64,000 bases of DNA from Rhodopila globiformis (GTDB lineage: Bacteria > Pseudomonadota > Alphaproteobacteria > Acetobacterales > Acetobacteraceae). A program made the position numbers and the translations under genes. The stretch is from contig NZ_NHRY01000272.1 in NCBI RefSeq assembly GCF_002937115.1, positions 62,001-126,000 on the forward strand, written 5' to 3'. Below the pieces are notes generated by a model that made no database searches, was not told the origin of the DNA, and saw only the letters and a list, made by a program, of their open reading frames with translations. Positions 1 through 64,000 of this stretch are shown in pieces; positions within the stretch are counted from its first letter, which is position 1; each line of letters begins with the position of its first letter.

Positions 1-1167
1 AGGCGGAACGGTCGTCCGCGGCAGGCGCGTGGCGCAGGCCCGCGCCGCCGCCAAAAGTTCCGTGCCGGTAGTGGCATCGCGGTACGGCAAGGTGTTGCAC
101 AGGGAACGCCGCGGCATCACCGATTCGGGGCCGAGATCGATGGCGCGCCGGGATATCGCCACCGCCTCTTCCTGAAGGCCGAGATAGACGGTGGCATTAG
201 CGAGGTTGCTCAGCACCGCGCTGTCCGGCCCGATCGTATCGGCCGCTTCCTGGAGCAGCTCGTGGGCCTCGACATAACGCTGGCTGCGCAGCAGCACCGC
301 GCCCAGGTCGTTGCGCATCCAGGCATTGTCTGGCGCCAGGTCCATCAGCCGGCGCAGCGTCGCCTCGGACTCCCGCAAGCGGGTAGTTCGGCACAGCAGC
401 GACGCCAGCAACGACAGTGGCAGCACCGCATCGGGCGCCAGCGCGACGGCGGCTTCCAGTGCGTCGATCGCCTCTGGCCGCCGTCCCAGCCGCTCCAGCA
501 ACAAGCCGCGGCCAAGCTGGGCTGCCAGATTGAGCGGGTCCTGCTCTCCCGCCACTGTCAAGCGTGCCAGTTCCGCCTCGGCCTCACCAGCCTTGACGGC
601 AACCTCCACGTTGTTCAGCACGTACTCAGGCGTTGTCGGCTTCAGCGTCTGCGCCCGGACGAAGGCGGTCAGTGCCCGCTTCGGATCGCCGCCAGCCAGG
701 AAGGCCAGGCCGAGCGCGTTCCAGGCCTCGGCATCGTCGGGCGCGACGCCGCAGCCGCGCAGCAGCAGGTCGCGCGCCTCCTCCGCCTGGCCACGCTGCA
801 GCAGCATGGCGCCGAGCGCGACCAGCGCCTCCCGCCGGACCGGGTTCAGCGCCAGCACCTGGCGATAGGCGTCCTCGGCCTGCTCCATGTCATCGACGGC
901 GCGGTAGCTTTCCGCCAGGCGCAGCAGCGGTTCGTCCCAGTCCGGCAGCCGGACCGCCACGTTGCGCATCAAGGTGCGGGCGTAGCCGCGGTCGCCGGCG
1001 CGGTCCTCGGCGATCGCCAGGTTCAGCAGCGTTGCCGGGGGCGCCTCGCCGCATGCCAGCGCCAGGCGCAGCGGCGCCAGGGCTTCCTGAAACCGGCCAT
1101 CCGCCAGCAGCGCGACGCCGGCGGCCGCGTGCGCCGCGCCGCCGTGGGGCAGGACGTCAATCGTCAT
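1..1167 (-). CDS. TPR protein, SPINDLY/O-GlcNAc-transferase-like N-terminal part (cut by window edge)
   Basis: The reading frame is open from an ATG at 1167 to the left edge, so only about 389 N-terminal residues are seen. They form a regular stack of TPR helices (repeats such as AEDAYRQVLALNP, AWNALGLAFLAGGDPKRAL). The last visible stretch, SLCNTLPYRDATTGTELLAAA, resembles the linker that joins TPR arrays to the glycosyltransferase domain of SPINDLY-family O-linked GlcNAc transferases. The catalytic domain would lie beyond the window. The ATG overlaps the 3' end of the TPR-methyltransferase gene by 11 bases, so the two are probably translationally coupled. From its place after flagellin, flbT and flaF I infer a role in flagellin or surface glycosylation. 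The TPR call is firm; the transferase call is moderate. Confidence 0.75.
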   Translation of the reverse strand, partial: MTIDVLPHGGAAHAAAGVALLADGRFQEALAPLRLALACGEAPPATLLNLAIAEDRAGDRGYARTLMRNVAVRLPDWDEPLLRLAESYRAVDDMEQAEDAYRQVLALNPVRREALVALGAMLLQRGQAEEARDLLLRGCGVAPDDAEAWNALGLAFLAGGDPKRALTAFVRAQTLKPTTPEYVLNNVEVAVKAGEAEAELARLTVAGEQDPLNLAAQLGRGLLLERLGRRPEAIDALEAAVALAPDAVLPLSLLASLLCRTTRLRESEATLRRLMDLAPDNAWMRNDLGAVLLRSQRYVEAHELLQEAADTIGPDSAVLSNLANATVYLGLQEEAVAISRRAIDLGPESVMPRRSLCNTLPYRDATTGTELLAAARACATRLPRTTVPP

Positions 1168-2614
1168 GGCGGATGGTCTCCAGTGTCACCACGATTCCGG
1201 GGACAGGGACCCCCGATTCCTGCCGTGCCGCCAAGCGAGCGGAGCGCACGACGCGGAACCCGGCGGCGATGGCGGCCTCGTGCACGTAGGTCGCGGCATG
1301 GGCGTAGCGGCCCAGCTGTTGCAGCGCCCAGTTTCCGTCGCCGGGCACCCCGCCGTCGCGATCCGGCAGCAGTTCCTCGACCGAGAACACGAACCAGCCG
1401 CCCGGCAGCAGCCGCGCCTGCACCAGCGCCAGGATCTCCTCCAGCGCGCCAAAGTAGCATAACATGTCGGCGGCCAGGATCAGCGGCCAGCGCTGCGGGT
1501 GCGCCGTCAGATCGGCGATGACGTCGGCCTCGCGCAGCTCGTCGTAGATCTTCTTGGCGCGGGCATAATCGAGCATGCAACGCGACAGATCGACGCCGGT
1601 GAAAGGCCCCATCGGCAGGTCGTTGATGGCGACAGCTGCCAGCCCGGTCCCACAGCCGAGGTCGAGGACCGGGCCGACCGGCTGCCCGGCGGCGATCTTC
1701 GGATGCGCCAGCAACGCTTGGCGGATTGCGCCGGGGATACTGTAGCCGAGCGAAAGCAGGTTCGCTTCGAACCGGCTGGCATAGCCGTCGAACACCGCCC
1801 GGACGTAGCTCTCGGGCGCGCGGCTTGCCATGGGCAAGGCGCCGGACGCCATCACCAGGTGCCGCACATAGGGATCGTCCGGGCCGAGCTTGTAGGCTTC
1901 CTGATAGGCCACGGCGGCGTCCTGATGACGGCCGAGGCTGGACAGCGCGTGGCCCTTCATGCCGAAGGTGCAGGCATCGGCAATGCCCTGCCGGCGTGCC
2001 TGTTCGGCCAGCTTCTCGGCCCCGGTGAAGTCGCGGCGGCGCAGGCACAGCAGGATCGCGGCGTTGCGCAGGGCGACGTTGGCCGGCAACAGGGCAATGC
2101 CGTCGGTCAGGACCCGAAGCGCGGCGTCGGCGTCGCCGGCGGCTTGCAGGGCGACCGCCAGGATTTCCCGCCAGAACGGCTCTTGCGGCCGCGCCGCCAG
2201 TGCTTCCGACAGGCAGGCCACCGCGTCGGCGGCATGGCCGAGATTGAGCAGCGCCCCGCCCAGCACCGCCTTGGCCTGCGCGTCGTCCGGGGCGAGGATG
2301 ACGGCTTCCGCCGCGTCCCGCGCCGCTCCTTCCGGATCGTCCAGCCGGCTGCGCACGTCGGCGCGGCAGATGCGTAGTGCGGGCTGCGCCGGTTCCGCGT
2401 CGATCGCGCTGTCCAGGTCCGCCCGCGCCCGGTCCAGGGCGCCCTCGTTGATCGCCAGTTGCGCGGCCAGGATGGTCAGTTGCGGCGATGGCGGCGCCAT
2501 GCGGCGCGCTGCCGCAACCAATGGCCTTGCCGCGCCGATGCGGCCGGCCCGGAGCAGCGTGGCGGCGCGGGCGCACAGCGTGCCGGCGTCGGTGGTAACC
2601 TCGATCGTGTCCAT
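1157..2614 (-). CDS. TPR-containing SAM-dependent methyltransferase
   Basis: A 485-residue protein. Residues 1-270 are TPR-like helical repeats. The C-terminal part is a Rossmann methyltransferase: motif I VLDLGCGTGLAAVAI near residue 318, an acidic strand end GVDLSRCMLDYA, and a later LPGGWFVFSVEE strand. This fusion resembles predicted methyltransferases with a TPR repeat found in alphaproteobacterial flagellar and surface clusters. The ATG at 2614 has an AAGGAG box just upstream. It sits downstream of the DUF1217 gene and overlaps the next TPR gene by 11 bases. The substrate is unknown. By position it could modify flagellin or the sugar added by its neighbour, but that is inference. Confidence 0.85.
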   Translation of the reverse strand: MDTIEVTTDAGTLCARAATLLRAGRIGAARPLVAAARRMAPPSPQLTILAAQLAINEGALDRARADLDSAIDAEPAQPALRICRADVRSRLDDPEGAARDAAEAVILAPDDAQAKAVLGGALLNLGHAADAVACLSEALAARPQEPFWREILAVALQAAGDADAALRVLTDGIALLPANVALRNAAILLCLRRRDFTGAEKLAEQARRQGIADACTFGMKGHALSSLGRHQDAAVAYQEAYKLGPDDPYVRHLVMASGALPMASRAPESYVRAVFDGYASRFEANLLSLGYSIPGAIRQALLAHPKIAAGQPVGPVLDLGCGTGLAAVAINDLPMGPFTGVDLSRCMLDYARAKKIYDELREADVIADLTAHPQRWPLILAADMLCYFGALEEILALVQARLLPGGWFVFSVEELLPDRDGGVPGDGNWALQQLGRYAHAATYVHEAAIAAGFRVVRSARLAARQESGVPVPGIVVTLETIRHDD

Positions 2615-2649
2615 AAGGCAGAGCTCCTTTTGAGCCGTTGAAGAAACAA

Positions 2650-3501
2650 TCAGACCAGGATGCCCTGCGCCTGCACCGACAGCGACGTCATGTCGGTCGT
2701 CGTGGCGGTGGACGAGGATGCGTTGGAACCGGCGGCGAGCAGGTAGCGCTGGAGGAAGCTCTCGACGAATTTGGGGTCCTGGAACCGGGTGACGTCCAGC
2801 TGGCTGCTGATTGCCTTCTCCTGGGCTTCCAGCGGCTGGAAGGCGATCTCCTGCGGAATGCCGAGCGCGGTGGTCACGACCGTGCGCAGCGTCATGTTGC
2901 CGAGGATCTGGTCCACCGAGGTGATCGACGAGGCCTGCGACCTGAATGCCAGCGCGTTCGACAGGCCGGGCGTCACCGAATCTTCGTTCTTCTGCCAGAC
3001 GGCGGTCGCATAGGCGTTGGCGATGCTCGCGATGGCGGAGGCGTTCTGGATGGATGTCAGCCCGTTGGCGGCGAAGTTGTAGGTCTGCGCCAGCGTCTTC
3101 CAGCGGGTGTCGCTGAGCGTGTTGGCCAGGGAACTGGAATCGCTGAGGTTCGAGGTCAGCGCCTGGGTTGCGAGGGCAGTGTAGCCGATCTGGTCGCTCA
3201 TGCCGTTGGCGGTGAGCAGCACGTTCATCACCGCGGGATCGCTGAGCAGTTGCGTCACGCTCTTGGCGGAGTTCACCGCGTTGGTGAAGGCGGCGATGGC
3301 GGTCTTGACGTCCGGCTGCGCGGCGGTAGCCTTGACGTCCTGCGTCTGGTTCTGCTCGGCCTGCTGCAGCGCCTGGGCAGGCGATTGTCCCGACGCGCCG
3401 GCCGATTGCGTGCCGGTGCCGTAGATTGTGTCCAGCAGGCTGTTGCCGCTGCCGGACGCGGTGCCGTACAGCGTGGTCAGGTAGCTGGGATAGTCGCTCA
3501 T
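2650..3501 (-). CDS. DUF1217 domain protein, flagellar-cluster associated
   Basis: A 283-residue protein rich in Ser, Thr and Ala that begins MSDYPSYLTTLYGTASG. It keeps the alternating helical pattern of the DUF1217 family (for example SDTRWKTLAQTYNFAANGL and QDPKFVESFLQRYLLA). DUF1217 proteins occur inside flagellar gene clusters of alphaproteobacteria; their precise function is not established. There is no signal peptide. It lies 13 bases after flaF on the same strand and 36 bases before the TPR-methyltransferase, consistent with one transcription unit. The composition resembles exported axial flagellar proteins, so a structural or assembly role is possible but unproven. Confidence 0.8.
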   Translation of the reverse strand: MSDYPSYLTTLYGTASGSGNSLLDTIYGTGTQSAGASGQSPAQALQQAEQNQTQDVKATAAQPDVKTAIAAFTNAVNSAKSVTQLLSDPAVMNVLLTANGMSDQIGYTALATQALTSNLSDSSSLANTLSDTRWKTLAQTYNFAANGLTSIQNASAIASIANAYATAVWQKNEDSVTPGLSNALAFRSQASSITSVDQILGNMTLRTVVTTALGIPQEIAFQPLEAQEKAISSQLDVTRFQDPKFVESFLQRYLLAAGSNASSSTATTTDMTSLSVQAQGILV

Positions 3502-3514
3502 GGCGGCATCCGCC

Positions 3515-3862
3515 TCAGGGCTGTCCCGCCAGGCCGGCGGTGATCGACTCGTTGATGCTGATCAGGAAGTCGAAATCCGGCGACTCCTGGTCCATTTCCC
3601 GGTGCACGGTCAGCCCGACCGACAGGATCGCGCCGCGCAGCGGCGGCGGCAGGGCGTTGGCGGGATCGCGCATCAGGTCACTGACCATGATCCATAGCCG
3701 GCGGTTGTCGGCCAGGGCGCGGACCTGCTGAATCACCGATCCGCCGCGGGCGGCCTTCAGGCCGGCGGTGGCCTCGCGGAAGACGTCGGCCTCCTGCTCG
3801 CGCTGCGAGCGCAGCCGCGACGTGGCCTGGTAGGCTTCGAGGGCGTGGGTCGTGCTCAGCAT
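3515..3862 (-). CDS. flaF: Flagellar biosynthesis regulator FlaF
   Basis: The 115-residue product matches FlaF in size and layout: N-terminal helix MLSTTHALEAYQATSR, a basic helix, then RRLWIMVSDLMRDPANALPP and a C-terminal FLISINESITAGL helix. In Caulobacter, FlaF is needed for flagellin synthesis and secretion and works against FlbT at the flagellin mRNA. A longer in-frame extension exists upstream, but the internal ATG at 3862 gives the canonical N-terminus. It overlaps the end of flbT by 7 bases, a typical coupled arrangement. The flagellin gene follows the usual alphaproteobacterial order around flbT and flaF, which supports the call. Confidence 0.92.
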   Translation of the reverse strand: MLSTTHALEAYQATSRLRSQREQEADVFREATAGLKAARGGSVIQQVRALADNRRLWIMVSDLMRDPANALPPPLRGAILSVGLTVHREMDQESPDFDFLISINESITAGLAGQP

Positions 3863-4290
3863 GGCTGTCCTGCTTCTTTCGGAATGGCGGCGTTCGTGGT
3901 GCGGCCCAGGACCGAGTCCTCGTACTGGATGATCCGCCGGACCAGCTTCAGGGCCTGGTAGCAGTTGTCTTCCTCGGCGGCGATCAGCGCCTGCTCCAGC
4001 ACCAGGCGGACGGCCTCCGAGGTGGTTGCCGCCTGGAACTCGGCGATGAAGTGCCGGGCCGCTTCCAGCCCGGCCTCGCGTTCGGTTTCGTTGCCGATAT
4101 AGGCGGATTGTAGCGCGAAGTAGATCCGCCGCGCCGGGCTGTCGGCCTGGTCGGGCGGCATGATCTGCTTGCCGAACAGGAACCGCGCCTTCGCGGTCAG
4201 CTCGATGCGCGACCTGGTACGGAAGCGTATCGGCGCGCCATTGACGATCATGACTTCGCCCTGACGCAGCTCCAGAACGAGATTCGACAT
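3856..4290 (-). CDS. flbT: Flagellar biosynthesis repressor FlbT
   Basis: A 144-residue protein beginning MSNLVLELRQGEVMIVNGA, the conserved FlbT start. It keeps the RSRIELTAKARFLFGKQIM segment and the FALQSAYIG helix. FlbT binds flagellin mRNA and couples flagellin translation to completion of the hook in Caulobacter. The length is normal for the family. It lies between the flagellin gene, 96 bases upstream with a strong hairpin in the gap, and flaF, which it overlaps by 7 bases. The last residues KEAGQPC lie over the flaF start. Confidence 0.94.
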   Translation of the reverse strand: MSNLVLELRQGEVMIVNGAPIRFRTRSRIELTAKARFLFGKQIMPPDQADSPARRIYFALQSAYIGNETEREAGLEAARHFIAEFQAATTSEAVRLVLEQALIAAEEDNCYQALKLVRRIIQYEDSVLGRTTNAAIPKEAGQPC

Positions 4291-4343
4291 CGTGTACCTT
4301 CCGCGGCGCGCAGGGATGACGCGGCCCTGGTTGCGAGCACGTT

Positions 4344-4375
4344 CGCCGGCGGAGCCCGCGCGGGACCCGCCGGCG
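4344..4375 (-). terminator. Strong hairpin between flagellin and flbT (attenuator or terminator-like)
   Basis: Perfect 9-bp arms CGCCGGCGG (4344-4352) and CCGCCGGCG (4367-4375) enclose a GC-rich loop that is itself self-complementary (CCCGCGCGGG). It lies just after the flagellin stop codon. There is no T-run after it on the minus strand, so it may protect the flagellin mRNA 3' end or reduce read-through into flbT rather than terminate fully. Confidence 0.5.
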
Positions 4376-4386
4376 CTCCTGCATCG

Positions 4387-5268
4387 TTACTTGAACAGGC
4401 TCAGCAGTGTCTGCGGCGCCTGGTTCGCCAGCGACAGGGCCTGCGTGCCAAGCTGCTGGCGGATCTGCAGCGCGGTGAGCTGGGCCGATTCCTTCGCCAG
4501 GTCGGCGTCGATCAGCGAGCCCATCCCGCTGTTCAGCGCGTCGATCTTGTCGTTGTTGTAGGTGACCTGGTTGTTGACGTAGTTGATCGCGGAGCCAATG
4601 GTGTTGAGTTCTGTGCCGACTTTATTCGCCATTTTCGCGAACACACCGTTCGCCGTGATATACCCCGCGATTTTCTGCACCTCGGTTGCGAATGTGCCCC
4701 CCACGGCGGTCGCTGCCAGTGCGGTGGCATTGAAGGCGATCGAGCCATAGAGCGCTGAGCCGCCGAATGTGGCGACGCCGTAGGTTGCTCCGACCTCGTT
4801 CCTGATGAGCGAGGTTCTGCCGAATGTGCCGCTGCTGCCGGTAATATTGCCGATTAGTGTCTTGCCGTTGTAGCTCGCGTCCTGGATGTAGCCTTTCACG
4901 TTGGCAAGCTCAGCATTGTATTGCGTGATGTAGTTCGTCCGGTCAGACCCCTGCACGCTGCTGTCTGACAGCTTCACCAGCAGCTGGCGCATGCTGCCCA
5001 TCATGTTGGAGATATTGTTCAGGCCGGACTGCGTGACGCTCAGCAGGCCCTGCGCGCCGCCAAGCTGCTGGTTGGCGCTGGTCAGCGCCCCGACGGTGGA
5101 GCGGATGCCCTGCGCGATGGCATAGGCGGCGCCGTCATCGGTGGAGTCGGCAACGCGATAGCCGGTGGAGATCTGCTTCTGGGTGGCGGCGAGCTGCTGC
5201 TCCGTGGCGTTCAGCGACTGCAGCGCGACCATAGCGCCCATGTTGGTGTTGATAGAGTTCAAGGACAT
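4387..5268 (-). CDS. Flagellin
   Basis: A 293-residue flagellin, the subunit of the filament. The N-terminal D0/D1 helix (MSLNSINTNMGAMVALQSLN, then LAATQKQISTGYRVADSTDDGAAYAIAQG) and the C-terminal helix (SAQLTALQIRQQLGTQALSLANQ, ending LLSLFK) are both canonical. The central variable region is short, as is common for alphaproteobacterial flagellins. Only one flagellin gene is present in the window. It sits between flgL and flbT/flaF. No convincing sigma-28 or sigma-54 box was found in the 100 bases upstream. Nearby TPR enzymes suggest the Ser/Thr-rich centre could be glycosylated, which is inference. Confidence 0.96.
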   Translation of the reverse strand: MSLNSINTNMGAMVALQSLNATEQQLAATQKQISTGYRVADSTDDGAAYAIAQGIRSTVGALTSANQQLGGAQGLLSVTQSGLNNISNMMGSMRQLLVKLSDSSVQGSDRTNYITQYNAELANVKGYIQDASYNGKTLIGNITGSSGTFGRTSLIRNEVGATYGVATFGGSALYGSIAFNATALAATAVGGTFATEVQKIAGYITANGVFAKMANKVGTELNTIGSAINYVNNQVTYNNDKIDALNSGMGSLIDADLAKESAQLTALQIRQQLGTQALSLANQAPQTLLSLFK

Positions 5269-5370
5269 GGCGTCTGACCCTTTGGGTGGAAATCACATGC
5301 CCGCCTCTTGCGAGCTCATGTTGAACCATGCCGGAGAAAGGTTAACAGCTGATGAATCAAACGAAGTTTT

Positions 5371-6444
5371 TTACGCGACCGGCAAATAGGTGGACAATGA
5401 CAGCGTGCCTTCGCTGACGATCATGCGGTACGACATCTGCAGCTGCGTCTGCACCGCAGTGAGCTTGGACAAGGTCGTCGTCATGTCCGCGTCCTGCACC
5501 GCGGAAACCTGCCCGGTCAGCGCCGTGGCGGTATCCGAAAGTTGGGTCTGCGTCGCGGTCAGCGCCGACTGGCGGTTGCCCAGCACGCCGACGTCGGTCG
5601 CCATCGCGCTGACCACGCCGTTCAGGGTGGTCATCGTGTCCTGCACCAGCGGCATGAAATTCGAATCGCCGGTCTGGGTGCTCGACAGCGAGCCGACGAT
5701 CGCGAGCGAGCGCATCAGGTCGAGCATGTAGGATCCGGTGGGCGTGCTGGTGGTGGCGGCGCTGGCGTTCTGGTTCGCCAGCAGCCCGATGCGTACCGAG
5801 CTGCCGTCCTGGGTCTGCACCACCTGCTGGCCGACGGTGCCCGATTGCATGTTGGCGGAAAACGGCGCGTTCGCGATGGCATCCGTCACCGTCGTGCTGA
5901 GCGTGACGCCAGAAACGTTGTTGAGGTAGTCCGACACCGTTTGATTGATCGTGCCGTAGAAGTCCGGGGAGGTCGAGGTCAGGATCGAATCCGGGTTCGG
6001 CACCGGTGGGTTGGCAGTGTCCTGGCCACCGAAGACGTAGACGCCGCCATCCTGCGTGTCCAGCAGGTTGGCGACCTGCACCAGCGCGTCGCGGGCCTGG
6101 GCCGCGATGGTGTCCACCTCCTGCGACGACGTGCTGTTCAGGTTGGGCATGGCGGCGACGAAGGTGGCGGCGATCTGCTGCAACTGGGTCATCGCCGTCT
6201 GCGTCACCTGCATCCGCCCGGTCGCCTGGCTGATGTTGTTCTGGTAGGTCTGCAGCGTGGCCAGTTGCGGATTGAGGTCCAGCGCCACGCTGGCGCCGCT
6301 GCCCAGCTCGGCATAGGTCTGCGCCACCAGGCCGGTGCTGGCCTGCTCGGTCAGCGTATTGAGCTGCTGGTGCACGTCAAGGGCGTTGGCGACCAGGGTG
6401 TTCAGGAAGCTGTAGCCGGAGCCGACCGATCCGACGCCGCTCAT
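5371..6444 (-). CDS. flgL: Flagellar hook-filament junction protein FlgL
   Basis: A 357-residue flagellin-like protein. It has the N-terminal coiled-coil helix (FLNTLVANALDVHQQLNTLT), a variable middle containing DTQDGGVYVFGGQDTANPP (typical of HAP3), and a C-terminal helix LSKLTAVQTQLQMSYRMI. FlgL (HAP3) joins the hook to the filament together with FlgK. Its ATG overlaps the flgK stop by four bases (ATGA), so the two are translationally coupled. The gap to the flagellin gene is about 100 bases. Length and order (flgE-flgK-flgL-flagellin) match alphaproteobacterial late flagellar operons. Confidence 0.92.
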   Translation of the reverse strand: MSGVGSVGSGYSFLNTLVANALDVHQQLNTLTEQASTGLVAQTYAELGSGASVALDLNPQLATLQTYQNNISQATGRMQVTQTAMTQLQQIAATFVAAMPNLNSTSSQEVDTIAAQARDALVQVANLLDTQDGGVYVFGGQDTANPPVPNPDSILTSTSPDFYGTINQTVSDYLNNVSGVTLSTTVTDAIANAPFSANMQSGTVGQQVVQTQDGSSVRIGLLANQNASAATTSTPTGSYMLDLMRSLAIVGSLSSTQTGDSNFMPLVQDTMTTLNGVVSAMATDVGVLGNRQSALTATQTQLSDTATALTGQVSAVQDADMTTTLSKLTAVQTQLQMSYRMIVSEGTLSLSTYLPVA

Positions 6445-7970
6445 TGTACCGCCTGTAACAATTGATTGAACATGCTCTGCACCGCGGCGATGATGCGGGC
6501 GTTGACGCCGTAGGCGTTCTGCAGGGCGATCATCTGCGACATCTCGGTATCCATGTTCACCCCGCTGACCGACGATATCTTCGTGTTCAGGCTGGTCTGC
6601 AGCGCCTGCTGGGTGGTCAGGTCGCTGGTCGTGGTGGCGCTGGCCTGCGACTGCGAGGCGACCAAGTCGGTGGCGTAGTCGGCCAGTGTCGCCGGGGCAC
6701 TGAACGGCGCGGACAGCGTGCCGCCGGGGCCGAGGCCGCTGGTGTTGAATTTGTATTGATTTAGTGACGACCAGGTGGCCCCGCTCGCCTCATCGCTGCC
6801 GAACGTGTAGTCCAGCACATTGCTGATCACGCCGGTGAAGCCGGCCAAGTCGTTTGGGTTTAGCGTGGACGCGCCAGTGCTATCGACACTGGTGCCATCG
6901 CGCACCAACGAGGCGGTCTTCGTCACACTGGAATTGACCTGGATCGTCGCCGCGTAGCCGACGTATCCGCTCTGCGTCGGACTGCCGCTGCCGGTCGGCA
7001 GTTTGCCGCTTCCGTCGGTGAACAGGGTCAGCCCCTGCGCGTCGAACCTTGTGGACAGGCCATAGGCGAACTCATCCAGTTCCGCCTGCGCCGTCGGCAG
7101 GGTGGTGTCGCGCAGGGTGATGTCGGCGCCGATCTGCCCGCCCTGCAACTGGCTGGTGACGTCGATGGTGTTCAACATGATCCCGGATAGGATCTTCGGA
7201 TAGTAGGAAGCCGGCGCGGCAGTCTCGGCACGAATCGAGAACGGTCCGCTGCCGTTCTGGCCGCGGTCCGTCGGCAGGACCAGGCCGGACGGGGTGAACA
7301 CCGACAGCGAGCCGTCCGGCTGTGCCGCCGTCTTGACGTTGATCAGGCCCGACAGGGTCTGCACCGCCGCATTCCGCTGGTTCTCCAGATCCGCGGTGCT
7401 CTGGCCTTCCTGCTTCAGGGTGACGATCTGGGTGTTGAGCTGGCCGATCGTCCCCAGCGTGCTGTTCAGCGTGCCGACTGCCGAGACCAGGTCGTCCTCG
7501 GCGCCCTGGCGCTGCGTCGTGTAGGCCGTGCTCAGGCTGTTGATCCCCTGCGCCAGGGTGGTTGCCGCCGATACCACCGCATTCTGCTGGGTCTGGCTGC
7601 TCGGGTCGGTCAGCAGGGTGGAGAAGCTGTCCTGCAGCTTGCCCAGCAGGCTGCCGATATCAGTTCCCGAGCCGGGGGTGCCCAGCACGCTGTCGATCGC
7701 CTGCAGCGCGGTCTGCGTCGTGGTCAGGCCGGTGACCGTGGCGTTCTGCTCCAGCGCCGACGATTGCAGCGCCTGGTCGACCCGCACGGTTGCCGGGCCG
7801 GTCCACACGCCCAGGCCCTGGCCGTTGGCGGTCAGCGCCTCCTGGTTGCTGACCTCGGCCGCATAGCCGGGCGTGTTGGCGTTTGCGACGTTCTGCGAAA
7901 TGACCGCGAACCCGGCGTGGATGTTCGCCAGGCCGCTGGTGGCAATCGAAAGCGCGGAATCGAGGCTCAT
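6441..7970 (-). CDS. flgK: Flagellar hook-associated protein FlgK (HAP1)
   Basis: A 509-residue axial protein. The N-terminus (LDSALSIATSGLANIHAGF, then VISQNVANANTPGYAAEVS) carries the flagellar rod/hook N-terminal motif with NVANANTPGY. The C-terminus (ASATTTSDLTTQQALQTSLN, then VNMDTEMSQMIALQNAYGVN) is the classical HAP1 tail. FlgK forms the first hook-filament junction zone. It lies 15 bases after flgE and overlaps flgL by four bases, indicating an flgE-flgK-flgL operon. No anomalies were seen. Confidence 0.95.
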   Translation of the reverse strand: MSLDSALSIATSGLANIHAGFAVISQNVANANTPGYAAEVSNQEALTANGQGLGVWTGPATVRVDQALQSSALEQNATVTGLTTTQTALQAIDSVLGTPGSGTDIGSLLGKLQDSFSTLLTDPSSQTQQNAVVSAATTLAQGINSLSTAYTTQRQGAEDDLVSAVGTLNSTLGTIGQLNTQIVTLKQEGQSTADLENQRNAAVQTLSGLINVKTAAQPDGSLSVFTPSGLVLPTDRGQNGSGPFSIRAETAAPASYYPKILSGIMLNTIDVTSQLQGGQIGADITLRDTTLPTAQAELDEFAYGLSTRFDAQGLTLFTDGSGKLPTGSGSPTQSGYVGYAATIQVNSSVTKTASLVRDGTSVDSTGASTLNPNDLAGFTGVISNVLDYTFGSDEASGATWSSLNQYKFNTSGLGPGGTLSAPFSAPATLADYATDLVASQSQASATTTSDLTTQQALQTSLNTKISSVSGVNMDTEMSQMIALQNAYGVNARIIAAVQSMFNQLLQAVQ

Positions 7971-7985
7971 CGGTCAGCGGCGCCC

Positions 7986-9332
7986 TCAGGTCTTCATGTT
8001 GATGGTGACCTGCAGCATCTGGTCGGAACTGGTGACCACCTTGGCGTTCGCCGAGTAGGCCTCCTGCGCGACGATCAGTTGCGAGAATTCAGTGGCGATG
8101 TCGACGTTGGAGTTCTCGACCGAGCTGGTCACCAGGCTGCCGGCGCCGTTGGTGTTGACGGCGTTCGCCAGCGGCTGGCCGCTGGTCGTGGTGGCGCTGA
8201 AGGCCTGGCCGTTCTGACGCTGCAACTGGTTGGGGTCGTTGAAGGTGACCAGCGGGATCTGCGCGATCGTGCGCGACTGGCCGTTGTTGTAATTCACCAC
8301 GACGTCGCCGTTTTCCTGCATGGTGACGCTCGAGTAGCTGCCGGGCGGCACGCCGTCCTGGGTCAGGCCCTCCAGATTGTAGGTGGTTCCGGCATACTGG
8401 GTGAGGCCGCTGGTGCCGCCATAGGTGCCGAGATTGAGCATGATGGGCTGGGAGCCGCTGGAGCCGAAAGGGGCATTGAATCGCAGCCACGCCGCCGAGC
8501 CGGCGGTGGGGGAGGTGGCGTCGGAGGTGGTGAGCGCCAAACTACTGCTCGGGTCCGACACAACACTTCCGATCGTGCCGTCGGGAACCGTGATTCCGGT
8601 CGTTGAGCCGAACACGATATCGGCGGAGCCGCAATCGGTCGTGGTGCCAGTGTTGCTCACCGCCTTGATGTCGAGCGTCCAGTCGTTCGACGAGGTCTGC
8701 GACCAGTTCAGGTCGATCGTTTGCGCGGTGCCTAGGGAATCGTACACTGTGATCTGCGACGACAGTGGCGAGGTTGTGGTGGCGGTTCCGGACGCCGGCG
8801 TGGCCGGCAGGTTGGCCGACAGCGTCACCTTGGTCGTCGCCTGCGGATTGTAGCTGGTCTGGGTGACCTGGATCGGCACCAGGGCATTCTGGTTGATCGC
8901 GCCTTTCGAGATATCCGCCGTCCAGCCGTTCAGGTACTGCCCGGCAGTGTTCACCAGGTAGCCCTCGGCATTCATCGAGAAGTTGCCGTTGCGGGTGTAG
9001 TACTGCTCGGGATCGAAGGTGGGAACGTTGTTGACGATGCCGGTGGCCTGGGAGACGGCGAAGAAGCCCTGCCCGGTGATGGCCAGGGCCAGCGGGTTGT
9101 CCGACTGGGAGACGGTGCCCTGGACGTTGTTGACATAATCCGGCTGTGCCACGACTGCGCCGGATTCGTTGACGGTCGCGGTGCTGGTGGTGAGGTAGTC
9201 CTGGAAGCTGGTGTCGACGCGCTTGTAGCCGGTCGTCTGGCTGTTGGCGACGTTGTCGCTGATATTGCCGAACGCCGCGGACTGCGCGTTGAGGCCGCTG
9301 ATCGCGGTGCTGAGCGCCCCAAACAACGACAT
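7986..9332 (-). CDS. flgE: Flagellar hook protein FlgE
   Basis: A 448-residue protein with the flagellar basal body rod motif at the N-terminus (MSLFGALSTAISGLNAQ, then NVANSQTTGYKR), a FlgE-type central domain with LALAITGQGFFAV and YYTRNGNFSMNAEGYLVN, and the conserved C-terminal segment NVDIATEFSQLIVAQEAYSA. It polymerises into the hook. I chose the ATG at 9332 because an AGGAGG box sits 9 bases upstream; a TTG six bases earlier would be too close to it. It is the first gene of the minus-strand late operon, and a sigma-54-like promoter lies about 36 bases upstream. Confidence 0.95.
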   Translation of the reverse strand: MSLFGALSTAISGLNAQSAAFGNISDNVANSQTTGYKRVDTSFQDYLTTSTATVNESGAVVAQPDYVNNVQGTVSQSDNPLALAITGQGFFAVSQATGIVNNVPTFDPEQYYTRNGNFSMNAEGYLVNTAGQYLNGWTADISKGAINQNALVPIQVTQTSYNPQATTKVTLSANLPATPASGTATTTSPLSSQITVYDSLGTAQTIDLNWSQTSSNDWTLDIKAVSNTGTTTDCGSADIVFGSTTGITVPDGTIGSVVSDPSSSLALTTSDATSPTAGSAAWLRFNAPFGSSGSQPIMLNLGTYGGTSGLTQYAGTTYNLEGLTQDGVPPGSYSSVTMQENGDVVVNYNNGQSRTIAQIPLVTFNDPNQLQRQNGQAFSATTTSGQPLANAVNTNGAGSLVTSSVENSNVDIATEFSQLIVAQEAYSANAKVVTSSDQMLQVTINMKT

Positions 9333-9367
9333 TGCCAAAACCCTCCTGGTTTGCTGCGCCGTCCGTC

Positions 9368-9383
9368 AGCACAATCCGTGCCA
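9368..9383 (-). promoter_or_regulatory. Sigma-54-like promoter upstream of flgE
   Basis: Read on the minus strand the site is TGGCACGGATTGTGCT. This matches the sigma-54 consensus TGGCACG-N4-TTGCW at all but one position, with GG and GC at the required spacing. It lies about 36 bases upstream of the flgE ATG, in the gap between divergent flgE and fliK. Caulobacter hook and flagellin genes are sigma-54 dependent, so the position makes sense. An enhancer-binding site was not identified. Confidence 0.6.
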
Positions 9384-9566
9384 GACTGAAGTATCGGCAT
9401 TTCCTTGACCTGGAGCCCGGCGGCAACGGCAGGTGACGACCTGCCGGCAGAAAAAGCCCGGCAATAAATGCCGCTTCACGCGCGGAAATCGCGGCCGCCC
9501 GGATATTTTGCCTTGGCCCGAAGCTTGCGTCGGCGCAGGAAAATCCGCGTGGCAGGAGATCCGGTA

Positions 9567-11324
9567 TTGCCAGCCGCCATCGCGACCATGCCATCGAATG
9601 GCCCGGCCGCCGCCATTTCGCCTGCGCAGTCGCCCCCGGCCCACGCCGGGCCAGGCTTCCTCCAGGTGCTGCAGACGCTGAACGCCGCGCCGGGCGAGGC
9701 GGAAACCACGCCCGCGGCCGCGGCGGACGCAACGGAACCGTCCGCCTCCGGTGGCGACGCGCAAACGGATCCCCTGGCGAGCAGCACCCGGCCGGAGCCA
9801 CCCGCCGACAGCGCGCAATCATCGGCCACGGGCGCCGCGCAGGCACTGCCGGTGGCAGGCAATGGCCAGCAGCCGGCGACCGTGACCACTCCGCCGGCCG
9901 CGGCGGCGGGTAATCCGGCAGCCGATCTCATCGGCAACGCGGCGCTGGTGGCGAACGCGGCGCAAGCGGCGGGCGGCACCCGGCCGTCCGCACCGTCAGG
10001 CTTGGCTGGCGGGACGGGTCCGGCAACCGCCGCCGCCCGCCCGGCTACCGGGTTGCGCCGGCCGCAGCCGAGCCCCGCCGCGCAGGACGCGGCGCCATCC
10101 GCCACAACGAGTGGCGCAACGCCGGTCGGCGAGGACAGCGTTGCCCCCTCCGCCGCGATCCCGGCCGCCGACGCGCCAGCGTCGGCACCGGCGGCGGGCC
10201 CGGCGGTTTCTGACGCCTTCGCACAGGACGCCCTCCCACGGGACGCCGTGGCGGCAGAGGCGACGCATGCGGCGCCAGTCCGTGCCGCGGCCGGCAGCGG
10301 TGCGCCCGCCACGCGGAACGCCCATGGCACCGGCAAGGCAGCCGGATCGGGCACGCGCGACAGGCAAGCCGGCCAGGCGGCATCACCGGCCACGGTGACC
10401 GACCTGGCCGGGACCGCATCCCAGGCCGCGGCAGCCGCCGCGGTGTCTCTCCAGAACCCGGCGGCCGGGACAAGTGCCGCGCCGCAAGCCCCGGCAGCGC
10501 TGCCGTCCGCGGCGGCGTCACGCGGCGGCGTCGCGGGCCCGGCATCACGCGGCCACGCATCGCCGCTTCCGCTTGCTCCGGTGCCGGCGGACGCTGCCGT
10601 CCGGCAATCGGCGGTCACGGCATCCACCGCCGCGCGGCAGGCGCCACCCCAGGCTGCCGGGCCGCCGGCGGACCAACCGGCGAGCGGGACGGTATCGCCG
10701 CCGGGCCTGGCATTGACTCCGGCGGCGACGCCGCTGCCGGCGGCGGCCGCGAGCACCACGACCTCGGCCGGAACCGCCGACGCCGCCGCATCCGCGCCGG
10801 CGCCCGCCGCGCCGGTGGTGTCCGCGCCGGTGGCTGCCCAGGTCGCGCCCGCGCTGCTGACGCTTGGACAGGCCGCGGACGGCACCCGGCAGATGACGCT
10901 GCGTCTGCACCCGGCCGAACTGGGCATCGTCCAGATCCAGATCGGCCACAGCGCGGCCGGAGCGGCGCATGTCGAGATCACGGCCGAGAAGGCCGACACG
11001 CTGCAGGCCCTGCTGCGCGACCAGCCGCAGCTCCACCATGTCCTGGACCAGGCCGGCGTGCCCGCGGCCGGCCGCACGATCACCTTCCATCCTGCGACGG
11101 GGTCCGGGACAGCCGGCGACGGCGCCTTTGCCGCGCCGGGCCAGGGCCATGCCTCCGGCGGGCCCGCCGCGGGCACCGGCTCGCCCGGCGGCGGCAGGAA
11201 CGGCCAGGGCGGCGCCGAGGCGGGCAACGATGGCGGCAGCCGCCGGCAGGGCCGCCCGGCCGGCGGACAGGACGGCCCCGGCGGCGCGACGTCGTACCGC
11301 GTCGGCCTCGATATTTTGGCGTAA
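9567..11324 (+). CDS. fliK: Flagellar hook-length control protein FliK
   Basis: A protein of about 585 residues. The first 430 are an extreme Ala/Pro/Gly/Thr-rich low-complexity region. The C-terminal part holds the hook-length control domain: GTRQMTLRLHPAELGIVQIQI, then ITAEKADTLQALLRDQPQLH and LDQAGVPAAGRTITF. FliK measures hook length and switches export specificity at the flagellar secretion apparatus. The start is uncertain. A TTG at 9567 has an AGGAG box 8 bases upstream, while the ATG at 9588 lacks a well-placed box. It is divergent from flgE and followed 21 bases later by flgD, as in many flagellar clusters. Confidence 0.85.
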   Translation: MPAAIATMPSNGPAAAISPAQSPPAHAGPGFLQVLQTLNAAPGEAETTPAAAADATEPSASGGDAQTDPLASSTRPEPPADSAQSSATGAAQALPVAGNGQQPATVTTPPAAAAGNPAADLIGNAALVANAAQAAGGTRPSAPSGLAGGTGPATAAARPATGLRRPQPSPAAQDAAPSATTSGATPVGEDSVAPSAAIPAADAPASAPAAGPAVSDAFAQDALPRDAVAAEATHAAPVRAAAGSGAPATRNAHGTGKAAGSGTRDRQAGQAASPATVTDLAGTASQAAAAAAVSLQNPAAGTSAAPQAPAALPSAAASRGGVAGPASRGHASPLPLAPVPADAAVRQSAVTASTAARQAPPQAAGPPADQPASGTVSPPGLALTPAATPLPAAAASTTTSAGTADAAASAPAPAAPVVSAPVAAQVAPALLTLGQAADGTRQMTLRLHPAELGIVQIQIGHSAAGAAHVEITAEKADTLQALLRDQPQLHHVLDQAGVPAAGRTITFHPATGSGTAGDGAFAAPGQGHASGGPAAGTGSPGGGRNGQGGAEAGNDGGSRRQGRPAGGQDGPGGATSYRVGLDILA

Positions 11325-11345
11325 TCAACAGGCGGAGCATGCGTC

Positions 11346-12026
11346 ATGTCTGGAAGCGTAACGTCCTCGACCGGCACCACGTCGTCCGCGACCAGCAGCA
11401 GCGTCGCGGCACAGACCAGCAACGTGGCCCTGGACAGCCTGAGCAGCAATTTCTCGGACTTCCTGACGCTGCTGATGACCCAGCTGCAGAACCAGGACCC
11501 CAGCTCGCCGATGGACACGAACCAGTTCACCAGCGAACTGGTCCAGTTCAGCCAGGTCGAGCAGCAGATCAATACGAACAGCAACCTGACGCAGCTGATC
11601 CAGCTGACCCAGGCGAGCCAGGTCGAGCAGTCGGCGGGGATGCTCGGCAAGGCGGTGACGGTGAACAGCTCGCAACTGACGTTGCAGAACGGCTCGGCGA
11701 CGATCAACTTCAACACGACGGCGGCCGAGCCGGTCGCCATCGGCATCTATAGCGCCGCGGGCACGGAGATCCAAAGCGCGACGCTGACCAGCAGCGCCGG
11801 GGCCAACACCTGGACGTGGGACGGTAAGGACGCCAGCGGCAACACCATGTCCGACGGCGCCTATACCGTTAGCGTCAACACCGTGGGAACCAGCGGCACG
11901 ACAACGGCGGTGCCGTTCACGGTGACCGGCACGGCAACCGCGGTGCAGAACAACAGCGGCACAGTCGACCTGCAGATGGGCGGGCTGACCCTGCCGTTCA
12001 GCGACGTCGTTTCAGTCGGCTCATAA
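11346..12026 (+). CDS. flgD: Flagellar hook assembly scaffold FlgD
   Basis: A 226-residue protein. The N-terminal Ser/Thr-rich export region is followed by the conserved FlgD box (FSDFLTLLMTQLQNQDPSSP, then MDTNQFTSELVQFSQVEQQ). A FlgD Ig-like region follows (IGIYSAAGTEIQSATLTSSA, NTWTWDGKDASGNTMSDGAY). FlgD caps the growing hook and is shed when the hook is complete. It lies 21 bases after fliK, forming a fliK-flgD pair. Length is normal. Confidence 0.95.
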   Translation: MSGSVTSSTGTTSSATSSSVAAQTSNVALDSLSSNFSDFLTLLMTQLQNQDPSSPMDTNQFTSELVQFSQVEQQINTNSNLTQLIQLTQASQVEQSAGMLGKAVTVNSSQLTLQNGSATINFNTTAAEPVAIGIYSAAGTEIQSATLTSSAGANTWTWDGKDASGNTMSDGAYTVSVNTVGTSGTTTAVPFTVTGTATAVQNNSGTVDLQMGGLTLPFSDVVSVGS

Positions 12027-12112
12027 CCAGGCTGTCATCGCGGCGCGGTTGACGGAGCGGCCTTTCTCGCCATGCTGAGGCCCGGGATTTCAGCGTCCGC
12101 GGGAGGAACAAG

Positions 12113-12778
12113 ATGGGTGAGACGATCCAGTTGAAGTCGGCCGACGGCTTCAGCTTCTCGGCCTACGTCGCCGGTCCGGCCAATGCGACCAAAGGCGTCG
12201 TGGTGGTGCAGGAGATCTTCGGCGTCAATCACCACATCCGCGACATGGCGGATCGGTTCGCCGCGCAGGGCTACGCGGTGGTGGCGCCGGCGCTGTACGA
12301 TCGCGTGGAGAAGGGGGTGGAACTGGGCTACACGCAGGCTGACATCGACAAGGGTCGCGAATACCGGATGAAGCTGTCGGACGCGGACCTGATCAAGGAC
12401 GTCGAGGCTACGGCCGGGCACCTGTCGGGCAAGAAGCTGGGCATCGTCGGCTACTGTTTCGGCGGCACGGTCGCCTGGTGGGGGGCGACAAGGACGAACC
12501 GGTTCGCCGCGGCGTCCTGCTGGTATGGCGGCGGCATTCCGGGCACCAGGGACGAGCGGCCGAACTGCCCGGTGCAGATGCATTTCGGCGAGAAAGACGC
12601 CTCGATCCCGATGCATGATGTGGACGCGGTGCGGGCGGCGCAGCCGAAGGTGGAGGTGTATGTCTATCCCGGCGCGCAGCATGGGTTCGGGTGCAACGAG
12701 CGGGCCAGCTTCAGCAAGCCGGATTATGAGCAGGCGCAGCAGCGGACGCTGACGTTCTTTGCGAAGCATCTGGGGTGA
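12113..12778 (+). CDS. Dienelactone hydrolase family protein
   Basis: A 221-residue alpha/beta hydrolase. The likely catalytic triad is Cys115 in GYCFGG, Asp162 in HFGEKDASIP and His190 in YPGAQHGF, all at family-typical spacing. EIFGVNHHIRDMADRFAAQG near residues 34-53 is the hallmark of dienelactone hydrolases. These cytoplasmic enzymes open lactone rings such as dienelactone in chlorocatechol breakdown, but many family members act on unknown esters. No catabolic genes adjoin it, so the substrate is unknown. An AGGAACA box precedes the ATG at 12113. A hairpin follows the stop. Confidence 0.92.
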   Translation: MGETIQLKSADGFSFSAYVAGPANATKGVVVVQEIFGVNHHIRDMADRFAAQGYAVVAPALYDRVEKGVELGYTQADIDKGREYRMKLSDADLIKDVEATAGHLSGKKLGIVGYCFGGTVAWWGATRTNRFAAASCWYGGGIPGTRDERPNCPVQMHFGEKDASIPMHDVDAVRAAQPKVEVYVYPGAQHGFGCNERASFSKPDYEQAQQRTLTFFAKHLG

Positions 12779-12787
12779 CAATCCCCA

Positions 12788-12817
12788 ACAGGCCGCGATG
12801 CGCCGATTGCGGCCTGT
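12788..12817 (+). terminator. Hairpin after the dienelactone hydrolase gene
   Basis: Perfect 9-bp arms ACAGGCCGC (12788-12796) and GCGGCCTGT (12809-12817) with a 12-base loop, starting about 10 bases after the stop codon. There is no T-run after it, so it is a candidate terminator or mRNA-end stabiliser only. Confidence 0.5.
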
Positions 12818-13075
12818 AACCCGACATTGCTGAGCGGCAGCGCCCCGGGTAGGATGAAACGCCCGGGGCGTGTGACGTCAGGCTTTTTTGCTGGCCATCG
12901 CAGGAATTTCGGGGCGGCTACGGGAGTGGACGGGTCGAGGTGGCCGGATTCCCCGGACCGAGAGGCGCTTTCCTCTTTACATGGCACCTGATACTACGCT
13001 AAGCCGGGGTGCAATTATTTCCTCTTCGGTCCGGCCGTCCTTCGGCGCCCGGTGTTTCTGCGCGAGGCTCGCTCG

Positions 13076-13282
13076 GTGGAATCGCTTCTGTTCCTACTTG
13101 ACTGCGTGATATTCATTCTGATCGTAGTGATGGCTCTCATTGATGACCGCCGGAAACCCGGCGAGCCGGCGAAAAGTCTTTTTCGAACCCGGGACAGCAG
13201 CAATCGTGATGCTATCGTGACCGGCAGCCCCGCTGCCGGACGGACGCGGGCTGATGGCTTTGGCCGGGGCCTCGGCCGATGA
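13076..13282 (+). CDS. Small single-pass membrane protein upstream of the O-glycosylation ligase
   Basis: A 68-residue protein with one hydrophobic N-terminal segment (LLFLLDCVIFILIVVMALI) followed by a basic tail (DDRRKPGEPAKSLFRTRD). I chose the GTG at 13076 because a GAGG box lies 8 bases upstream; a GTG at 13052 is also in frame. Its stop codon overlaps the start of the ligase gene as ATGA, a strong sign of translational coupling and of a real gene. I do not recognise a family. By context it may be an accessory of the exosortase-associated glycan-transfer system. It is in the decaying cluster but is itself intact. Confidence 0.6.
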   Translation: MESLLFLLDCVIFILIVVMALIDDRRKPGEPAKSLFRTRDSSNRDAIVTGSPAAGRTRADGFGRGLGR

Positions 13283-14718
13283 GAGACCTTATGTTCGCGG
13301 CTGTCGTGATGCTGCTTGTGCCGCTGGGCCTGGTATCTGCGTACACCGGCATATTAGCATGGATCTGGACCGCCCTTCTGGCGCCGAACACTCTCCTGTA
13401 CGGCTTCATGTCCGGCGTTCCATTCAACAAGATCATTGCCATCGTGACACTTCTTGCCGTGTTCCTGGGGCGGGAAAAGAAGGATCTGTATCTGGACAAG
13501 GCGCTGGTTTTTCTGCTCCTGTTTTCAGTGGCGGTCACGATTTCCTGGCTTGGCAGCCTTGACCCCAGCGCCGCCGGCGATGACCTGTACATGAAGGTGA
13601 TTAAAATTGTTGTGCTGGCCTTCACGATAACGGCTGTCATGACGACCCGGCATCGTATAGAGCTTGCGGTCCTCGTTTGCGCAGTAGCGCTCGGATATTT
13701 CGGAGTGGCGGAAGGACTTTTCTCAATCGCATCCGGCGGCGGGCATAAGATTCTGGGCGAAGCCAGCATTGGTGATAACAACCAGTTGGCAACGGCACTC
13801 CTTATGGTGGCGCCACTTGTTTATTACCTTGTCTTACGCTCTGAACTGGCTGTCATCCGCATCGGTCTGTGGGTCGTGCTGGGACTCTGCGTTGTTACTA
13901 TCGTGATGACGTTTTCCCGAGGCGGATTCCTCGGGCTGTTGGTGCTGGCCGCATATCTGGTCAAGAACTCACGTAAAAAATTCCTGGCTGTTTTTCGTGT
14001 TGCGCTTGCCGGAATTTTGATTTTGACCCTGGCGCCGTCGTCCTGGTTCCACCGGCTTGATACCATTCAAACTGCGGACAACGACGGTTCCTTCATGGGT
14101 CGCGTCGTCGCCTGGAAAATGAGCCTGCTGATAGCGTTGGACCACCCATTCTTCGGCGGGGGCATGCATGCTGTTCAACATGGGCCCGTATGGACTCATT
14201 ATGCACCGCTCCTGCCGCGCGTGAATTTCGTGGAGACCCCACCTCCGGATGTCCATCCCCATGCCGCGCACAGCATATACTTCGAGGTGCTGGGGGACCT
14301 GGGATTCACCGGCCTTGCCTTGTTCCTGGCGGTCCTCGTTGCCACGTTGTTGAGTTGCCGCCGAATTTACCGCATGAGCAAGGGGCACCCATCCCTCACC
14401 TGGGCCGCCGATCTCGCGCGGTTGCTTCAGGTCAGCATCGTTGTCTACATGGTGACCGGTGCGGCATTGAGCATGGCATATTTCGAATTCGGTTACATCT
14501 TGATTGCGATAGTGTCCCGTTGCCGCCGCACCGTCGCACTTGCACTGGAAGCGCAGGCACCGGATGAACTCAGTTTGATCCCAAATCGGACTGACCCGCC
14601 ATGGCGAACGCCGGCAAAAGCCACGCCATCCAAGCCGCCGCGATGGTCCGATCGGATGCCTGCCAGACCGGCACGTTGGAACAGCCAGGGTACAGAGCGG
14701 TTCCCAGGAATGGAGTGA
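13279..14718 (+). CDS. O-glycosylation ligase / Wzy-like protein, exosortase A system-associated
   Basis: A 479-residue polytopic membrane protein with about ten hydrophobic segments and a Wzy/WaaL-type periplasmic loop. The N-terminus (MRDLMFAAVVMLLVPLGLVS, then ILAWIWTALLAPNTLLYGF) matches the exosortase-A-associated putative O-glycosylation ligase family. Family features include FSRGGFLGLLVLAAYLV and a long loop with HPHAAHSIYFEVLGDLGFTGL. Such proteins are thought to transfer lipid-linked glycan to exported PEP-CTERM proteins. The last 60 or so residues are hydrophilic, Pro/Arg-rich and unlike the family, so the C-terminus may have drifted or been disrupted. It is coupled to the small gene before it. 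A PEP-CTERM protein is encoded at 58862-59515. Confidence 0.82.
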   Translation: MRDLMFAAVVMLLVPLGLVSAYTGILAWIWTALLAPNTLLYGFMSGVPFNKIIAIVTLLAVFLGREKKDLYLDKALVFLLLFSVAVTISWLGSLDPSAAGDDLYMKVIKIVVLAFTITAVMTTRHRIELAVLVCAVALGYFGVAEGLFSIASGGGHKILGEASIGDNNQLATALLMVAPLVYYLVLRSELAVIRIGLWVVLGLCVVTIVMTFSRGGFLGLLVLAAYLVKNSRKKFLAVFRVALAGILILTLAPSSWFHRLDTIQTADNDGSFMGRVVAWKMSLLIALDHPFFGGGMHAVQHGPVWTHYAPLLPRVNFVETPPPDVHPHAAHSIYFEVLGDLGFTGLALFLAVLVATLLSCRRIYRMSKGHPSLTWAADLARLLQVSIVVYMVTGAALSMAYFEFGYILIAIVSRCRRTVALALEAQAPDELSLIPNRTDPPWRTPAKATPSKPPRWSDRMPARPARWNSQGTERFPGME

Positions 14719-14723
14719 TCGAC

Positions 14724-14930
14724 ATGAGCCTTATGGCCCAGCACATGCGGTATGGCTCGTTTGACCGCAATATCATCCCTGGCGTCTTATCCTGATTGTC
14801 GTCCTGGACCACAACGATATCATTCGCGCCGTACGACCGGTGCAGAACCGGTTTCTGCCAATAACCTTCCACGTGGCAGGGTTTCTGCTGCTGCCATTTC
14901 CGGTGAACCGCAGGCAGCTTTCGGCTTCAA
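14724..14930 (+). pseudogene. Frameshifted, truncated N-terminal fragment of a membrane acyltransferase-like gene
   Basis: Starting at ATG 14724, with a GGAG box 8 bases upstream and only 5 bases after the ligase stop, the frame reads MSLMAQHMRYGSFDR and then goes out of phase. Removing two bases near 14769 restores a clean membrane-protein sequence, YHPWRLILIVVLDHNDIIRA, followed by PITFHVAGFLLLPFPV. This looks like the first transmembrane region of an acyltransferase-type (OpgC or acyltransferase 3-like) protein. The similarity stops near 14930, where an ISL3 transposase remnant begins. The family assignment is tentative; the broken frame is visible directly. Confidence 0.5.
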
Positions 14931-14941
14931 TGGGCTCCTCG

Positions 14942-15190
14942 CTATCTCAAGTGGAAGGAAATATCTCGATCTTGCCAGCGTTGAGGTAGATCATCGCCTT
15001 CAGGTTGCGGGAAGAGCGGTATCCGCGGGCCTTGGCAGCCTGAGCAAGGCTGTTGATGCCTTCCAGCATGCCGTCCCATTGCCGCTTGATGGTGCTGGCG
15101 GCATCGATCACCGGCTGAAGGCGGCTGTGGGTCGAGAAGTACCACGTCATGAGGAAGGTCTCGGCGTCCTGACGGGACAGTTGCTCCTGA
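14942..15190 (-). mobile_element. ISL3-family transposase C-terminal remnant
   Basis: The minus strand encodes QEQLSRQDAETFLMTWYFS, then VIDAASTIKRQWDGMLEGIN and SLAQAAKARGYRSSRNLKA, ending MIYLNAGKIEIF. This is the C-terminal end of the ISL3 (DDE_Tnp_ISL3) transposase. It is badly worn: a stop lies just upstream, the rest of the gene is absent, and about a dozen residues between WDG and EGIN that intact members have are missing. No terminal inverted repeats were seen. The scrap lies between two other broken genes, which suggests that insertion and deletion damaged this cluster. Confidence 0.72.
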
Positions 15191-15196
15191 CAGCAA

Positions 15197-15644
15197 TGGC
15201 CGGTTTTCTACGGAACCGTTGTAGCCGGATTGCATCGGCTTTGCTGGCAACAGGCATTGGCGGCCTGCTGCTGCTGAGCCTGCCGGCCGTATCGGGGTTG
15301 TTGCTCGTGACACTTGAATCGGATTTGCCGACGTCGTCCAATATCGGCAATCCACCGCAGGCAATCATCATTCTTACTGGCGACGTGGCGCGCGGCGCTG
15401 GCGCATTGGATGTCGGGGCACTGATTTTGCAGCGAGAGCGGGCCGGCGCGGCGCTGCACCGTCGGATCGGCCTTCCCAATCCTTGTGACCGGCGGAACGC
15501 TCGACGGCGGCCCGCAGACGCTTGGCAACCTCATGGCCCGGAGTTCGGCTACATCGTTGCAAAGGTATTCCGTCACCACGCCGATTTGGCAATAATTCCG
15601 TAATAGACTGCGCTGTCCAACACAATTCTGCCGCCGCCCAATGA
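15197..15644 (+). pseudogene. Frameshifted YdcF/DUF218 family gene
   Basis: From ATG 15197 the frame gives a hydrophobic start (LLATGIGGLLLLSLPAVSGL) and the DUF218 strand NPPQAIIILTGDVARG, then ALILQRERAGAALHRRIGLP. It then fails near 15480. The next frame continues with ILVTGGTLDGGPQTLGNLMA, the motif that follows in the family, and ends at a stop near 15596. A third frame still shows NSVIDC..QHNSAAAQ, reminiscent of the family's NS.DT..NA segment, to about 15644. YdcF/ElyC/SanA-like proteins act in envelope biogenesis, and some lie beside exosortase genes. At least two frameshifts make this a pseudogene. Confidence 0.72.
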
Positions 15645-15767
15645 ACGGCCCGCAGTCCATACCGTTATCGAGACCTACTGACTTTTGACTCCAAGCAGCA
15701 CCCAATCCCGAAACTTTCGCTGCCCAACGGTGTTCGCTTATGCAAGTCCATGGACAGGAGGGTCGAG

Positions 15768-16355
15768 TTGAGGCTGTATCGAGCGTTCGTCGTTATGAGC
15801 TTGGTTACTGGAACCCCAATCGCTGCCATCGCCGCACCACCCCCCGATTCTGCCGCGGCGCGGCAGGAGGCCGAGCGCCTGAACAGCCTGCCGCCGGTGC
15901 GGCCACCCAACGCCGTGCGCATCGATCACTCGGGCCGCAAGGAGGAAGGACGCGGCTCGTACTACGCCCGGTACTTCGACAACCGGAAGATGGCCGACGG
16001 CAACCGGATGAACCCGAATTCCAACATCGCCGCCAGCAAGAGCCTGCCGCTGGGCAGCGTCGCCAAGGTCACCAACCTGGACAATGGTAAGACCGCAACA
16101 GTGAAGGTCGAGGACCGCGGCCCCTACGTCAAAGGGCGCGTCATGGACGTCGCGCCCAAGGTCGCGAGCAAGCTGCATATGAAGGAGAAAGGCACCGTGC
16201 CGGTGGAAGTGAAGCCTGTCACCGTGCCGCAACCGGACGGCGGCGTGAAACTCGGCGCCGGTGCCGCCGATGCCACGCCACAGGAAATCCAGCGGGCCGT
16301 CACGATGACCAGGGAGCTGACCGGCTCCGCCGACACCGAGACGGCCGCGAAGTAG
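15768..16355 (+). CDS. RlpA-like double-psi beta-barrel exported protein
   Basis: A protein of about 195 residues with an N-terminal signal peptide (RLYRAFVVMSLVTGTPIAAIAA) and an RlpA double-psi beta-barrel: GRGSYYARYFDNRKMADGNR, then SLPLGSVAKVTNLDNGKTAT and VEDRGPYVKGRVMDVAPKVA. RlpA proteins bind or cleave denuded septal glycan strands in the periplasm. No SPOR domain is present, so it is a short form and may not be septal. I prefer the TTG at 15768 because AGGAGGG ends 5 bases before it and it gives a compact signal peptide; an ATG at 15750 is in frame but lacks a Shine-Dalgarno box. It ends directly against the stop of convergent mtnP. Confidence 0.85.
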   Translation: MRLYRAFVVMSLVTGTPIAAIAAPPPDSAAARQEAERLNSLPPVRPPNAVRIDHSGRKEEGRGSYYARYFDNRKMADGNRMNPNSNIAASKSLPLGSVAKVTNLDNGKTATVKVEDRGPYVKGRVMDVAPKVASKLHMKEKGTVPVEVKPVTVPQPDGGVKLGAGAADATPQEIQRAVTMTRELTGSADTETAAK

Positions 16356-17228
16356 CTACCCCAGCACCCGCCCGGCAACCACCGACAGCTTGGCAGCAAG
16401 CGCCGGATCGCGCATCGACGGCGCGGTGATCACCGCATTGTCCAGCGCCCGGTCGCAGCCGCAGGGGCACAACGCGCGCGGCTTGCCAAGTTCCGGCACG
16501 GCCGCCTGAACCAGGCCGCGTGCCTTGTCGGCATTGCCCAGCAGCACCTGCACCACGGCCTCGACCGTCACGTGGTCGTGGTCGGGGTGCCAGCAGTCGA
16601 AGTCGGTGACCATGGCCACGGTGGCGTAGCAAAGCTCCGCCTCACGCGCCAGTTTCGCCTCCGGCATGTTGGTCATGCCGATGACGCTGCAGCCCCAGCT
16701 GCGGTACAGCTCGCTCTCCGCCTTGGTGGAGAACTGCGGGCCTTCCATCACCAGGTAGGTGCCGCCGCGGGTCACCGGCAGCGACAGTCCGGAAGCCGCG
16801 CCGTGCAGCGCGTCGCCCAGGCGGTTGCACACCGGATGCGCCATCGAGACATGCGCCACGATGCCGTCGCCGAAGAAGGTCTTCTCCCGCGCGAAGCTGC
16901 GGTCGATGAACTGGTCCACCACGACGAAATGCCCGGGCGGCAGCTCCGCCTTCAGGCTGCCGACCGCCGACAGCGACAGCACGTCGGTGACGCCGCAGCG
17001 CTTCAGCGCATCGATGTTGGCGCGGTAGTTCAGGTGGGTGGGAGAGGTCGGATGGCCTCGCCCGTGGCGCGGCAGGAACACGCACTGAATCCCTGCCAGC
17101 CGGCCGAACATCAGTTCGTCCGACGGGTCGCCCCAGGGGGTTTCGACCCGCCGCCAGGTTTTGTCCTCCAGCCCGTCGATATCGTACAGGCCGGAGCCGC
17201 CGATGATCCCGATGACAGGCTGGATCAT
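16356..17228 (-). CDS. mtnP: S-methyl-5'-thioadenosine phosphorylase
   Basis: A 290-residue purine-nucleoside-phosphorylase-family enzyme. It begins MIQPVIGIIGGSGLYDIDGL, with FLPRHGRGHPTSPTHLNYRA (phosphate and substrate loops), GTYLVMEGPQFSTKAESELY and SVIGMTNMPEAKLAREAELC (the methionine-rich base-binding region). It splits methylthioadenosine into adenine and methylthioribose-1-phosphate for methionine salvage. I chose the ATG at 17228, which has a GGGGAG box about 8 bases upstream; earlier in-frame starts overlap petC. It follows petC by 17 bases and may share its transcript. Confidence 0.94.
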   Translation of the reverse strand: MIQPVIGIIGGSGLYDIDGLEDKTWRRVETPWGDPSDELMFGRLAGIQCVFLPRHGRGHPTSPTHLNYRANIDALKRCGVTDVLSLSAVGSLKAELPPGHFVVVDQFIDRSFAREKTFFGDGIVAHVSMAHPVCNRLGDALHGAASGLSLPVTRGGTYLVMEGPQFSTKAESELYRSWGCSVIGMTNMPEAKLAREAELCYATVAMVTDFDCWHPDHDHVTVEAVVQVLLGNADKARGLVQAAVPELGKPRALCPCGCDRALDNAVITAPSMRDPALAAKLSVVAGRVLG

Positions 17229-17245
17229 CGGCGCGCTCCCCATGG

Positions 17246-18034
17246 TCAATGCTCGACGTTGGCCCAGACCTTGCGCTTCACCGCGTAGGTCAGGCCGGTC
17301 ATGAAGATCAGGAACAGCACGATGCGCACGCCCATCTGCTTGCGCTCGACCATTTCCGGATTGGCCGCCCAGGCCAGGAACGTGACGACGTCATGCGCTT
17401 CCTGGTGCAGGGTGGCCTTGGTGCCGTCGGTGTACTGCACCGTGCCGTCCTGCAGCGGCGGCGGCATGGCGATCCGATGGCCCGGGTACATCGTGTTGTA
17501 GTACTGCCCGGGCTGCAGCTTGAACCCGGCGGGCGCATTCACGAAGCCGGTGAGGATGCCGTAGACATAGTTCGGCCCGCCTTCCCGCGCATTGACCATC
17601 ACCGACAGGTCGGGTGGCACGGCGCCATTGAACACCGCCGCCGCCGCCGTGGCGTTCGGGTAGGGTGAGCGGAACTCACTGGCCGGCAGCGCCGGGCCTT
17701 CCTTCGGATTGCCCTGGTCATCCAGCCCCAACGGCACGGTGAACTGTGCCGCGAACGCCTTGATCTGCTCCGGCGTCAGGCCGATGCCGGCCAGGTCGCG
17801 GTAGTGCAGGAACTTCAGCGAGTGGCAGTTCGAGCAGACCTGGCCGTAGATCTGCAGGCCGCGTTGCGCGGCCGCCAGGTCGAACGTCCCGAACGGGTTC
17901 TCGAAGCTCCAGGACTCATTCGGCATCGTGGCTTCATCCTGCGCGAAGGCAGGGGCTGCCAGGGGAACTGCCAGGGGGGCTGCCAGCAGGGTCGCGGCGA
18001 ACGCGCCTGCCAGGAGGGTACGCAGCTTGGCCAT
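17246..18034 (-). CDS. petC: Cytochrome c1 subunit of the bc1 complex
   Basis: A 262-residue protein with a signal peptide (LLAGAFAATLLAAPLAVPLA), a c-type heme site CSNCH at residues 67-71, and YPGHRIAMPPPL carrying the axial Met. A C-terminal membrane anchor (VRIVLFLIFMTGLTYAVKRK) follows. Cytochrome c1 passes electrons from the Rieske centre to soluble or membrane cytochrome c. The ATG at 18034 shares a base with the petB stop (TAATG), so the two are coupled. The operon is petA (remnant), petB, petC. Cytochrome c1 itself looks intact. Confidence 0.95.
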   Translation of the reverse strand: MAKLRTLLAGAFAATLLAAPLAVPLAAPAFAQDEATMPNESWSFENPFGTFDLAAAQRGLQIYGQVCSNCHSLKFLHYRDLAGIGLTPEQIKAFAAQFTVPLGLDDQGNPKEGPALPASEFRSPYPNATAAAAVFNGAVPPDLSVMVNAREGGPNYVYGILTGFVNAPAGFKLQPGQYYNTMYPGHRIAMPPPLQDGTVQYTDGTKATLHQEAHDVVTFLAWAANPEMVERKQMGVRIVLFLIFMTGLTYAVKRKVWANVEH

Positions 18035-19308
18035 TACGCTTTCTCCATCGGCTTGGCCGCGGCGCCGGTCGGCAGGGGGCCACCGCCGCGAGGGCCGACA
18101 ACGGGATGACTGATGCTCTCGGGCAACGGCAGCGGCCGCTCCAGCTTGCCGAGAATCGGCATGATCACCAGGAACTGGGCGAAGTAGTACAGCGTGCCGA
18201 TGCGGCTGAGCGTCACCCAGATGCCTTCCGGCTTGTGCGCGCCGCAGGCGCCCAGCACGAGGCAGGCCAGCACCCAGACGAACAGCGTCGGGCGGTACAG
18301 CGGCCGGAACCGGCAGCTGCGCACCTTGGAGGTGTCCAGCCAGGGCAGGAAGAACATGATGATCAGCGAGCCGAACATCAGGCAGACGCCCAGCAGCTTG
18401 TCCGGCACCGAGCGCAGGATCGCGTAGAACGGCAGGAAATACCACTCCGGCACGATGTCCGCCGGCGTCTGCATCGGGTTGGCCTGGATGAAGTTGTTCG
18501 GATCGCCCAGGTAGTTCGGCGCGAAGAAGATGAAGATCGCGAAGATCGTCAGGAACACGCCGATGCCGACGCTGTCCTTGATCGTGTAGTACGGGTGGAA
18601 CGGCAGCGTGTCCTGCGGTGACTTCACGTCGATGCCCAGCGGGTTGTTCGACCCGGTGATGTGCAGCGCGGCAACGTGCAGGAAGATCACGCCCACCAGC
18701 ACGAACGGCAGCAGGTAGTGCAGCGCGAAGAACCGGTTCAGAGTCGGGTTGTCAACGCTGAAGCCGCCCCACAGCAGGGTGACGATCTTCGAGCCGACAA
18801 CCGGGAAGGCCGAGAACAGGTTGGTGATGACGGTCGCACCCCAGTACGACATCTGGCCCCAGGGCAGCACGTAGCCCATGAACGCGGTCGCCATCATGAT
18901 GATCAGGATCACCACGCCCAGCATCCACAGCAGCTCACGCGGGCTCTTGTACGAGCCGTAGTACAGGCCGCGGAAAATGTGGATGTAGGTGACGATGAAG
19001 AACATCGACGCGCCGTTCTGGTGCGTGTAGCGCAGCAGCCAGCCGTAGTTGACGTCGCGCATGATGTGCTGGACCGAGGCGAACGCCAGATCCGCATTCG
19101 GCTGGTAGTTCATCGCCAGGAAGATGCCGGTGACGATCATGATGATCAGCACGACCATCGCCAAGGCACCGAAGTTCCAGAAATAGTTGAAGTTTTTCGG
19201 GGTCGGGAAGACCCCGTACTCCTTCTGCATCATCGTGAAGACGGGCAGACGGGTGTCAATCCAGCGTATCACCGGATTGTCGAACTCGCTTTGATGGAGG
19301 CCGGCCAT
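18034..19308 (-). CDS. petB: Cytochrome b subunit of the bc1 complex
   Basis: A 424-residue polytopic protein spanning the full cytochrome b family. It includes [20 protein letters not shown], the [20 protein letters not shown] helix, the ef-loop [19 protein letters not shown] (PEWY quinone-site motif), and paired heme-ligating His in the second and fourth helices. It binds hemes bL and bH and both quinone sites. The sequence is intact, with normal C-terminal helices. It lies 36 bases after the petA remnant and overlaps petC by one base. Confidence 0.97.
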
Positions 19309-19344
19309 ATTTGTTTCCCTGTCACGGGCGGACGTTTGATCGGA

Positions 19345-19488
19345 TCAGCCGATCTTGATCTGGTTGTTGTTGAGCAAGGCGCCCATGCCGACGGCGGTGC
19401 CAGCGGGGGCGACCAGTTGCAGCAAATTGCGCTTTGATAATTTTCCGGGCGGGCCGGAACGGATTGAAACAGCGGCGGAGTCGGCCAT
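19345..19488 (-). pseudogene. petA: Internally deleted Rieske iron-sulfur protein gene (petA remnant)
   Basis: The 47-codon frame begins MADSAAVSIRSGPPGKLSKR and continues NLLQLVAPAGTAVGMGALL. This is the Rieske N-terminal Tat/anchor region. It then jumps straight to NNNQIKIG and a stop, which looks like the extreme C-terminus of a bc1 Rieske protein. The roughly 130-150 residues between them are missing, including both CTHLGC and CPCHGS [2Fe-2S] motifs. The frame is preserved across the junction. It occupies the petA position directly upstream of petB, has a GAGGGA box and a proper start. A bc1 complex built from this gene could not oxidise quinol. A tiny unrelated membrane peptide is the alternative, but the position argues against it. 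Confidence 0.72.
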
Positions 19489-19691
19489 TCTTTCCCTCAG
19501 GTTACCGTTTCAGCCAGGGCGCACGCACGTCCGGCCGCGAGCCCGCCCTGCGACCGGCTCGAACACCAATCTGTTACTGACCGGGTTGCCCCGGGCTTGG
19601 AACCTGGGCAGTCTAGAGAGCGGCCCAGCCCCCTGCAACGCAACAGGAAGGATGTGGGGTTATCGCGACTACAGCCCAGGAACAAGCCCTG

Positions 19692-20576
19692 ATGCCCGAA
19701 AATTTTAGCCTGCCGCCGCATGAGGCGATGAAACAAGCTGCACGTGCCTGGTTCGAAACCTTGCGGGACAGAATTTGTGCAGAATTCGAAGCCATCGAGG
19801 ACGAATGTACCACCAGCCGCCCCGCTGGCCGGTTCGAGCGCTCGGCCTGGAGCCGCCCGACCGAGGACGGCTCGGACGGCGGCGGCGGCGTCATGAGCGT
19901 GCTGCGCGGCCGGGTGTTCGAGAAGGTCGGCGTCAACGTCTCCACCGTGACGGGCGAATTCAGCCCCGGCTTCCGCGCGCAGATCCCCGGCGCGGCCGAG
20001 GACCCGCGGTTCTGGGCCAGCGGCATCAGCCTGGTGGCGCACATGCAGAGCCCGAAGGTGCCGGCGGCGCATTTCAACACACGGATGCTGGTCACCACCA
20101 AGGGCTGGTTCGGCGGCGGCGGCGACCTGACGCCGATGCGGCCGGAGACTCCGGAAGCCCGGGAAGACGCCGCGGACTTCCACGCCGCTTTCCGCGCCGC
20201 GTGCGATCGGCATGACTCTTCTTATTATGAGACCTTCAAGGCCTGGTGCGACCGCTATTTCTACCTGCCGCACCGGCAGGAGCCGCGCGGCGCCGGCGGC
20301 ATCTTCTTCGACCAGCACGCCTCCGGCGACGCCGAGGCGGACTTCGCCTTCGTGCGGGACGTTGGGGCGGCGTTCCTGGCGGCCTATCCCCGGATCATCC
20401 GCCGGCGCATGGCCGCGCCCTGGACGCAGGAGGACCGCGACCACCAGCTTGTCCGGCGGGGCCGCTACGTCGAATTCAACCTGCTGCACGACCGTGGGAC
20501 GATCTTCGGGTTGCAAACCGGCGGCAACGTCGAGGCGATCCTGATGAGCCTGCCGCCGGAGGTGCGCTGGCCGTAG
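19692..20576 (+). CDS. hemF: Oxygen-dependent coproporphyrinogen III oxidase
   Basis: A 294-residue protein with the HemF core: [58 protein letters not shown] and FDQHASG, ending [19 protein letters not shown]. HemF decarboxylates two propionates of coproporphyrinogen III with O2 to make protoporphyrinogen IX, in heme (and bacteriochlorophyll) synthesis. It is the aerobic enzyme; the oxygen-independent HemN is not in the window. It is divergent from petA with a 200-base gap that must hold both promoters. Confidence 0.96.
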
Positions 20577-20598
20577 GGTGGCTGGCCTGGGCTGAAGC

Positions 20599-20732
20599 CT
20601 CTCCGTCGTGGCCGGGCGTGTCCCCATGCGTATCAGGATAGGGTGGTGGCCGGAGAAAGATTTGGCGCCGCGGCCGTTCTCTCTCCGTCGTGGCCGGGCG
20701 TGTCCCTACCGGATGCACACATCTCGGAAACG
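20599..20732 (+). repeat. Intergenic repeat D, two direct partial copies
   Basis: CTCTCCGTCGTGGCCGGGCG begins at 20599 and again at 20681. The second copy continues through GTGTCCCTACCGGATGCAC and ACATCTCGGAAACG. The same tail (GGATGCACACATC.CGGAAACG) recurs near 27320-27345 and 27738-27765, and inverted near 27925-27940. It is non-coding and marks gene-poor gaps. Confidence 0.65.
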
Positions 20733-20757
20733 ACCCGCCGTGGCCGCGGCTCACCCC

Positions 20758-20843
20758 GTCATGGCGGGCGCAGGCCCGCCATCCACGCCTTTGCCGCGAT
20801 CAGCACCGCAAGGCGTGGATGGTCCGCCTTCGCGGACCATGAC
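20758..20843. repeat. Palindromic repeat A, copy 1
   Basis: An 86-bp imperfect palindrome. The outer arm starts GTCATGG, the inner arms are CCATCCACGCCTT and AAGGCGTGGATGG, and the far arm is CATGAC. The same design recurs at 33199, 42569, 49256 and 53089. It overlaps the 3' end of the DUF429 gene, whose stop codon at 20800 lies inside it. Confidence 0.75.
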
Positions 20844-21870
20844 GGGGAGAGGATGGTGGCCCACGCTCAATGACGCGGTAATTCCCTGACGAGGAGGAAA
20901 CGGGTTGCTCGCCGGCCTGCTGCACCGGCAGGGCCGTCTGCCCCAGTACCCACCCCTCCCACCGCCGGATCCAGGGATCGTCGGGCGCAGTGTCCGGCCG
21001 GTTGCCCGCCAGCACGTTCAGCAAGCACAGCACGCCCAGCAGGCTGTCGAACCGGTCCTCGCCGGCGGCGTCGGCGCCGAAGCCGTCGCGGATGGCGCGG
21101 CGCAGTTCGTCGTCCGGCGCCGCCGCCTGCCCCTCGATCGCCGCCAGCAGATCGTCCGCGATGGCGCGGCGATCCGCCTGCCGCCGCTTGCTGCCGCGCA
21201 GCCGCAGGTTGAGGTGGCGCAGCGCCTCGGCCGGGTAGGTCTCGGCCAGGGCGACGGCGCCGGGGGTGAGCAACGCGTGGAACGGCCCCTCGAACGGCCA
21301 GAGGCGCAGCGGCGCGCCGGCCTCCAGCGCCGGCAGCAGCAGCGACTGCCAGGCGGCGATGGCGGCCTTGCCGGACTGGTTGGCGCCCAGCGTCCAGAAC
21401 AGCGGCGCGCCGGCCGGCCGCTCGGCGGTCGCGCGGTCGCAGGCCCGGCACAGCGCCGCCGCGTCCGGCAGGCCGAGCGCCCGGGCGTGCGACAGCCGCG
21501 TCATCCCGGCGATGCCGTGGGCGGGGTAGAACGGCCGGCCGGGCCTGATGTCGTCCAGGGTGGGGCAGACCGAGAAAAAGTCCGGCATCGCCCGGATACC
21601 GCGCAGGAAGGCCGGGAAGTCCGCCTCGGTCCGGCTTGCGGCGTAGGCGCGTGGCAGGCCGACGGGCAGATCGACGCCCAGGGCGGCGGTGCCGCCGTCG
21701 GCCTGCTGCGTCAGGCGGGACAGGAAGGTGGCGACGTCGCCGACTGGGCGCGGAGCCGTCAGCAGCCAGCCGGCGCCGCGGCGGCGGGCGACCGTGACCC
21801 AGCGCTTGCGCGGATCGACGCTCCAGTCCGCGTGGGCGGCGAGGTCAGCTGCCAAGCGGGCGTTGCGCAC
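20800..21870 (-). CDS. DUF429 family protein
   Basis: A protein of about 356 residues. The N-terminal strand HADWSVDPRKRWVTVARR and the GVDLPVGLPRAYA motif match DUF429, a predicted RNase H-fold family whose members often carry such a first Asp. EDRFDSLLGVLCLLNVLAGN near the C-terminus is also family-like. The start is unsure: no good Shine-Dalgarno box was found and the gene overlaps the preceding small gene. The last 20 or so residues (GPPSSPRHGPRRRTIHALRC) are encoded by palindromic repeat A, so the natural C-terminus was probably replaced when the repeat arrived. The function is unknown. Confidence 0.7.
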   Translation of the reverse strand: MRNARLAADLAAHADWSVDPRKRWVTVARRRGAGWLLTAPRPVGDVATFLSRLTQQADGGTAALGVDLPVGLPRAYAASRTEADFPAFLRGIRAMPDFFSVCPTLDDIRPGRPFYPAHGIAGMTRLSHARALGLPDAAALCRACDRATAERPAGAPLFWTLGANQSGKAAIAAWQSLLLPALEAGAPLRLWPFEGPFHALLTPGAVALAETYPAEALRHLNLRLRGSKRRQADRRAIADDLLAAIEGQAAAPDDELRRAIRDGFGADAAGEDRFDSLLGVLCLLNVLAGNRPDTAPDDPWIRRWEGWVLGQTALPVQQAGEQPVSSSSGNYRVIERGPPSSPRHGPRRRTIHALRC

Positions 21871-22075
21871 GCTCCAGCAGGCGGCCCCAGAAGCCGGGCG
21901 GCTTGGCCGGTTTCGCCGGCCTGGCGGCATCGGCGGCCTTCTGCTTCGCCTTGGCCTCGGCTTCCTGCTGGCGCTGCTTGCTGGCGAGCCACTTGTCCAG
22001 GCTCATGCCGGCCTTGGCGGCGCGCCGTTCCTCGTAGGCGCGCTGGCCTTCGCTGAGTGTTTTGGGTGATTGCAC
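21845..22075 (-). CDS. Small basic hypothetical protein
   Basis: A 76-residue, Lys/Ala/Gln-rich helical protein (GQRAYEERRAAKAGMSLDKW, then ASKQRQQEAEAKAKQKAADA). It starts with GTG at 22075, preceded by GGGGA about 7 bases upstream. The central part is likely a coiled coil and no membrane segment is seen. I recognise no named family. The composition and the overlap with the downstream DUF429 gene suggest a two-gene unit. It is probably real because of its length, its start and its codon pattern. Confidence 0.55.
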   Translation of the reverse strand: MQSPKTLSEGQRAYEERRAAKAGMSLDKWLASKQRQQEAEAKAKQKAADAARPAKPAKPPGFWGRLLERAQRPLGS

Positions 22076-22125
22076 GGTAGTCCCCGGGTTTCCGGCGGTA
22101 TTACGCGCGAGGCGGGGCGGTGATC

Positions 22126-22294
22126 AAGCGCGGCGGTGGGAGCCGGGCGGCACCGACCAGGGGCCACGGCGGCCAGCAGCGGCTGCAGCGCGTGCGGCAG
22201 ATTGTGGAAGACCGCCGGCGCGATCATGCCGATGCCCGGAAGTTCCAGGCTCTGCACGATCATCGCCATGCCGCAGACGAACAGGGCAGCGGTG
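22126..22294 (-). pseudogene. Possible 3' remnant of a membrane protein gene
   Basis: Immediately after the DUF4276 stop, in another minus-strand frame, the sequence reads RFLITAALFVCGMAMIVQSL, then ELPGIGMIAPAVFHNLPHAL and LLAAVAPGR. That is a convincing hydrophobic helix with a Gly/Pro turn. It has no start of its own and abuts the DUF4276 gene, as if a membrane-protein gene had been cut there. It could also be chance. Confidence 0.25.
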
Positions 22295-22295
22295 A

Positions 22296-22919
22296 TCAGG
22301 AACCGACCGCTTCCAGGACAGCAGCCCGAAACGCCGCAAAGCTTCGGGAGGTATTTGCATCCGGGCGCATTGCCCCGCCGATGGCACGGGCGGCCTCCAC
22401 CTTCCTCAGGCCGAGATTGAAGTATCCCGCTGCCTTGAGCACCCGTTCGAAGGCTTCCCAGGTTCCTCCCTTGATGGCATCGGGGTTTCGATAGGCGGCC
22501 TGGGCAGGAACGGTCGCCGATACGCGCGGATAGGCCGCGTGAACAGCAGCCCAGTCGCCGAAGAACCATGCCTCCAGTTCCTCGACGGCGATGCGATTGG
22601 CCACCCGCCACCCGGACCGGCCGGCCATGCTGCGGGTGCTGAGTCCGGACAGGCTTGCCGCCTGTTCCATGGCTTGCTTCAGCCGATGGCAGTCGTCGTC
22701 ATCGCGGTCGAGCAGAACAATGATGCGGCTGGACTCCGGCAGCCAGTGTGCGTAACCGCGCAGGCGCTGCTCCAGCTTGCGGAGAAGGTCGTGCTTGCCC
22801 TGGAAGGCGCGAATGGCGAACGTTGCGCGGCCCTGAAGCATTTTCGGCAGCATTTCCCCAAGAAATGCTTCCATCGACGGCTCCTCCACGAGGAGTTCCA
22901 GATGTGTCGCAGGCATCAT
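22296..22919 (-). CDS. DUF4276 family TOPRIM-like protein
   Basis: A protein of about 207 residues. LELLVEEPSMEAFLGEMLP (acidic residues near 12-13) and RIIVLLDRDDDDCHRL (Asp cluster near 71-76) fit the Glu...Asp-x-Asp pattern of the TOPRIM fold seen in DUF4276. TOPRIM domains catalyse nucleic-acid cleavage or related phosphoryl transfer; the chemistry of this family is unknown. It begins 12 bases after the stop of the AAA ATPase gene, so the two are probably translated together. The pair resembles a split OLD-like or PARIS-like arrangement of ATPase plus TOPRIM partner. Start ATG at 22919 or 22916. Confidence 0.75.
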   Translation of the reverse strand: MMPATHLELLVEEPSMEAFLGEMLPKMLQGRATFAIRAFQGKHDLLRKLEQRLRGYAHWLPESSRIIVLLDRDDDDCHRLKQAMEQAASLSGLSTRSMAGRSGWRVANRIAVEELEAWFFGDWAAVHAAYPRVSATVPAQAAYRNPDAIKGGTWEAFERVLKAAGYFNLGLRKVEAARAIGGAMRPDANTSRSFAAFRAAVLEAVGS

Positions 22920-22930
22920 CGATCCAGGCG

Positions 22931-24166
22931 CTATCGGCTCGGCGCTCCCTCTTTGACCAAGGGATCGCCAACGCCGAAATGTCCTTCGATCCAGAGATCG
23001 CCCAGCAGGGCACCTTCCTTGATGAAGTCGTTGATGCCCTGGGCTTCCGAGACAAGCGCCACTTTGGCATAGCCATCCGTATCGCGATACAGAACCCGGA
23101 CTTCCTCCGGCCTCAGCGCATTGAGAAAAAATGGCGAGTGTGTCGTTACCAGCAACTGCCCCCGTGCCGCCGCGCCCCGGCATTCTTCCGCCAGGCCGTA
23201 GAGCAGCCTGGGGTGCAAGAAATTTTCCGGCTCCTCGATGCCAATGAAGGGCGGTGGTGCCGGATCGTACAGCAGGACCAGATAGGCAAGCATTTTCAAT
23301 GTGCCGTCGGAGGCAAACCGGGCCAGGATAGGATTTTGAAACGGTACATCCTTGATCGTCAGCAGCAGCCGGCCATCCGGCATCGGCTCGGCCAGGACCT
23401 TCTCGATGCGCGGAACGCGTGAGCGAAGCGCCGCGAAGATGCGATCAAGACGGTCTGGATGTTGTTCCTTCAGATACTCGATGACGTTCGCAAGATTGTC
23501 GCCGGTGCGCGAAAGCCGATACTGTGGACCGGCTTCCGGCTGAGCTCGGGTGTTGTCGACGGAGAGATACGAGACATACCACCCGGTGATGAAATCGCGC
23601 AGGGCAGCGACACGTGGATGTTCGGCAAACTGGCCGAGTGCATTCACCGCGATCAGATCCGGTGACTTCAGCGGAATGTTGTGCCGTGTGTCCTCGATAT
23701 CCGGCCGCTCACCGCTCGCGGCCCGCCCCTTGCCTTCGTGGTACTCAAGGAACCGAAACGGCCTGCCGTGACTGGCCCGCCTCCATTGCAACCATTCCTC
23801 CACGACGACCGGCGAACCGTTTCGCTCATCGACCGCCAGATGATAGGTTATGGTCGGGTATTCAGGTTCCTTGTACTTGATCTCGATAACCAGCGGCCCG
23901 TCGGATCCGCGGGATTTTAGCTCCCTGGCGCGCCCGCGCCGGTCCCATGCGCGCCGCAGGCCGGATTCGAAGCACTCCGAGAGGAAGGCAAAGACATCGA
24001 AGACTGTGGACTTTCCGCTGCCGTTCGGTCCGAGCAAGACAGTCAACGGCGTGAGATTCCTGAACTCGACACTGCGAAGAGCCCGGTAGTTCTCAACTCT
24101 CAGATACGTAATCCGGTCAGGCCGCACGATGGCGCCCTCAGGATCCATCTTCGGGGTCAGGTTCAT
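22931..24166 (-). CDS. AAA-family (ABC/SMC-like) ATPase, partner of DUF4276 protein
   Basis: A 411-residue ATPase of the AAA_15/AAA_21 type. Walker A is GPNGSGKS at residues 46-53, the signature-like SDGTLK at 286-291, Walker B FIGIEEPE at 307-314, and the switch His is in THSP at 342-345. The N-terminus [19 protein letters not shown] is the usual start of RecF/OLD-like ATPases. The head is continuous, with no TOPRIM domain; that activity seems supplied by the adjacent DUF4276 protein. Such ATPase-TOPRIM pairs include known anti-phage systems. No regulator lies next to it. The true start may be the ATG at 24148. Confidence 0.88.
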
Positions 24167-24288
24167 GAAAAGTGTTTGGCATTGGTGGCGCGGGACGTAT
24201 AGCCCAAGTTGATCCAGATTCCCAATAGTCCCTTTCAGGCGGTCAGCCAGGCAGCCGCCCTACTGCGTCCCGCGCCACCACTTCCGAA

Positions 24289-24612
24289 CTACTGCACCGT
24301 CGACTTCTGCGTCGGCACGATCCGCGTCACCACGATCGCCGAGCGGTCCAGATACTCCGGAATCCGCGGCGCCATTTCCTTCTTCCAGTAGTCCGATTCA
24401 TACACCGCCTTGTAGAGTGCCTCCCGCTCCGCCTCGCTTTCGAAGCGGCGCAGCCAGACATAGACCGACGAATCCGTCTCGCCGCGGAAACTGCCGGTGA
24501 TCACCATGCCTTTCGACACCTGGAACGGAATGATCTCCTGTTCCATCACCGTCACCCACTCGTCCATCTTGCCCGGCAGCACCTTGTACTGGCGCAGTTC
24601 GTAGAATGCCAT
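24289..24612 (-). CDS. NIPSNAP family protein
   Basis: A 107-residue dimeric alpha/beta barrel-type protein (MAFYELRQYKVLPGKMDEWV, then VYVWLRRFESEAEREALYKA and VYESDYWKKEMAP). This matches the NIPSNAP family, which also includes bacterial proteins of unknown substrate. There are no metal or cofactor motifs to assign a reaction. It sits about 60 bases downstream of the AsmA gene on the same strand and may be co-transcribed with it. Confidence 0.85.
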   Translation of the reverse strand: MAFYELRQYKVLPGKMDEWVTVMEQEIIPFQVSKGMVITGSFRGETDSSVYVWLRRFESEAEREALYKAVYESDYWKKEMAPRIPEYLDRSAIVVTRIVPTQKSTVQ

Positions 24613-24675
24613 CGGTTCCCTCCTGATCGGTTGTTGTCCACCGCCAGGAAGCCACGCCAGCCGTCCCGGCGCAAC

Positions 24676-26682
24676 TCAGCGCTCGGACGTGGCGCTCGGC
24701 CTGGGCTTTGGCAGCGCCTTGCCGCCCGCCGACTCCCGCGCCTGGTGCAGCAATTCGCCGCAGCGCGCATCCTGGGCCGCGGACGTGCCGAACTGGATCG
24801 TCGGCAGGATCGCCAGCGGCGCGAACAGCACCGCCAGCCCGGCCGCCGCCCCGGCCCGCGCGGCGACTTCGGCGCCCGGCCGGATCGACGGGTCCTTGAA
24901 CGTGCCGCCGATGTGGATGCGCGTCGGCAGCGAGCCGATGCTGAAATGCTTGGAATCGGTCTTGAACGACAGGTCGATCGCCTCGTCGCGCAGATTGACG
25001 TCGCCGCCGACGTTGGTGATCGCCTCGCCGGTATCCAGCGTCATCACCCTGAAATCCAGGATCCCCCGCTTCAGCAACAGATCGCTGACGAAGCACTGCA
25101 CCGCCGTCTTCTGCGGCATCCCCAGCGCCGACAGCAGTGCCTTGCCGAACTCCAGCCCTGTCAGGTCCACCAGCAGCGCCGACAGGTCGCCGCCGGCCAT
25201 CGCCATCTTCATCTCGCCGTTGCCGTTGCCCAGCAGCGACGCCACCGAGTCCCCAGTGCCATCGATCGCGCCGACGCCGCTGATCGTCCCGGCGCCCTGG
25301 AACGTGTGCGTCGCCTGCATCAGCCGCGAGACGCTCAGGTTCTGCATCCGGATATCGGCACGGGCGTGCACGTTCCTATCGGACACCGGCACCAGGTCCA
25401 GGTCGGTGATCAGCCGCCCCTTGCCGACGCCGAAGCTGGCCGGATGCACGTTGATCGCGCCGTTCACCACGTCCGCCACCACCGTCACGTCGTCCAGCGG
25501 CATGCTGCGTCCGACGATGTGGTCGCCGTGGAACTTCACATGGATGTCGGCCCACTTCAGGCGCGGCACGCTGATCCGCTTGTCCGGCAGCAGCCTGGGG
25601 CTGGCGTTGGCTTTCGCGATCTCCCGCCTCTGTTCCGGCGTGGCATGCGCCGTGTCATGCGGCGTCGCGCCCAGGAAGCCGGCGAAATCCGTCAGGTCCA
25701 CGCGGTTGGACCGCAGGTCCATCGTCACCTCGGGCTTGTACTTGCCGTTTTCCTCCTTGGCGCCGGGCTTCATCACGATCGTGCCATGCATGTCGGAGTT
25801 GCCCACGCGCCCCCGGAAATCATTCAGGCGAATGGTATCCCAGCCTTCCAGGTCAACCTTGCCGGTCATGTCGTACGGCGGAGTCGCCGGGATCGGGATT
25901 CCTGCCAAAGGCTCCAGCAGCCCCATGTCCGGGCCATAAAACCGCACCCGGACGTCGGCGCCCTTGAACGCCACCGGTTCCTCCACCGTGCCCTTCACCT
26001 CCACATGGGTCGGGCCGTTTGCCATCTTCAGGTCGATCGGCCAGGGATTCGACTTGTCCCGCAGCGACAGCAGCGCGCCGCCGACCATCGTCCCGGTGAT
26101 CGGCTGGTTCGCATAGGTGCCCTTGGCCTCGGCGACGAGCTTCGCGTCACGGCCTTCGCCCCGGGTATCGACCTGCACGGTGAAGTTGGATTTCAGCTTG
26201 GGCACCACGGCATGCACAGTGCCGTCGCTGATGCGCAGGTTGCCGATTTTCACGTTGCTACTGCTCTTGCTGCCACCCGAACTGGTCGCCAGGCGGAAAT
26301 TCGCCTCGCCGTCCTTGGTTTCCGCGACAAAGAGCTTCGGGGTGTCGATGGCGACCAGCGGCACCACCAGGCCGCCGCCATGCAGGTAGCGGAACACATC
26401 CGCCTGGATCGTCAGGCTCTTGATCGACGCCAGCGGCGGATCGCCCTTGTCGGGCCAGTCCGGCGGGTTCGCCACCACGATGTCATCGGCGACGACCTGG
26501 ATGAACGGATCAAAGCGCACATGCAGATGGCCGATCGTCACCGGCCGCCCGATGGCAGCCGAGGCGCGGGATTGCACGATGGGAATGAACCAGTCCCAGT
26601 TCCAGACCGCCACCAGGATTCCCAGCAGAACGATCGGGACGCCAAACCAGGCGAGACGCCGTAGAGTCCGGGGATTTGCCAT
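24676..26682 (-). CDS. AsmA family outer-membrane assembly/lipid transport protein
   Basis: A 668-residue protein with a short basic N-terminus and a single transmembrane helix (FGVPIVLLGILVAVWNWDWF), followed by a large beta-rich periplasmic region. The N-terminal AsmA motif IVQSRASAAIGRPVTIGHLH and the C-terminal SIGSLPTRIHIGGTFKDPSI block are typical of AsmA-like proteins, which bridge the periplasm and move phospholipid. The ATG at 26682 gives the canonical anchor; upstream in-frame sequence is repeat-like intergenic DNA and is not coding. Confidence 0.88.
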   Translation of the reverse strand: MANPRTLRRLAWFGVPIVLLGILVAVWNWDWFIPIVQSRASAAIGRPVTIGHLHVRFDPFIQVVADDIVVANPPDWPDKGDPPLASIKSLTIQADVFRYLHGGGLVVPLVAIDTPKLFVAETKDGEANFRLATSSGGSKSSSNVKIGNLRISDGTVHAVVPKLKSNFTVQVDTRGEGRDAKLVAEAKGTYANQPITGTMVGGALLSLRDKSNPWPIDLKMANGPTHVEVKGTVEEPVAFKGADVRVRFYGPDMGLLEPLAGIPIPATPPYDMTGKVDLEGWDTIRLNDFRGRVGNSDMHGTIVMKPGAKEENGKYKPEVTMDLRSNRVDLTDFAGFLGATPHDTAHATPEQRREIAKANASPRLLPDKRISVPRLKWADIHVKFHGDHIVGRSMPLDDVTVVADVVNGAINVHPASFGVGKGRLITDLDLVPVSDRNVHARADIRMQNLSVSRLMQATHTFQGAGTISGVGAIDGTGDSVASLLGNGNGEMKMAMAGGDLSALLVDLTGLEFGKALLSALGMPQKTAVQCFVSDLLLKRGILDFRVMTLDTGEAITNVGGDVNLRDEAIDLSFKTDSKHFSIGSLPTRIHIGGTFKDPSIRPGAEVAARAGAAAGLAVLFAPLAILPTIQFGTSAAQDARCGELLHQARESAGGKALPKPRPSATSER

Positions 26683-27418
26683 GCCGCCGAAACGGCAATC
26701 TCCGACCGGAGGTTCCCTGTCCGGCCATATTAACTGCGCGATCATGTTCGCGACCGGCCGGACCCCGCCAGGCTTGAAGTGGCCGGATTCCTGCTGGACT
26801 GAGGCGTTCGGCGCGCCGTCCGTGCCGCCCTCCGGCCAAAGTGCGCCCGTGTGCATGCCGGCCTGTAACCGGAAACCGCGTCGAGCGATCCGTTATACCA
26901 GCGGCCCGCAATCGGGCAGACGCATGGCAGCATCGGCACAGGCCTGCCCGGAAGCGTACAGGCCGCATGATGGAGAGGGGCTGCGCTGCTTCGTCCTCGA
27001 AGGGCCTGAAAATCACTCGGCTTACTGCTCGATTCGAAGGACTAACGGCATATGTCACAGGAGGTTACAGCAAACCGCAAGCCGGTTGAGAGACCGAGCC
27101 GGATCGGCAGCGACAGCCCGTGGAGGCACGGGTGCCGTCGCCCGGGCGGGCAGGGTTTGCACCCATGCGGCAACGGGCTACGGCGTCGGGGCCAACCGGC
27201 GATGTCGTGCTGGCGGAAAATCCGCGGATTTCACCGCAGTCCCCCTGGCCGCGTGCGGCCACCACGATGGATGAAAATGGCAGCCGCCGTTGCCCTTCCG
27301 TCATGGCCGGGCGTGTCCCGACCGCATGCACAGATCTCGGAAACGATGCGCCACCTGCGGCGAGCGGGGCCCTAGTACAATCATCCGCCCGCCTGGACGG
27401 CGCCTTGTACCCCGGTAT

Positions 27419-27537
27419 CTTGGCGTCTTGGCGTCCGGGCGTTGAACAGGAACCATGCTGCCGTACCGGCCGGGATGGGCGCGCTACATCGGTGGTCCGT
27501 GCGGTGGAGAGCGTCGATAAAATGCCAAGACGCCAAG
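27419..27537. repeat. 14-bp perfect inverted repeat spanning 119 bp
   Basis: CTTGGCGTCTTGGC (27419-27432) is the exact reverse complement of GCCAAGACGCCAAG (27524-27537). The 91 bases between them have no clear gene. The arms contain a partial tandem (TTGGCGTC). It could be the ends of a tiny mobile element. Confidence 0.55.
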
Positions 27538-27557
27538 TTCATGGCCGCCAACCTGCT

Positions 27558-27692
27558 ACAGCAGACCGCAGGTCGGTTGGGACACGACTTCGGGTGGGGT
27601 GCTCTGCCCCCATCGTCATGGCGGGCCGCGGGCCCGTCATGACGATGAAGGAACGCCGTCGTCCCGTCCCCAACTGACCTGCGGTCTGCTGT
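27558..27692. repeat. Composite palindromic repeat C, copy 1
   Basis: A 135-bp imperfect palindrome. The outer arm ACAGCAGACCGCAGGTC (27558 on), followed by GGTTGGGAC, pairs with GTCCCCAACTGACCTGCGG and TCTGCTGT ending at 27692. Inside is a shorter palindrome around GTCATGGCGGGCC/GGCCCGTCATGAC. The same outer arms enclose a B palindrome at 58543-58708. Confidence 0.72.
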
Positions 27693-27818
27693 CGCTGCCG
27701 CAACCAAAGGCATGACAGGTGGCCGCGCGCGCCCCTACGGGATGCACACATCCCGGAAACGAGTCGGAAATGACCGCAAAATCAAGTGCTTGCCTCACGG
27801 CCGAGAGCGTTCCCCGAT

Positions 27819-27898
27819 CGTCATGGCCCGGCTCGTCCGGGCCACCTATTCCAGCACGTGTGCCGCGACAGGTGGCCCGGACGAGCCGGGCCATGACG
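27819..27898. repeat. Palindromic repeat B, copy 1
   Basis: An 80-bp palindrome. The arms are CGTCATGGCCCGGCTCGTC and GACGAGCCGGGCCATGACG, and the loop side reads GGGCCACCTATTCCAGCACG, then TGTGCCGCGACAGGTGG. Copy 2 at 55838 carries the same loop in reverse-complement orientation; copy 3 is inside repeat C copy 2. Confidence 0.75.
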
Positions 27899-28166
27899 AA
27901 AGGGAAACGCAGCGGCGGACCGTTTCCAAGATGTGTGCATTGCGTAGCGCGCGCCCGGGCCATGACGGTGAGGTGATGACCCTGCGGAACCATATTTTCG
28001 AAGCAGTCCTACTGGCCGCACCGTCATGTGGTCCGGACAGGCGCTCCGGCCACAGCCTGAAAAGAGCGATGCCACCGCTGTATTCCCGCAAGCGGAGTCC
28101 CAACCGTCCCGCGCTACGCTGCAGCAACTTGGACTCCGGCCAGGAGTCGATCGATTGTCAGGCTCC

Positions 28167-28222
28167 GACCCGTTCACACCCCTTCGTGGCCTTTGGCGGT
28201 CCTCCGTCGTCCTCCGTGTTGA
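28167..28222 (-). repeat. Repeat F, copy 1
   Basis: On the minus strand this reads TTCAACACGGAGGACGACGG, then AGGACCGCCAAAGGCCACGA and AGGGGTGTGAACGGGTC. A related plus-strand copy is at 56395-56448. It is a purine-rich, imperfect, non-coding repeat. Confidence 0.55.
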
Positions 28223-28499
28223 AAATCAGCCGGCGAGCCAGGCTCCGCCGCCGCCTTCGACCCGCCCACGGCGGTCGTGCCGCCCCTGCCGCACAGGCGG
28301 CCCCATTGGCGGATTATCCGCCAGCACGACATCGCCGATCGGCCCCGCCAGCGGCGCGGTCCGCTGGTGCAAGCCGTGACCCCTGCGGCATGACGAGGCT
28401 CGCTGCCTGGATCCTGGCACCAGCCTGCCCCCTGCCCTCGGCATCCTGTTTCCGTGCGCCACGACCGCGCCCCTGCGTCGCCTGTCCATCCCGACCGGA

Positions 28500-29567
28500 T
28501 CAGGCGACCCGGTCGCCCAGGACATGCTCCAGGTAGACACGCCGGACGATCACCATCGCGGCAACCGCAAGCGGCGTGCCGAGAACGATGCCGAGCACGC
28601 CAAACAGCGCGGCCGCGACCGTCATCGCGATGATCGTCAGCGCCGGCGGCAGGTGCACCATGTGCCGCTGCACCAGGGGCGCTATCACATAGCCTTCGAT
28701 GACGTGGCAGCCTGTGAAGATGACGATCACCCAGACCACCGCCATCCACCCGTTCGCCAGCGCGACGAGCACCGCCGGCACCGCGGCGGCGAGCGCACCG
28801 AAATACGGCACGATGGTCAGCAGGCCGGCCAGCACCGCCAGCGCGAACGGCGCCGGCACGCCCAGGAAATACAGCCCGATGGCGGACAGGATGCCGACCG
28901 CCAGCATGTCGACCAATTGCCCGAGCAGCCAGAACCGCAGGTCATGGCCAAGCTCGTCCATGACCGAGCGCGCCAGCGCGCGGTGCCGGAACGGCACCAG
29001 CCGCACCACGCCGTTCACATACAGCGCCGGCGCGATCGCCAGGTACAGGCTGACGACGACGACCACGAAAATGCTTCCCAGCACGCCCAGCGTCAGGCTG
29101 GCGAAGGTGAAGAGATTGCCGAACAGCTTCCGCGCGATGCCCGGCACGCTGGGAAGATGGCCGGTCACCGCCCGCCCGGCCGCCGTGTGGCTGTAATGCT
29201 CATGCAACGCCTGCAGCGTGCCGGACAGCCGCGTGACGAGATCGCCGAGTTGTCCAACCACCGCCGGGCCGACCCAGTAGGCAGTGGCCAGGCTGGCAAG
29301 TGTCAGCAGCACGATGACGATGCCCAGCATCAGCCCCGGCGGCGCATGCAGCCATGCCGCCAGCCGATCGGCCGCGCCGCGGATGGCGGTGGCGATCAGG
29401 CAGGCGAGGAACAGCAGCAGCAGGACGTCGGACAATTGCCAGATCAGCACGGCGGCGGCGCCGGCCAGGATCACCCGCCAGGCCGTGCCGCGCATCGCCA
29501 TGACGCCGTCGCCTCGCCATTGCGGGCGGTCGCTGCCGCCTGGTTTCGATGGGGCATCAGGGTTCAT
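28500..29567 (-). CDS. AI-2E family transporter (predicted permease)
   Basis: A protein of about 355 residues with eight predicted membrane helices and the C-terminal signature of the AI-2E/PerM permease family (PFALAVLAGLLTIVPYFGAL, then CHVIEGYVIAPLVQRHMVHL). Family members export or exchange small solutes or signals; autoinducer-2 export is established for only a few. The start is uncertain: the ATG at 29567 is used, and another lies at 29606. Hydrophilic sequence upstream is not family-like. It ends next to the repeat-rich gap. Confidence 0.85.
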   Translation of the reverse strand: MNPDAPSKPGGSDRPQWRGDGVMAMRGTAWRVILAGAAAVLIWQLSDVLLLLFLACLIATAIRGAADRLAAWLHAPPGLMLGIVIVLLTLASLATAYWVGPAVVGQLGDLVTRLSGTLQALHEHYSHTAAGRAVTGHLPSVPGIARKLFGNLFTFASLTLGVLGSIFVVVVVSLYLAIAPALYVNGVVRLVPFRHRALARSVMDELGHDLRFWLLGQLVDMLAVGILSAIGLYFLGVPAPFALAVLAGLLTIVPYFGALAAAVPAVLVALANGWMAVVWVIVIFTGCHVIEGYVIAPLVQRHMVHLPPALTIIAMTVAAALFGVLGIVLGTPLAVAAMVIVRRVYLEHVLGDRVA

Positions 29568-29776
29568 GGGGAAGCTGCGTGCCAGGATCGTGGATAACCG
29601 TTCCATCAAGCGCCGCCGGTGAAAATGGTTCCGCCCGGTCCGCCGGTTTTGTGATCGTGCCTGCCGCGGACGATCATGGGCCGATGTGTCCGGCGTGTTC
29701 GCGGCGGGAACGTCGCGCCGCATCGCCACCGCAGCCGACCGTCGCCGCGCCGCGTCATGGCAGGCGCCGCGGGGCC

Positions 29777-30220
29777 TCAGTCGTCGGCCACCGGCTCGTT
29801 CTTGTTCGACGGCTTGAAGGGCGCCAGCAGCCGCAGCGTGGCGGCGGTGAACAGCGCGATCACCAGCGCGACGTCATAGCTGCCAAGCCCGACGGCCACG
29901 CCGATGGCGCCCGTTGCCCACAGGCTGGCCGCGGTCGCCGTCCCATGCACGGAGTCGCCCTGCTTCAGGATCGCGCCGCCGCCGATGAAGCCCATGCCGG
30001 TGATCACGCCGGCCACCACGCGGGTCTGCTCGGCGGGCGAGGAATGCACCAATTGCTCGGTTGCCTGCACGAACCCGCACGCCGCAATTGCGACCAGCGG
30101 GAACGTGCGCAGGCCGGCGCTGCGCTCCGAGCGTTCACGGTCCCAGCCAATCGGCAGCGCCATCCCGTAGGCCGCCGCCAGCGCGGCAAGGTGGGGAAGG
30201 ATATGGGAACCATCCAGCAC
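29777..30220 (-). CDS. MgtC/SapB family membrane protein
   Basis: A 147-residue membrane protein with the MgtC core: MALPIGWDRERSERSAGLRT (the basic loop after the first helix), VVAGVITGMGFIGGGAILKQ and TATAASLWATGAIGVAVGLG. MgtC-type proteins affect Mg2+ homeostasis, membrane potential and survival in low Mg2+. It is the short form lacking the C-terminal soluble domain of Salmonella MgtC. It is divergent from the GH15 gene with about 200 bases between them. Confidence 0.9.
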   Translation of the reverse strand: MLDGSHILPHLAALAAAYGMALPIGWDRERSERSAGLRTFPLVAIAACGFVQATEQLVHSSPAEQTRVVAGVITGMGFIGGGAILKQGDSVHGTATAASLWATGAIGVAVGLGSYDVALVIALFTAATLRLLAPFKPSNKNEPVADD

Positions 30221-30419
30221 GTTCGTTCCAAAACCGGCAGGCCCGCCGCGGGCTGACCCCGCGACCGCGGTGCGCCCCGATCAATTCGATGTACAGCCGA
30301 TGAACGGACAGGCCGCCATCCGGTTCATCTGTCGCGATATTGTTGCTGCCAGGAGGCTGGATGACCGGCGCCATACCCATCGGAACCATGCCCATCATCG
30401 TCTTGCCGGAGCCGGTCCG

Positions 30420-32192
30420 ATGACCGCGCTGCTCGAGGACTACGCGCTGATCGCCGATCGGCGGACCGCGGCGCTGGTCTGCCGCAACGGCTCGATCGAC
30501 TGGCTGTGCTGGCCGCGGTTCGACAGCAACGCCTGCTTCGCCGCGCTGCTGGGCAACGAAAGCAACGGCCGCTGGCGGCTCGCGCCGACCCAGCCCGGGC
30601 GCGTCACAAGGCGCTACCAGCCCGACACGCTGGTCCTGGAGACGGATTTCGAGACCGCCACCGCGGCGGTCCGCGTCATCGACTTCATGCCGCCGCCGCA
30701 CACCGGCCCGTCCGCCCTGGTGCGGCTGGTCGTCGGCCTGCGCGGACAAACCGCGATGCAACTGGATGTCGACCTGCGCTTCGACTACGGCCGGGTGCCG
30801 CCCTGGATCGAGCCGTGCGACGGCGGCTTCGTCGCGCGCATCGGCCCCGACCTCGCCGTGTTCCGCGGCACGGTGCCGGTGGAATTGCGCACCGGCGGGG
30901 CCGCCGCCGGCTTCGTCGTATCGGAAGGCGAACACGTTGCCTTCGCTTTGCAGTATGGCGATTCCTGCGCCGAGGCGCCGGGCGCCATCGACGCGGACGC
31001 CGCCTTGCGCGACACGCAAAGCGACTGGCGCGACTGGATCGCCCGGTTCGACAAGCCGACGCACTGGCCGGACGCGGTGCGGCGCTCGCTGCTGACGCTG
31101 CGGGCGCTGATCTACGCGCCCAGCGGCGGCCTGGTCGCCGCGCCGACCACCTCGCTGCCGGAAAAGCCCGGCGGCACCAGCAACTGGGACTACCGCTTCT
31201 GCTGGCTGCGCGACGCCACGTTCACCATCAGCGCCCTGCTGAACGCCGGCTACCACCAGGAAGCGCGGCAATGGCGCGACTGGATCCTGCGGGCGCTGGC
31301 GGGCACGCCGTCCGAGCTGCGGATCATGTACCGCGTGGACGGCTCACGCCACATGTACGAATCGAACCTGGACTGGCTGCCCGGCTACCGCTGGGCGCGG
31401 CCGGTGCGCATCGGCAACGCCGCGGCGGCGCAGCGGCAGATCGACGTGCTGGGCGAGGTGATCGACACCATGGACCTGTCCGCCCGGGCCGGGCTGGCGC
31501 CGTCGACGCAACTGCAGCACGTCGCCCGCGCCATCGCCGAGCGGATCGAGGCGATCTGGCAGGAACCGGGACAGGGCGTGTGGGAATCACGCGGCGAGGC
31601 GCGGCAGTACACCTACTCGAAGGTCATGGCCTGGGCGGGGGTTGACCGTTTCATCCGCAACAAGGCGCTGCACGACGCAGCCGAACCGGATGTGCTGCGC
31701 CGGCTGGAGGCCCTGCGCAACCGCATCCACCAGGAGGTCTGCGCCGAAGGCTATCATGCCGGCCTTGGCACCTTCGTGCAGCATTACGGCGGCCAGACGC
31801 TGGACGGCAGCCTGCTGCTGATGCCGCTGGTGGGATTCCTGCCGGTGGACGACCCCAGGATGGCGGGCACCATCGCGGCCATCGAGCGCGAGCTGATGCA
31901 CGACGGCCTGGTCTGGCGCAAAAGCCCCTCGGGCGGCGAGCCGGAGGGCGCGTTCCTCGCCTGCTCCTGCTGGCTGGCCGACTGCCGCAGCCTGCAGGGA
32001 CGCGACGCCGCCGCGCGGGAGGCGTTCGAGCGGCTGCTGGCGGTGCGCAACGACGTCGGCCTGCTGTCGGAGGAGTACAACCTGCGCGGCCGTCACCTGT
32101 CCGGGAATTTCCCCCAGGCGCTGAGCCACCTGGCGCTGGTCACCACCGGGCTTGGCCTGTCCGGCCCGGTGCTGCAACGCGGCGGCGGTTGA
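30420..32192 (+). CDS. Glycoside hydrolase family 15 protein (glucoamylase/trehalase-like)
   Basis: A 590-residue protein beginning MTALLEDYALIADRRTAALV. The N-terminal beta-sandwich (CRNGSIDWLCWPRFDSNACF) is followed by an (alpha/alpha)6 barrel with SNWDYRFCWLRDATFTISAL and MYESNLDWLPGYRWARPVRI. The DYRFCWLRDA and C-terminal LLSEEYN segments carry candidate catalytic acids typical of GH15. It probably hydrolyses alpha-glucans, maltooligosaccharides or trehalose in the cytoplasm; no signal peptide is seen. The ATG at 30420 has GGAG about 9 bases upstream, better than an earlier in-frame ATG at 30270. Confidence 0.93.
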   Translation: MTALLEDYALIADRRTAALVCRNGSIDWLCWPRFDSNACFAALLGNESNGRWRLAPTQPGRVTRRYQPDTLVLETDFETATAAVRVIDFMPPPHTGPSALVRLVVGLRGQTAMQLDVDLRFDYGRVPPWIEPCDGGFVARIGPDLAVFRGTVPVELRTGGAAAGFVVSEGEHVAFALQYGDSCAEAPGAIDADAALRDTQSDWRDWIARFDKPTHWPDAVRRSLLTLRALIYAPSGGLVAAPTTSLPEKPGGTSNWDYRFCWLRDATFTISALLNAGYHQEARQWRDWILRALAGTPSELRIMYRVDGSRHMYESNLDWLPGYRWARPVRIGNAAAAQRQIDVLGEVIDTMDLSARAGLAPSTQLQHVARAIAERIEAIWQEPGQGVWESRGEARQYTYSKVMAWAGVDRFIRNKALHDAAEPDVLRRLEALRNRIHQEVCAEGYHAGLGTFVQHYGGQTLDGSLLLMPLVGFLPVDDPRMAGTIAAIERELMHDGLVWRKSPSGGEPEGAFLACSCWLADCRSLQGRDAAAREAFERLLAVRNDVGLLSEEYNLRGRHLSGNFPQALSHLALVTTGLGLSGPVLQRGGG

Positions 32193-32289
32193 CCGGCGTT
32201 GGCGAAAGGGAAACAAAATCTCATGTCGGGTCCATGTGACGCAACCTGCATCGGATCGTTCCAGGATGCATCAACCATGGAGGACAACC

Positions 32290-33018
32290 ATGAACAGGAT
32301 GATGCTTGCTGCCACGGCCGCGCTGGCGTTCGGTGCGTTTGCGTCCGCCGGGCCGGCTGTTGCGCAGTCCGGCACCGATAACGGGGCCAATGGCACCGGC
32401 CACGCGACAGGCATGATGGCAACCAATGCCAGCGGCCAGTCATCGGCCCGGCAACTGGTCAACGACGCCACCCCGGTGGTCCGGAAGATCGAGGCCGATC
32501 ACCGCTATGACCGGCTGCTGAAGCAGGCCAAGGGCATCGTCATCATGCCGAACCTGGTGAAGGGCGCCTTCCTGGTCGGCGGCCAGGGCGGCCAGGGGGT
32601 CCTGCTGAAGCGTGACAGCAATGGCACCTGGAGTGACCCGGCGTTCGTGAGCCTCGGCTCGGTGTCCGTGGGCGCGCAGGCCGGCGGCAAGGCCGGACCG
32701 GCGGCCCTGATCCTGATGACCGACAAGGCCGTCAACGACCTTACCCGGGCGAACAGGTTTTCCCTGGGGGCCGGTGCCGGCCTGACGATCATCAACTATT
32801 CGGCGCAGGGACAGGTGTCTGCCGGAAAGAGCGATATCGTGGCCTGGTCCGAACAGCGCGGTGTTTTTGCCGGGGCGGACGTCAATGGCGCCGTCATCAC
32901 CCAGAACACGGCTGAAGACAAGGCATTCTACGGCAAGCCGGTGAACGCCAGGGAAATACTGGCGGGCCAAGTCCGCAATCCACAGGCCGACGCGCTGAAG
33001 TCCGCGCTTCCGGCGTAG
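32290..33018 (+). CDS. SYLF-domain lipid-binding exported protein
   Basis: A 242-residue protein with a signal peptide (MMLAATAALAFGAFASAGPA) and a SYLF/Ysc84 domain: YDRLLKQAKGIVIMPNLVKG, then VGGQGGQGVLLKRDSNGTWS and DPAFVSLGSVSVGAQAGGKA. SYLF domains bind phosphoinositides or phospholipid in eukaryotes; bacterial members are periplasmic and of unknown role. The ATG at 32290 follows a GGAGG box. It is 97 bases after the GH15 gene but probably has its own promoter. The composition is normal. Confidence 0.9.
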   Translation: MNRMMLAATAALAFGAFASAGPAVAQSGTDNGANGTGHATGMMATNASGQSSARQLVNDATPVVRKIEADHRYDRLLKQAKGIVIMPNLVKGAFLVGGQGGQGVLLKRDSNGTWSDPAFVSLGSVSVGAQAGGKAGPAALILMTDKAVNDLTRANRFSLGAGAGLTIINYSAQGQVSAGKSDIVAWSEQRGVFAGADVNGAVITQNTAEDKAFYGKPVNAREILAGQVRNPQADALKSALPA

Positions 33019-33198
33019 CCAATCCGCGGCGGTTCGATGGTCCGGGGTAACGCGTCCCGGGGCAACCGGTCCCAGCACCTCGCCTGGACGGAATGTGGGC
33101 GAGAGGTGGATGCCGGCGACAAGAGTCGCGCGGAGGAGGGTTACTTTTCCATCGTCATGACCGGGCGTGTCTGCAGAGGCGCTGATCGGGTGTCCCAT

Positions 33199-33284
33199 CG
33201 TCATGGCGGCCGAAAGGCCGCCATCCATGCTTGGCGGCGCCGATATCGACTAAAGGCGTGAACGGTGGGCCTTCTACCATGACG
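33199..33284. repeat. Palindromic repeat A, copy 2 (degenerate)
   Basis: CGTCATGGCGGCCGAAAGG and CCGCCATCCATGCTTGG pair imperfectly with AAAGGCGTGAACGGTGGG and CTACCATGACG across a GATATC-containing centre. It lies between the SYLF gene and the convergent kinase gene. Confidence 0.65.
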
Positions 33285-33374
33285 TGGTAGCAACGGCCGT
33301 GCCGCCCTTCCATCAAGTTGGCACCCATCGGGGCACCCCCGGCCATGACGGAGGGGCAAGGGACACGATTACCC

Positions 33375-34871
33375 TCAAGCCACGGCGCTGCCGTCCCCGG
33401 CCGCTTCAGCCTCGGGCGGCGCATCCGGGGCCGCCACAACCGGCAGGAAGATCGTCGCCGTCGTGCCTTCCCCCGGCACGCTGGCCAGGCGCAGGTGGCC
33501 GCCCGACTGGCGGGCGAAGCCATAGACCTGCGACAGGCCCAGGCCGCTGCCCTTGCCGGCTTCCTTGGTGGTGAAGAACGGCTCGAACACCTGCGCCAGC
33601 ACCTCCGGCGTCATGCCGGTGCCGGTGTCGCTGACCGCGACGCTGACGAACCACCCGGGGCTGGCGTCCGGATTGCCGATCAGGTCCTCGGCCGCCAGGG
33701 TGGCGGCGCCGGTGGTGATGGTCAGCGTGCCGCCGTCCGGCATGGCGTCGCGGGCATTGATCGCCAGGTTCAGGATCGCCGACTGGAAATGCGCCGGATC
33801 GGCCATGCAGGCCGGCACCGGCGTGTCGCGCCGGATGCGGAACCCGACGGTGGCGCCCAGGGTGCGGTGCAGCAGCGGCTCGAACTCGGCCAGCAACTGG
33901 TTGACGTCCACCCGCTCGGTGCGCAGCGACTGCCGCCGCGCGTAGGCCAGCAGGCTGCCGGTCAGCTCCGCCCCGCGCTGCGCCGCCTGCTCGGCGGCCT
34001 CGGCATAGCGCACCACCTTGCCGTTGTCGCCAGACAGCCGCCGGATCAGGTTCAGGTTGCCGACGATGACCTGCAGCAGGTTGTTGAAATCATGCGCCAG
34101 GCCGCCGGTCAGGTGGCCGATGGCCTCCATCTTCTGCGCCTGGTGCAGCGTCGCCTCAATGGTGCGGCGCTCCGCCATCTCGGCGCGCAGCTGCTGGTTG
34201 GCCTGGCTCAGCTTCAGCCGCTGCCGCTTCAGCGCCTGGTGCAGCCGCAGGCACTGGCCGAACGCGCGGTGCGAGCGCAGGCAGGTCAGGCACAGCGAGA
34301 CGGCGAAGATCACCACCATCAGCGCCGAGACGAAGTGCGAGGGGCTGCGCTCGGTCAGCAGGCCGACGGTCAGCGGCAGGCTGGCGGGTAGGATGAAGGC
34401 CGCCGCGGTGGGGAAATGCGCGGCGTTGACGGTGGTGGCGCCGGCGCACATGCCGCCAATGACGAAGGCGACGAACAGCTGCGTGGTCTCGGCGGCCGGG
34501 AACATTGCCACCAGCCCGACGCCCCACAGCAGGCCGGTGGCCAGCGCGCCCAGCACGCTGACCCGGCTCCAGCGGCGGATCGCGGCGCCGGCGGGGGCGC
34601 GGCGGAAGAAGACCCGCCGCAGCCACAGGCGCACCGCCGCAAGCACGAGCACCACGGCCACCCAGCCCATCAGCACGCCGGACGCGGTCGCCGGCGCCAG
34701 GACGGCGGCGGTCAGGATGGCGTTGATCACCGTGACCGAGACGGTCAGCGGCAGTTGCTGGAACACCGACTGCAGCCGTTCGGACTCGATCAGCAGACTG
34801 TCAGGGTCGGACAGCATCGCCCACTCCGGACCGGAGGCGGTGCTGTACCAGTTGCGCTGGGGCGTATGCAA
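33375..34871 (-). CDS. Membrane sensor histidine kinase
   Basis: A 498-residue protein. Residues 40-210 hold five or six hydrophobic helices. Next comes a coiled coil, then the dimerisation/phosphoacceptor motif MEAIGHLTGGLAHDFNNLLQ with the phosphorylated His, and a HATPase domain with N box ILNLAINARDAMPDGG, G1 VSDTGTGMTP and G2 GKGSGLGLSQVYGF. The sensor part resembles multi-helix membrane kinases, not PAS types. No response regulator is adjacent, so its partner is unknown. The 51-base gap to the FadL gene on the same strand may permit co-transcription. Confidence 0.92.
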   Translation of the reverse strand: MHTPQRNWYSTASGPEWAMLSDPDSLLIESERLQSVFQQLPLTVSVTVINAILTAAVLAPATASGVLMGWVAVVLVLAAVRLWLRRVFFRRAPAGAAIRRWSRVSVLGALATGLLWGVGLVAMFPAAETTQLFVAFVIGGMCAGATTVNAAHFPTAAAFILPASLPLTVGLLTERSPSHFVSALMVVIFAVSLCLTCLRSHRAFGQCLRLHQALKRQRLKLSQANQQLRAEMAERRTIEATLHQAQKMEAIGHLTGGLAHDFNNLLQVIVGNLNLIRRLSGDNGKVVRYAEAAEQAAQRGAELTGSLLAYARRQSLRTERVDVNQLLAEFEPLLHRTLGATVGFRIRRDTPVPACMADPAHFQSAILNLAINARDAMPDGGTLTITTGAATLAAEDLIGNPDASPGWFVSVAVSDTGTGMTPEVLAQVFEPFFTTKEAGKGSGLGLSQVYGFARQSGGHLRLASVPGEGTTATIFLPVVAAPDAPPEAEAAGDGSAVA

Positions 34872-34922
34872 GCATACGGACGCTATTGCTGCGATGCAGC
34901 GTCCATATTTGGCCGGTTGTGG

Positions 34923-36215
34923 TCAGAAGCGGATCTTCACCCCAAGGCTGCCGGTGTTGGCGGCGTCGCTGTAGGTGCCGGTGATGCCACCACTCTGGAT
35001 CGGCGCCGACGGGACGAAGACGTGGGCGTAGGCCATCTGCAAGGTAATGGCCGGCGTCACCTCGTACTGGGCGCCGAGGCCGATGACGAAGTGGTTGGCG
35101 TCCGGAATGCGCGAGGTGCGGTTGTTGTCGGTCACCGGGCTTTGGTCGAAGCCGGCGCCGCCCTGCAGCATCAGCGTCCTGGTCGCCTGGTAGTTGGCGC
35201 CGGTGAAGATGCCGACGGTGTCGCGCCAGTTCTCTGCGATGGTCGAACCACTGGCGAGGGGACTGGTCGGCACGATGACGATGTTCTTCAGCAGCGACCA
35301 GTTGGTCCAGACGATGTCGGCCAGCAGTGCCAGTTGCGGCGTCGCCTGCCAGTAGGCGCCCAGGGAGGCGCTGTCCGGCAAGGTGATCTTGGTGCTGGCC
35401 GGCGAGTTCTGGGCCGCCAGCAACGGTGACAGAAAGCCCAGCGCCGGCGGCACGAACACCGACTGAGTGCCGGAGATGTTGTGCTGGATGCGGCTGCGGT
35501 AGTCCAGGCCGAAGCGCAGGTCGGGCGTCGCCTGGTACATCACGCCGAGGTTGAATCCGGCGCCGACATCCTGGCCGTGCAGGTCCGCCACCGGGTCGCC
35601 GAGGGCGTTGAGGCCTGGTAGAAACGGCTGCACCGCCTGGGTCAGCCGGGCACTGAAGACGTCGATCACCGGGCCGCCGCCGATGGACCACTGCTGGTTG
35701 ATCTTGTACGCGGCGGAGATCGTGAAAGCCTCGTCGGTGATCGAGGAAACCAGGCTCTGGTAGCGGCCGACGAAATTGCCCGGGTTGGCGACACGCTGGC
35801 CGAACGGCGCGTCGGCGCCGAAGCCGAGCTTGAAGTCGGGGGAGAGGTTCCAGACCGCATAGACGCCGCCGGTGGCCGCCGACTGGATCAGGTTGCCGCC
35901 GGTGGTGCCGGCGACCGGCGCACCGAATCTGTCCACAGCGGAGCCGGAGAAGTTGATGCTGGGGAAGATGCCGTTGAGCGAGCCGTCGATTTCATTCTGG
36001 TTGAGCCGTACCATCCCGGCCGGGTTGCTCCAGACGGTGGACGCATCATAGCCCTTCGCGGTGTCGCCGGCGAAGGCGTTGGCCATCCAGTCGGCGCTGC
36101 CTTCGCGCAGGGCGAAGCCGCCGGCCTGGGCCGGCTGGGTCCCGGCGATGAGCAACGCCGTCATGGCGCCGGCGGTGGCGGCGCCCAGGACGCCGCGCTG
36201 AATTGCTGTACGCAT
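34923..36215 (-). CDS. OmpP1/FadL family outer-membrane transporter
   Basis: A 430-residue beta-barrel with a signal peptide (AGAMTALLIAGTQPAQA) followed by the FadL N-terminal plug motif GGFALREGSADWMANAFAGD and DASTVWSNPAGMVRL. The C-terminal strands (ITLQMAYAHVFVPSAP, then NTGSLGVKIRF) end in a terminal Phe as expected for outer-membrane insertion. Such proteins admit hydrophobic compounds such as long-chain fatty acids or aromatics. It precedes the sensor kinase on the same strand. Confidence 0.93.
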   Translation of the reverse strand: MRTAIQRGVLGAATAGAMTALLIAGTQPAQAGGFALREGSADWMANAFAGDTAKGYDASTVWSNPAGMVRLNQNEIDGSLNGIFPSINFSGSAVDRFGAPVAGTTGGNLIQSAATGGVYAVWNLSPDFKLGFGADAPFGQRVANPGNFVGRYQSLVSSITDEAFTISAAYKINQQWSIGGGPVIDVFSARLTQAVQPFLPGLNALGDPVADLHGQDVGAGFNLGVMYQATPDLRFGLDYRSRIQHNISGTQSVFVPPALGFLSPLLAAQNSPASTKITLPDSASLGAYWQATPQLALLADIVWTNWSLLKNIVIVPTSPLASGSTIAENWRDTVGIFTGANYQATRTLMLQGGAGFDQSPVTDNNRTSRIPDANHFVIGLGAQYEVTPAITLQMAYAHVFVPSAPIQSGGITGTYSDAANTGSLGVKIRF

Positions 36216-36797
36216 GTGGATTCATCCTCCCGCCTGGCGGATGGGTTCGATTCTGTCGGGGTTGTCCGCGCGTTGCGCGCAGCGCCCGTGTGTTACATGC
36301 CGAAACGGTTGCGCTATCGCAAGACGCGGCGACGGCTCCGATGACGGTTCCGGCGGATTGGCGGCGGGGTGATGCAAAAGGTACCGCTGCCGGGAGCCCC
36401 CTATGTATCCCCTATGTATAAGGACAGCGGGGGATGGACCGGAAAAGATCTGGCGCCGGTCCCGTTGCTCCCCCGGTGTCCCGGCCCGATGTACGCCAGC
36501 GGCGCACGGCTCTGCGCCTTCTCGGCCGGTCGCGGGTTTCCCTGGCGGTCAACGCCTTGCCGGACGACACAGCCGGAAGCAACAGCCACCCGGCGGGACA
36601 CACCGTCACGGAAGAATTTTGTTTCGCAGTCTTTTGCGAAAAACCTGGACCCATCTTGTTGCGGCGATATAAATATTCTGCCGGACGTCGAGAAGGAGAT
36701 CATCCCGTCCGCCGAACCACGCCTGGTCCGGGACCCTCCGTGGCGGCCTCGCGATGTCACCTAGTTGCGAAAATTCACAGCACCAGGGCTACTTCGT
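36216..36797. other. Intergenic region between fadL-like gene and the chemotaxis operon
   Basis: 582 bases with no supported gene. It should hold the promoters of the FadL gene and of the STAS-cheYAW operon. A direct repeat CCTATGTAT occurs at 36400-36408 and 36411-36419. A lower-GC stretch near 36650-36680 (GATATAAATATTC) could be part of a promoter. Confidence 0.5.
36400..36419 (+). repeat. Direct repeat CCTATGTAT, 11-bp spacing
   Basis: Two copies of CCTATGTAT start at 36400 and 36411, one helical turn apart, in the 580-base gap before the chemotaxis operon. That geometry suits a protein binding twice on one DNA face. The nearest gene is over 180 bases away, so this is tentative. Confidence 0.35.
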
Positions 36798-37124
36798 ATG
36801 ACTGATGAGATGCACGTGCCCGCGAATGCCGAAGCCGGCGAAGCAGCCCCCGGCGGAGGGCGCGGTGCGCTGCCCCTGCCGCCAAGGCTCGACCTACCCT
36901 ATGCGAAAACACTCCGCGAGCTGGTGCTGGCACGCCTGGCTGTCAACGATCTCGTCCTCGACGCCACGGCCGTCGAGTGGCTTTCGACACCCTGCGCGCA
37001 GGTGCTGCTGGCCACCGCACGGGCCGCCGAGGCGCATTTCCGCATCGTCGGACCCTCCGAGGCATTCCGCCAGGCCGTGTCCGACCTCGGGCTCGACGGC
37101 GAACTCCGCCAATGGATGAACTGA
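36798..37124 (+). CDS. STAS-domain protein at head of chemotaxis operon
   Basis: A 108-residue protein with a STAS (anti-sigma-factor-antagonist-like) fold: an N-terminal variable region, then LRELVLARLAVNDLVLDATA and VEWLSTPCAQVLLATARAAE. The WLSTPC segment occupies the place of the phosphorylatable Ser site (Ser63 or Thr64). STAS proteins at the start of alphaproteobacterial che operons are common; their role in chemotaxis is not settled. The ATG at 36798 is used, though no strong Shine-Dalgarno box precedes it. It is one base upstream of cheY. A similar STAS gene ends the cluster at 46523-46822. Confidence 0.75.
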   Translation: MTDEMHVPANAEAGEAAPGGGRGALPLPPRLDLPYAKTLRELVLARLAVNDLVLDATAVEWLSTPCAQVLLATARAAEAHFRIVGPSEAFRQAVSDLGLDGELRQWMN

Positions 37125-37125
37125 C

Positions 37126-37491
37126 ATGGCCAAGCGAATCCTGACCGTGGACGACTCCAAGACCATGCGCGACATGGTCTCCTACACCTTGCGAAAAGCG
37201 GGATTCGAGGTGAACGAGGCGGAAGACGGCAAGAAGGCCCTCGCCGTGCTCGCCGGCGGCCGGTTCGACCTCGTCATCACCGACCTCAACATGCCGGTCA
37301 TGGACGGCATCACCCTGATCCGCAACGTCCGCGCCGGATCGCAGCACCGCGGCGTGCCGATCCTGATCCTGACCACCGAGGCTGACGGCGTGAAAAAGGC
37401 CGAGGGCAAGGCCGCCGGCGCGACCGGCTGGCTGGTCAAGCCCTTCAGCCCGGACAAGCTCGTCGACGTCGTGCAGCGGGTCTGCCCGTAA
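37126..37491 (+). CDS. cheY: Chemotaxis response regulator CheY
   Basis: A 121-residue single receiver domain: acidic pair Asp9/Asp10 (LTVDDSKTMRDM), phosphoacceptor Asp53 (LVITDLNMPVMDG), Thr83 and Lys105 (GWLVKPFSPDKL). It carries phosphate from CheA to the flagellar switch or acts as a phosphate sink. It is immediately downstream of the STAS gene and 6 bases upstream of cheA. Confidence 0.95.
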   Translation: MAKRILTVDDSKTMRDMVSYTLRKAGFEVNEAEDGKKALAVLAGGRFDLVITDLNMPVMDGITLIRNVRAGSQHRGVPILILTTEADGVKKAEGKAAGATGWLVKPFSPDKLVDVVQRVCP

Positions 37492-37497
37492 GGAGCC

Positions 37498-39528
37498 ATG
37501 CCAGTGAACCCGTTGGCACAATTCCGCCAGACCTATTTCGAGGAATGCGCCGGCCTGCTCGAGGAGATGCAGGCCGGCCTGGAAGCGCTGGCCGACGGCG
37601 CAGGGGATGACGAAACCCTGCATGCCGTGTTCCGCTGCGTCCATTCCATCAAGGGCGGCGCCGGGGTGTTCGGCTTCGACGCCCTGGTCGCGTTCTCCCA
37701 CCTGTTCGAAAGCCTGCTCGACCAGCTGCGCGACCACCGGGTGCCGCCGAACCGCGACGTGCTGCAGGTCCTGCTGCACGCCGGCGATGCGCTGGCGGAC
37801 ATCGTCGCGGCCGCGCGCGACGACGCCACGCTGCCGGAGGACTTCGCCGCCGACGTGACCCAGTCGCTGCGCGCGCTGCTGGAAGGCACGAGCGCCGCCA
37901 CGCCGGCGCCACACACACCACACCCCACCGAAGCGTCGCAGCCGGGCGAGCGGCACCGCTACCGCATCGTCTTCACGCCCCGCACCGAACTGCTGGAGCG
38001 GGCGAACGAACCTCTGCTTCTGATCCGCCAGTTGCAGCGCCTGGGCGACCTGGCAGTGGCGGCGGACACTTCCCGCCTGCCCCGGCTCGACGTCATGGAG
38101 CCGGAAGCGGCTTATCTGAAGTGGATCTTCACCCTGGACACCGGCGCAGCGGAAGGCAGCATCCGCGACGTGTTCGAGTTCGTCGAGGACGACTGCGACC
38201 TCACCATCGAACGGGTCGCGCCGGCCTCGACCGATGCGGCCGTCGCCGTGGAAGCCGCGCCGCCGCCGAAGGGCACCGGCGAAGCCCCGATCGCCCACAC
38301 CGTGCTGGCCCAGTCGATCCGGGTCGATGTCGAGAAGCTGGACCGCCTGGTCAATCTCGTCGGCGAGATGGTGATCACGCAGGCCATGCTGACCGAGGAA
38401 AGCCAGACGCTGCCGACGGACCGCTATCCGTCGCTGATCAAGGGCATCGAGGCGCTGGCGCAGAACGCCCGTGAACTGCAGGACAGCGTGATGGCGATCC
38501 GCGCCCAGCCGGTGAAGTCGGTGTTCGCCCGCATGCCGCGCGTGGTGCGCGACCTTGCCGCCAGCCTGGGCAAGGAAGCCCGCATCGTCATGACGGGCGA
38601 AACCACCGAGATCGACAAGACCGTCATCGAGCAGTTGAACGACCCGCTGACCCACATGATCCGCAACGCGCTCGACCACGGCATCGAGCCGCCCGAGGAG
38701 CGTGTCAAGGCCGGCAAGCTGCGCGTCGGCACCATCCACCTCGCCGCCGCGCAGCGCAGCGGCCGGATCATCATCGAGGTGTCCGACGACGGCCGCGGCA
38801 TCGACCGGGACAAGGTGCTGGCCAAGGCGCGCGAGCGCGGGCTGGTCGCGCCGGGAACGCAGCCGGGCGACGACGAGATCGACAACCTGATCTTCCTGCC
38901 GGCGTTTTCCACGGCGGAAACGATTTCCAACATCTCCGGCCGCGGCGTCGGCATGGATGTCGTCAAGCGCAACGTCCAGTCGCTCGGCGGCCGCATCGAC
39001 GTGACGTCGAAATTCGGCAGCGGCTCGCGCTTCGTCATGTCGCTGCCGCTGACGCTGGCGGTGCTGGACGGCATGGTCGTATCCGTCGGCCGGCAGACCT
39101 ATATCGTTCCGCTGACCGCGATCATCGAGAGCCTGCGGCCCAAAGCCGCCGACATCCACCGCGTGGTCGGCCGCGGCGACGTGCTGGCGCTACGCGGGGA
39201 ATACGTGCCGCTGACCTACCTGCACCGCTGCTTCGCCATCGACCAGGCCATCACCGACCCCTGCCGCGGCATCGTCACGATCGTACAGAGCGAAGGCGCC
39301 GGCCGCGTCGGCCTCGTCATCGACCAGTTGCTGGGCCAGCAGCAGGTCGTCGTGAAAAGCCTGGAAGCGAACTACGAGCGGGTCGAGGGCATCAGCGGCG
39401 CCACCATCCTGGGCAACGGCCGCGTGGCGTTGATCCTGGATGTCGCCCGGCTGAACGAATCGGCGAACGGCAGCCGATCGGCTCCGGCCAACGAGTGGTT
39501 CGACGCGGACGCGCTGGTGACGGCTTAG
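37498..39528 (+). CDS. cheA: Chemotaxis histidine kinase CheA
   Basis: A 676-residue CheA. The Hpt domain has the phosphorylated His49 in FRCVHSIKGGAGVFG. Then come a P2-like region, the dimerisation helices (VEKLDRLVNLVGEMVITQAM), the HATPase with HMIRNALDHGIEPPEERVKA and DGRGIDRDKVLAKARERGLV, and the CheW-like P5 at the C-terminus. It phosphorylates CheY and CheB. The ATG at 37498 is only 2 bases after AAGGAG; a GTG at 37504 with 8-base spacing may be the true start. It is followed 25 bases later by cheW. Confidence 0.97.
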   Translation: MPVNPLAQFRQTYFEECAGLLEEMQAGLEALADGAGDDETLHAVFRCVHSIKGGAGVFGFDALVAFSHLFESLLDQLRDHRVPPNRDVLQVLLHAGDALADIVAAARDDATLPEDFAADVTQSLRALLEGTSAATPAPHTPHPTEASQPGERHRYRIVFTPRTELLERANEPLLLIRQLQRLGDLAVAADTSRLPRLDVMEPEAAYLKWIFTLDTGAAEGSIRDVFEFVEDDCDLTIERVAPASTDAAVAVEAAPPPKGTGEAPIAHTVLAQSIRVDVEKLDRLVNLVGEMVITQAMLTEESQTLPTDRYPSLIKGIEALAQNARELQDSVMAIRAQPVKSVFARMPRVVRDLAASLGKEARIVMTGETTEIDKTVIEQLNDPLTHMIRNALDHGIEPPEERVKAGKLRVGTIHLAAAQRSGRIIIEVSDDGRGIDRDKVLAKARERGLVAPGTQPGDDEIDNLIFLPAFSTAETISNISGRGVGMDVVKRNVQSLGGRIDVTSKFGSGSRFVMSLPLTLAVLDGMVVSVGRQTYIVPLTAIIESLRPKAADIHRVVGRGDVLALRGEYVPLTYLHRCFAIDQAITDPCRGIVTIVQSEGAGRVGLVIDQLLGQQQVVVKSLEANYERVEGISGATILGNGRVALILDVARLNESANGSRSAPANEWFDADALVTA

Positions 39529-39553
39529 TCATGATTTCAACGGGACAGGATCA

Positions 39554-40108
39554 ATGCAACTGACCAAGGATGCGGCGGCCGCGGCCAGCGCGCAGGACGA
39601 CCTGCGGCGGCAGATGGACGGCGGCGACACGCAGCAGTTCATCACCTTCCGCATCGGCGACGAGGAATACGGCATCGACATCATGGTGGTGCGCGAGATC
39701 AAGGGCTGGGCGGAAACCACCATGATCCCGAACGCGCCCTCGCACGTGCGCGGCGTCATCAACCTGCGTGGCGTCGTGGTGCCGATCTTCGATCTGCGCG
39801 CGCGTTTCGGGATGGGACTGACCGAGACGACGCGGATGCACGTGGTCATTATCGTTGCGACCGGGAAGCGGATCGTCGGGCTGCTGGTGGACGCCGTGTC
39901 GGACATCATTTCGGTCAGCCCGAGCGCCATCCGGCCGGTGCCGGAGATGGGCCTGCCCGCCAACGATCATTTCCTGGAAGGCCTGGTGGCGCTGGACGAC
40001 CGCATGGTGACGCTGGTTGCCCTGTCCGGCCTGTTCGGCCAGCAGGCAGCGCCGGCGGGCGGACACGCCCCGGACGGCGACGGTTCCGACGCGCAAAAGG
40101 CCGCCTGA
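39554..40108 (+). CDS. cheW: Chemotaxis coupling protein CheW
   Basis: A 184-residue protein with the CheW domain: QQFITFRIGDEEYGIDIMVV, then ASHVRGVINLRGVVVPIFDL-type strand (APSHVRGVINLRGVVVPIFD) and IVGLLVDAVSDIISVSPSAI. CheW links receptors to CheA. The N-terminal 25 and C-terminal 20 residues are extra hydrophilic tails. It stands between cheA and the MCP gene. Confidence 0.95.
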   Translation: MQLTKDAAAAASAQDDLRRQMDGGDTQQFITFRIGDEEYGIDIMVVREIKGWAETTMIPNAPSHVRGVINLRGVVVPIFDLRARFGMGLTETTRMHVVIIVATGKRIVGLLVDAVSDIISVSPSAIRPVPEMGLPANDHFLEGLVALDDRMVTLVALSGLFGQQAAPAGGHAPDGDGSDAQKAA

Positions 40109-40153
40109 GCGGCAAACCCACACTGTATTGCGAATTCAGAAGGATATAGCGAC

Positions 40154-42526
40154 ATGCCAGGTGCCGACGCCAAGGTGCAAGAGAAGCCGGTCCCCGCCGC
40201 GAAGGCCCCGGCCCGCGGGAAGCGGGCGAACGGCGCGGCCCCCGTTGCCGCCAAAAGCGCCCCCGCCGCCGCGAAGGCGGCCGAACGGCGTCCGGCGTAT
40301 GACGATGCCGCCGCGCAGGTCGCGGCGATCCATCGCTCGCAGGCGATCATCGAGTTCGCCATGGACGGCGCGATCCTGACGGCGAACAAGAATTTCCTCG
40401 ACGTGCTGGGCTACACGCTGCCCGAGATCCAGGGCCGCCACCACAGCATGTTCTTGGAACCGGCCTATCGCGACAGCGACGACTACCGGCAGTTCTGGGC
40501 GGCGCTGAACCGTGGCGAGTTCCAGGCCGCCGAATACAAGCGGATCGGCAAGGGCGGCAAGGAAGTCTGGATCCAGGCCAGCTACAATCCGATCCTCGAC
40601 AACAATGGCAAGCCGGTCAAGGTGGTGAAGTTCGCCACCGACGTAACGGCCGTGAAACTGCGCAATGCCGACTTCGAAGGCCAGCTTGCGGCCATCGGCA
40701 AGTCGCAGGGCACCATCGAGTTCACGATGGACGGCAAGGTGCTGAACGCCAACGCGAACTTCCTGAACCTGCTGGGCTACAGCCTGGAGGAGGTGCGCGG
40801 CCAGCACCACAGCATGTTCGTCGATCCGATCTATCGCCAGAGCACCGACTACCGCCTGTTCTGGGAAAAGCTGGCGCGCGGCGAATACGACGCCGGCCAG
40901 TACAAGCGGATCGGCCGCGGCGGCAAGGAAGTCTGGATCCAGGCCAGTTACAACCCGATCATGGACCTGAACGGCAAGCCGTTCAAAGTGGCGAAGTACG
41001 CGACCGACATCACCGAGGCGGTGATGAAGAACGCCGACTTCAGCGGCCAGATCGAGGCGATCAACAAGGCGCAGGCGGTCATCGAGTTCAGCATGGACGG
41101 CAAGGTCCTGCGCGCCAACGATAACTTCCTGAACACGCTCGGTTTCACGGCGAACGAAATCGTCGGCCAGCACCACAGCATGTTCGTCGATCCGGCCTAT
41201 CGCCAGAGCCACGAGTACCGCCAGTTCTGGGACAAGCTGGGCAACGGCCAGTACGACGCCGGGCAATACAAGCGCATCGGCAAGGGCGGCAAGGAAGTCT
41301 GGATCCAGGCCAGCTACAACCCGATCCTCGGCCCGGACCGCCGGCCGTTCAAGGTGGTGAAGTATGCCACCGACGTCACCGCGCAGGTGAACGCCACCGC
41401 GATGATGCAGAGCGCCGTGCAGCAGACGCAGGAAGCCGTCGGCGCGGCGAAGGACAACGACCTGCGCCAGCGCATCCCGCTGGAGGGCAAGACCGGAGAC
41501 GTGGCGCACCTGTGCGAAGGCGTCAACGGCCTGCTCGACACCATGTCCGCGATGGTTGGGGAAATTTCCGAGTCGGCCTCGACCCTGCGCAACGCCGCGC
41601 GCGAAATCGCGCAAGGCAACACCGACCTGTCGCAGCGCACGGAAGAACAGGCCGCCAGCCTGGAGGAAACCGCGGCCAGCATGGAAGAGCTGACCAACAC
41701 GGTGCGGCAGAACGCGGAAAACGCCCAGCAGGCCAACAAGCTGACGTCCTCGGCGTCCGAGGTCGCGATCAAGGGCGGCAGCGTCGTGGCCGAGGTGGTC
41801 CAGACGATGGACGGGATCACCCACGCCAGCCGGAAAATCGCCGACATCATCGGCGTCATCGACGAGATCGCGTTCCAGACCAACATCCTGGCGCTGAACG
41901 CGGCGGTCGAGGCGGCGCGGGCCGGCGACCAGGGACGCGGCTTCGCGGTCGTTGCGGCGGAAGTCCGCAACCTCGCACAGCGCAGCGCCAACGCGGCGAA
42001 GGAAATCAAGGCGCTGATCTCCGACTCCGTGGCGAAGGTGGAATCCGGGTCGCGCCTGGTCGATACCGCCGGCAAGACCATGGAGGAGATCGTGCAGTCG
42101 GTGCGGCGCGTGACCGACATCATGGCCGAGATCTCCGCGGCGTCGCAGGAACAGCGCGGCGGCATCGAGCAGGTGAACGGCGCCGTTACGCAGATGGACA
42201 AGGTGACCCAGCAGAACGCCGCCCTGGTCGAGGAGGCGGCCGCCGCCGCCAAGTCGATGGAAGACCAGACCGACGCGATGGCCATGATGGTTGGCCAGTT
42301 CAAGCTGTCGGAGGCTTTCCAGTCGGCCCAGCCGCAGCCGGTGGCCACAGCCCGGCCACGTCCGGAGCCGGCGGCCCGGGCCGTCAAGCCGACCGCAACG
42401 GTGACGGCAAAACCGGCCGCCGGCGCGGATGCGGCCCGCACGCGGCGCCCCGCCACGGCTGAGCCGGCGCGCCGCGCCAACGGCAGCCTGAACGGCAGCG
42501 GCGACGCCGACTGGAAGCACTTCTAG
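40154..42526 (+). CDS. Soluble methyl-accepting chemotaxis protein with three tandem PAS domains and C-terminal DWKHF
   Basis: A 790-residue receptor without a transmembrane helix. Three PAS domains near residues 55-180, 180-300 and 300-420 are near-identical repeats. Each contains [19 protein letters not shown] or the same with GRGG. A HAMP-like linker and the MCP signalling domain follow (hairpin [20 protein letters not shown], then [20 protein letters not shown]). The tail is Ala/Pro-rich and ends DWKHF, a match to the x-aromatic-x-x-aromatic CheR/CheB-docking pentapeptide (E. coli NWETF). PAS input suggests redox or aerotaxis sensing; no heme or flavin ligand is certain. It lies after cheW. 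Confidence 0.94.
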
Positions 42527-42568
42527 GGCAAGGTGCAGGAAGGTTGGGATGCGCGGTCGTTGCCCTGT

Positions 42569-42656
42569 CGTCATGGCGGCCGAAGGGCCGCCATCCACGC
42601 CTGGCGATGCTGATATCGGCAAAGGCGTGGATGCCGGGCCTGCGCCCGGCGTGACG
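42569..42656. repeat. Palindromic repeat A, copy 3
   Basis: CGTCATGGCGGCCGAAGGG and CCGCCATCCACGCCTGG pair with AAAGGCGTGGATGCCGG and CGCCCGGCGTGACG around TGATATCGGC. It lies in the gap between the MCP gene and cheR, so the repeat interrupts the che operon. Confidence 0.75.
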
Positions 42657-42760
42657 ATGGAGGCTCCGTCTCAACCTTCGTGTGGTTTGTCATGGAACAC
42701 GATCGGCCTGACCGGTTAGCGCAACGATCCCGGGCTGATGCAGTTGCTCGCGAAACATGA

Positions 42761-42797
42761 GCCCGCGCGTTCCCACCCTGGGTGGGAACGTTCGGGC
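42761..42797. promoter_or_regulatory. Compact 9-bp hairpin between mcp and cheR
   Basis: GTTCCCACC (42769-42777) pairs perfectly with GGTGGGAAC (42781-42789) across a 3-base loop; outer GCCCG (42761-42765) and CGGGC (42793-42797) can extend it. It lies about 65 bases before cheR with no T-run. It could end the mcp message, block ribosomes or bind a regulator. Confidence 0.45.
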
Positions 42798-42863
42798 CAG
42801 GACCAGGCGGATGCCGTTGCCGTAACGGTTCGGCATGCGTCCGGTTGACGCGCGGAGGCGCGG

Positions 42864-43694
42864 ATGGCGATAAAATACCAACTCGACGACCGCGACTTCC
42901 GCAAGATCGCCCAACTGGTGCGGGACAAGACCGGCATTGTCGTCGACGAGCGGAAGCGCGCCTTCGTGCAAAGCCGCCTCGGCCGCCGCCTGCGCGTGCT
43001 TGGCCTGGACGATTTCACCGCCTATTGCCAGGTGCTGGACGACCCGCAGGCCGGCGAGGCCGAGCAGGCCATGCTGGCCAACGCGGTCACCACCAATTTC
43101 ACCAGCTTCTTCCGCGAGCCGTACCATTTCGACTACCTGGCGACGGCCGTCCTGCCGGCGATCCTGGCGGGGGCCAGGGAACGGAACCACCGGCTGCGCA
43201 TCTGGTCCGCCGGCTGCTCCACCGGCGAGGAGCCCTATTCTCTGGCGATGGTCCTGTGCGAGCACCGGCAGAAATTCCGCGACTGGGACTGCCGCATCCT
43301 GGCGACCGACCTGGACACGAACGTCCTGGCCCACGCCGGGGCCGGGATTTACGACGCCGAGCGCACGCCGTCGATCCCGTCGGATCTGCAGCGGCACTAC
43401 GTGACGTCCGCGGATGACGGCCAGATCGCCATCCGCGATCTGCCGCGTTCGCTGGTCACCTTCAAGCAGCTCAACCTGCTGGGGGACTGGCCGATGAAAG
43501 GGCCGTTCGACGTGATTTTCTGCCGCAACGTGACCATCTACTTCGACAAGCCTACCCAGCGGACGCTGCTCGACCGGTTCGCGCGCATCCTGCGGCCCGA
43601 CGGCTGGCTGTTCGTCGGTCATTCCGAAAGCCTGCTGAACCTGACGGACCGTTTCCACCTGGTCGGGCGAACCGTGTACCGGAGGATCCGGTGA
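42864..43694 (+). CDS. cheR: Chemotaxis protein methyltransferase CheR
   Basis: A 276-residue SAM-dependent methyltransferase. The N-terminal helical domain has LVRDKTGIVVDERKRAFVQS and TTNFTSFFREPYHFDYL. Motif I is WSAGCSTGEEPYSLAM near residues 114-129, followed by DLDTNVLAHAGAGIYDAER. It methylates Glu residues of receptors. GTG of cheD overlaps its stop codon. The C-terminal pentapeptide DWKHF of the upstream MCP fits its docking domain. Confidence 0.96.
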   Translation: MAIKYQLDDRDFRKIAQLVRDKTGIVVDERKRAFVQSRLGRRLRVLGLDDFTAYCQVLDDPQAGEAEQAMLANAVTTNFTSFFREPYHFDYLATAVLPAILAGARERNHRLRIWSAGCSTGEEPYSLAMVLCEHRQKFRDWDCRILATDLDTNVLAHAGAGIYDAERTPSIPSDLQRHYVTSADDGQIAIRDLPRSLVTFKQLNLLGDWPMKGPFDVIFCRNVTIYFDKPTQRTLLDRFARILRPDGWLFVGHSESLLNLTDRFHLVGRTVYRRIR

Positions 43695-44296
43695 GCCTCC
43701 AGACCCTGCCCGCCGAGCGCGCCCGGACCTACCGCGACCCCGACTTCGACGCCGTTGCGGTCAAGATCTTTCCCGGCGAACACTACGTCACGGCGAACCC
43801 GGACGAGATGCTCGTCACCGTCCTCGGGTCGTGCGTTGCGGCCTGCATCCGGGACCCGCTGGTCCGCGTCGGCGGAATGAACCATTTTATGCTGCCGGAA
43901 GGCCGGACGGACGGGTGGAATACCACCTCGGCCAGCCTGCGCTATGGCAACGTCGCCATGGAGCGCCTGATCAACGACATCCTGGCGCACGGCGGCCGGC
44001 GGCGACGCCTGGAGATCAAGGTGTTCGGCGGCGGCAACGTCCTGCCGGGCAGCGCCAACATCGGCCACCGCAATGCCGATTTCGTCGAAGCCTACCTGGC
44101 CGCCGAGGGATTGCCGATCGCGGCGTCGCATTTGCGCGGCTATCTGCCGCGGCGTATCCATTACTTTGCGGTAACTGGCGAAGTGATGCTGCTCGAACTC
44201 CAGCGCACCGCCGACCGCGCGCTGATCGCCGAGGAAACCCGCTACAAGTCGAGGCTCGTATCCGAACCGGTGTCCGGCTCGGTCGAATTGTTTTGA
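43691..44296 (+). CDS. cheD: Chemoreceptor glutamine deamidase CheD
   Basis: A 201-residue protein. The catalytic Cys48 is in TVLGSCVAACIRD and His65 in VGGMNHFMLPEG, both in CheD-typical positions. It deamidates Gln to Glu on receptors and interacts with CheC/CheX where present. It starts with GTG at 43691 overlapping the cheR stop, then is followed 9 bases later by cheB. Its last residues GSVELF resemble the GSMELF end of the MCP-like protein at 45363-46511. Confidence 0.94.
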   Translation: MSLQTLPAERARTYRDPDFDAVAVKIFPGEHYVTANPDEMLVTVLGSCVAACIRDPLVRVGGMNHFMLPEGRTDGWNTTSASLRYGNVAMERLINDILAHGGRRRRLEIKVFGGGNVLPGSANIGHRNADFVEAYLAAEGLPIAASHLRGYLPRRIHYFAVTGEVMLLELQRTADRALIAEETRYKSRLVSEPVSGSVELF

Positions 44297-44305
44297 GGAC
44301 ATCCG

Positions 44306-45361
44306 ATGCCGCAAACCCGCGTTCTTATTGTCGACGACTCCGCCCTGGCGCGGCGGATGCTGAGTCACGTGCTCGGCTCGGACCCGTCGATCGAGGTCGT
44401 CGGCGCGGCGCCGGATCCCTATGTCGCACGCGACATGATCAAGACGCTGAACCCGGACGTCGTCACCCTGGACGTCGAGATGCCGCGCATGGACGGCCTG
44501 GCGTTCCTGGAAAAGATCATGACGCTGCACCCGATGCCGGTGGTGATGGTATCGTCGCTGACGCAGAAGGGCGCCGACGTGGCGCTGCGGGCGCTTGAGA
44601 TGGGTGCGGTCGATTACGTCGCCAAGCCAACGATCGGCATTGAGGACGGGCTTTCCGCCATGAGCGGAGAAATAGTTGCCAAGGTGAAGCAGGCCGCGCG
44701 CGCCCATGTCCGGCCGCTGTCGGGCCAACCCACGCAGCAGGTGCGGATCACCGGCACGTTCGCCTCCTCGGAACGGCTGATCGCGGTGGGCGCGTCGACC
44801 GGCGGCGTCGAGACGCTGCAGCGCTTCCTGATCCCCTTCCCGCCCGACGCGCCCGCCATCCTGATCACCCAGCACATGCCGCCGGTGTTCACCGAACGTT
44901 TCGCCAGCCGCCTGAACGACCTGTGCGCCGTCACCGTCACCCAGGCCGAGGACGGCGAGCGGGTGCTGCCGGGACACGTCTATATCGCGCCCGGCGCGCG
45001 GCATCTGGAGCTGGCGCGGTCCGGCGCAAACTATGTCTGCCGCCTGACCGATGCGGCGCTGGTTTCCGGCCACCGGCCCTCGGTCGACGTGCTGTTCCGC
45101 TCGGTCGCCCGGGCCGCGGGCGCCAACGCGGTGGGCATCATCCTGACCGGCATGGGCAACGACGGCGCCGCGGGTTTGCTGGAAATGCGGCGCGCGGGCG
45201 CCTCGACCGTCGGCCAGGAGGAGGCGTCCTGCGTCATCTACGGCATGCCGAAGGCCGCGTTCGAGTGCGGCGCGACCGAAATCGAAATGCCGGTCGAAAG
45301 GATGCCGTCCCATGTCCTGCACTGTTGCCAGGCAACGGTGCGGCGCGCGATCCGGGTGTGA
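44306..45361 (+). CDS. cheB: Chemotaxis methylesterase CheB
   Basis: A 351-residue protein with a receiver domain (Asp56 in TLDVEMPRMDG) and a methylesterase domain with the catalytic triad Ser164 (VGASTGGVETL), His190 (ITQHMPPVFT) and Asp286 (GMGNDGAAGLL). It removes methyl groups from receptors and deamidates Gln. Its activity is raised by CheA phosphorylation. It is directly followed by an MCP-like gene, 1 base after its stop. Confidence 0.96.
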   Translation: MPQTRVLIVDDSALARRMLSHVLGSDPSIEVVGAAPDPYVARDMIKTLNPDVVTLDVEMPRMDGLAFLEKIMTLHPMPVVMVSSLTQKGADVALRALEMGAVDYVAKPTIGIEDGLSAMSGEIVAKVKQAARAHVRPLSGQPTQQVRITGTFASSERLIAVGASTGGVETLQRFLIPFPPDAPAILITQHMPPVFTERFASRLNDLCAVTVTQAEDGERVLPGHVYIAPGARHLELARSGANYVCRLTDAALVSGHRPSVDVLFRSVARAAGANAVGIILTGMGNDGAAGLLEMRRAGASTVGQEEASCVIYGMPKAAFECGATEIEMPVERMPSHVLHCCQATVRRAIRV

Positions 45362-45362
45362 C

Positions 45363-46511
45363 ATGTTCTGGTTCAGAAAGAAAAACGACGCCCCGCCGCC
45401 CGAGCCGATGCTGCCGGCGACGGCAGCGCCCGCGGCATTGTCGCCGCCGCCAGTGGAGGCGCCGTCCGCGCCGCAGGTCGACCTGTTGCGGCAATGGATG
45501 TCCCTGGCCGAGCTGCAGCAACGGGTCATCCATACCCTGGCCGCGGAAGTGGCGCACACCTCGGCTTTCGTGGAGACCGAGGCGGATTCGCTCAGCCAGC
45601 GCTTCCGCGCGCTTGCCGACGGGGCGCAGGAGCAGACGGACCGGGTCGACACGCTGACCTCGCTCGCCGTCGGCATCGACGTCGACGGCAAGGTCGTCAC
45701 GGTCGACGAGATCGCCCGGCTGCTGGAGGACACTCTTGACGACGTGGTGGCGAAGATCCTGCTGCTGTCGAAGGAATCGATGTCCATGGTGTACGCCCTG
45801 GACGCGCTGAACGGCAACGTCCGGCGGGTCGAGGCGTGCCTGGAGCAGATCGACACGATCAATCGCGTCACCCAGATGGTGGCGATCAACGCGCGCATCG
45901 AGGCGGAACGGGCCGGTCAGGCCGGCGCGACGTTCCGGGTCGTGGCCGACGAAATGAACCAGCTCTCGAAATCGATCCGTTCTGTCGCCATGTCAATGCG
46001 GGACGAACTGATGGCGATCTGCGGCTCCATCGAGCGGGGCCATGTCACCCTGAAGCAGGTCGCGACCGTCGACATGTCGTCGAACATCATGGTCAGGGAA
46101 CGGCTCGACACGCTGCTGCCCGCCCTGGTCCGCCGCAATGACGACATCAGGTCGGTCATCGCCGAGGCCGCGGGCGGGGCCGGCAGCATATCCGCCGACG
46201 TCAGCGGCATGATCACCGGCATCCAGTTCCAGGACCGGACCAAGCAGCGGCTGGAACATGTCGTCGACACGCTCAATGTGGTGTGCGAGGCGTTCCGGGA
46301 CGTCATGGGCAGCACCCGCGCCGCCGCGCCGGAACTCGCCGCCGCGCGGGAACCGGACGTTACGTGGGTGAAGAATTTGCTGTCCCGCTTCACCATGAGC
46401 GAAATGCGGGAACGTTTCGTTGCCCACGTCCTGGATGGCGAGCCCGTGGAATGGCCCGAGGACAGCGGCACGGCGGAGGCCGACGATGGCGGCTCGATGG
46501 AACTGTTTTGA
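45363..46511 (+). CDS. MCP-signalling-like soluble protein (che-operon accessory)
   Basis: A 382-residue protein. A Pro/Ala-rich N-terminus follows MFWFRKKND. The body is long helices with INRVTQMVAINARIEAERAG, a partial match to the MCP hairpin tip (NI.ALNAAIEAARAG), and ISADVSGMITGIQFQDRTKQ, similar to CheZ-like or MCP helices. It ends DDGGSMELF. It is probably a soluble receptor-like or adaptor protein that binds CheA/CheW; a phosphatase role is possible but not shown. It starts right after the cheB stop. No transmembrane segment is present. Confidence 0.7.
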   Translation: MFWFRKKNDAPPPEPMLPATAAPAALSPPPVEAPSAPQVDLLRQWMSLAELQQRVIHTLAAEVAHTSAFVETEADSLSQRFRALADGAQEQTDRVDTLTSLAVGIDVDGKVVTVDEIARLLEDTLDDVVAKILLLSKESMSMVYALDALNGNVRRVEACLEQIDTINRVTQMVAINARIEAERAGQAGATFRVVADEMNQLSKSIRSVAMSMRDELMAICGSIERGHVTLKQVATVDMSSNIMVRERLDTLLPALVRRNDDIRSVIAEAAGGAGSISADVSGMITGIQFQDRTKQRLEHVVDTLNVVCEAFRDVMGSTRAAAPELAAAREPDVTWVKNLLSRFTMSEMRERFVAHVLDGEPVEWPEDSGTAEADDGGSMELF

Positions 46512-46522
46512 GGACGCGCGGC

Positions 46523-46822
46523 ATGCGCTTTGACTATGACGCCGGTTCAGGCTGCTTTGCCATGACCGGAGAGTTCACCTTCGCCGATCACCCGATTTTC
46601 CAGGGCGTCCTGACGCAGATCGGCGACGGACGGGACCGGTCGATCGTGTTCGACGTATCCGGCCTGTCGTTCATCGATTCCGCCGGCCTGGGAATGCTGA
46701 TCCTGGCGCGCGAGGAGGCTCGGAAGCTGGGATCGACGATCCGGCTGCGCGGTCCGCGGGGACAGGTGAAGCGGATCCTTGCGGTGACGAAATTCGACGC
46801 GCTGTTCCCGGTCGAGGCATAG
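46523..46822 (+). CDS. STAS anti-sigma factor antagonist (RsbV-like)
   Basis: A 99-residue STAS protein. The core VFDVSGLSFIDSAGLGMLIL carries Asp52-Ser53 at the classical phosphorylation site of SpoIIAA/RsbV proteins. Such proteins bind an anti-sigma kinase when unphosphorylated. Its stop is immediately followed by the ATG of the HATPase gene, making a tight pair. It starts 11 bases after the MCP-like stop; the ATG at 46523 was chosen because upstream in-frame sequence overlaps the other gene. Confidence 0.9.
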   Translation: MRFDYDAGSGCFAMTGEFTFADHPIFQGVLTQIGDGRDRSIVFDVSGLSFIDSAGLGMLILAREEARKLGSTIRLRGPRGQVKRILAVTKFDALFPVEA

Positions 46823-47443
46823 ATGCCGGTTGCCCGCGCGGAGCAGGCCGGATGCGCGCGCTGGGACGGGATGTCCGAGTTGTCGCTGGCGGAAGCATTG
46901 CGCCCGCCAGCCGTGTTCTGCGCGGAAGCCGGGGCAGGCGGAAAGGTCCCTGCCCCTCGCCGGAACGCCGGCCATTCGCTTGGCCTTGTGGTCACGGCCA
47001 GGTCGGCTTTCATGTATCCGATCGCCAAGGTGTTCGTCGCTGCGCTGGCGCAACGGCTTCCGCTTTGTCCCGGGCAGAAGGATCAGATCCATATCGCCCT
47101 GCATGAGGCGGTGGGAAACGCCGTGCTGCATGGCAACCTGGGCGTCGGCTCCGATCCGTTCGACAGTCCGGCGGGACTGGCGGCCATGCGGCACATGATC
47201 GACAGCCGCCTTGCCTCCGACTGCCTGGGATTGAGCGGCATCCGGCTGGATGCCGGCTGGACCGCCACCTTCCTCACCATTGCTGTCCGCGACAGCGGCC
47301 GTGGATTCCAGCCCACGCACGACCAGCGCCCGTCCGGCGAGACAAGCTGCAGCGGCCGGGGCCTGTTCATTCTGCACGCGTTGTGCGACCGGGTCCGTCA
47401 TTTCGCCAGCGGCACGGGCGTGATGCTGGCCTTCGTGCTGTGA
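46823..47443 (+). CDS. HATPase_c_2 anti-sigma-type serine kinase (RsbW-like)
   Basis: A 206-residue protein. After a variable N-terminus come the N box IHIALHEAVGNAVLHGNLGV, the G1 motif IAVRDSGRGFQP and the G2 block SCSGRGLFILHALCDRVRHF. This is the RsbW/SpoIIAB-type ATPase fold. Such kinases phosphorylate their STAS partner on Ser and bind a sigma factor or other target. Its neighbours on each side are a STAS protein and a PP2C phosphatase, completing a partner switch. No sigma gene is in the window. Confidence 0.88.
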   Translation: MPVARAEQAGCARWDGMSELSLAEALRPPAVFCAEAGAGGKVPAPRRNAGHSLGLVVTARSAFMYPIAKVFVAALAQRLPLCPGQKDQIHIALHEAVGNAVLHGNLGVGSDPFDSPAGLAAMRHMIDSRLASDCLGLSGIRLDAGWTATFLTIAVRDSGRGFQPTHDQRPSGETSCSGRGLFILHALCDRVRHFASGTGVMLAFVL

Positions 47444-47580
47444 AATTCTGGTGGCATCGCCTGGCGTCGCGCGGGCCATCCTGGCGATGGTGGCGCAGAC
47501 CCGGCGGCGGCGGGGCGCCCGGTTCCGCGGGCACGCAGTGTCGAACCGGCGGATGGGCGGCCGACGACAGCGGATCATGG

Positions 47581-49194
47581 ATGATATCGAAAGGCGAAAG
47601 TATCGGCCGCGAGCTGGCCGGGCAACTGGCGCCCGGCGGCCTTGAGCGGCGGGGCACGGCACACGAGACAAACGATTGGATCTGGGAAACCGACACCCAG
47701 CTGCGTTGGACGTTCGTGTCGAAGCGCTTTGGCGACACCTCCGGCGTTCCGTGGGAGGCGCTGCAAGGCGGCGGATTGGACGGCCTGGTGGCGCTGGGCT
47801 TCGATCCGGCGGGCATGGAGGAATTGCAGCAAACCATTCGAGAGCGCAACATCTTCCACGCCGCGGTCCATCGCGTGCTGCTCGGCAACGGGCAGACGCG
47901 CTACTGGCAACTGAGCGGCGTGCCGTTCTTCGATCCCGGGACCGGCGCATTCGCCGGTTATCGCGGATTCGGAACGGATGTGACCGCGCGGATCGATCGC
48001 CAGGCGGCGCTCGAGGCCGCTTTGCTGCGGGCGGAACAGGCCGAGCACGAGGCGCGCCAGGCGACCGCGCGGCTTGCCGACGGCATCGAGGCCGTGCCGG
48101 AAGGTTTCGTTCTGGTCGACGCCGCCGATCGGCTGGTCCTCTGCAACAGCACCTTTCGCGACATGTATCGGCTGCCGGCCGAACTGACCGTGCCAGGCGC
48201 GCCGTTCGAGGATCTGCTGCGGCGGCGGGCGGTGCTGACCGATCTGCAATCCAGCGGGCTGACCGCTGAACAGTGGGTGGCCGCCCGCATGCGCAGCCAC
48301 CGGATGGCAACCGGCGACCGGACGGAGGAGCACCTGGTTGACGGCCGCTGGATCCAGATCAACGAACGCCGCACCAGCGACGGCGGCACGGTGGGCATCC
48401 GTGTCGACGTCACCGAAGCGCGCCAGCGGGCGCTGCTCGAACGGGAGCGGGAACGAAATACCGCCGAACTGAAAGCGGCCCGCTCGATGCAAGGCGCCCT
48501 GCTGCCGTCCCGGCTTCTGCAGCGGCAGGTCGGCGCGCAGGCCGGCCTCGACATCGCAGGCTGCTGCGCCAGCAGTTCCGAACTCGGGGGCGACCTGTGG
48601 GGGCTGAGCGCGCTCGACGATCGGCAGGTTGGTGTCTATATCGTTGATTTCAGTGGGCACGGTGTTACCGCGGCACTGAACACGTTTCGGTTGCACACGC
48701 TGATGCACGAGCTGCGATCCCTTTCGCTCGACCCCGCGCATCTTTTGGTCGAATTGAACGCCCGCCTTGTGGCCCTCTTGCCGATCGGCAATTTCGCAAC
48801 GATGTTTTATGGCGTCATCGATCCGGACCGCGATGCGATCACCTATGCCTGCGCAGGCTCGCCGGCGCCGATCATACGCAGCGGCAGCGGTTGTTGCTGG
48901 TCGTTGCTCGACAGCTCCGGCTTGCCGCTAGGGGTTACCCCCGATGCAAACTACGAAAACCGTGCCGCCCGGTTTGGCCCGGGTGGCGTTCTGTTGCTTT
49001 ACAGTGATCTGTTGACCGAGGTCCGGAATGCCCGGGGCCACCGCGCCGGCGATGCGGCCGTTCTCGAACTGATCCCGGGCGCCATGGATGAAGCCTCCGC
49101 GGAGGCCGTGGTCGAGCGGATCTGCGCGCCGTTCCTCGATCAGCCCGAGACGTTGCTGACCGACGACCTGACCACGATCTGCATCAAGAGATAA
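47581..49194 (+). CDS. PAS-PP2C (SpoIIE/RsbU-like) serine phosphatase
   Basis: A protein of about 537 residues with two PAS domains (ETNDWIWETDTQLRWTFVSK, then GIEAVPEGFVLVDAADRLVL) followed by a PP2C-like SpoIIE domain: SSSELGGDLWGLSALDD, VYIVDFSGHGVTAALNTFRL and VLLLYSDLLTEVRNARG, ending LTDDLTTICIKR. The Asp of GGD and DFSGHG bind the metal. It should dephosphorylate the STAS protein and so reset the partner switch in response to PAS signals. The start is unsure: the ATG at 47581 is used. A GTG at 47440 overlaps the previous stop (GTGA) but its encoded N-terminus is low-complexity. Confidence 0.88.
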   Translation: MISKGESIGRELAGQLAPGGLERRGTAHETNDWIWETDTQLRWTFVSKRFGDTSGVPWEALQGGGLDGLVALGFDPAGMEELQQTIRERNIFHAAVHRVLLGNGQTRYWQLSGVPFFDPGTGAFAGYRGFGTDVTARIDRQAALEAALLRAEQAEHEARQATARLADGIEAVPEGFVLVDAADRLVLCNSTFRDMYRLPAELTVPGAPFEDLLRRRAVLTDLQSSGLTAEQWVAARMRSHRMATGDRTEEHLVDGRWIQINERRTSDGGTVGIRVDVTEARQRALLERERERNTAELKAARSMQGALLPSRLLQRQVGAQAGLDIAGCCASSSELGGDLWGLSALDDRQVGVYIVDFSGHGVTAALNTFRLHTLMHELRSLSLDPAHLLVELNARLVALLPIGNFATMFYGVIDPDRDAITYACAGSPAPIIRSGSGCCWSLLDSSGLPLGVTPDANYENRAARFGPGGVLLLYSDLLTEVRNARGHRAGDAAVLELIPGAMDEASAEAVVERICAPFLDQPETLLTDDLTTICIKR

Positions 49195-49255
49195 CACGCG
49201 GCCGGATATCATACCAGGCGCCCGACATTCTGACACGTTGGCACTGGTCTCTCAT

Positions 49256-49345
49256 CGTCATGCCGGGCGAAGGCCCGGCGTCCATGCCTTTAACTGTATA
49301 TCAGGACCGCAAGGCGTGGATGGCGGCCCTACGGCCGCCATGACG
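49256..49345. repeat. Palindromic repeat A, copy 4
   Basis: CGTCATGCCGGGCGAAGGC and CCGGCGTCCATGCCTTT pair with AAGGCGTGGATGGCGGC and GGCCGCCATGACG around GTATATCAGG. It lies between the convergent phosphatase and response-regulator genes. Confidence 0.72.
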
Positions 49346-49391
49346 GGTGGAGCTGTCCGTGCCAAACAGTCAGAAATTCGGGCGCCTGGTG

Positions 49392-49757
49392 TCAGGCGCA
49401 CATGCTGCCGCAGACACCGGCAAGGGTGTCAAGTAGCACGTCCTCCTTGAAGGGCTTGCTGACGCACGGGACGTCGCGGCAGTTTGCCGGCGCCGACAGA
49501 CTGCCGCCGAAGCCGGAGAGGAAAAGGAAGGGGATGCCGCGCTCCTGCAACAGGGCCGCGACCGGCCAGACGGCGACGCCGTCCAGGTTCACGTCCAGCA
49601 CCGCGGCATCCAGCGTCTCGTCCGCCGCCAGCCTCAGCGCCGCTTCAAGCCGGCTGGCGGGGCCGACGACCTGGTAGCCGGCGTCGATCAGTGTTTCTTC
49701 GGTATAAAGCGCGATGAGCGCCTCATCCTCAACCAGCAGGATACGTTTCGCGCTCAT
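49392..49757 (-). CDS. Single-domain response regulator paired with PYP
   Basis: A 121-residue receiver domain. Acidic pocket residues are in ILLVEDEALI, phosphoacceptor Asp55 in AAVLDVNLDG, the switch region FLFLSGFGG and Lys101 in CVSKPFKED. There is no output domain. It overlaps the end of the upstream photoactive yellow protein gene by four bases, so the two form a light-sensor plus response-regulator operon. The partner kinase is not obvious; the HWE kinase at 50634-52517 is a candidate. Confidence 0.9.
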   Translation of the reverse strand: MSAKRILLVEDEALIALYTEETLIDAGYQVVGPASRLEAALRLAADETLDAAVLDVNLDGVAVWPVAALLQERGIPFLFLSGFGGSLSAPANCRDVPCVSKPFKEDVLLDTLAGVCGSMCA

Positions 49758-50143
49758 GCGGCAAGCCTGACGGGTTCGCGGTGAATAAAGATCCAGTAGC
49801 CGCCGTTGCTGGCGGACTGGGCACGGACAAACAGTTCCCGGTCACGGTCGTCGAAGTCGCCGACAAAGGAAAACGAAATGTCGAGCGTGCCGGCCTTCAG
49901 CGCCTTGTCGATGCGTCCTTTGAAGTAGCCGTTGTTCATGCACGGCGCGACATCGACGAAAAACAGGCGCCCATGCGACGGCCGGTCCTGGTAGCCGGAC
50001 TGCTGCGCCTCGGTTTTATTGTAAACTCGCACCAATCCGTCGGGGTCCAGGCCGATGACGCCGAATGGCAGGCGATCGATGTCTTCCCGGGACAGAGCCT
50101 CGACAGCCCCGGCAAGATCGAGGGTTTCAAAATCCGGCAGCAT
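49754..50143 (-). CDS. pyp: Photoactive yellow protein (PYP) family photoreceptor
   Basis: A 129-residue PAS protein that aligns with the Halorhodospira PYP at an offset of about one residue: Tyr41 and Glu45 in VYNKTEAQQSG match Tyr42 and Glu46, and Cys68 in FFVDVAPCMNNGYF matches the chromophore-binding Cys69. The hinge and C-terminal GGYWIFIHREP also fit. Thr50 is replaced by Ser and Arg52 by Tyr, which could tune the absorption or photocycle. The expected chromophore is p-coumaric acid; the tyrosine ammonia-lyase and ligase genes are not in the window. It overlaps the response-regulator gene by four bases. Confidence 0.88.
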   Translation of the reverse strand: MLPDFETLDLAGAVEALSREDIDRLPFGVIGLDPDGLVRVYNKTEAQQSGYQDRPSHGRLFFVDVAPCMNNGYFKGRIDKALKAGTLDISFSFVGDFDDRDRELFVRAQSASNGGYWIFIHREPVRLAA

Positions 50144-50202
50144 GGAACCTTTCCCGATTGATCAAAGCCGCGTCTCGCAACAACCTTGCGCAACCGTTTC
50201 CA

Positions 50203-50228
50203 ATAGCATAAAATAGCGTAATTGCTAT
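50203..50228. promoter_or_regulatory. Inverted repeat ATAGCA-N14-TGCTAT between pyp and xre
   Basis: ATAGCA (50203-50208) and TGCTAT (50223-50228) form a perfect 6-bp dyad in an AT-rich stretch of the 120-base gap between the divergent pyp and XRE genes. It is a reasonable operator for the XRE regulator, controlling itself and perhaps the PYP operon. A 6-bp dyad can arise by chance. Confidence 0.4.
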
Positions 50229-50264
50229 GAAAGCCTCTGTCAAGCAGCCCTGGGAAGAAGATTG

Positions 50265-50597
50265 ATGCCACAAACACGCCAATCGCATCAAACCGTGGCA
50301 AGCTTGGCCAAGGCGCTCATCCGGCTGAGAGCGCAATCCGGGCTGACACAGGCTCACGTCGCCGTGCGCATGTCAACCACGCAGACCGCGATCGCGCGCC
50401 TGGAAAGCGGGCGGCTGAGCCCCAGCATGCAAACCGTGCAGAACTATGCCCGCGCCAACGGGTATTGCCTGGAAATCGGATTCATCCGCACGCACGCTGC
50501 CGAAGCGAAAACCGGCTGCATCCTGGTCGTCGACGCCAACGGGCAGCCGCAAGCCGATCGGCGGAGCCCGGATCGCCAGGCCTTGCCGGAAGCTTGA
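50265..50597 (+). CDS. XRE-family helix-turn-helix protein
   Basis: A 110-residue protein with an N-terminal helix-turn-helix: LAKALIRLRAQSGLTQAHVA, then VRMSTTQTAIARLESGRLSP and SMQTVQNYARANGYCLEIGF. There is no second domain; the C-terminal 30 residues are polar. ATG 50265 has a GGAAGAAG box upstream. It is divergent from the pyp gene and convergent with the HWE kinase gene. It could be a regulator or the antitoxin-like half of a lost pair; no toxin gene is adjacent. Confidence 0.82.
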   Translation: MPQTRQSHQTVASLAKALIRLRAQSGLTQAHVAVRMSTTQTAIARLESGRLSPSMQTVQNYARANGYCLEIGFIRTHAAEAKTGCILVVDANGQPQADRRSPDRQALPEA

Positions 50598-50633
50598 TGC
50601 CAACCGGCAGCGAGACTTATCGTTGCTATATTG

Positions 50634-52517
50634 TTACATAACCGGCGGGCGTGTATGGCCCTGGTAAACGGCCATGCCAACCACGTGCGTCACGCTCCGG
50701 CTGCCGGTCGCTGAAAACGGCACCAGCAACCGCTCGAACGTCAAAGGGTCGCCGTCGCCAAAGTCGAAGCGCAGCAGTTCATGCGTCGGCTCACCCTGCC
50801 GGGCGCAGCGCCAATAGGCCTCGGCGAGACCTGTCTCGTCTTCCGCCCCCACGTCCTTGTCGTGCAGCGGACGACCGAGTTCGTTGACCAGCGCCCGCCC
50901 GACCTGGACAAAACGCACGGACGAGGCGCCGGCTTCGACCACGGCGACGGTCAGCGCCCCGGTGGCGGCGAAACGGCTCCAGTCGAAGTCGCCGAGTTGC
51001 GGCAGGAATTCCGCGGCGCCGCGCTGCCGTGCCCAGGCGTCGTACAGCGAGCACAGCGGGGCGCTTTTCAGCCGGCGGCGGACGGGCGATTCCACTTGCA
51101 CCGAACCCAGGCGGGACAGCGGCGCGTCCAACCGGTAGCGGAACCCGTCGGGCCCGTAGATCAATTCCGGCTCGCAGCCGAAATCACCACCGGCCACTGT
51201 CGAGACCAGCGTGGTTCCGAAGCCCCGCCGTCTCGGCGGCTCGGCCGGGGGGCCGCCCTGCTCGATCCAGTCAAACACCAGGCGCGGCTCCGCGGGCGGT
51301 CCGCCGATGTGCCATGTCACCGTCAGATGGCCGGCGGGATTCGACAGGGCGCCGTATTTCGCCGCATTGGTCGCCAGTTCATGGACGACCAGCGCAAACG
51401 TCTGCGCCGCCTTGACGGTCAGCATCAGGCCGGGGCCGCTGATGTGCACCCGTCCGCCGAAGGCCGCCAGTTCGGTCCGCAGCAGCCCCTCGAGCAGCGC
51501 GCCTTCGAACGCCTCGTGGGTCAGGGCGCCATAGGTCTGAGCCAGCGACTGCAATCTTCCGTTGAATGCGTCCCGACCCTCGGCCAGCGTCTGGTTGCCG
51601 GACAGGCTGCGGCTGGCGATCGACTGGATGACCGCAAGCAGGATCTTGCCGCGATGCGCAAGCTCCTGCAGGAGGGTCCGCTGCCGTTCCTCGGCCTGCT
51701 TGCGTTCGGTGATATCCTCGATCACCGCCACGAAATAAGCGACCGTGCCGTCGGCCGCGCGCACGCTGCTCAGGGTCACGTTGACCCAGACTGCGGATCC
51801 GTCCTTGCGCAGGAAGCGCTTCTCGACGCAGAACGAGTCGACCGCGCCGCTGCGCATGATTTCCATCTGCGTCGCGTCGGCATCGACGTCGTCGGGATGG
51901 GTGATGCCGCGATAGGTCGTCGCCAGCAGATCCTCGACCGGATAGCCGATGATCCGCTTCAGCCGATCGTTCACCCGCAGCCAGCGCCCGTCGGGGGCGA
52001 TTTCGGCGATGCCGACGGCGGCGTTCTCGAACATGGCGCGGAAGCGTATCTCGCTCGCCCGCAGCGCCTGCTCCGCCTCCTTGCCCAGGGTGATGTTCAC
52101 GTGCGCGATCACCGCGCCGGTGCCGCTGCCCAGGCCGATCGGCGAGACAGTCATCAGAAACCAGCTTTGCTCCCGCGGGCTGTGGCAGGGATATTCCATG
52201 GAGAACTGCGGCGGGTCTCCGGCCAGCACCGTTTCGATCCCGGCCAGCGCCTGGGCGGCATGGATATCGGTATCGGTGGCGGCGCGGCAGACCGCCAGGT
52301 AGTTCGCCCCGACCATGATAGCGGCATCGGCCGGTCCGCCGTTGCCGGCGGCATAGTCGCGCCAAGCCTTGTTGACCAGGATGATGCGCCCTGTGCGGTC
52401 GATCACCGCCAGATGGGCCGGCAGCGTCTCGACGATGCCGCGATACAGGTCCATGATGGCGGGATCATCGGCCCTCGTTGCCAGGGCGTCAGTCGTGCTG
52501 CCGATCGAGGACATCAT
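50634..52517 (-). CDS. PAS-HWE sensor histidine kinase with C-terminal PAS_5-like domain
   Basis: A 627-residue protein. Two PAS domains come first (VETLPAHLAVIDRTGRIILV, then FRAMFENAAVGIAEIAPDGR), then an HWE kinase core with LLQELAHRGKILLAVIQSIA (phosphorylated His) and LVFDWIEQGGPP (the W.E motif). The usual HRxKN is HRGKI here. The HATPase part has HELATNAAKYGALSNPAGHL. The last 150 residues (LYDAWARQRGAAEFLPQLGD, and SVRFVQVGRALVNELGRPL) resemble a PAS_5 domain fused at the C-terminus. No transmembrane segment was found. It is near the PYP/response-regulator pair. Confidence 0.9.
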   Translation of the reverse strand: MMSSIGSTTDALATRADDPAIMDLYRGIVETLPAHLAVIDRTGRIILVNKAWRDYAAGNGGPADAAIMVGANYLAVCRAATDTDIHAAQALAGIETVLAGDPPQFSMEYPCHSPREQSWFLMTVSPIGLGSGTGAVIAHVNITLGKEAEQALRASEIRFRAMFENAAVGIAEIAPDGRWLRVNDRLKRIIGYPVEDLLATTYRGITHPDDVDADATQMEIMRSGAVDSFCVEKRFLRKDGSAVWVNVTLSSVRAADGTVAYFVAVIEDITERKQAEERQRTLLQELAHRGKILLAVIQSIASRSLSGNQTLAEGRDAFNGRLQSLAQTYGALTHEAFEGALLEGLLRTELAAFGGRVHISGPGLMLTVKAAQTFALVVHELATNAAKYGALSNPAGHLTVTWHIGGPPAEPRLVFDWIEQGGPPAEPPRRRGFGTTLVSTVAGGDFGCEPELIYGPDGFRYRLDAPLSRLGSVQVESPVRRRLKSAPLCSLYDAWARQRGAAEFLPQLGDFDWSRFAATGALTVAVVEAGASSVRFVQVGRALVNELGRPLHDKDVGAEDETGLAEAYWRCARQGEPTHELLRFDFGDGDPLTFERLLVPFSATGSRSVTHVVGMAVYQGHTRPPVM

Positions 52518-52985
52518 GGCGAGCGATCATCCGGGGGTATGATTGGTAATGCAACAACTTTCGCGGCCCGGCGGCTGCCATGCCGTCGGATGGCTCGGAC
52601 CGGCGTGCGGGAGCCGGCACCGTGGACGGAGCGCCGGTCACGCATGGCTCGATCAACCAGACGATGATCATCCGGAAAATTTGCACATTTACAATGAATA
52701 TGGGTCATATGGTGTGTCGGGCCAAGATCCGGTCGTCCGAAGCCAGTCGGGAAAGCTGTCCTGTGGGGCCGGCGACTGAGATTGTCAACTGCTCAATAAT
52801 TGAAGCGCAGGTCAAATATGACGTGACACATGAAATAATCCAGCAAAATCCGCAAATGCGCGGCATAGTATCCCAGTGCCGCCGCCGAGGCGCCCTGTCC
52901 CGGGGGGCACCCCGCGCGGCCATTGGGCCTGGGAAGAACGCCGGAGCGGGCACGCCGGCCCCTCCGCGTCATGGCCGGCGCAGGC

Positions 52986-53035
52986 CCCATTGGCGTTAAA
53001 TCAGGGCTGGCCGTTGACTCTTCGTCATGACCCGG
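52986..53035 (+). repeat. Repeat E, copy 1
   Basis: CCCATTGGCGTTAAATCAGG, then GCTGGCCGTTGACTCTTCG and TCATGACCCGG. A near-identical run occurs at 55802-55850, directly before a B palindrome, and a related palindrome is at 55952-55983. Confidence 0.6.
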
Positions 53036-53088
53036 ACATGCCGCATCGGCGCCAACTTAGGCGGCCAGCGGCACGGCCATTGCCTCAA

Positions 53089-53177
53089 CGTCATGGTGGG
53101 CGAAGGCCCACCATCCGCGCCTTTTGCCGATACCAGCACCGCAAGGCGTGGATGGCGGCCCTGCGGCCGCCATGACG
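53089..53177. repeat. Palindromic repeat A, copy 5
   Basis: CGTCATGGTGGGCGAAGGC and CCACCATCCGCGCCTTTTG pair with AAGGCGTGGATGGCGGC and GGCCGCCATGACG around GATACCAGCACCG. It is the best-preserved loop of the family besides copy 1. Confidence 0.75.
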
Positions 53178-53352
53178 ACGGAGCGGTGCGCCGCGTCCGG
53201 TCGCCTAAGTCAGCGCCTATGCGGACACCCCGGGCCATGACGGAATGGCAAGCGTCGCGCGGCCCGACTGTCCATGAATGCGCCACAGGCAGCGGTCATT
53301 CGCGGACAGCTCCGTCCGTCAGGTCGGATAAATGCCGCCGATCGGCGGCGCG

Positions 53353-54732
53353 TCAGCGCGACGCCGATCGGGTCGATGCTCCCATGGCGCGCACCAGCAC
53401 GAGGCCCTGCTGCAGCTGGAAATCCGTCTCCGGCTTGTTCGGGTCCAGCGCCGGCCAGTTGGGCGGCGGCAGCTTCGGGATCTGCCGGGCCGCCTCGGGC
53501 ACGTCGATGGCAGGCGGCGGCGGCTCGGGCGTGCCGCCGGTCAGGATATGGTGCAGCTCGGCCTCGCGCTCGCCGCCAAAATGCGGCTCGGGCTTGCGGG
53601 ATTCCTGCACCACGACGTTGGGGGTGATCCCCTCGCCCTGGATCGAGCGGCCGGACGGCGTGTAGTACCGCGCCGTGGTCAGCCGGATCGCGCCGGCGCC
53701 GTTCAGTGGGATCAGCGTCTGCACCGACCCCTTGCCGAAGCTTTGCGTGCCCAGCACCAGGGCGCGGTGATTGTCCTGCAGCGCGGCGGCGACGATCTCG
53801 GCCGCCGAGGCGGTGCCGTTGTTGGTCAGGATCACCACCGGCAGGTTGCCCACCATGTCGCCGCCCGGCTTGGCCGCCCAGGCCTCGTCGTCGGACGGAT
53901 GCCGCCCGTGCGTCGAGACGATGATGCCGTGGTCGAGGAAGTCGTCCGACACCGCGATCGCCTGGTCCAGCAGCCCGCCCGGATCGTTGCGCAGGTCCAG
54001 GATCAGGCCGGCGAGGTGCCCGTTTGCCTCGGCGCGCAGCTTCTTCACCGCGGCGCGGACGTTGTGGTTGGTCTGCTCGGTGAATTCGCTGATGCGGATC
54101 ACGCCGATGTCGCCCATCAGCTGGCTCTTGACCGTCTCGATGTGGATGATCTGCCGCGTCAGCGCCAGCACGATCGGCTCGTCCACGCCCTGGCGCTTGA
54201 TCACCAGGTTCAGGTGCGAGTTCGGCGGGCCGCGCAGCGCGGCGACCGCATCGTCCAGGCTCAGCCCCTCGACCGACTTGCCATCGACGGCGGTGATCAG
54301 GTCGCCGGGCCGGATGCCGGCGCGGGAGGCGGGCGTGCCGTCGATCGGGCTGATCACCTGCAGCACGCCGGCGTTCTCGGTCACGTCCAGGCCGATGCCG
54401 CCGAACTGGCCGGTGGTCTCGCTCTGCATTTCGCGCCACTGCTGCTCGGTCATGAAGGCGCTGTGCGGGTCGAGCCCGGTCAGCATGCCATTCAGCGCGT
54501 TGACGATCAGCGTGCGGTTGGACACCGGATCGACATAGTCGGCGCGGACCCGCCGCAGCACCGTGTTGAACAGCGCCAGCATGCGGTCTGTCTGCGCCTG
54601 GTCGGCCGGGCGCGCGGCGGCCGGCTGGATACCCAGTTGCTGCGACAGCGCCATGCACCCTGGCGCCGCAACAACGCCACCGACGAAACCCGCTCCCGCC
54701 AACAGGGCGGCCCCAACCCGTGTGAACTTCAT
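53353..54732 (-). CDS. ctpA: S41 family C-terminal processing peptidase
   Basis: A 459-residue periplasmic serine protease. The N-terminal signal/anchor (FTRVGAALLAGAGFVGGVVA) precedes the S41 N-terminal helices, a PDZ domain (GIGLDVTENAGVLQVISPID, then GIRPGDLITAVDG) and the catalytic core: Ser309 in NNGTASAAEI and Lys334 in FGKGSVQT, the Ser/Lys dyad. Ctp proteases trim or degrade periplasmic and lipoprotein substrates. The ATG at 54732 gives the signal peptide. The C-terminal tail is Pro-rich. It is divergent from the SDR gene. Confidence 0.94.
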   Translation of the reverse strand: MKFTRVGAALLAGAGFVGGVVAAPGCMALSQQLGIQPAAARPADQAQTDRMLALFNTVLRRVRADYVDPVSNRTLIVNALNGMLTGLDPHSAFMTEQQWREMQSETTGQFGGIGLDVTENAGVLQVISPIDGTPASRAGIRPGDLITAVDGKSVEGLSLDDAVAALRGPPNSHLNLVIKRQGVDEPIVLALTRQIIHIETVKSQLMGDIGVIRISEFTEQTNHNVRAAVKKLRAEANGHLAGLILDLRNDPGGLLDQAIAVSDDFLDHGIIVSTHGRHPSDDEAWAAKPGGDMVGNLPVVILTNNGTASAAEIVAAALQDNHRALVLGTQSFGKGSVQTLIPLNGAGAIRLTTARYYTPSGRSIQGEGITPNVVVQESRKPEPHFGGEREAELHHILTGGTPEPPPPAIDVPEAARQIPKLPPPNWPALDPNKPETDFQLQQGLVLVRAMGASTRSASR

Positions 54733-54923
54733 GTACTCACCTACCCGGCCCAAAAAGCGTTTCCCTTGCGTAAATGGGATGCGTTGCCCCGATCGCATGT
54801 CCCCTGGCTTACATTCCTATCATGCATATGAGGCGGATTGCGGCCAATTTTCCCTGATTGCGATCCACTGATAGGCTTCCTCCCATGCGGCCGCTGACGC
54901 CGCAGCCAAGGGAGGAACGTTGT

Positions 54924-55706
54924 ATGGATTTGGGTCTGCAAGGCAAGAAGGCCATCGTTTGCGCCGCCAGCAAGGGGCTGGGGCGCGCCTGCGCGATTTC
55001 GCTCGCGCGCGAAGGGGTGGAGCTGGTGATCACCGCCCGCACCGCCGCGACGCTGGAGGAAACCGCGGCAGAGATTCGCCGGACGACCGGCGCCCGGGTG
55101 ACGGCGGTGCCCGGCGACATCACTAGCGAAGCCGGCCGGGCCGCGGCGCTGGCGGCCTGCCCGGCGCCCGACATCCTGGTCAACAACAACGGCGGCCCGC
55201 CGCGCGGCGATTTCCGCGAATGGGGTCGCGAGGACTGGATCAAGGCGGTGGACGCCAACATGCTGGCGCCGATTTTCCTGATCAAGGCGGTGATCGACGG
55301 CATGATCGAACGCCGGTTCGGCCGCATCGTCAACATCACCTCGGCGTCGGTGAAGTCGCCGATACCGGAGCTGGGCATGAGCAACGGCGCCCGCGCCGGC
55401 CTGACCGGCTTCGTCGCCGGGCTGGCGCGGCAGGTGGCGCGGCATAACGTGGTGATCAATAACATCCTGCCCGGCCCGTTCCTGACCGATCGGCTGCGCG
55501 CCGGCTTCACCGAGGCGGCGCGCCAGAGCAACCGCCCGGTGGACGAGATCGTGCAGGAGCGGCTTGCCGGCACCCCGGCCGGGCGGGCCGGCGATCCGGC
55601 GGAGTTCGGCGAGGCGTGCGCCTTCCTGTGCTCGGCGAGGATCAGCTTCATCGTCGGGCAGAACCTGCTGCTGGATGGCGGCGGGTTCAACTCGTCCAGC
55701 ACGTGA
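54924..55706 (+). CDS. Short-chain dehydrogenase/reductase with atypical active site
   Basis: A 260-residue SDR. The nucleotide-binding CAASKGLGRACAI (TGxxxGxG-type with Thr replaced), NNNG at 87-90 and the catalytic Ser in NITSASVKSP are present. At the usual YxxxK position there is SNGAR (Ser153 and Arg157) in ELGMSNGARAGLTGF. This subfamily of FabG-like proteins keeps the fold and the C-terminal GQNLLLDGG, but normal proton relay would be absent. The ATG at 54924 has a GGAGGAA box. The substrate is unknown, and it may be non-catalytic or use another chemistry. Confidence 0.85.
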   Translation: MDLGLQGKKAIVCAASKGLGRACAISLAREGVELVITARTAATLEETAAEIRRTTGARVTAVPGDITSEAGRAAALAACPAPDILVNNNGGPPRGDFREWGREDWIKAVDANMLAPIFLIKAVIDGMIERRFGRIVNITSASVKSPIPELGMSNGARAGLTGFVAGLARQVARHNVVINNILPGPFLTDRLRAGFTEAARQSNRPVDEIVQERLAGTPAGRAGDPAEFGEACAFLCSARISFIVGQNLLLDGGGFNSSST

Positions 55707-55801
55707 TGCCGATGGCCTGTCATACCGGCCGCCTGTGCGTTTGATCGCCACGCCGCGCCGCGCGTGATTCCGGCAGACGGCGCGGATGGCGGGCGGGCGC
55801 A

Positions 55802-55850
55802 CCATGGGCGTTAAAATGGGGCTGGCTGTTGCCTCCTCGTCATGGCCCGG
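55802..55850 (+). repeat. Repeat E, copy 2
   Basis: CCATGGGCGTTAAAATGGGG, then CTGGCTGTTGCCTCCTCGT and CATGGCCCGG. It matches copy 1 at 52986-53035 with a few substitutions and runs into repeat B copy 2. Confidence 0.6.
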
Positions 55851-55916
55851 CGTGTCCGGGCCACCTGTCGCGGCACAGTGCTGGAATAGGTGGCCCGGAC
55901 AAGCCGGGCCATGACG
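55838..55916. repeat. Palindromic repeat B, copy 2
   Basis: Arms CGTCATGGCCCGGCGTGTC and GACAAGCCGGGCCATGACG. The loop side CCACCTGTCGCGGCACAGT, then GCTGGAATAGGTGG is the reverse complement of the loop of copy 1, so the element has been inverted within its arms or inserted in the other orientation. Confidence 0.75.
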
Positions 55917-55951
55917 GAATGGCAAGCATCGTGCCGCCGCCACGCTATTCT

Positions 55952-55983
55952 AACGCCAATGGGGCGTGCGCCCCATGGGCGTT
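55952..55983. repeat. Short perfect-stem palindrome next to repeat B
   Basis: ATGGGGCG (55959-55966) pairs with CGCCCCAT (55969-55976); AACGCC (55952-55957) pairs with GGCGTT (55978-55983), with one mismatch between the arms. It shares GGCGTT with repeat E. Confidence 0.55.
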
Positions 55984-56394
55984 GCGACAAAGCCGGCGCG
56001 AGTGCCGTGCCGTCATTGGCCCGTTGCGGCCGTGCAGGTCCATTGGCATTTCGCCGGGAACTCCCGCCTGCGAATCATCCAGCACCCCTTCCGGAAATTC
56101 CTTTTCGATTCCGATCGGTCCGGAACCACTCTGATATGGGCCGGCGGGACCAGTATTATTCGTTGCTGCGCTTCCCTTTCAAATGGATTCAGGTTCGTTG
56201 GATATCCAAAATGTCATCAGGCCCACCGGGGCGTCATGCGTACCCGGCGCGAGCGCGATGGCGCCTCCGGCAGAAGATGACTGGTACCGGCCGCCGGAGG
56301 TCCTGCCCCCACTCCCTGCTGAGTTCTTGCAACGAGCGGCGGTGTTGTCCCTGGGGGACAAGGCAGCGGAAGAGCCTGGATTGGCGACCGGTTT

Positions 56395-56448
56395 TTAACA
56401 CGGAGAACGCGAAGGGCCACAAAGGGCCACGAAGGGTGTGAACGAGTC
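56395..56448 (+). repeat. Repeat F, copy 2
   Basis: TTAACACGGAGAACGCGAAG, then GGCCACAAAGGGCCACGAAG and GGTGTGAACGAGTC. It is related to the minus-strand copy at 28167-28222 but has an additional GGGCCAC unit. Confidence 0.55.
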
Positions 56449-56537
56449 AGCCGGCGATGCAACGCAGGCCGTATGCCAGTTACAAAGGATCTAGGGCGAA
56501 ATAACCGCCGCCCGGATCGGCGCACCGGGCGTTCCCC

Positions 56538-56644
56538 GTCATGGCGGCTGCAGGGCCACCAACCACGCCTCGTGCTGATCACAGCAAAGGCTTGGAAGGC
56601 CGGCTGGAGCTGGTGCCCGGGCTTGTCCCGGCTACCGGCCATGA
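56538..56644. repeat. Degenerate A-like palindrome
   Basis: GTCATGGCGGCTGCAGGGC at 56538 and CTACCGGCCATGAT ending at 56644 are the surviving outer arms. The inner ACCACGCCTCGTGCTGATCA and CAGCAAAGGCTTGG recall the A family's CACGCCTTtGC/AAGGCGTGG. Low identity. Confidence 0.4.
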
Positions 56645-57198
56645 TAGTTGGCCTGCCTATGCAACAAACTGGCCATGCAACAATAAGCGATTATTCTGCA
56701 ACAAGCCCAAACAATGAACCGCCTCGGCCAGGCCCGGCGATGCCGCGATGCGCTTGATCGCCAGGCCAGGCCAGCCTTTATGACAAGACCGACACGTCAG
56801 GCTCCGGCTCGATCACCCACGCGCCGTTCGGCCTGGCGGCGGGCGTGCGGCCGGATCGTCCGGCAATGTAACAACAGAGCAAAGGCAGAGGACCGCAGCG
56901 GGCCACGCAGAAACGGTTATGGCGCTGCGGCAGAAGCGCATGGCGACCGCCCCCACCGCAACACCCGACGCCGGGCATCGTTGCATGGCCAGCTCGATGC
57001 ATCTGTCTGGGTCGCACCACGGCACCATCCGCACCCGGCCGCGCAACGTCCCCCGGTCCCCTGTGGCCCTCGGTCACCCTTCCTTTTTCTCTGTGCGAAC
57101 ATAAATACCCCATCCACCACGCTGCCGCCGCCAAGGACGCACCGCTCCCCGATCAACACAGCGGCCTCCCCCTGCGCAGCCGATCGGACAGCCAGGGC

Positions 57199-57528
57199 GT
57201 GTCGCCGGGGTTCGCCGCCGCGTATGATGCGCAGCGGGCTTCCGCCGGCCTGATCATCTCGGAGGCGACCAATGTCTCCGCCCAGGCGCGCGGCTATGAA
57301 TACACGCCGCGAATCCGGACCGGCGCGCAGGTGGCGGCCTGGCGGGCGTTGGAAACGGTCCGGTCCGGCCGGGCCGATCTGGTGAGCTTTGGCAGACCGT
57401 TCCTGTCCAATCCCGACCTCGTGGAGCGGATTCGCCGCCGCGGCCCGTTCGCGGAGCAGGCGCCGCGGGAAACCTGGTACGGCGGCGGGCGCAAGGGTTA
57501 CATCGGCTGGCCGACGCTGGCAGCCTGA
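57199..57528 (+). pseudogene. Internally deleted Old Yellow Enzyme (alkene reductase) gene
   Basis: The 109-codon frame begins with AAAYDAQRASAGLIISEATN, then VSAQARGYEYTPRI, which is an internal N-terminal segment of alkene reductases (the usual YYAQRASAGLIISEATQVS.QGQGY.TPGI). It jumps at about residue 54 to RSGRADLVSFGRPFLSNPDL, VERIRRRGPFAEQ and YGGGRKGYIGWPTL, the C-terminal end. About 230 residues with the flavin- and substrate-binding core are missing, as is the true N-terminus. The frame remains open across the junction. It cannot bind FMN normally. It is the second gene in this window reduced by a frame-preserving internal deletion. Confidence 0.75.
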
Positions 57529-57644
57529 GGCTGGTACTCCGGAAAAGCCCGGAGCCGTGCCGATGCGAAATTGTTCTTGCTTTGGTCCACACGTCATAGT
57601 AGAAGAAGCGGGTAACCACACCAGTGCAACAAGAGGCGCCCTTC

Positions 57645-58277
57645 ATGATCACCGCTGCCGTGCTGGACAAAGTCCTGGGCCTCCTCGCGCCCTTGTTCCG
57701 CGACGTGACGGCGGACGAGGACGCGGCCCGCGACGCCGCGCTGGCGACCCTGACGGGCTACGGCGCGCGGGACGACCGTGAACTCCGCTTCGCCGCGCTG
57801 GCGATCGCATTCAGCTTCGGCACGATGGAGGCGCTGAGCCAGGCGGCACAGCCCGACCTGCCGCCCAACCAGGTGCTGCGGTTGCGCGGCAATGCCAACG
57901 CGCTGAACCGCGCGGCGCAGCAAAACGAGGCTCGGCTGGAAAAGGCGCAACGGCAGCCGGTGGCGGAAACCGCATTCGACCGGCCAGCAGAGGCGAACGG
58001 AAGCCCGCCGGGTGCCGCCGGATCGGACGCCGATCTGCCGGCAAGCAGCGAGACCGCGGACCTGGTCGCTTTTGTCCGCGCCGCCTGGAAGGCCGAGAAA
58101 GCGGCGGCCGCGGCGCAGGCCACGCCGCCGGCGTCGCCACCGTCACGCCAGCAGCGCCGGTTCGCCGAGCGGCAGGCGGAAAAGCAGCGGCAGCGGGAAT
58201 TGGAACAGGCCCGGCTGGCGCAACGCGCCGCGCAGCGTGACGCGGCCCAGACCGGGCGTATCGCGGCGGGGGCGTAG
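57645..58277 (+). CDS. Hypothetical protein, Ala/Gln-rich C-terminus
   Basis: A 210-residue protein. The N-terminal 100 residues are helical (MITAAVLDKVLGLLAPLFRD, then ARDAALATLTGYGARDDREL). The C-terminal 60 residues are highly charged (SRQQRRFAERQAEKQRQREL) and likely coiled coil. I recognise no characterised family; similar-looking proteins occur in Acetobacteraceae. The ATG at 57645 has an AAGAGG box 8 bases upstream. There is no signal peptide. It stands alone between repeats. Confidence 0.65.
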   Translation: MITAAVLDKVLGLLAPLFRDVTADEDAARDAALATLTGYGARDDRELRFAALAIAFSFGTMEALSQAAQPDLPPNQVLRLRGNANALNRAAQQNEARLEKAQRQPVAETAFDRPAEANGSPPGAAGSDADLPASSETADLVAFVRAAWKAEKAAAAAQATPPASPPSRQQRRFAERQAEKQRQRELEQARLAQRAAQRDAAQTGRIAAGA

Positions 58278-58428
58278 GCGGGGGCGGCGGTTCCATCATC
58301 GCACCGCTTCGGGCTTGAGCCGGCGTAACCGCTTCGTCAGGCCAGGCGATAACGACTGGCACCGGCATGGCAGGGCTCCTTCAGATACGCGTTAACCGAG
58401 AGAGACAGGGTCGCGCCCATTGCTTCCC

Positions 58429-58506
58429 CGTCATGGCCGGGCGTGTCCCGGCCATCCGCGCTTCGGCGGTCGGGGGTGGATGGCCGGGACACGTCCGGCC
58501 ATAACG
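58429..58506. repeat. Palindromic repeat A/B-type, hybrid copy
   Basis: CGTCATGGCCGGGCGTGTC and CCGGCCATCCGCGC pair with GGTGGATGGCCGGG and ACACGTCCGGCCATAACG. The outer arms are B-like and the inner CCATCC/GGATGG is A-like, suggesting recombination between the two families or a common ancestor. Confidence 0.65.
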
Positions 58507-58542
58507 ATAAGGCGACGATCGCGCCCTGTTCCCATTTGAGTT

Positions 58543-58708
58543 ACAGCAGACCGCAGGTTGGTTGAGACACGGCGCACCTCACTCGTCATGGCCCGGCTTG
58601 TCCGGGCCACCTATTCCAGCACGTGTGCCGCGACAGGTGGCCCGGACGAGCCGGACCATGACGATGAAGACAGGCCGTCTGCGTCCCAACTAACCTGCGG
58701 TCTGCTGT
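58543..58708. repeat. Composite palindromic repeat C, copy 2 (contains repeat B copy 3)
   Basis: A 166-bp nested palindrome. Outer arm ACAGCAGACCGCAGGTTG (58543 on), followed by GTTGAGAC, pairs with GTCCCAACTAACCTGCGG and TCTGCTGT (end 58708). Inside, 58584-58663 is a B palindrome with the same loop as copy 1. Copy 1 of C (27558-27692) has the same outer arms but a shorter core. Confidence 0.75.
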
Positions 58709-58789
58709 AGCGCGTATGGGGCTCCTTCAAGGCAAGGATGCCCCCTGCCGGCATGACCGCTCGCACTTTGGGGGAAGTCGCAAAGATAA

Positions 58790-58830
58790 CGGTCTCAAAC
58801 GAAAGAGGGCCGCCCCTCGCGAGGCGGCCC
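58790..58830 (-). terminator. Rho-independent terminator of the PEP-CTERM gene
   Basis: On the minus strand the stem GGGCCGCC/GGCGGCCC (58823-58830 and 58807-58814) with a TCGCGAGG loop is followed by TCTTTCGTTTGAGACC. It lies 30 bases after the PEP-CTERM stop codon. A worn second copy of this hairpin is at about 59709-59740. Confidence 0.72.
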
Positions 58831-58861
58831 ATAGGGGTGTAAAGTTTTCCGACAGCCGAGG

Positions 58862-59515
58862 TCAGGCGCGGCGACGGCGGCGGCTGATCAGGCCGAGGCC
58901 GGCGAGGCCAACGCCAAGGAGAGTCATCGAGGCGGGTTCGGGGACGGTGTAATCGAAATTTTCCACCAGCAGACCAGTCGGGTTTCCACCATTTTGGGCG
59001 TCATTCACAACGATAAAATCGAGCGTGTCCTGCCCGGAACTCTCTCCCACGCCCGAGACGGAAAAGTACGAGAGGCTGGAAAAGCCGGCAGCTGTCTGGC
59101 TAGACGGGGCGCCGTTGACCAGAATCTCGGAACCGGAATTGTCACTCGCCCATTCGCCGGTGATCGTGAACGCCAGGCCAGCCTGAACCTGGAACGTCAA
59201 CCGGTAATCGTAGGTGCCGCTCGCGGACGGATCCAGATTTGAATTGCGCCCGAAGGCCGATATCCAGTTGGAACCGGTGGGAGGAACCATCCAGTACGGA
59301 AACGGGAAACTCCCGTTGTCAGCTACCACAGTCGCGCCGCTCGACGTGCCGTCGGCCGAGGGAACCGACACCACGACGTAGTTGGTATCGACCTGACCGT
59401 CCGTCAGACCGGCTCCGGTGTTGACCAGACCCGTGATTGCGCCAGCGTAGGCTGGCATCGATACGAAGGCGGCGCAGGTCAGGGCCGCAGCCCATGCCCA
59501 GAGAGTCCTTTTCAC
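58862..59515 (-). CDS. PEP-CTERM sorting-domain exported protein
   Basis: A 217-residue protein with an N-terminal signal peptide (LWAWAAALTCAAFVSMPAYA) and a C-terminal PEP-CTERM signal at residues 191-217: VPEPAS, then a hydrophobic helix (LLGVGLAGLGLI) and a basic tail SRRRRRA. The exosortase is expected to cleave at the PEP motif and anchor or release the protein. The body is beta-rich with no known enzyme motif. No exosortase gene is in the window, but an exosortase-A-associated ligase is at 13279-14718. A rho-independent terminator follows. A decayed copy of the 3' end lies just upstream at 59707 on. Confidence 0.9.
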   Translation of the reverse strand: MKRTLWAWAAALTCAAFVSMPAYAGAITGLVNTGAGLTDGQVDTNYVVVSVPSADGTSSGATVVADNGSFPFPYWMVPPTGSNWISAFGRNSNLDPSASGTYDYRLTFQVQAGLAFTITGEWASDNSGSEILVNGAPSSQTAAGFSSLSYFSVSGVGESSGQDTLDFIVVNDAQNGGNPTGLLVENFDYTVPEPASMTLLGVGLAGLGLISRRRRRA

Positions 59516-59706
59516 GTGTTGACGTCCTTACAAAATCTCGTTGTCCCTTGAGGCCCGTGCCGAGCTTTACGTAACTCGTCCCGGCCCGGCCTTCACAAGC
59601 AAGCCGCATGCCAGCGCAGAATCACGTATCATTTCAACAAAAATGACTCGGTTTGTCGGTGCGAATTCAGAACTATGTAAAGAAGTCCGACATTCGGACT
59701 GCCATA

Positions 59707-60026
59707 AGGCCGCCCCCTCGCGAGGCACCCTCCGGGGGATTGTAAGGTTTTCCGACAGTCCTGGTCAGGCGCGGCAGCTGACCAGGTCAAGGTCGGCAGT
59801 GCCACGGCCATTCAGACCTCATCGAGGCAGCTTCAAGAACGTCGTCAACGGTAAGATCGGCTTTGGCGACACGGTTATCGGTACAATTGAAACAGACAAA
59901 CGGCGTCGTTGCAACGGAACCGATGGGATGCCTGGTGCCGTTGCCACCGACGGTTATGAAAATCCGAACGGTTGCGTCAAAAAAATTGCCGCGGCTGTCG
60001 CGGCCGGCCAGCGTGGTCGGGTTCAA
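59707..60026 (-). pseudogene. Decayed tandem copy of the PEP-CTERM gene 3' end
   Basis: The hairpin CCGCC..CTCGCGAGG and the tract AGGTTTTCCGACAG, then GGTCAGGCGCGGC near 59709-59780 match 58806-58880, the terminator and 3' end of the PEP-CTERM gene, with indels. Read on the minus strand the tail gives a vague AVAL..LDLVSCRA* in place of GLAGLGLISRRRRRA*. Upstream frames (FFDATVRIFITVGGNG, then TRHPIGSVATTPFV) look like a degenerate secreted protein. No intact start or complete frame exists. Confidence 0.55.
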
Positions 60027-60431
60027 ATTGCCCGGCGAATCGTTGATGCGGCCGCCGACCGCACTACCGGCGCCGCGAAGACGGGCGTCATGGTGCTGAC
60101 GACGCCATCATCGGTTGTGCTGCCGCTGCGCCCGGCGATCATCCCGGCGCCATGATCCCAGTGGCGGTTGTCGCCGATCCGCGGCCTGGATCGTCGCCGG
60201 AGGCCGAGCCGTCGTGGTGGGTCGCGTCGGCCAGCAACCACGTGATCAGGCCAGGAGTGTCTGGTTCAAGGCCGAAGCCGTTGACATCCGGACACAGGAT
60301 GACGGTGCTGCCCAAGCCTGAACAACCGCTTCGGCATGACGGGCCGCACGCTTCGATCGGCGGGTATGGCTGGCACCGATGAATATGGACCGGTTATCCA
60401 GGCTGCGCCCCTTACGGCGGACGAAACGAGC

Positions 60432-61061
60432 CTATCCCCCCAACGCCGCCGCCACAGCCTCGGCCACCGCGTCCTGGCCATCCTCGCGCAAACCGGCAAT
60501 CACCCCGGCATGGTCCCCGGCAGGCCGGTTCTGGCTCATTTTCACTTTGCCCTCCAGCCGGGCGATTGCCAGCCGGATGCCGACGATGCCGCGCAGCATG
60601 CCCTGGATGTAATCGCCGGGCGCATCGGATACCGCCCAGGGCTGGGCGCGTGGCTGCTCATGCTGGTCGGTCAGCCGGGTCACCACGTCCAGCAGCGGAC
60701 CGGGGTCGTCGAACGTCTCCAGCGTGCCATAGGCGTGGATCGCCACGTAATTCCACGTCGGCACGACCTTGCCGTGCTCCTGCTTGGCTGCGTAGTACGA
60801 CGGGGTGATGTAGCCGTTCGGCCCATAGAAAATCACCAGCGTCTGCACCGTCGCATCGGCCATGCGCCCATGCGGATTGGCCTTCGCCAGGTGGCCGAGC
60901 AGCGTGCCATACGGCGCCGGGTGCGGGTCCAGCAGCAACGGCGCGTGGCTGGCGAACAGCCCCTGCGGCGTCATCGACACCACGGTGGCCGGTCCCGCGG
61001 CGCGGATCGCGGCGTGCAGGGCCTCGATGCGGTCTTCCTTGAAGGCGGCGGGAATGTACAC
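60432..61061 (-). CDS. paiB: FMN-binding negative transcriptional regulator (PaiB family)
   Basis: A 209-residue protein with the PaiB fold: MYIPAAFKEDRIEALHAAI, FASHAPLLLDPHPAPYGTLL, GHLAKANPHGRM and VVPTWNYVAIHAYGTLETF, the typical split-barrel FMN-binding sequence. PaiB proteins are named for a Bacillus transcriptional negative regulator but probably act as FMN-dependent enzymes. A dyad CTGATCA-N10-TGATCAG lies just upstream. No paiA acetyltransferase is adjacent. Confidence 0.9.
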   Translation of the reverse strand: MYIPAAFKEDRIEALHAAIRAAGPATVVSMTPQGLFASHAPLLLDPHPAPYGTLLGHLAKANPHGRMADATVQTLVIFYGPNGYITPSYYAAKQEHGKVVPTWNYVAIHAYGTLETFDDPGPLLDVVTRLTDQHEQPRAQPWAVSDAPGDYIQGMLRGIVGIRLAIARLEGKVKMSQNRPAGDHAGVIAGLREDGQDAVAEAVAAALGG

Positions 61062-61072
61062 GGCTCAGACCT

Positions 61073-61096
61073 CTGATCACACCACCGTATGATCAG
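61073..61096. promoter_or_regulatory. Operator-like inverted repeat CTGATCA-N10-TGATCAG
   Basis: A perfect 7-bp dyad with 10-base spacer, centred about 23 bases upstream of the paiB ATG at 61061. The size fits a dimeric repressor site. Confidence 0.5.
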
Positions 61097-61221
61097 CCTT
61101 CCGACGTTCCCAACGGTTGTTCACCGCGAGCCGTGGAGGGCCGGCACGGTCCGGCCATGACACCGCGAAAGCGGACGGAACGGAAGGATCGCTTCCGCCC
61201 CATCCGATCAGACCAATTCGC

Positions 61222-62451
61222 CTACAGCGCGCCGCCGCGTCGCCCGGCCATGGCGCCCAAACGCAGGCGCAGGGCGTTCAGCTTGATGAAGCCTTTGGCG
61301 TCGACCTGGTCATAGGCGCCCTGGTCGTCCTCGAACGTCACCACCTTCATCGAATACAGGCTGTTCGGGCTTTCCCGCCCGACGCAGGTGACGTTGCCCT
61401 TGTACAGCTTCAGACGCACCCGGCCGTTGACGCTGTGCTGGCTGGTGTCGATCAGCGCCTGCAGCATCCGCCGCTCCGGGCTGAACCAGAAGCCGTTGTA
61501 GATCAGCTCGGCATAGCGCGGCATCAGGCTGTCCTTCAGGTGCGCCGCCTCGCGGTCCAGCGTGATGCTCTCGATCGCCCGGTGCGCCGCCAGCAGGATC
61601 GTGCCGCCGGGGGTCTCATACACGCCGCGCGACTTCATGCCGACGAAGCGGTTCTCCACCAGGTCGAGCCGGCCGATGCCGTTGGCCTTGCCCAACTCGT
61701 TCAGCCGCGTCAGCAGCGCCGCCGGCGACAGCGCCACGCCGTCGACCGCCACCGGATCGCCGTTCTCGAAATCGATCGCGATCACTGTCGCCTTGTCCGG
61801 CGCGTCCTCCGGCCGGATGGTGCGCTGATAGACGATCTCGTCCGCTTCCTGCGCCGGGTCTTCCAGGATCTTCCCTTCCGACGAGGAGTGCAGCAGGTTG
61901 GCGTCGACGCTGAACGGCGCCTCGCCGCGCTTGTCCTTGGCGATCGGGATCTGGTGCTGCTCGGCGAAGTCCAGCAGCTTCGTACGGCTGGTCAGGTCCC
62001 ATTCCCGCCACGGGGCGATGATCTTGATGTCGGGCTTCAGCGCGTAATACGACAGCTCGAACCGCACTTGGTCGTTGCCCTTGCCGGTCGCGCCGTGCGC
62101 CACCGCGTCGGCGCCGACTTGCTCGGCGATCTCGATCTGGCGCTGGGCGATCAGCGGCCGGGCGATCGAGGTGCCCAGCAGGTACTGGCCCTCGTACACC
62201 GTGTTGGCGCGGAACATCGGGAAGACGAAGTCGCGTACGAAGGTCTCGCGCAGGTCGTCGACGAAGATCTCCTTCACGCCGAACATTTCCGCCTTCTTGC
62301 GCGCCGGCCCGAGTTCCTCGCCCTGGCCGAGATCCGCGGTGAAGGTGACGACCTCGCAGTTATACGTCGTCTGCAGCCATTTCAGGATCACGCTGGTGTC
62401 CAGCCCGCCCGAATAGGCGAGAACGACCTTTTTCACATCCTTGACCGCCAT
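61222..62451 (-). CDS. argG: Argininosuccinate synthase
   Basis: A 409-residue protein with the complete type-I ArgG sequence: [20 protein letters not shown] (P-loop pyrophosphatase motif SGGLDTS), [39 protein letters not shown] and [20 protein letters not shown]. It joins citrulline and aspartate to argininosuccinate, the penultimate step of arginine synthesis. The ATG at 62451 is the standard start, preceded by a GGAGG box; upstream in-frame sequence is not family-like. It is followed by paiB on the same strand after about 160 bases. Confidence 0.98.
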
Positions 62452-62479
62452 GGCGCGGGAAACCTCCGAGGGAACATGC

Positions 62480-62505
62480 AGCCGCGGGGAGTAGCCCCCG
62501 CGGCT
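62480..62505. terminator. Perfect 10-bp hairpin between the amidohydrolase and argG
   Basis: AGCCGCGGGG (62480-62489) pairs with CCCCGCGGCT (62496-62505) over a 6-base loop, 30 bases upstream of argG and 40 after the amidohydrolase stop on the same strand. There is no T-run on either side, so it may be an attenuator or a weak terminator. Confidence 0.5.
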
Positions 62506-62547
62506 GTCCTCATGCAAGCGCCGATGGCATGTCGGGCCGTCAGTGCG

Positions 62548-63981
62548 TCAGGCCGGCACCACGTAGCCATAGGCGGTGTTGCTGCGCCCCTCGCCCTGGT
62601 CGAGATACGCGGCCTTGCGCTGCGCGATCCCGTCGTACGGCAGTTGGTCAGCCGCAGCGCGCAAGTCCAGTGCATAGAGCCGTGCGCCGTTGTAGCCCAG
62701 GATCGCGCCCTTCACCTGCCCATCGGCCGCGCCGAGCGGGGCGAAGCCGTGCTTCTTCTGCATGTCCTCGGGGATTTCCAGCCGGCGGAACGCCTCGATC
62801 TGCCACTGCGGCGAGCCGTACCAGACGGAGTCGGTGCCCCACAGGATATGGTCGTAGCCGACGCCCTTGACCAGCGTGCCCAGGAACGCCGCGCAGAACC
62901 GCGGGTTGGACACGGCCGAAACGGCGAAGCTTGTGCCGATCTCGGCGTACACGTTCTTCACGCCGTGCTTGTCAGGGATGGCAGCCAGGTCGGAAACCCA
63001 GCGGATATAGCCGGTGCGCTCGAACTCATCGAGTTCCGCCTGCGTATCCTCCAGGAACGGCCGCAGCGCCGAATGATAGATGATGAAATTGATCTGCGGC
63101 CAGTCCTTCGCGGCCTTCGGCAGGTCCTCGACTGTCGCATAGTGCCAGACGTTGGGGGTCGAGGTCTCGTAGTCCCTCGGCATCAGGCCCTTGTGGATGC
63201 AGATATTGGTGATGCCCGCGCGCACCGCCTTTTCATAGAACGGGTACATCAGCGTCTCGTCGTCCAGGCGCCACGGATAGCGCGTGGTCTTCACCGCCAG
63301 CGGATCGCCGATGGTATAACCCTTCCAGCTTGTCGGATGGACATCCGCGATGACCCGGTCCACCTCGTCCATCCAGCCGGGCTGCTTCGGCGTGATCAGC
63401 GAATGGTACAGCAGCCGCCGCGACCCGGCGACGCGGTTCACCGTGTCGGCTGCCTGCTTGATCTGGTCGTTGGACAGCAGCCACTTGCTCGGATCGTCGA
63501 ACGGCGCGCCGCTCAGCAGGCCGATCTTGGTGTCGCTGTCGAAGTAGATCTCGCGCAGGAAGTTGGCGAACTTGTAGCGCTCCAGGGTCATCCCGACGGC
63601 TTCTTTCTTCATCGCCGGGTTCCAGTTCTCGGCGGCCCAATGGCCGAGGCCCAGCAGCCCTTCGTAGGAATAGTCATCGCGGACGAAATGCAGCTGGTCA
63701 TCGAAGATGAACTGCTTCGACAGCCCGGCCGAGCGGGCCGCGGCCGCATCGGGCTCCGCCGCTTCCGCGGCATCGATCTTGAACAACGGGCCATAGACAT
63801 CGTTCATGGCGACGAACGCGGCGGCCATGCCGCAGCCGGTCCGCAGGAAGCCGCGGCGATCGAGGCCGAGCTTGCGGCCGGCGGTGTCAGCGATGTCCTT
63901 CAGCCGCCCCTCGACCTTGCGTTGCTGCTCGGTCTGCGGCAGCGGATTGAATTCGCAGTTGGTGATCATTTGTGTCGGCAC
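62548..63981 (-). CDS. Tat-exported amidohydrolase-family protein
   Basis: A 477-residue protein. A twin-arginine motif RRGFLRTG at residues 42-47 is followed by a hydrophobic run (GMAAAFVAMNDVYGPLF), so the enzyme is probably exported folded. The remainder is a TIM-barrel amidohydrolase-2-like domain (FDDQLHFVRDDYSYEGLLGL, and ITNICIHKGLMPRDYETSTP, YDHILWGTDSVWYGSPQWQI) with His and Asp in metal-site positions: H of DQLHFV, H of CIHKG and D of WGTDS. The substrate is unknown; relatives decarboxylate or hydrolyse aromatic acids. It begins with GTG at 63981 or an ATG at 63969; the frame is open to the window edge, so a longer start is possible. Confidence 0.85.
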   Translation of the reverse strand: MPTQMITNCEFNPLPQTEQQRKVEGRLKDIADTAGRKLGLDRRGFLRTGCGMAAAFVAMNDVYGPLFKIDAAEAAEPDAAAARSAGLSKQFIFDDQLHFVRDDYSYEGLLGLGHWAAENWNPAMKKEAVGMTLERYKFANFLREIYFDSDTKIGLLSGAPFDDPSKWLLSNDQIKQAADTVNRVAGSRRLLYHSLITPKQPGWMDEVDRVIADVHPTSWKGYTIGDPLAVKTTRYPWRLDDETLMYPFYEKAVRAGITNICIHKGLMPRDYETSTPNVWHYATVEDLPKAAKDWPQINFIIYHSALRPFLEDTQAELDEFERTGYIRWVSDLAAIPDKHGVKNVYAEIGTSFAVSAVSNPRFCAAFLGTLVKGVGYDHILWGTDSVWYGSPQWQIEAFRRLEIPEDMQKKHGFAPLGAADGQVKGAILGYNGARLYALDLRAAADQLPYDGIAQRKAAYLDQGEGRSNTAYGYVVPA

Positions 63982-64000
63982 CGGCGACTGGAATGCCGCC

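Follow-up and report, generated by a model that had tools for sequence, protein, structure and literature searches.

The window (the whole stretch of 64,000 nucleotides of Rhodopila globiformis DNA that was analysed) contains a cytochrome bc1 operon with intact petB and petC genes. The petA position before petB is occupied by an open reading frame of 47 codons, in which the head and the tail of the operon Rieske gene are fused in frame (Table 1). The divergent neighbour is hemF. The spacer that follows hemF displays a 17-base direct repeat.

Table 1. Features of the bc1 locus (window positions) and long-type Rieske genes found elsewhere in the genome (contig positions)
Feature	Position	Strand	Remarks
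petC, cytochrome c1, intact	17246..18034	-	262 aa; CSNCH, AMPPP
petB, cytochrome b, intact	18034..19308	-	His 96, 110, 197, 211; PEWY at 287
petA-petB spacer and petB ribosome-binding region	19309..19344	-	ACAGGGAAACAA; relatives similar
petA remnant, operon Rieske head and tail fused in frame	19345..19488	-	47 codons and stop
Remnant C-terminal part	19345..19371	-	NNNQIKIG and stop; homologous to operon Rieske end ESDTKIK(I/V)G
Remnant N-terminal part, Tat/anchor region	19372..19488	-	39 codons, KRNLLQLVAPAGTAVGMGALL; homologue in relatives: KRDLLQLIA.AGAAIGAGAIAW
Former petA leader with ribosome-binding site	19489..19516	-	28 bases, GAGGGAAAGA
hemF, coproporphyrinogen III oxidase	19692..20576	+	divergent neighbour
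17-base direct repeat, two copies	20607 and 20689		CGTGGCCGGGCGTGTCC
Long-type (ISP2) petA	C106:5176-5907	-	205.9 bits; CTHLGC and CPCHGS
Long-type (ISP2) petA	C157:4539-5198 (L016:4539-5198)	-	203.6 bits; CTHLGC and CHCHGS
Long-type (ISP2) petA	C269:101232-101879 (L017:6233-6880)	+	205.5 bits; CTHLGC and CHCHGS

The petA remnant

In the alignment, residues 1–39 of the remnant match the Rieske N-terminus of relatives and the last eight residues match their common C-terminus. Compared with the 188-codon copies of the genus, 141 codons (423 bp) are gone in frame; short-type copies in the genus are 182–195 codons long, with starts chosen by script. A blastn comparison with the locus of a relative (L117, genome G017) gives two collinear blocks at window positions 19558–19374 (E = 1.2e-22) and 19367–19202 (E = 6.8e-51), between which there are 6 bases in the window versus 425 in L117. 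Since two collinear blocks flank the gap, the resemblance is not due to chance. With L117 as the reference the break is inside positions 19367–19374, and no microhomology is evident by eye at the joint.

Both CTHLGC and CPCHGS, the cluster motifs of a bc1 Rieske protein (TIGR01416), are absent from the 47 residues, and the peptide is unable to bind a [2Fe-2S] cluster. The peptide shows no Pfam or NCBIfam family at E ≤ 10. Because these models miss it, its identity rests on the alignment, i.e. the homologous N-terminal anchor and C-terminal end, and on its location at the petA position before petB. Searched against a plasmid collection, the 47 residues had a single match, weak and unrelated (E = 8). 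The 47-codon frame is what an internal deletion of about 420 bp, present in the assembly, has left of the operon petA. The original prediction was of a 47-codon in-frame petA without either motif, of a precise internal in-frame loss of about 400 bp and of intact petB and petC next to it. It is borne out by the reading of frame and motifs, by the alignment with relatives and the blastn comparison, and by the conserved features of PetB and PetC.

The remnant lacks one aspartate that is found in 38 of 38 intact copies compared (the search term required that Asp; no sequence was omitted for want of it). The hydropathy of its anchor is 1.37 versus 1.67–2.04, which is below all 34 short-type copies of the genus. 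The former petA leader has 2 differences in 28 bases from that of L103; more distant members of the genus are less similar but have the GAGGG core.

In a first test over 21 codons, the remnant has the highest mean pN of 39 sequences (0.329; others ≤0.309). In a second test over 19 codons (the 21 less the two at the joint), restricted to copies from the genus (n = 35), its pN is outside the six highest and its pN/pS, 0.54, is second of 35, the median being 0.38. Relaxed selection on the remnant is not claimed, as the 19-codon pN/pS is matched by that of the intact L121 (also 0.54). Compared with three sister operon genes the remnant displays a pN of 0.30 and a pS of 0.48–0.54; among themselves these three genes display a pN of 0–0.025 and a pS of 0.36–0.42.

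petB and petC

The genome search finds one petB and one petC. The four histidines of PetB listed in Table 1 are presumably the haem ligands, judged by their spacing. Four PetB residues are unique to the window among 32 aligned sequences (31 of 33 relatives were readable), and one of these is a Met in the ANP-x-TP segment ahead of PEWY. Co-adaptation of PetB to a different Rieske partner was considered and rejected: the same Met occurs in other genomes with a normal operon, and the count of unique residues is unremarkable (L019 also has 4 and L111 has 10).

The operon in related genomes

A Rieske gene adjacent to petB, on the same contig and strand, is found in 31 of the 32 other genus genomes. 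The sole exception is G005 (80% complete), where neither gene was found. Among these genomes the loss of the operon Rieske is thus confined to R. globiformis. What the 31 relatives have at the site is the full operon gene, to which the remnant is homologous at both ends. Among 80 named loci found with PetB, 77 display a Rieske motif directly upstream of petB; two of the other three have fewer than 135 bases upstream, and L033 has 4,950 bases upstream with no motif. The operon Rieske was also read at L115, L119 and L121.

Genomes G006, G017, G019, G023 and G027 have long copies together with the operon gene. R. globiformis groups with G019, G023 and G027 in the petB tree (100/97). The simplest order is that the long genes predate the deletion, because the closest relatives by petB hold both the operon gene and long copies.

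G019, G023 and G027 also have a second, diverged petA-petB pair (L167, L168, L169) beside the normal pair. Its Rieske protein has 182 residues (GSQF).

Long Rieske genes elsewhere in the genome

A search of the genome with the TIGR01416 profile, which has an equivalog cut-off of 97.4 bits, gives three genes above the cut-off, on contigs C106, C157 and C269 (Table 1), and a further, weak match on C61 that falls short of it. The three encode proteins of 212–219 residues (starts chosen by script), all of which retain the four cluster ligands (two Cys, two His), the second Cys pair, the Ser and the Tyr. The anchor model PF10399 is matched in the C106 and C269 copies, the two scanned with Pfam. Among solved structures, the best sequence match of the C269 copy is to a Rieske protein of bc1 (8smr chain C, E = 4.6e-53). 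The broader model PF00355 has 17 matches genome-wide. The weak match on C61 (L018, contig positions 16807–17016, + strand) belongs to a Rieske-like protein of 205 residues with CTHMQC and CPCHQS.

Cytochrome bd subunit I has three matches in the genome, two of them across the full model. The original prediction held that a second Rieske gene or an alternative quinol oxidase would be needed; the genome has three complete bc1-type Rieske genes and, from these matches, candidates for the oxidase as well.

No respiratory-complex subunit is found among the eight proteins tested that neighbour the C106 and C269 genes. Among the matches listed, the CoA-transferase neighbour of the CPC-type C106 gene is kept in G006, G017, G023 and G027, the peroxiredoxin neighbour of the C269 gene is kept in G019, G023 and G027, and the C157 locus displays no clear neighbour in common with relatives.

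In a tree built from 83 of the proteins, the three long copies cluster with the long form, which is split from the operon form with 100/100 support, although the split carries a long-branch warning. Left out of the tree were L022 (a cut Rieske, also left out of the alignments), L193 (no motif by script), L194 and L195. The long copies of the genus are of two kinds, CPC and CHC, and each kind forms a five-member group in the tree with support of at least 99/96. Of the 121 distinct Rieske proteins read, five have CHCHGS where the others lack it, in place of CPCHGS, and all five are from the genus (L016, L017, L163, L164, L165). A search for the CHCHGS pattern in 299 genomes of the family, seven of them of the genus, shows a Rieske-type loop in R. 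globiformis alone. Three other genomes with the pattern, from one other genus, were not counted; the codon after FCHCHG starts with TG there and so does not encode Ser. None of the 20 loops read at long-type loci of the family is of the CHC kind. According to passages in PMC10715153, Phe generally replaces Tyr165 in the long ISP, whereas Tyr follows CxCHGS in all 10 of the long copies read from the genus.

Long petA genes apart from petB are common in the family. A Rieske match is present in 133 of 150 family genomes sampled: 93 have the short type only, 38 the long type only (R. globiformis included) and 2 have both. The classes are defined by match length with an author-set limit of 525 nt, matches below the model cut-off being excluded; by length, the short class includes one match of 522 nt (G148) and the two fragments of G108. 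Of 21 long-type loci read in the family, 17 are without petB on the fetched stretch, some of these stretches being cut by contig ends.

Genome and organism

The assembly comprises 278 contigs totalling 7,248,147 bases, with an estimated completeness of 98.55%, so that a piece may be absent from it. Reaction-centre genes are found on two contigs, with two matches each, and a PufM stretch agrees with chain M of 7XXF in 253 of 253 residues. The 7XXF entry is the LH1-RC structure determined for Rhodopila globiformis DSM 161, which was grown phototrophically in anoxic light (PMC9640540). Judged by this identity, the source of the DNA is the cultured acidophilic purple bacterium, i.e. the DSM 161 isolate and no metagenome bin. 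Its electron carriers are described as having high potentials of about 400 mV (PMC7005127).

Origin of the remnant and source of the Rieske protein

The preferred explanation, with a probability of about 0.8, is that the 47-codon frame is a petA scar from the deletion of about 420 bp, and that the long ISP2 genes, present earlier, would supply the bc1 Rieske protein in trans. Supply in trans is supported by the gene counts, a single petB and a single petC against three genes that score as TIGR01416 equivalogs, and by the growth of the organism in anoxic light, since phototrophic growth of this kind requires a working quinol-cytochrome c oxidoreductase. The neighbours kept at the C106 and C269 loci, the frequency of long petA apart from petB in the family and the exchangeable Rieske subunits described for other species are further points in favour of the preferred explanation. 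The one bc1 complex most likely takes its Rieske subunit from at least one of the three long genes. In the proposed order of events, the long copies would already have been in the genome before the deletion and would have rendered the operon petA dispensable, after which the operon gene lost its middle. The long Rieske proteins would then assemble with PetB and PetC and carry electrons. The leftover frame may at most couple petB translation to the old leader, or it may do nothing. Overall, the locus probably records a swap of the operon gene for Rieske genes from another lineage and not the breakdown of the electron-transport chain. What weighs against the preferred explanation is that the remnant is open and in frame with its start site intact, and thus does not look like the product of long decay. 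The fragmented draft, the lack of a respiratory-complex subunit among the eight neighbours tested of the C106 and C269 genes, and the C157 locus with no clear neighbour in common with relatives also count against it.

The same open frame and conserved start site would suit a functional microprotein, either a bc1 peptide that spans the membrane once or a leader peptide to which petB translation is coupled. A precedent is the 22-residue membrane peptide of R. globiformis, LH1 gamma-like and overlooked in annotation, which is described as a genuine LH1 subunit and whose gene was placed on NZ_NHRY01000272.1 (PMC9640540). This origin of the frame is nevertheless improbable, as the site has a full Rieske gene in 31 of the 32 other genus genomes (one having neither gene), and the remnant has lost the conserved Asp and has an anchor hydropathy under that of all short-type copies. 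The latter two properties also bear on the still smaller chance of an artefact, in which the strain would have a normal operon petA and some 420 bp would be missing from the draft through sequencing or assembly. The fragmentation of the draft and the near-universal presence of the operon gene in the genus agree with an artefact; however, loss of letters from a normal petA would not yield the loss of the Asp and the low hydropathy. In addition, the sequence is that of an isolate, the site is inside a 128-kb contig, and no operon-type Rieske piece is found elsewhere in the assembly by TIGR01416.

The least probable reading is a deranged bc1 complex that is non-functional and kept for structure, with quinol oxidised by bd oxidases. 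The cytochrome bd matches are in its favour, as is the precedent of Acidiphilium and Acidocella, where Rieske or haem ligands are described as lost (PMC10715153). These deranged systems share with R. globiformis an operon without its own functional Rieske gene; their remaining proteins, however, have also lost haem or cluster ligands. In R. globiformis the four His and PEWY of PetB and the CSNCH and Met region of PetC are all kept, and the three long Rieske proteins have all cluster ligands.

As an extension of supply in trans, the CHC-loop paralogues perhaps tune bc1 to the high-potential carriers of an acidophile, while the old petA frame still drives petB translation. This is rather unlikely; because the carrier potentials are high, redox tuning by the CHC loop is at most worth a test. 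If true, CPC and CHC Rieske heads would be interchangeable in one bc1 complex, and such a complex would be new.

Under the preferred explanation, a subunit central to catalysis in a complex of both respiration and photosynthesis would have been replaced, while its old gene can still be recognised and relatives display the prior state. As a phototroph in culture, R. globiformis would also allow tests of whether bc1 can work with a Rieske protein from a different lineage and of how a His in the cluster loop affects the redox potential.

Comparison with known systems

Multiple exchangeable Rieske genes are said to have been described in Rubrivivax gelatinosus and Rhodospirillum rubrum by Ouchane in 2005 and by Schneider and Schmidt in 2005. 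Passages in PMC6256036 (for Rubrivivax also PMC4013037) describe the subunits as exchangeable or redundant. Common to these species and R. globiformis is an extra bc1-type Rieske gene outside the operon, redundant there and presumably so here. As described in those sources, however, both species keep one copy in the cluster, whereas the operon copy of R. globiformis is gone.

Split petA/petBC arrangements in Lichenicoccus, Lichenicola and acetous taxa, as well as a long ISP in Rhodopila, are already known from passages in PMC10715153. As far as that source and PMC4013037 describe the split systems with long ISP2 of acetous Acetobacteraceae and the Lichenicoccus group, these have in common with R. 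globiformis a petBC without a working petA and a lone long Rieske gene elsewhere. R. globiformis differs in that a recognisable 47-codon remnant is still present, and it has three long copies, two of them with CHCHGS, in which the Tyr is kept. A report of the remnant or of the CHCHGS loop did not turn up in the open literature searched.

A separate loss is seen in a lichen-associated Rhodospirillales contig (L033:3746-4951), where a frame that resembles hemF by eye adjoins petB. Unlike R. globiformis, this split case displays no Rieske-like frame between the two. Above the cut-off, the L033 genome has a single Rieske gene, which is of the long type and is located away from petB.
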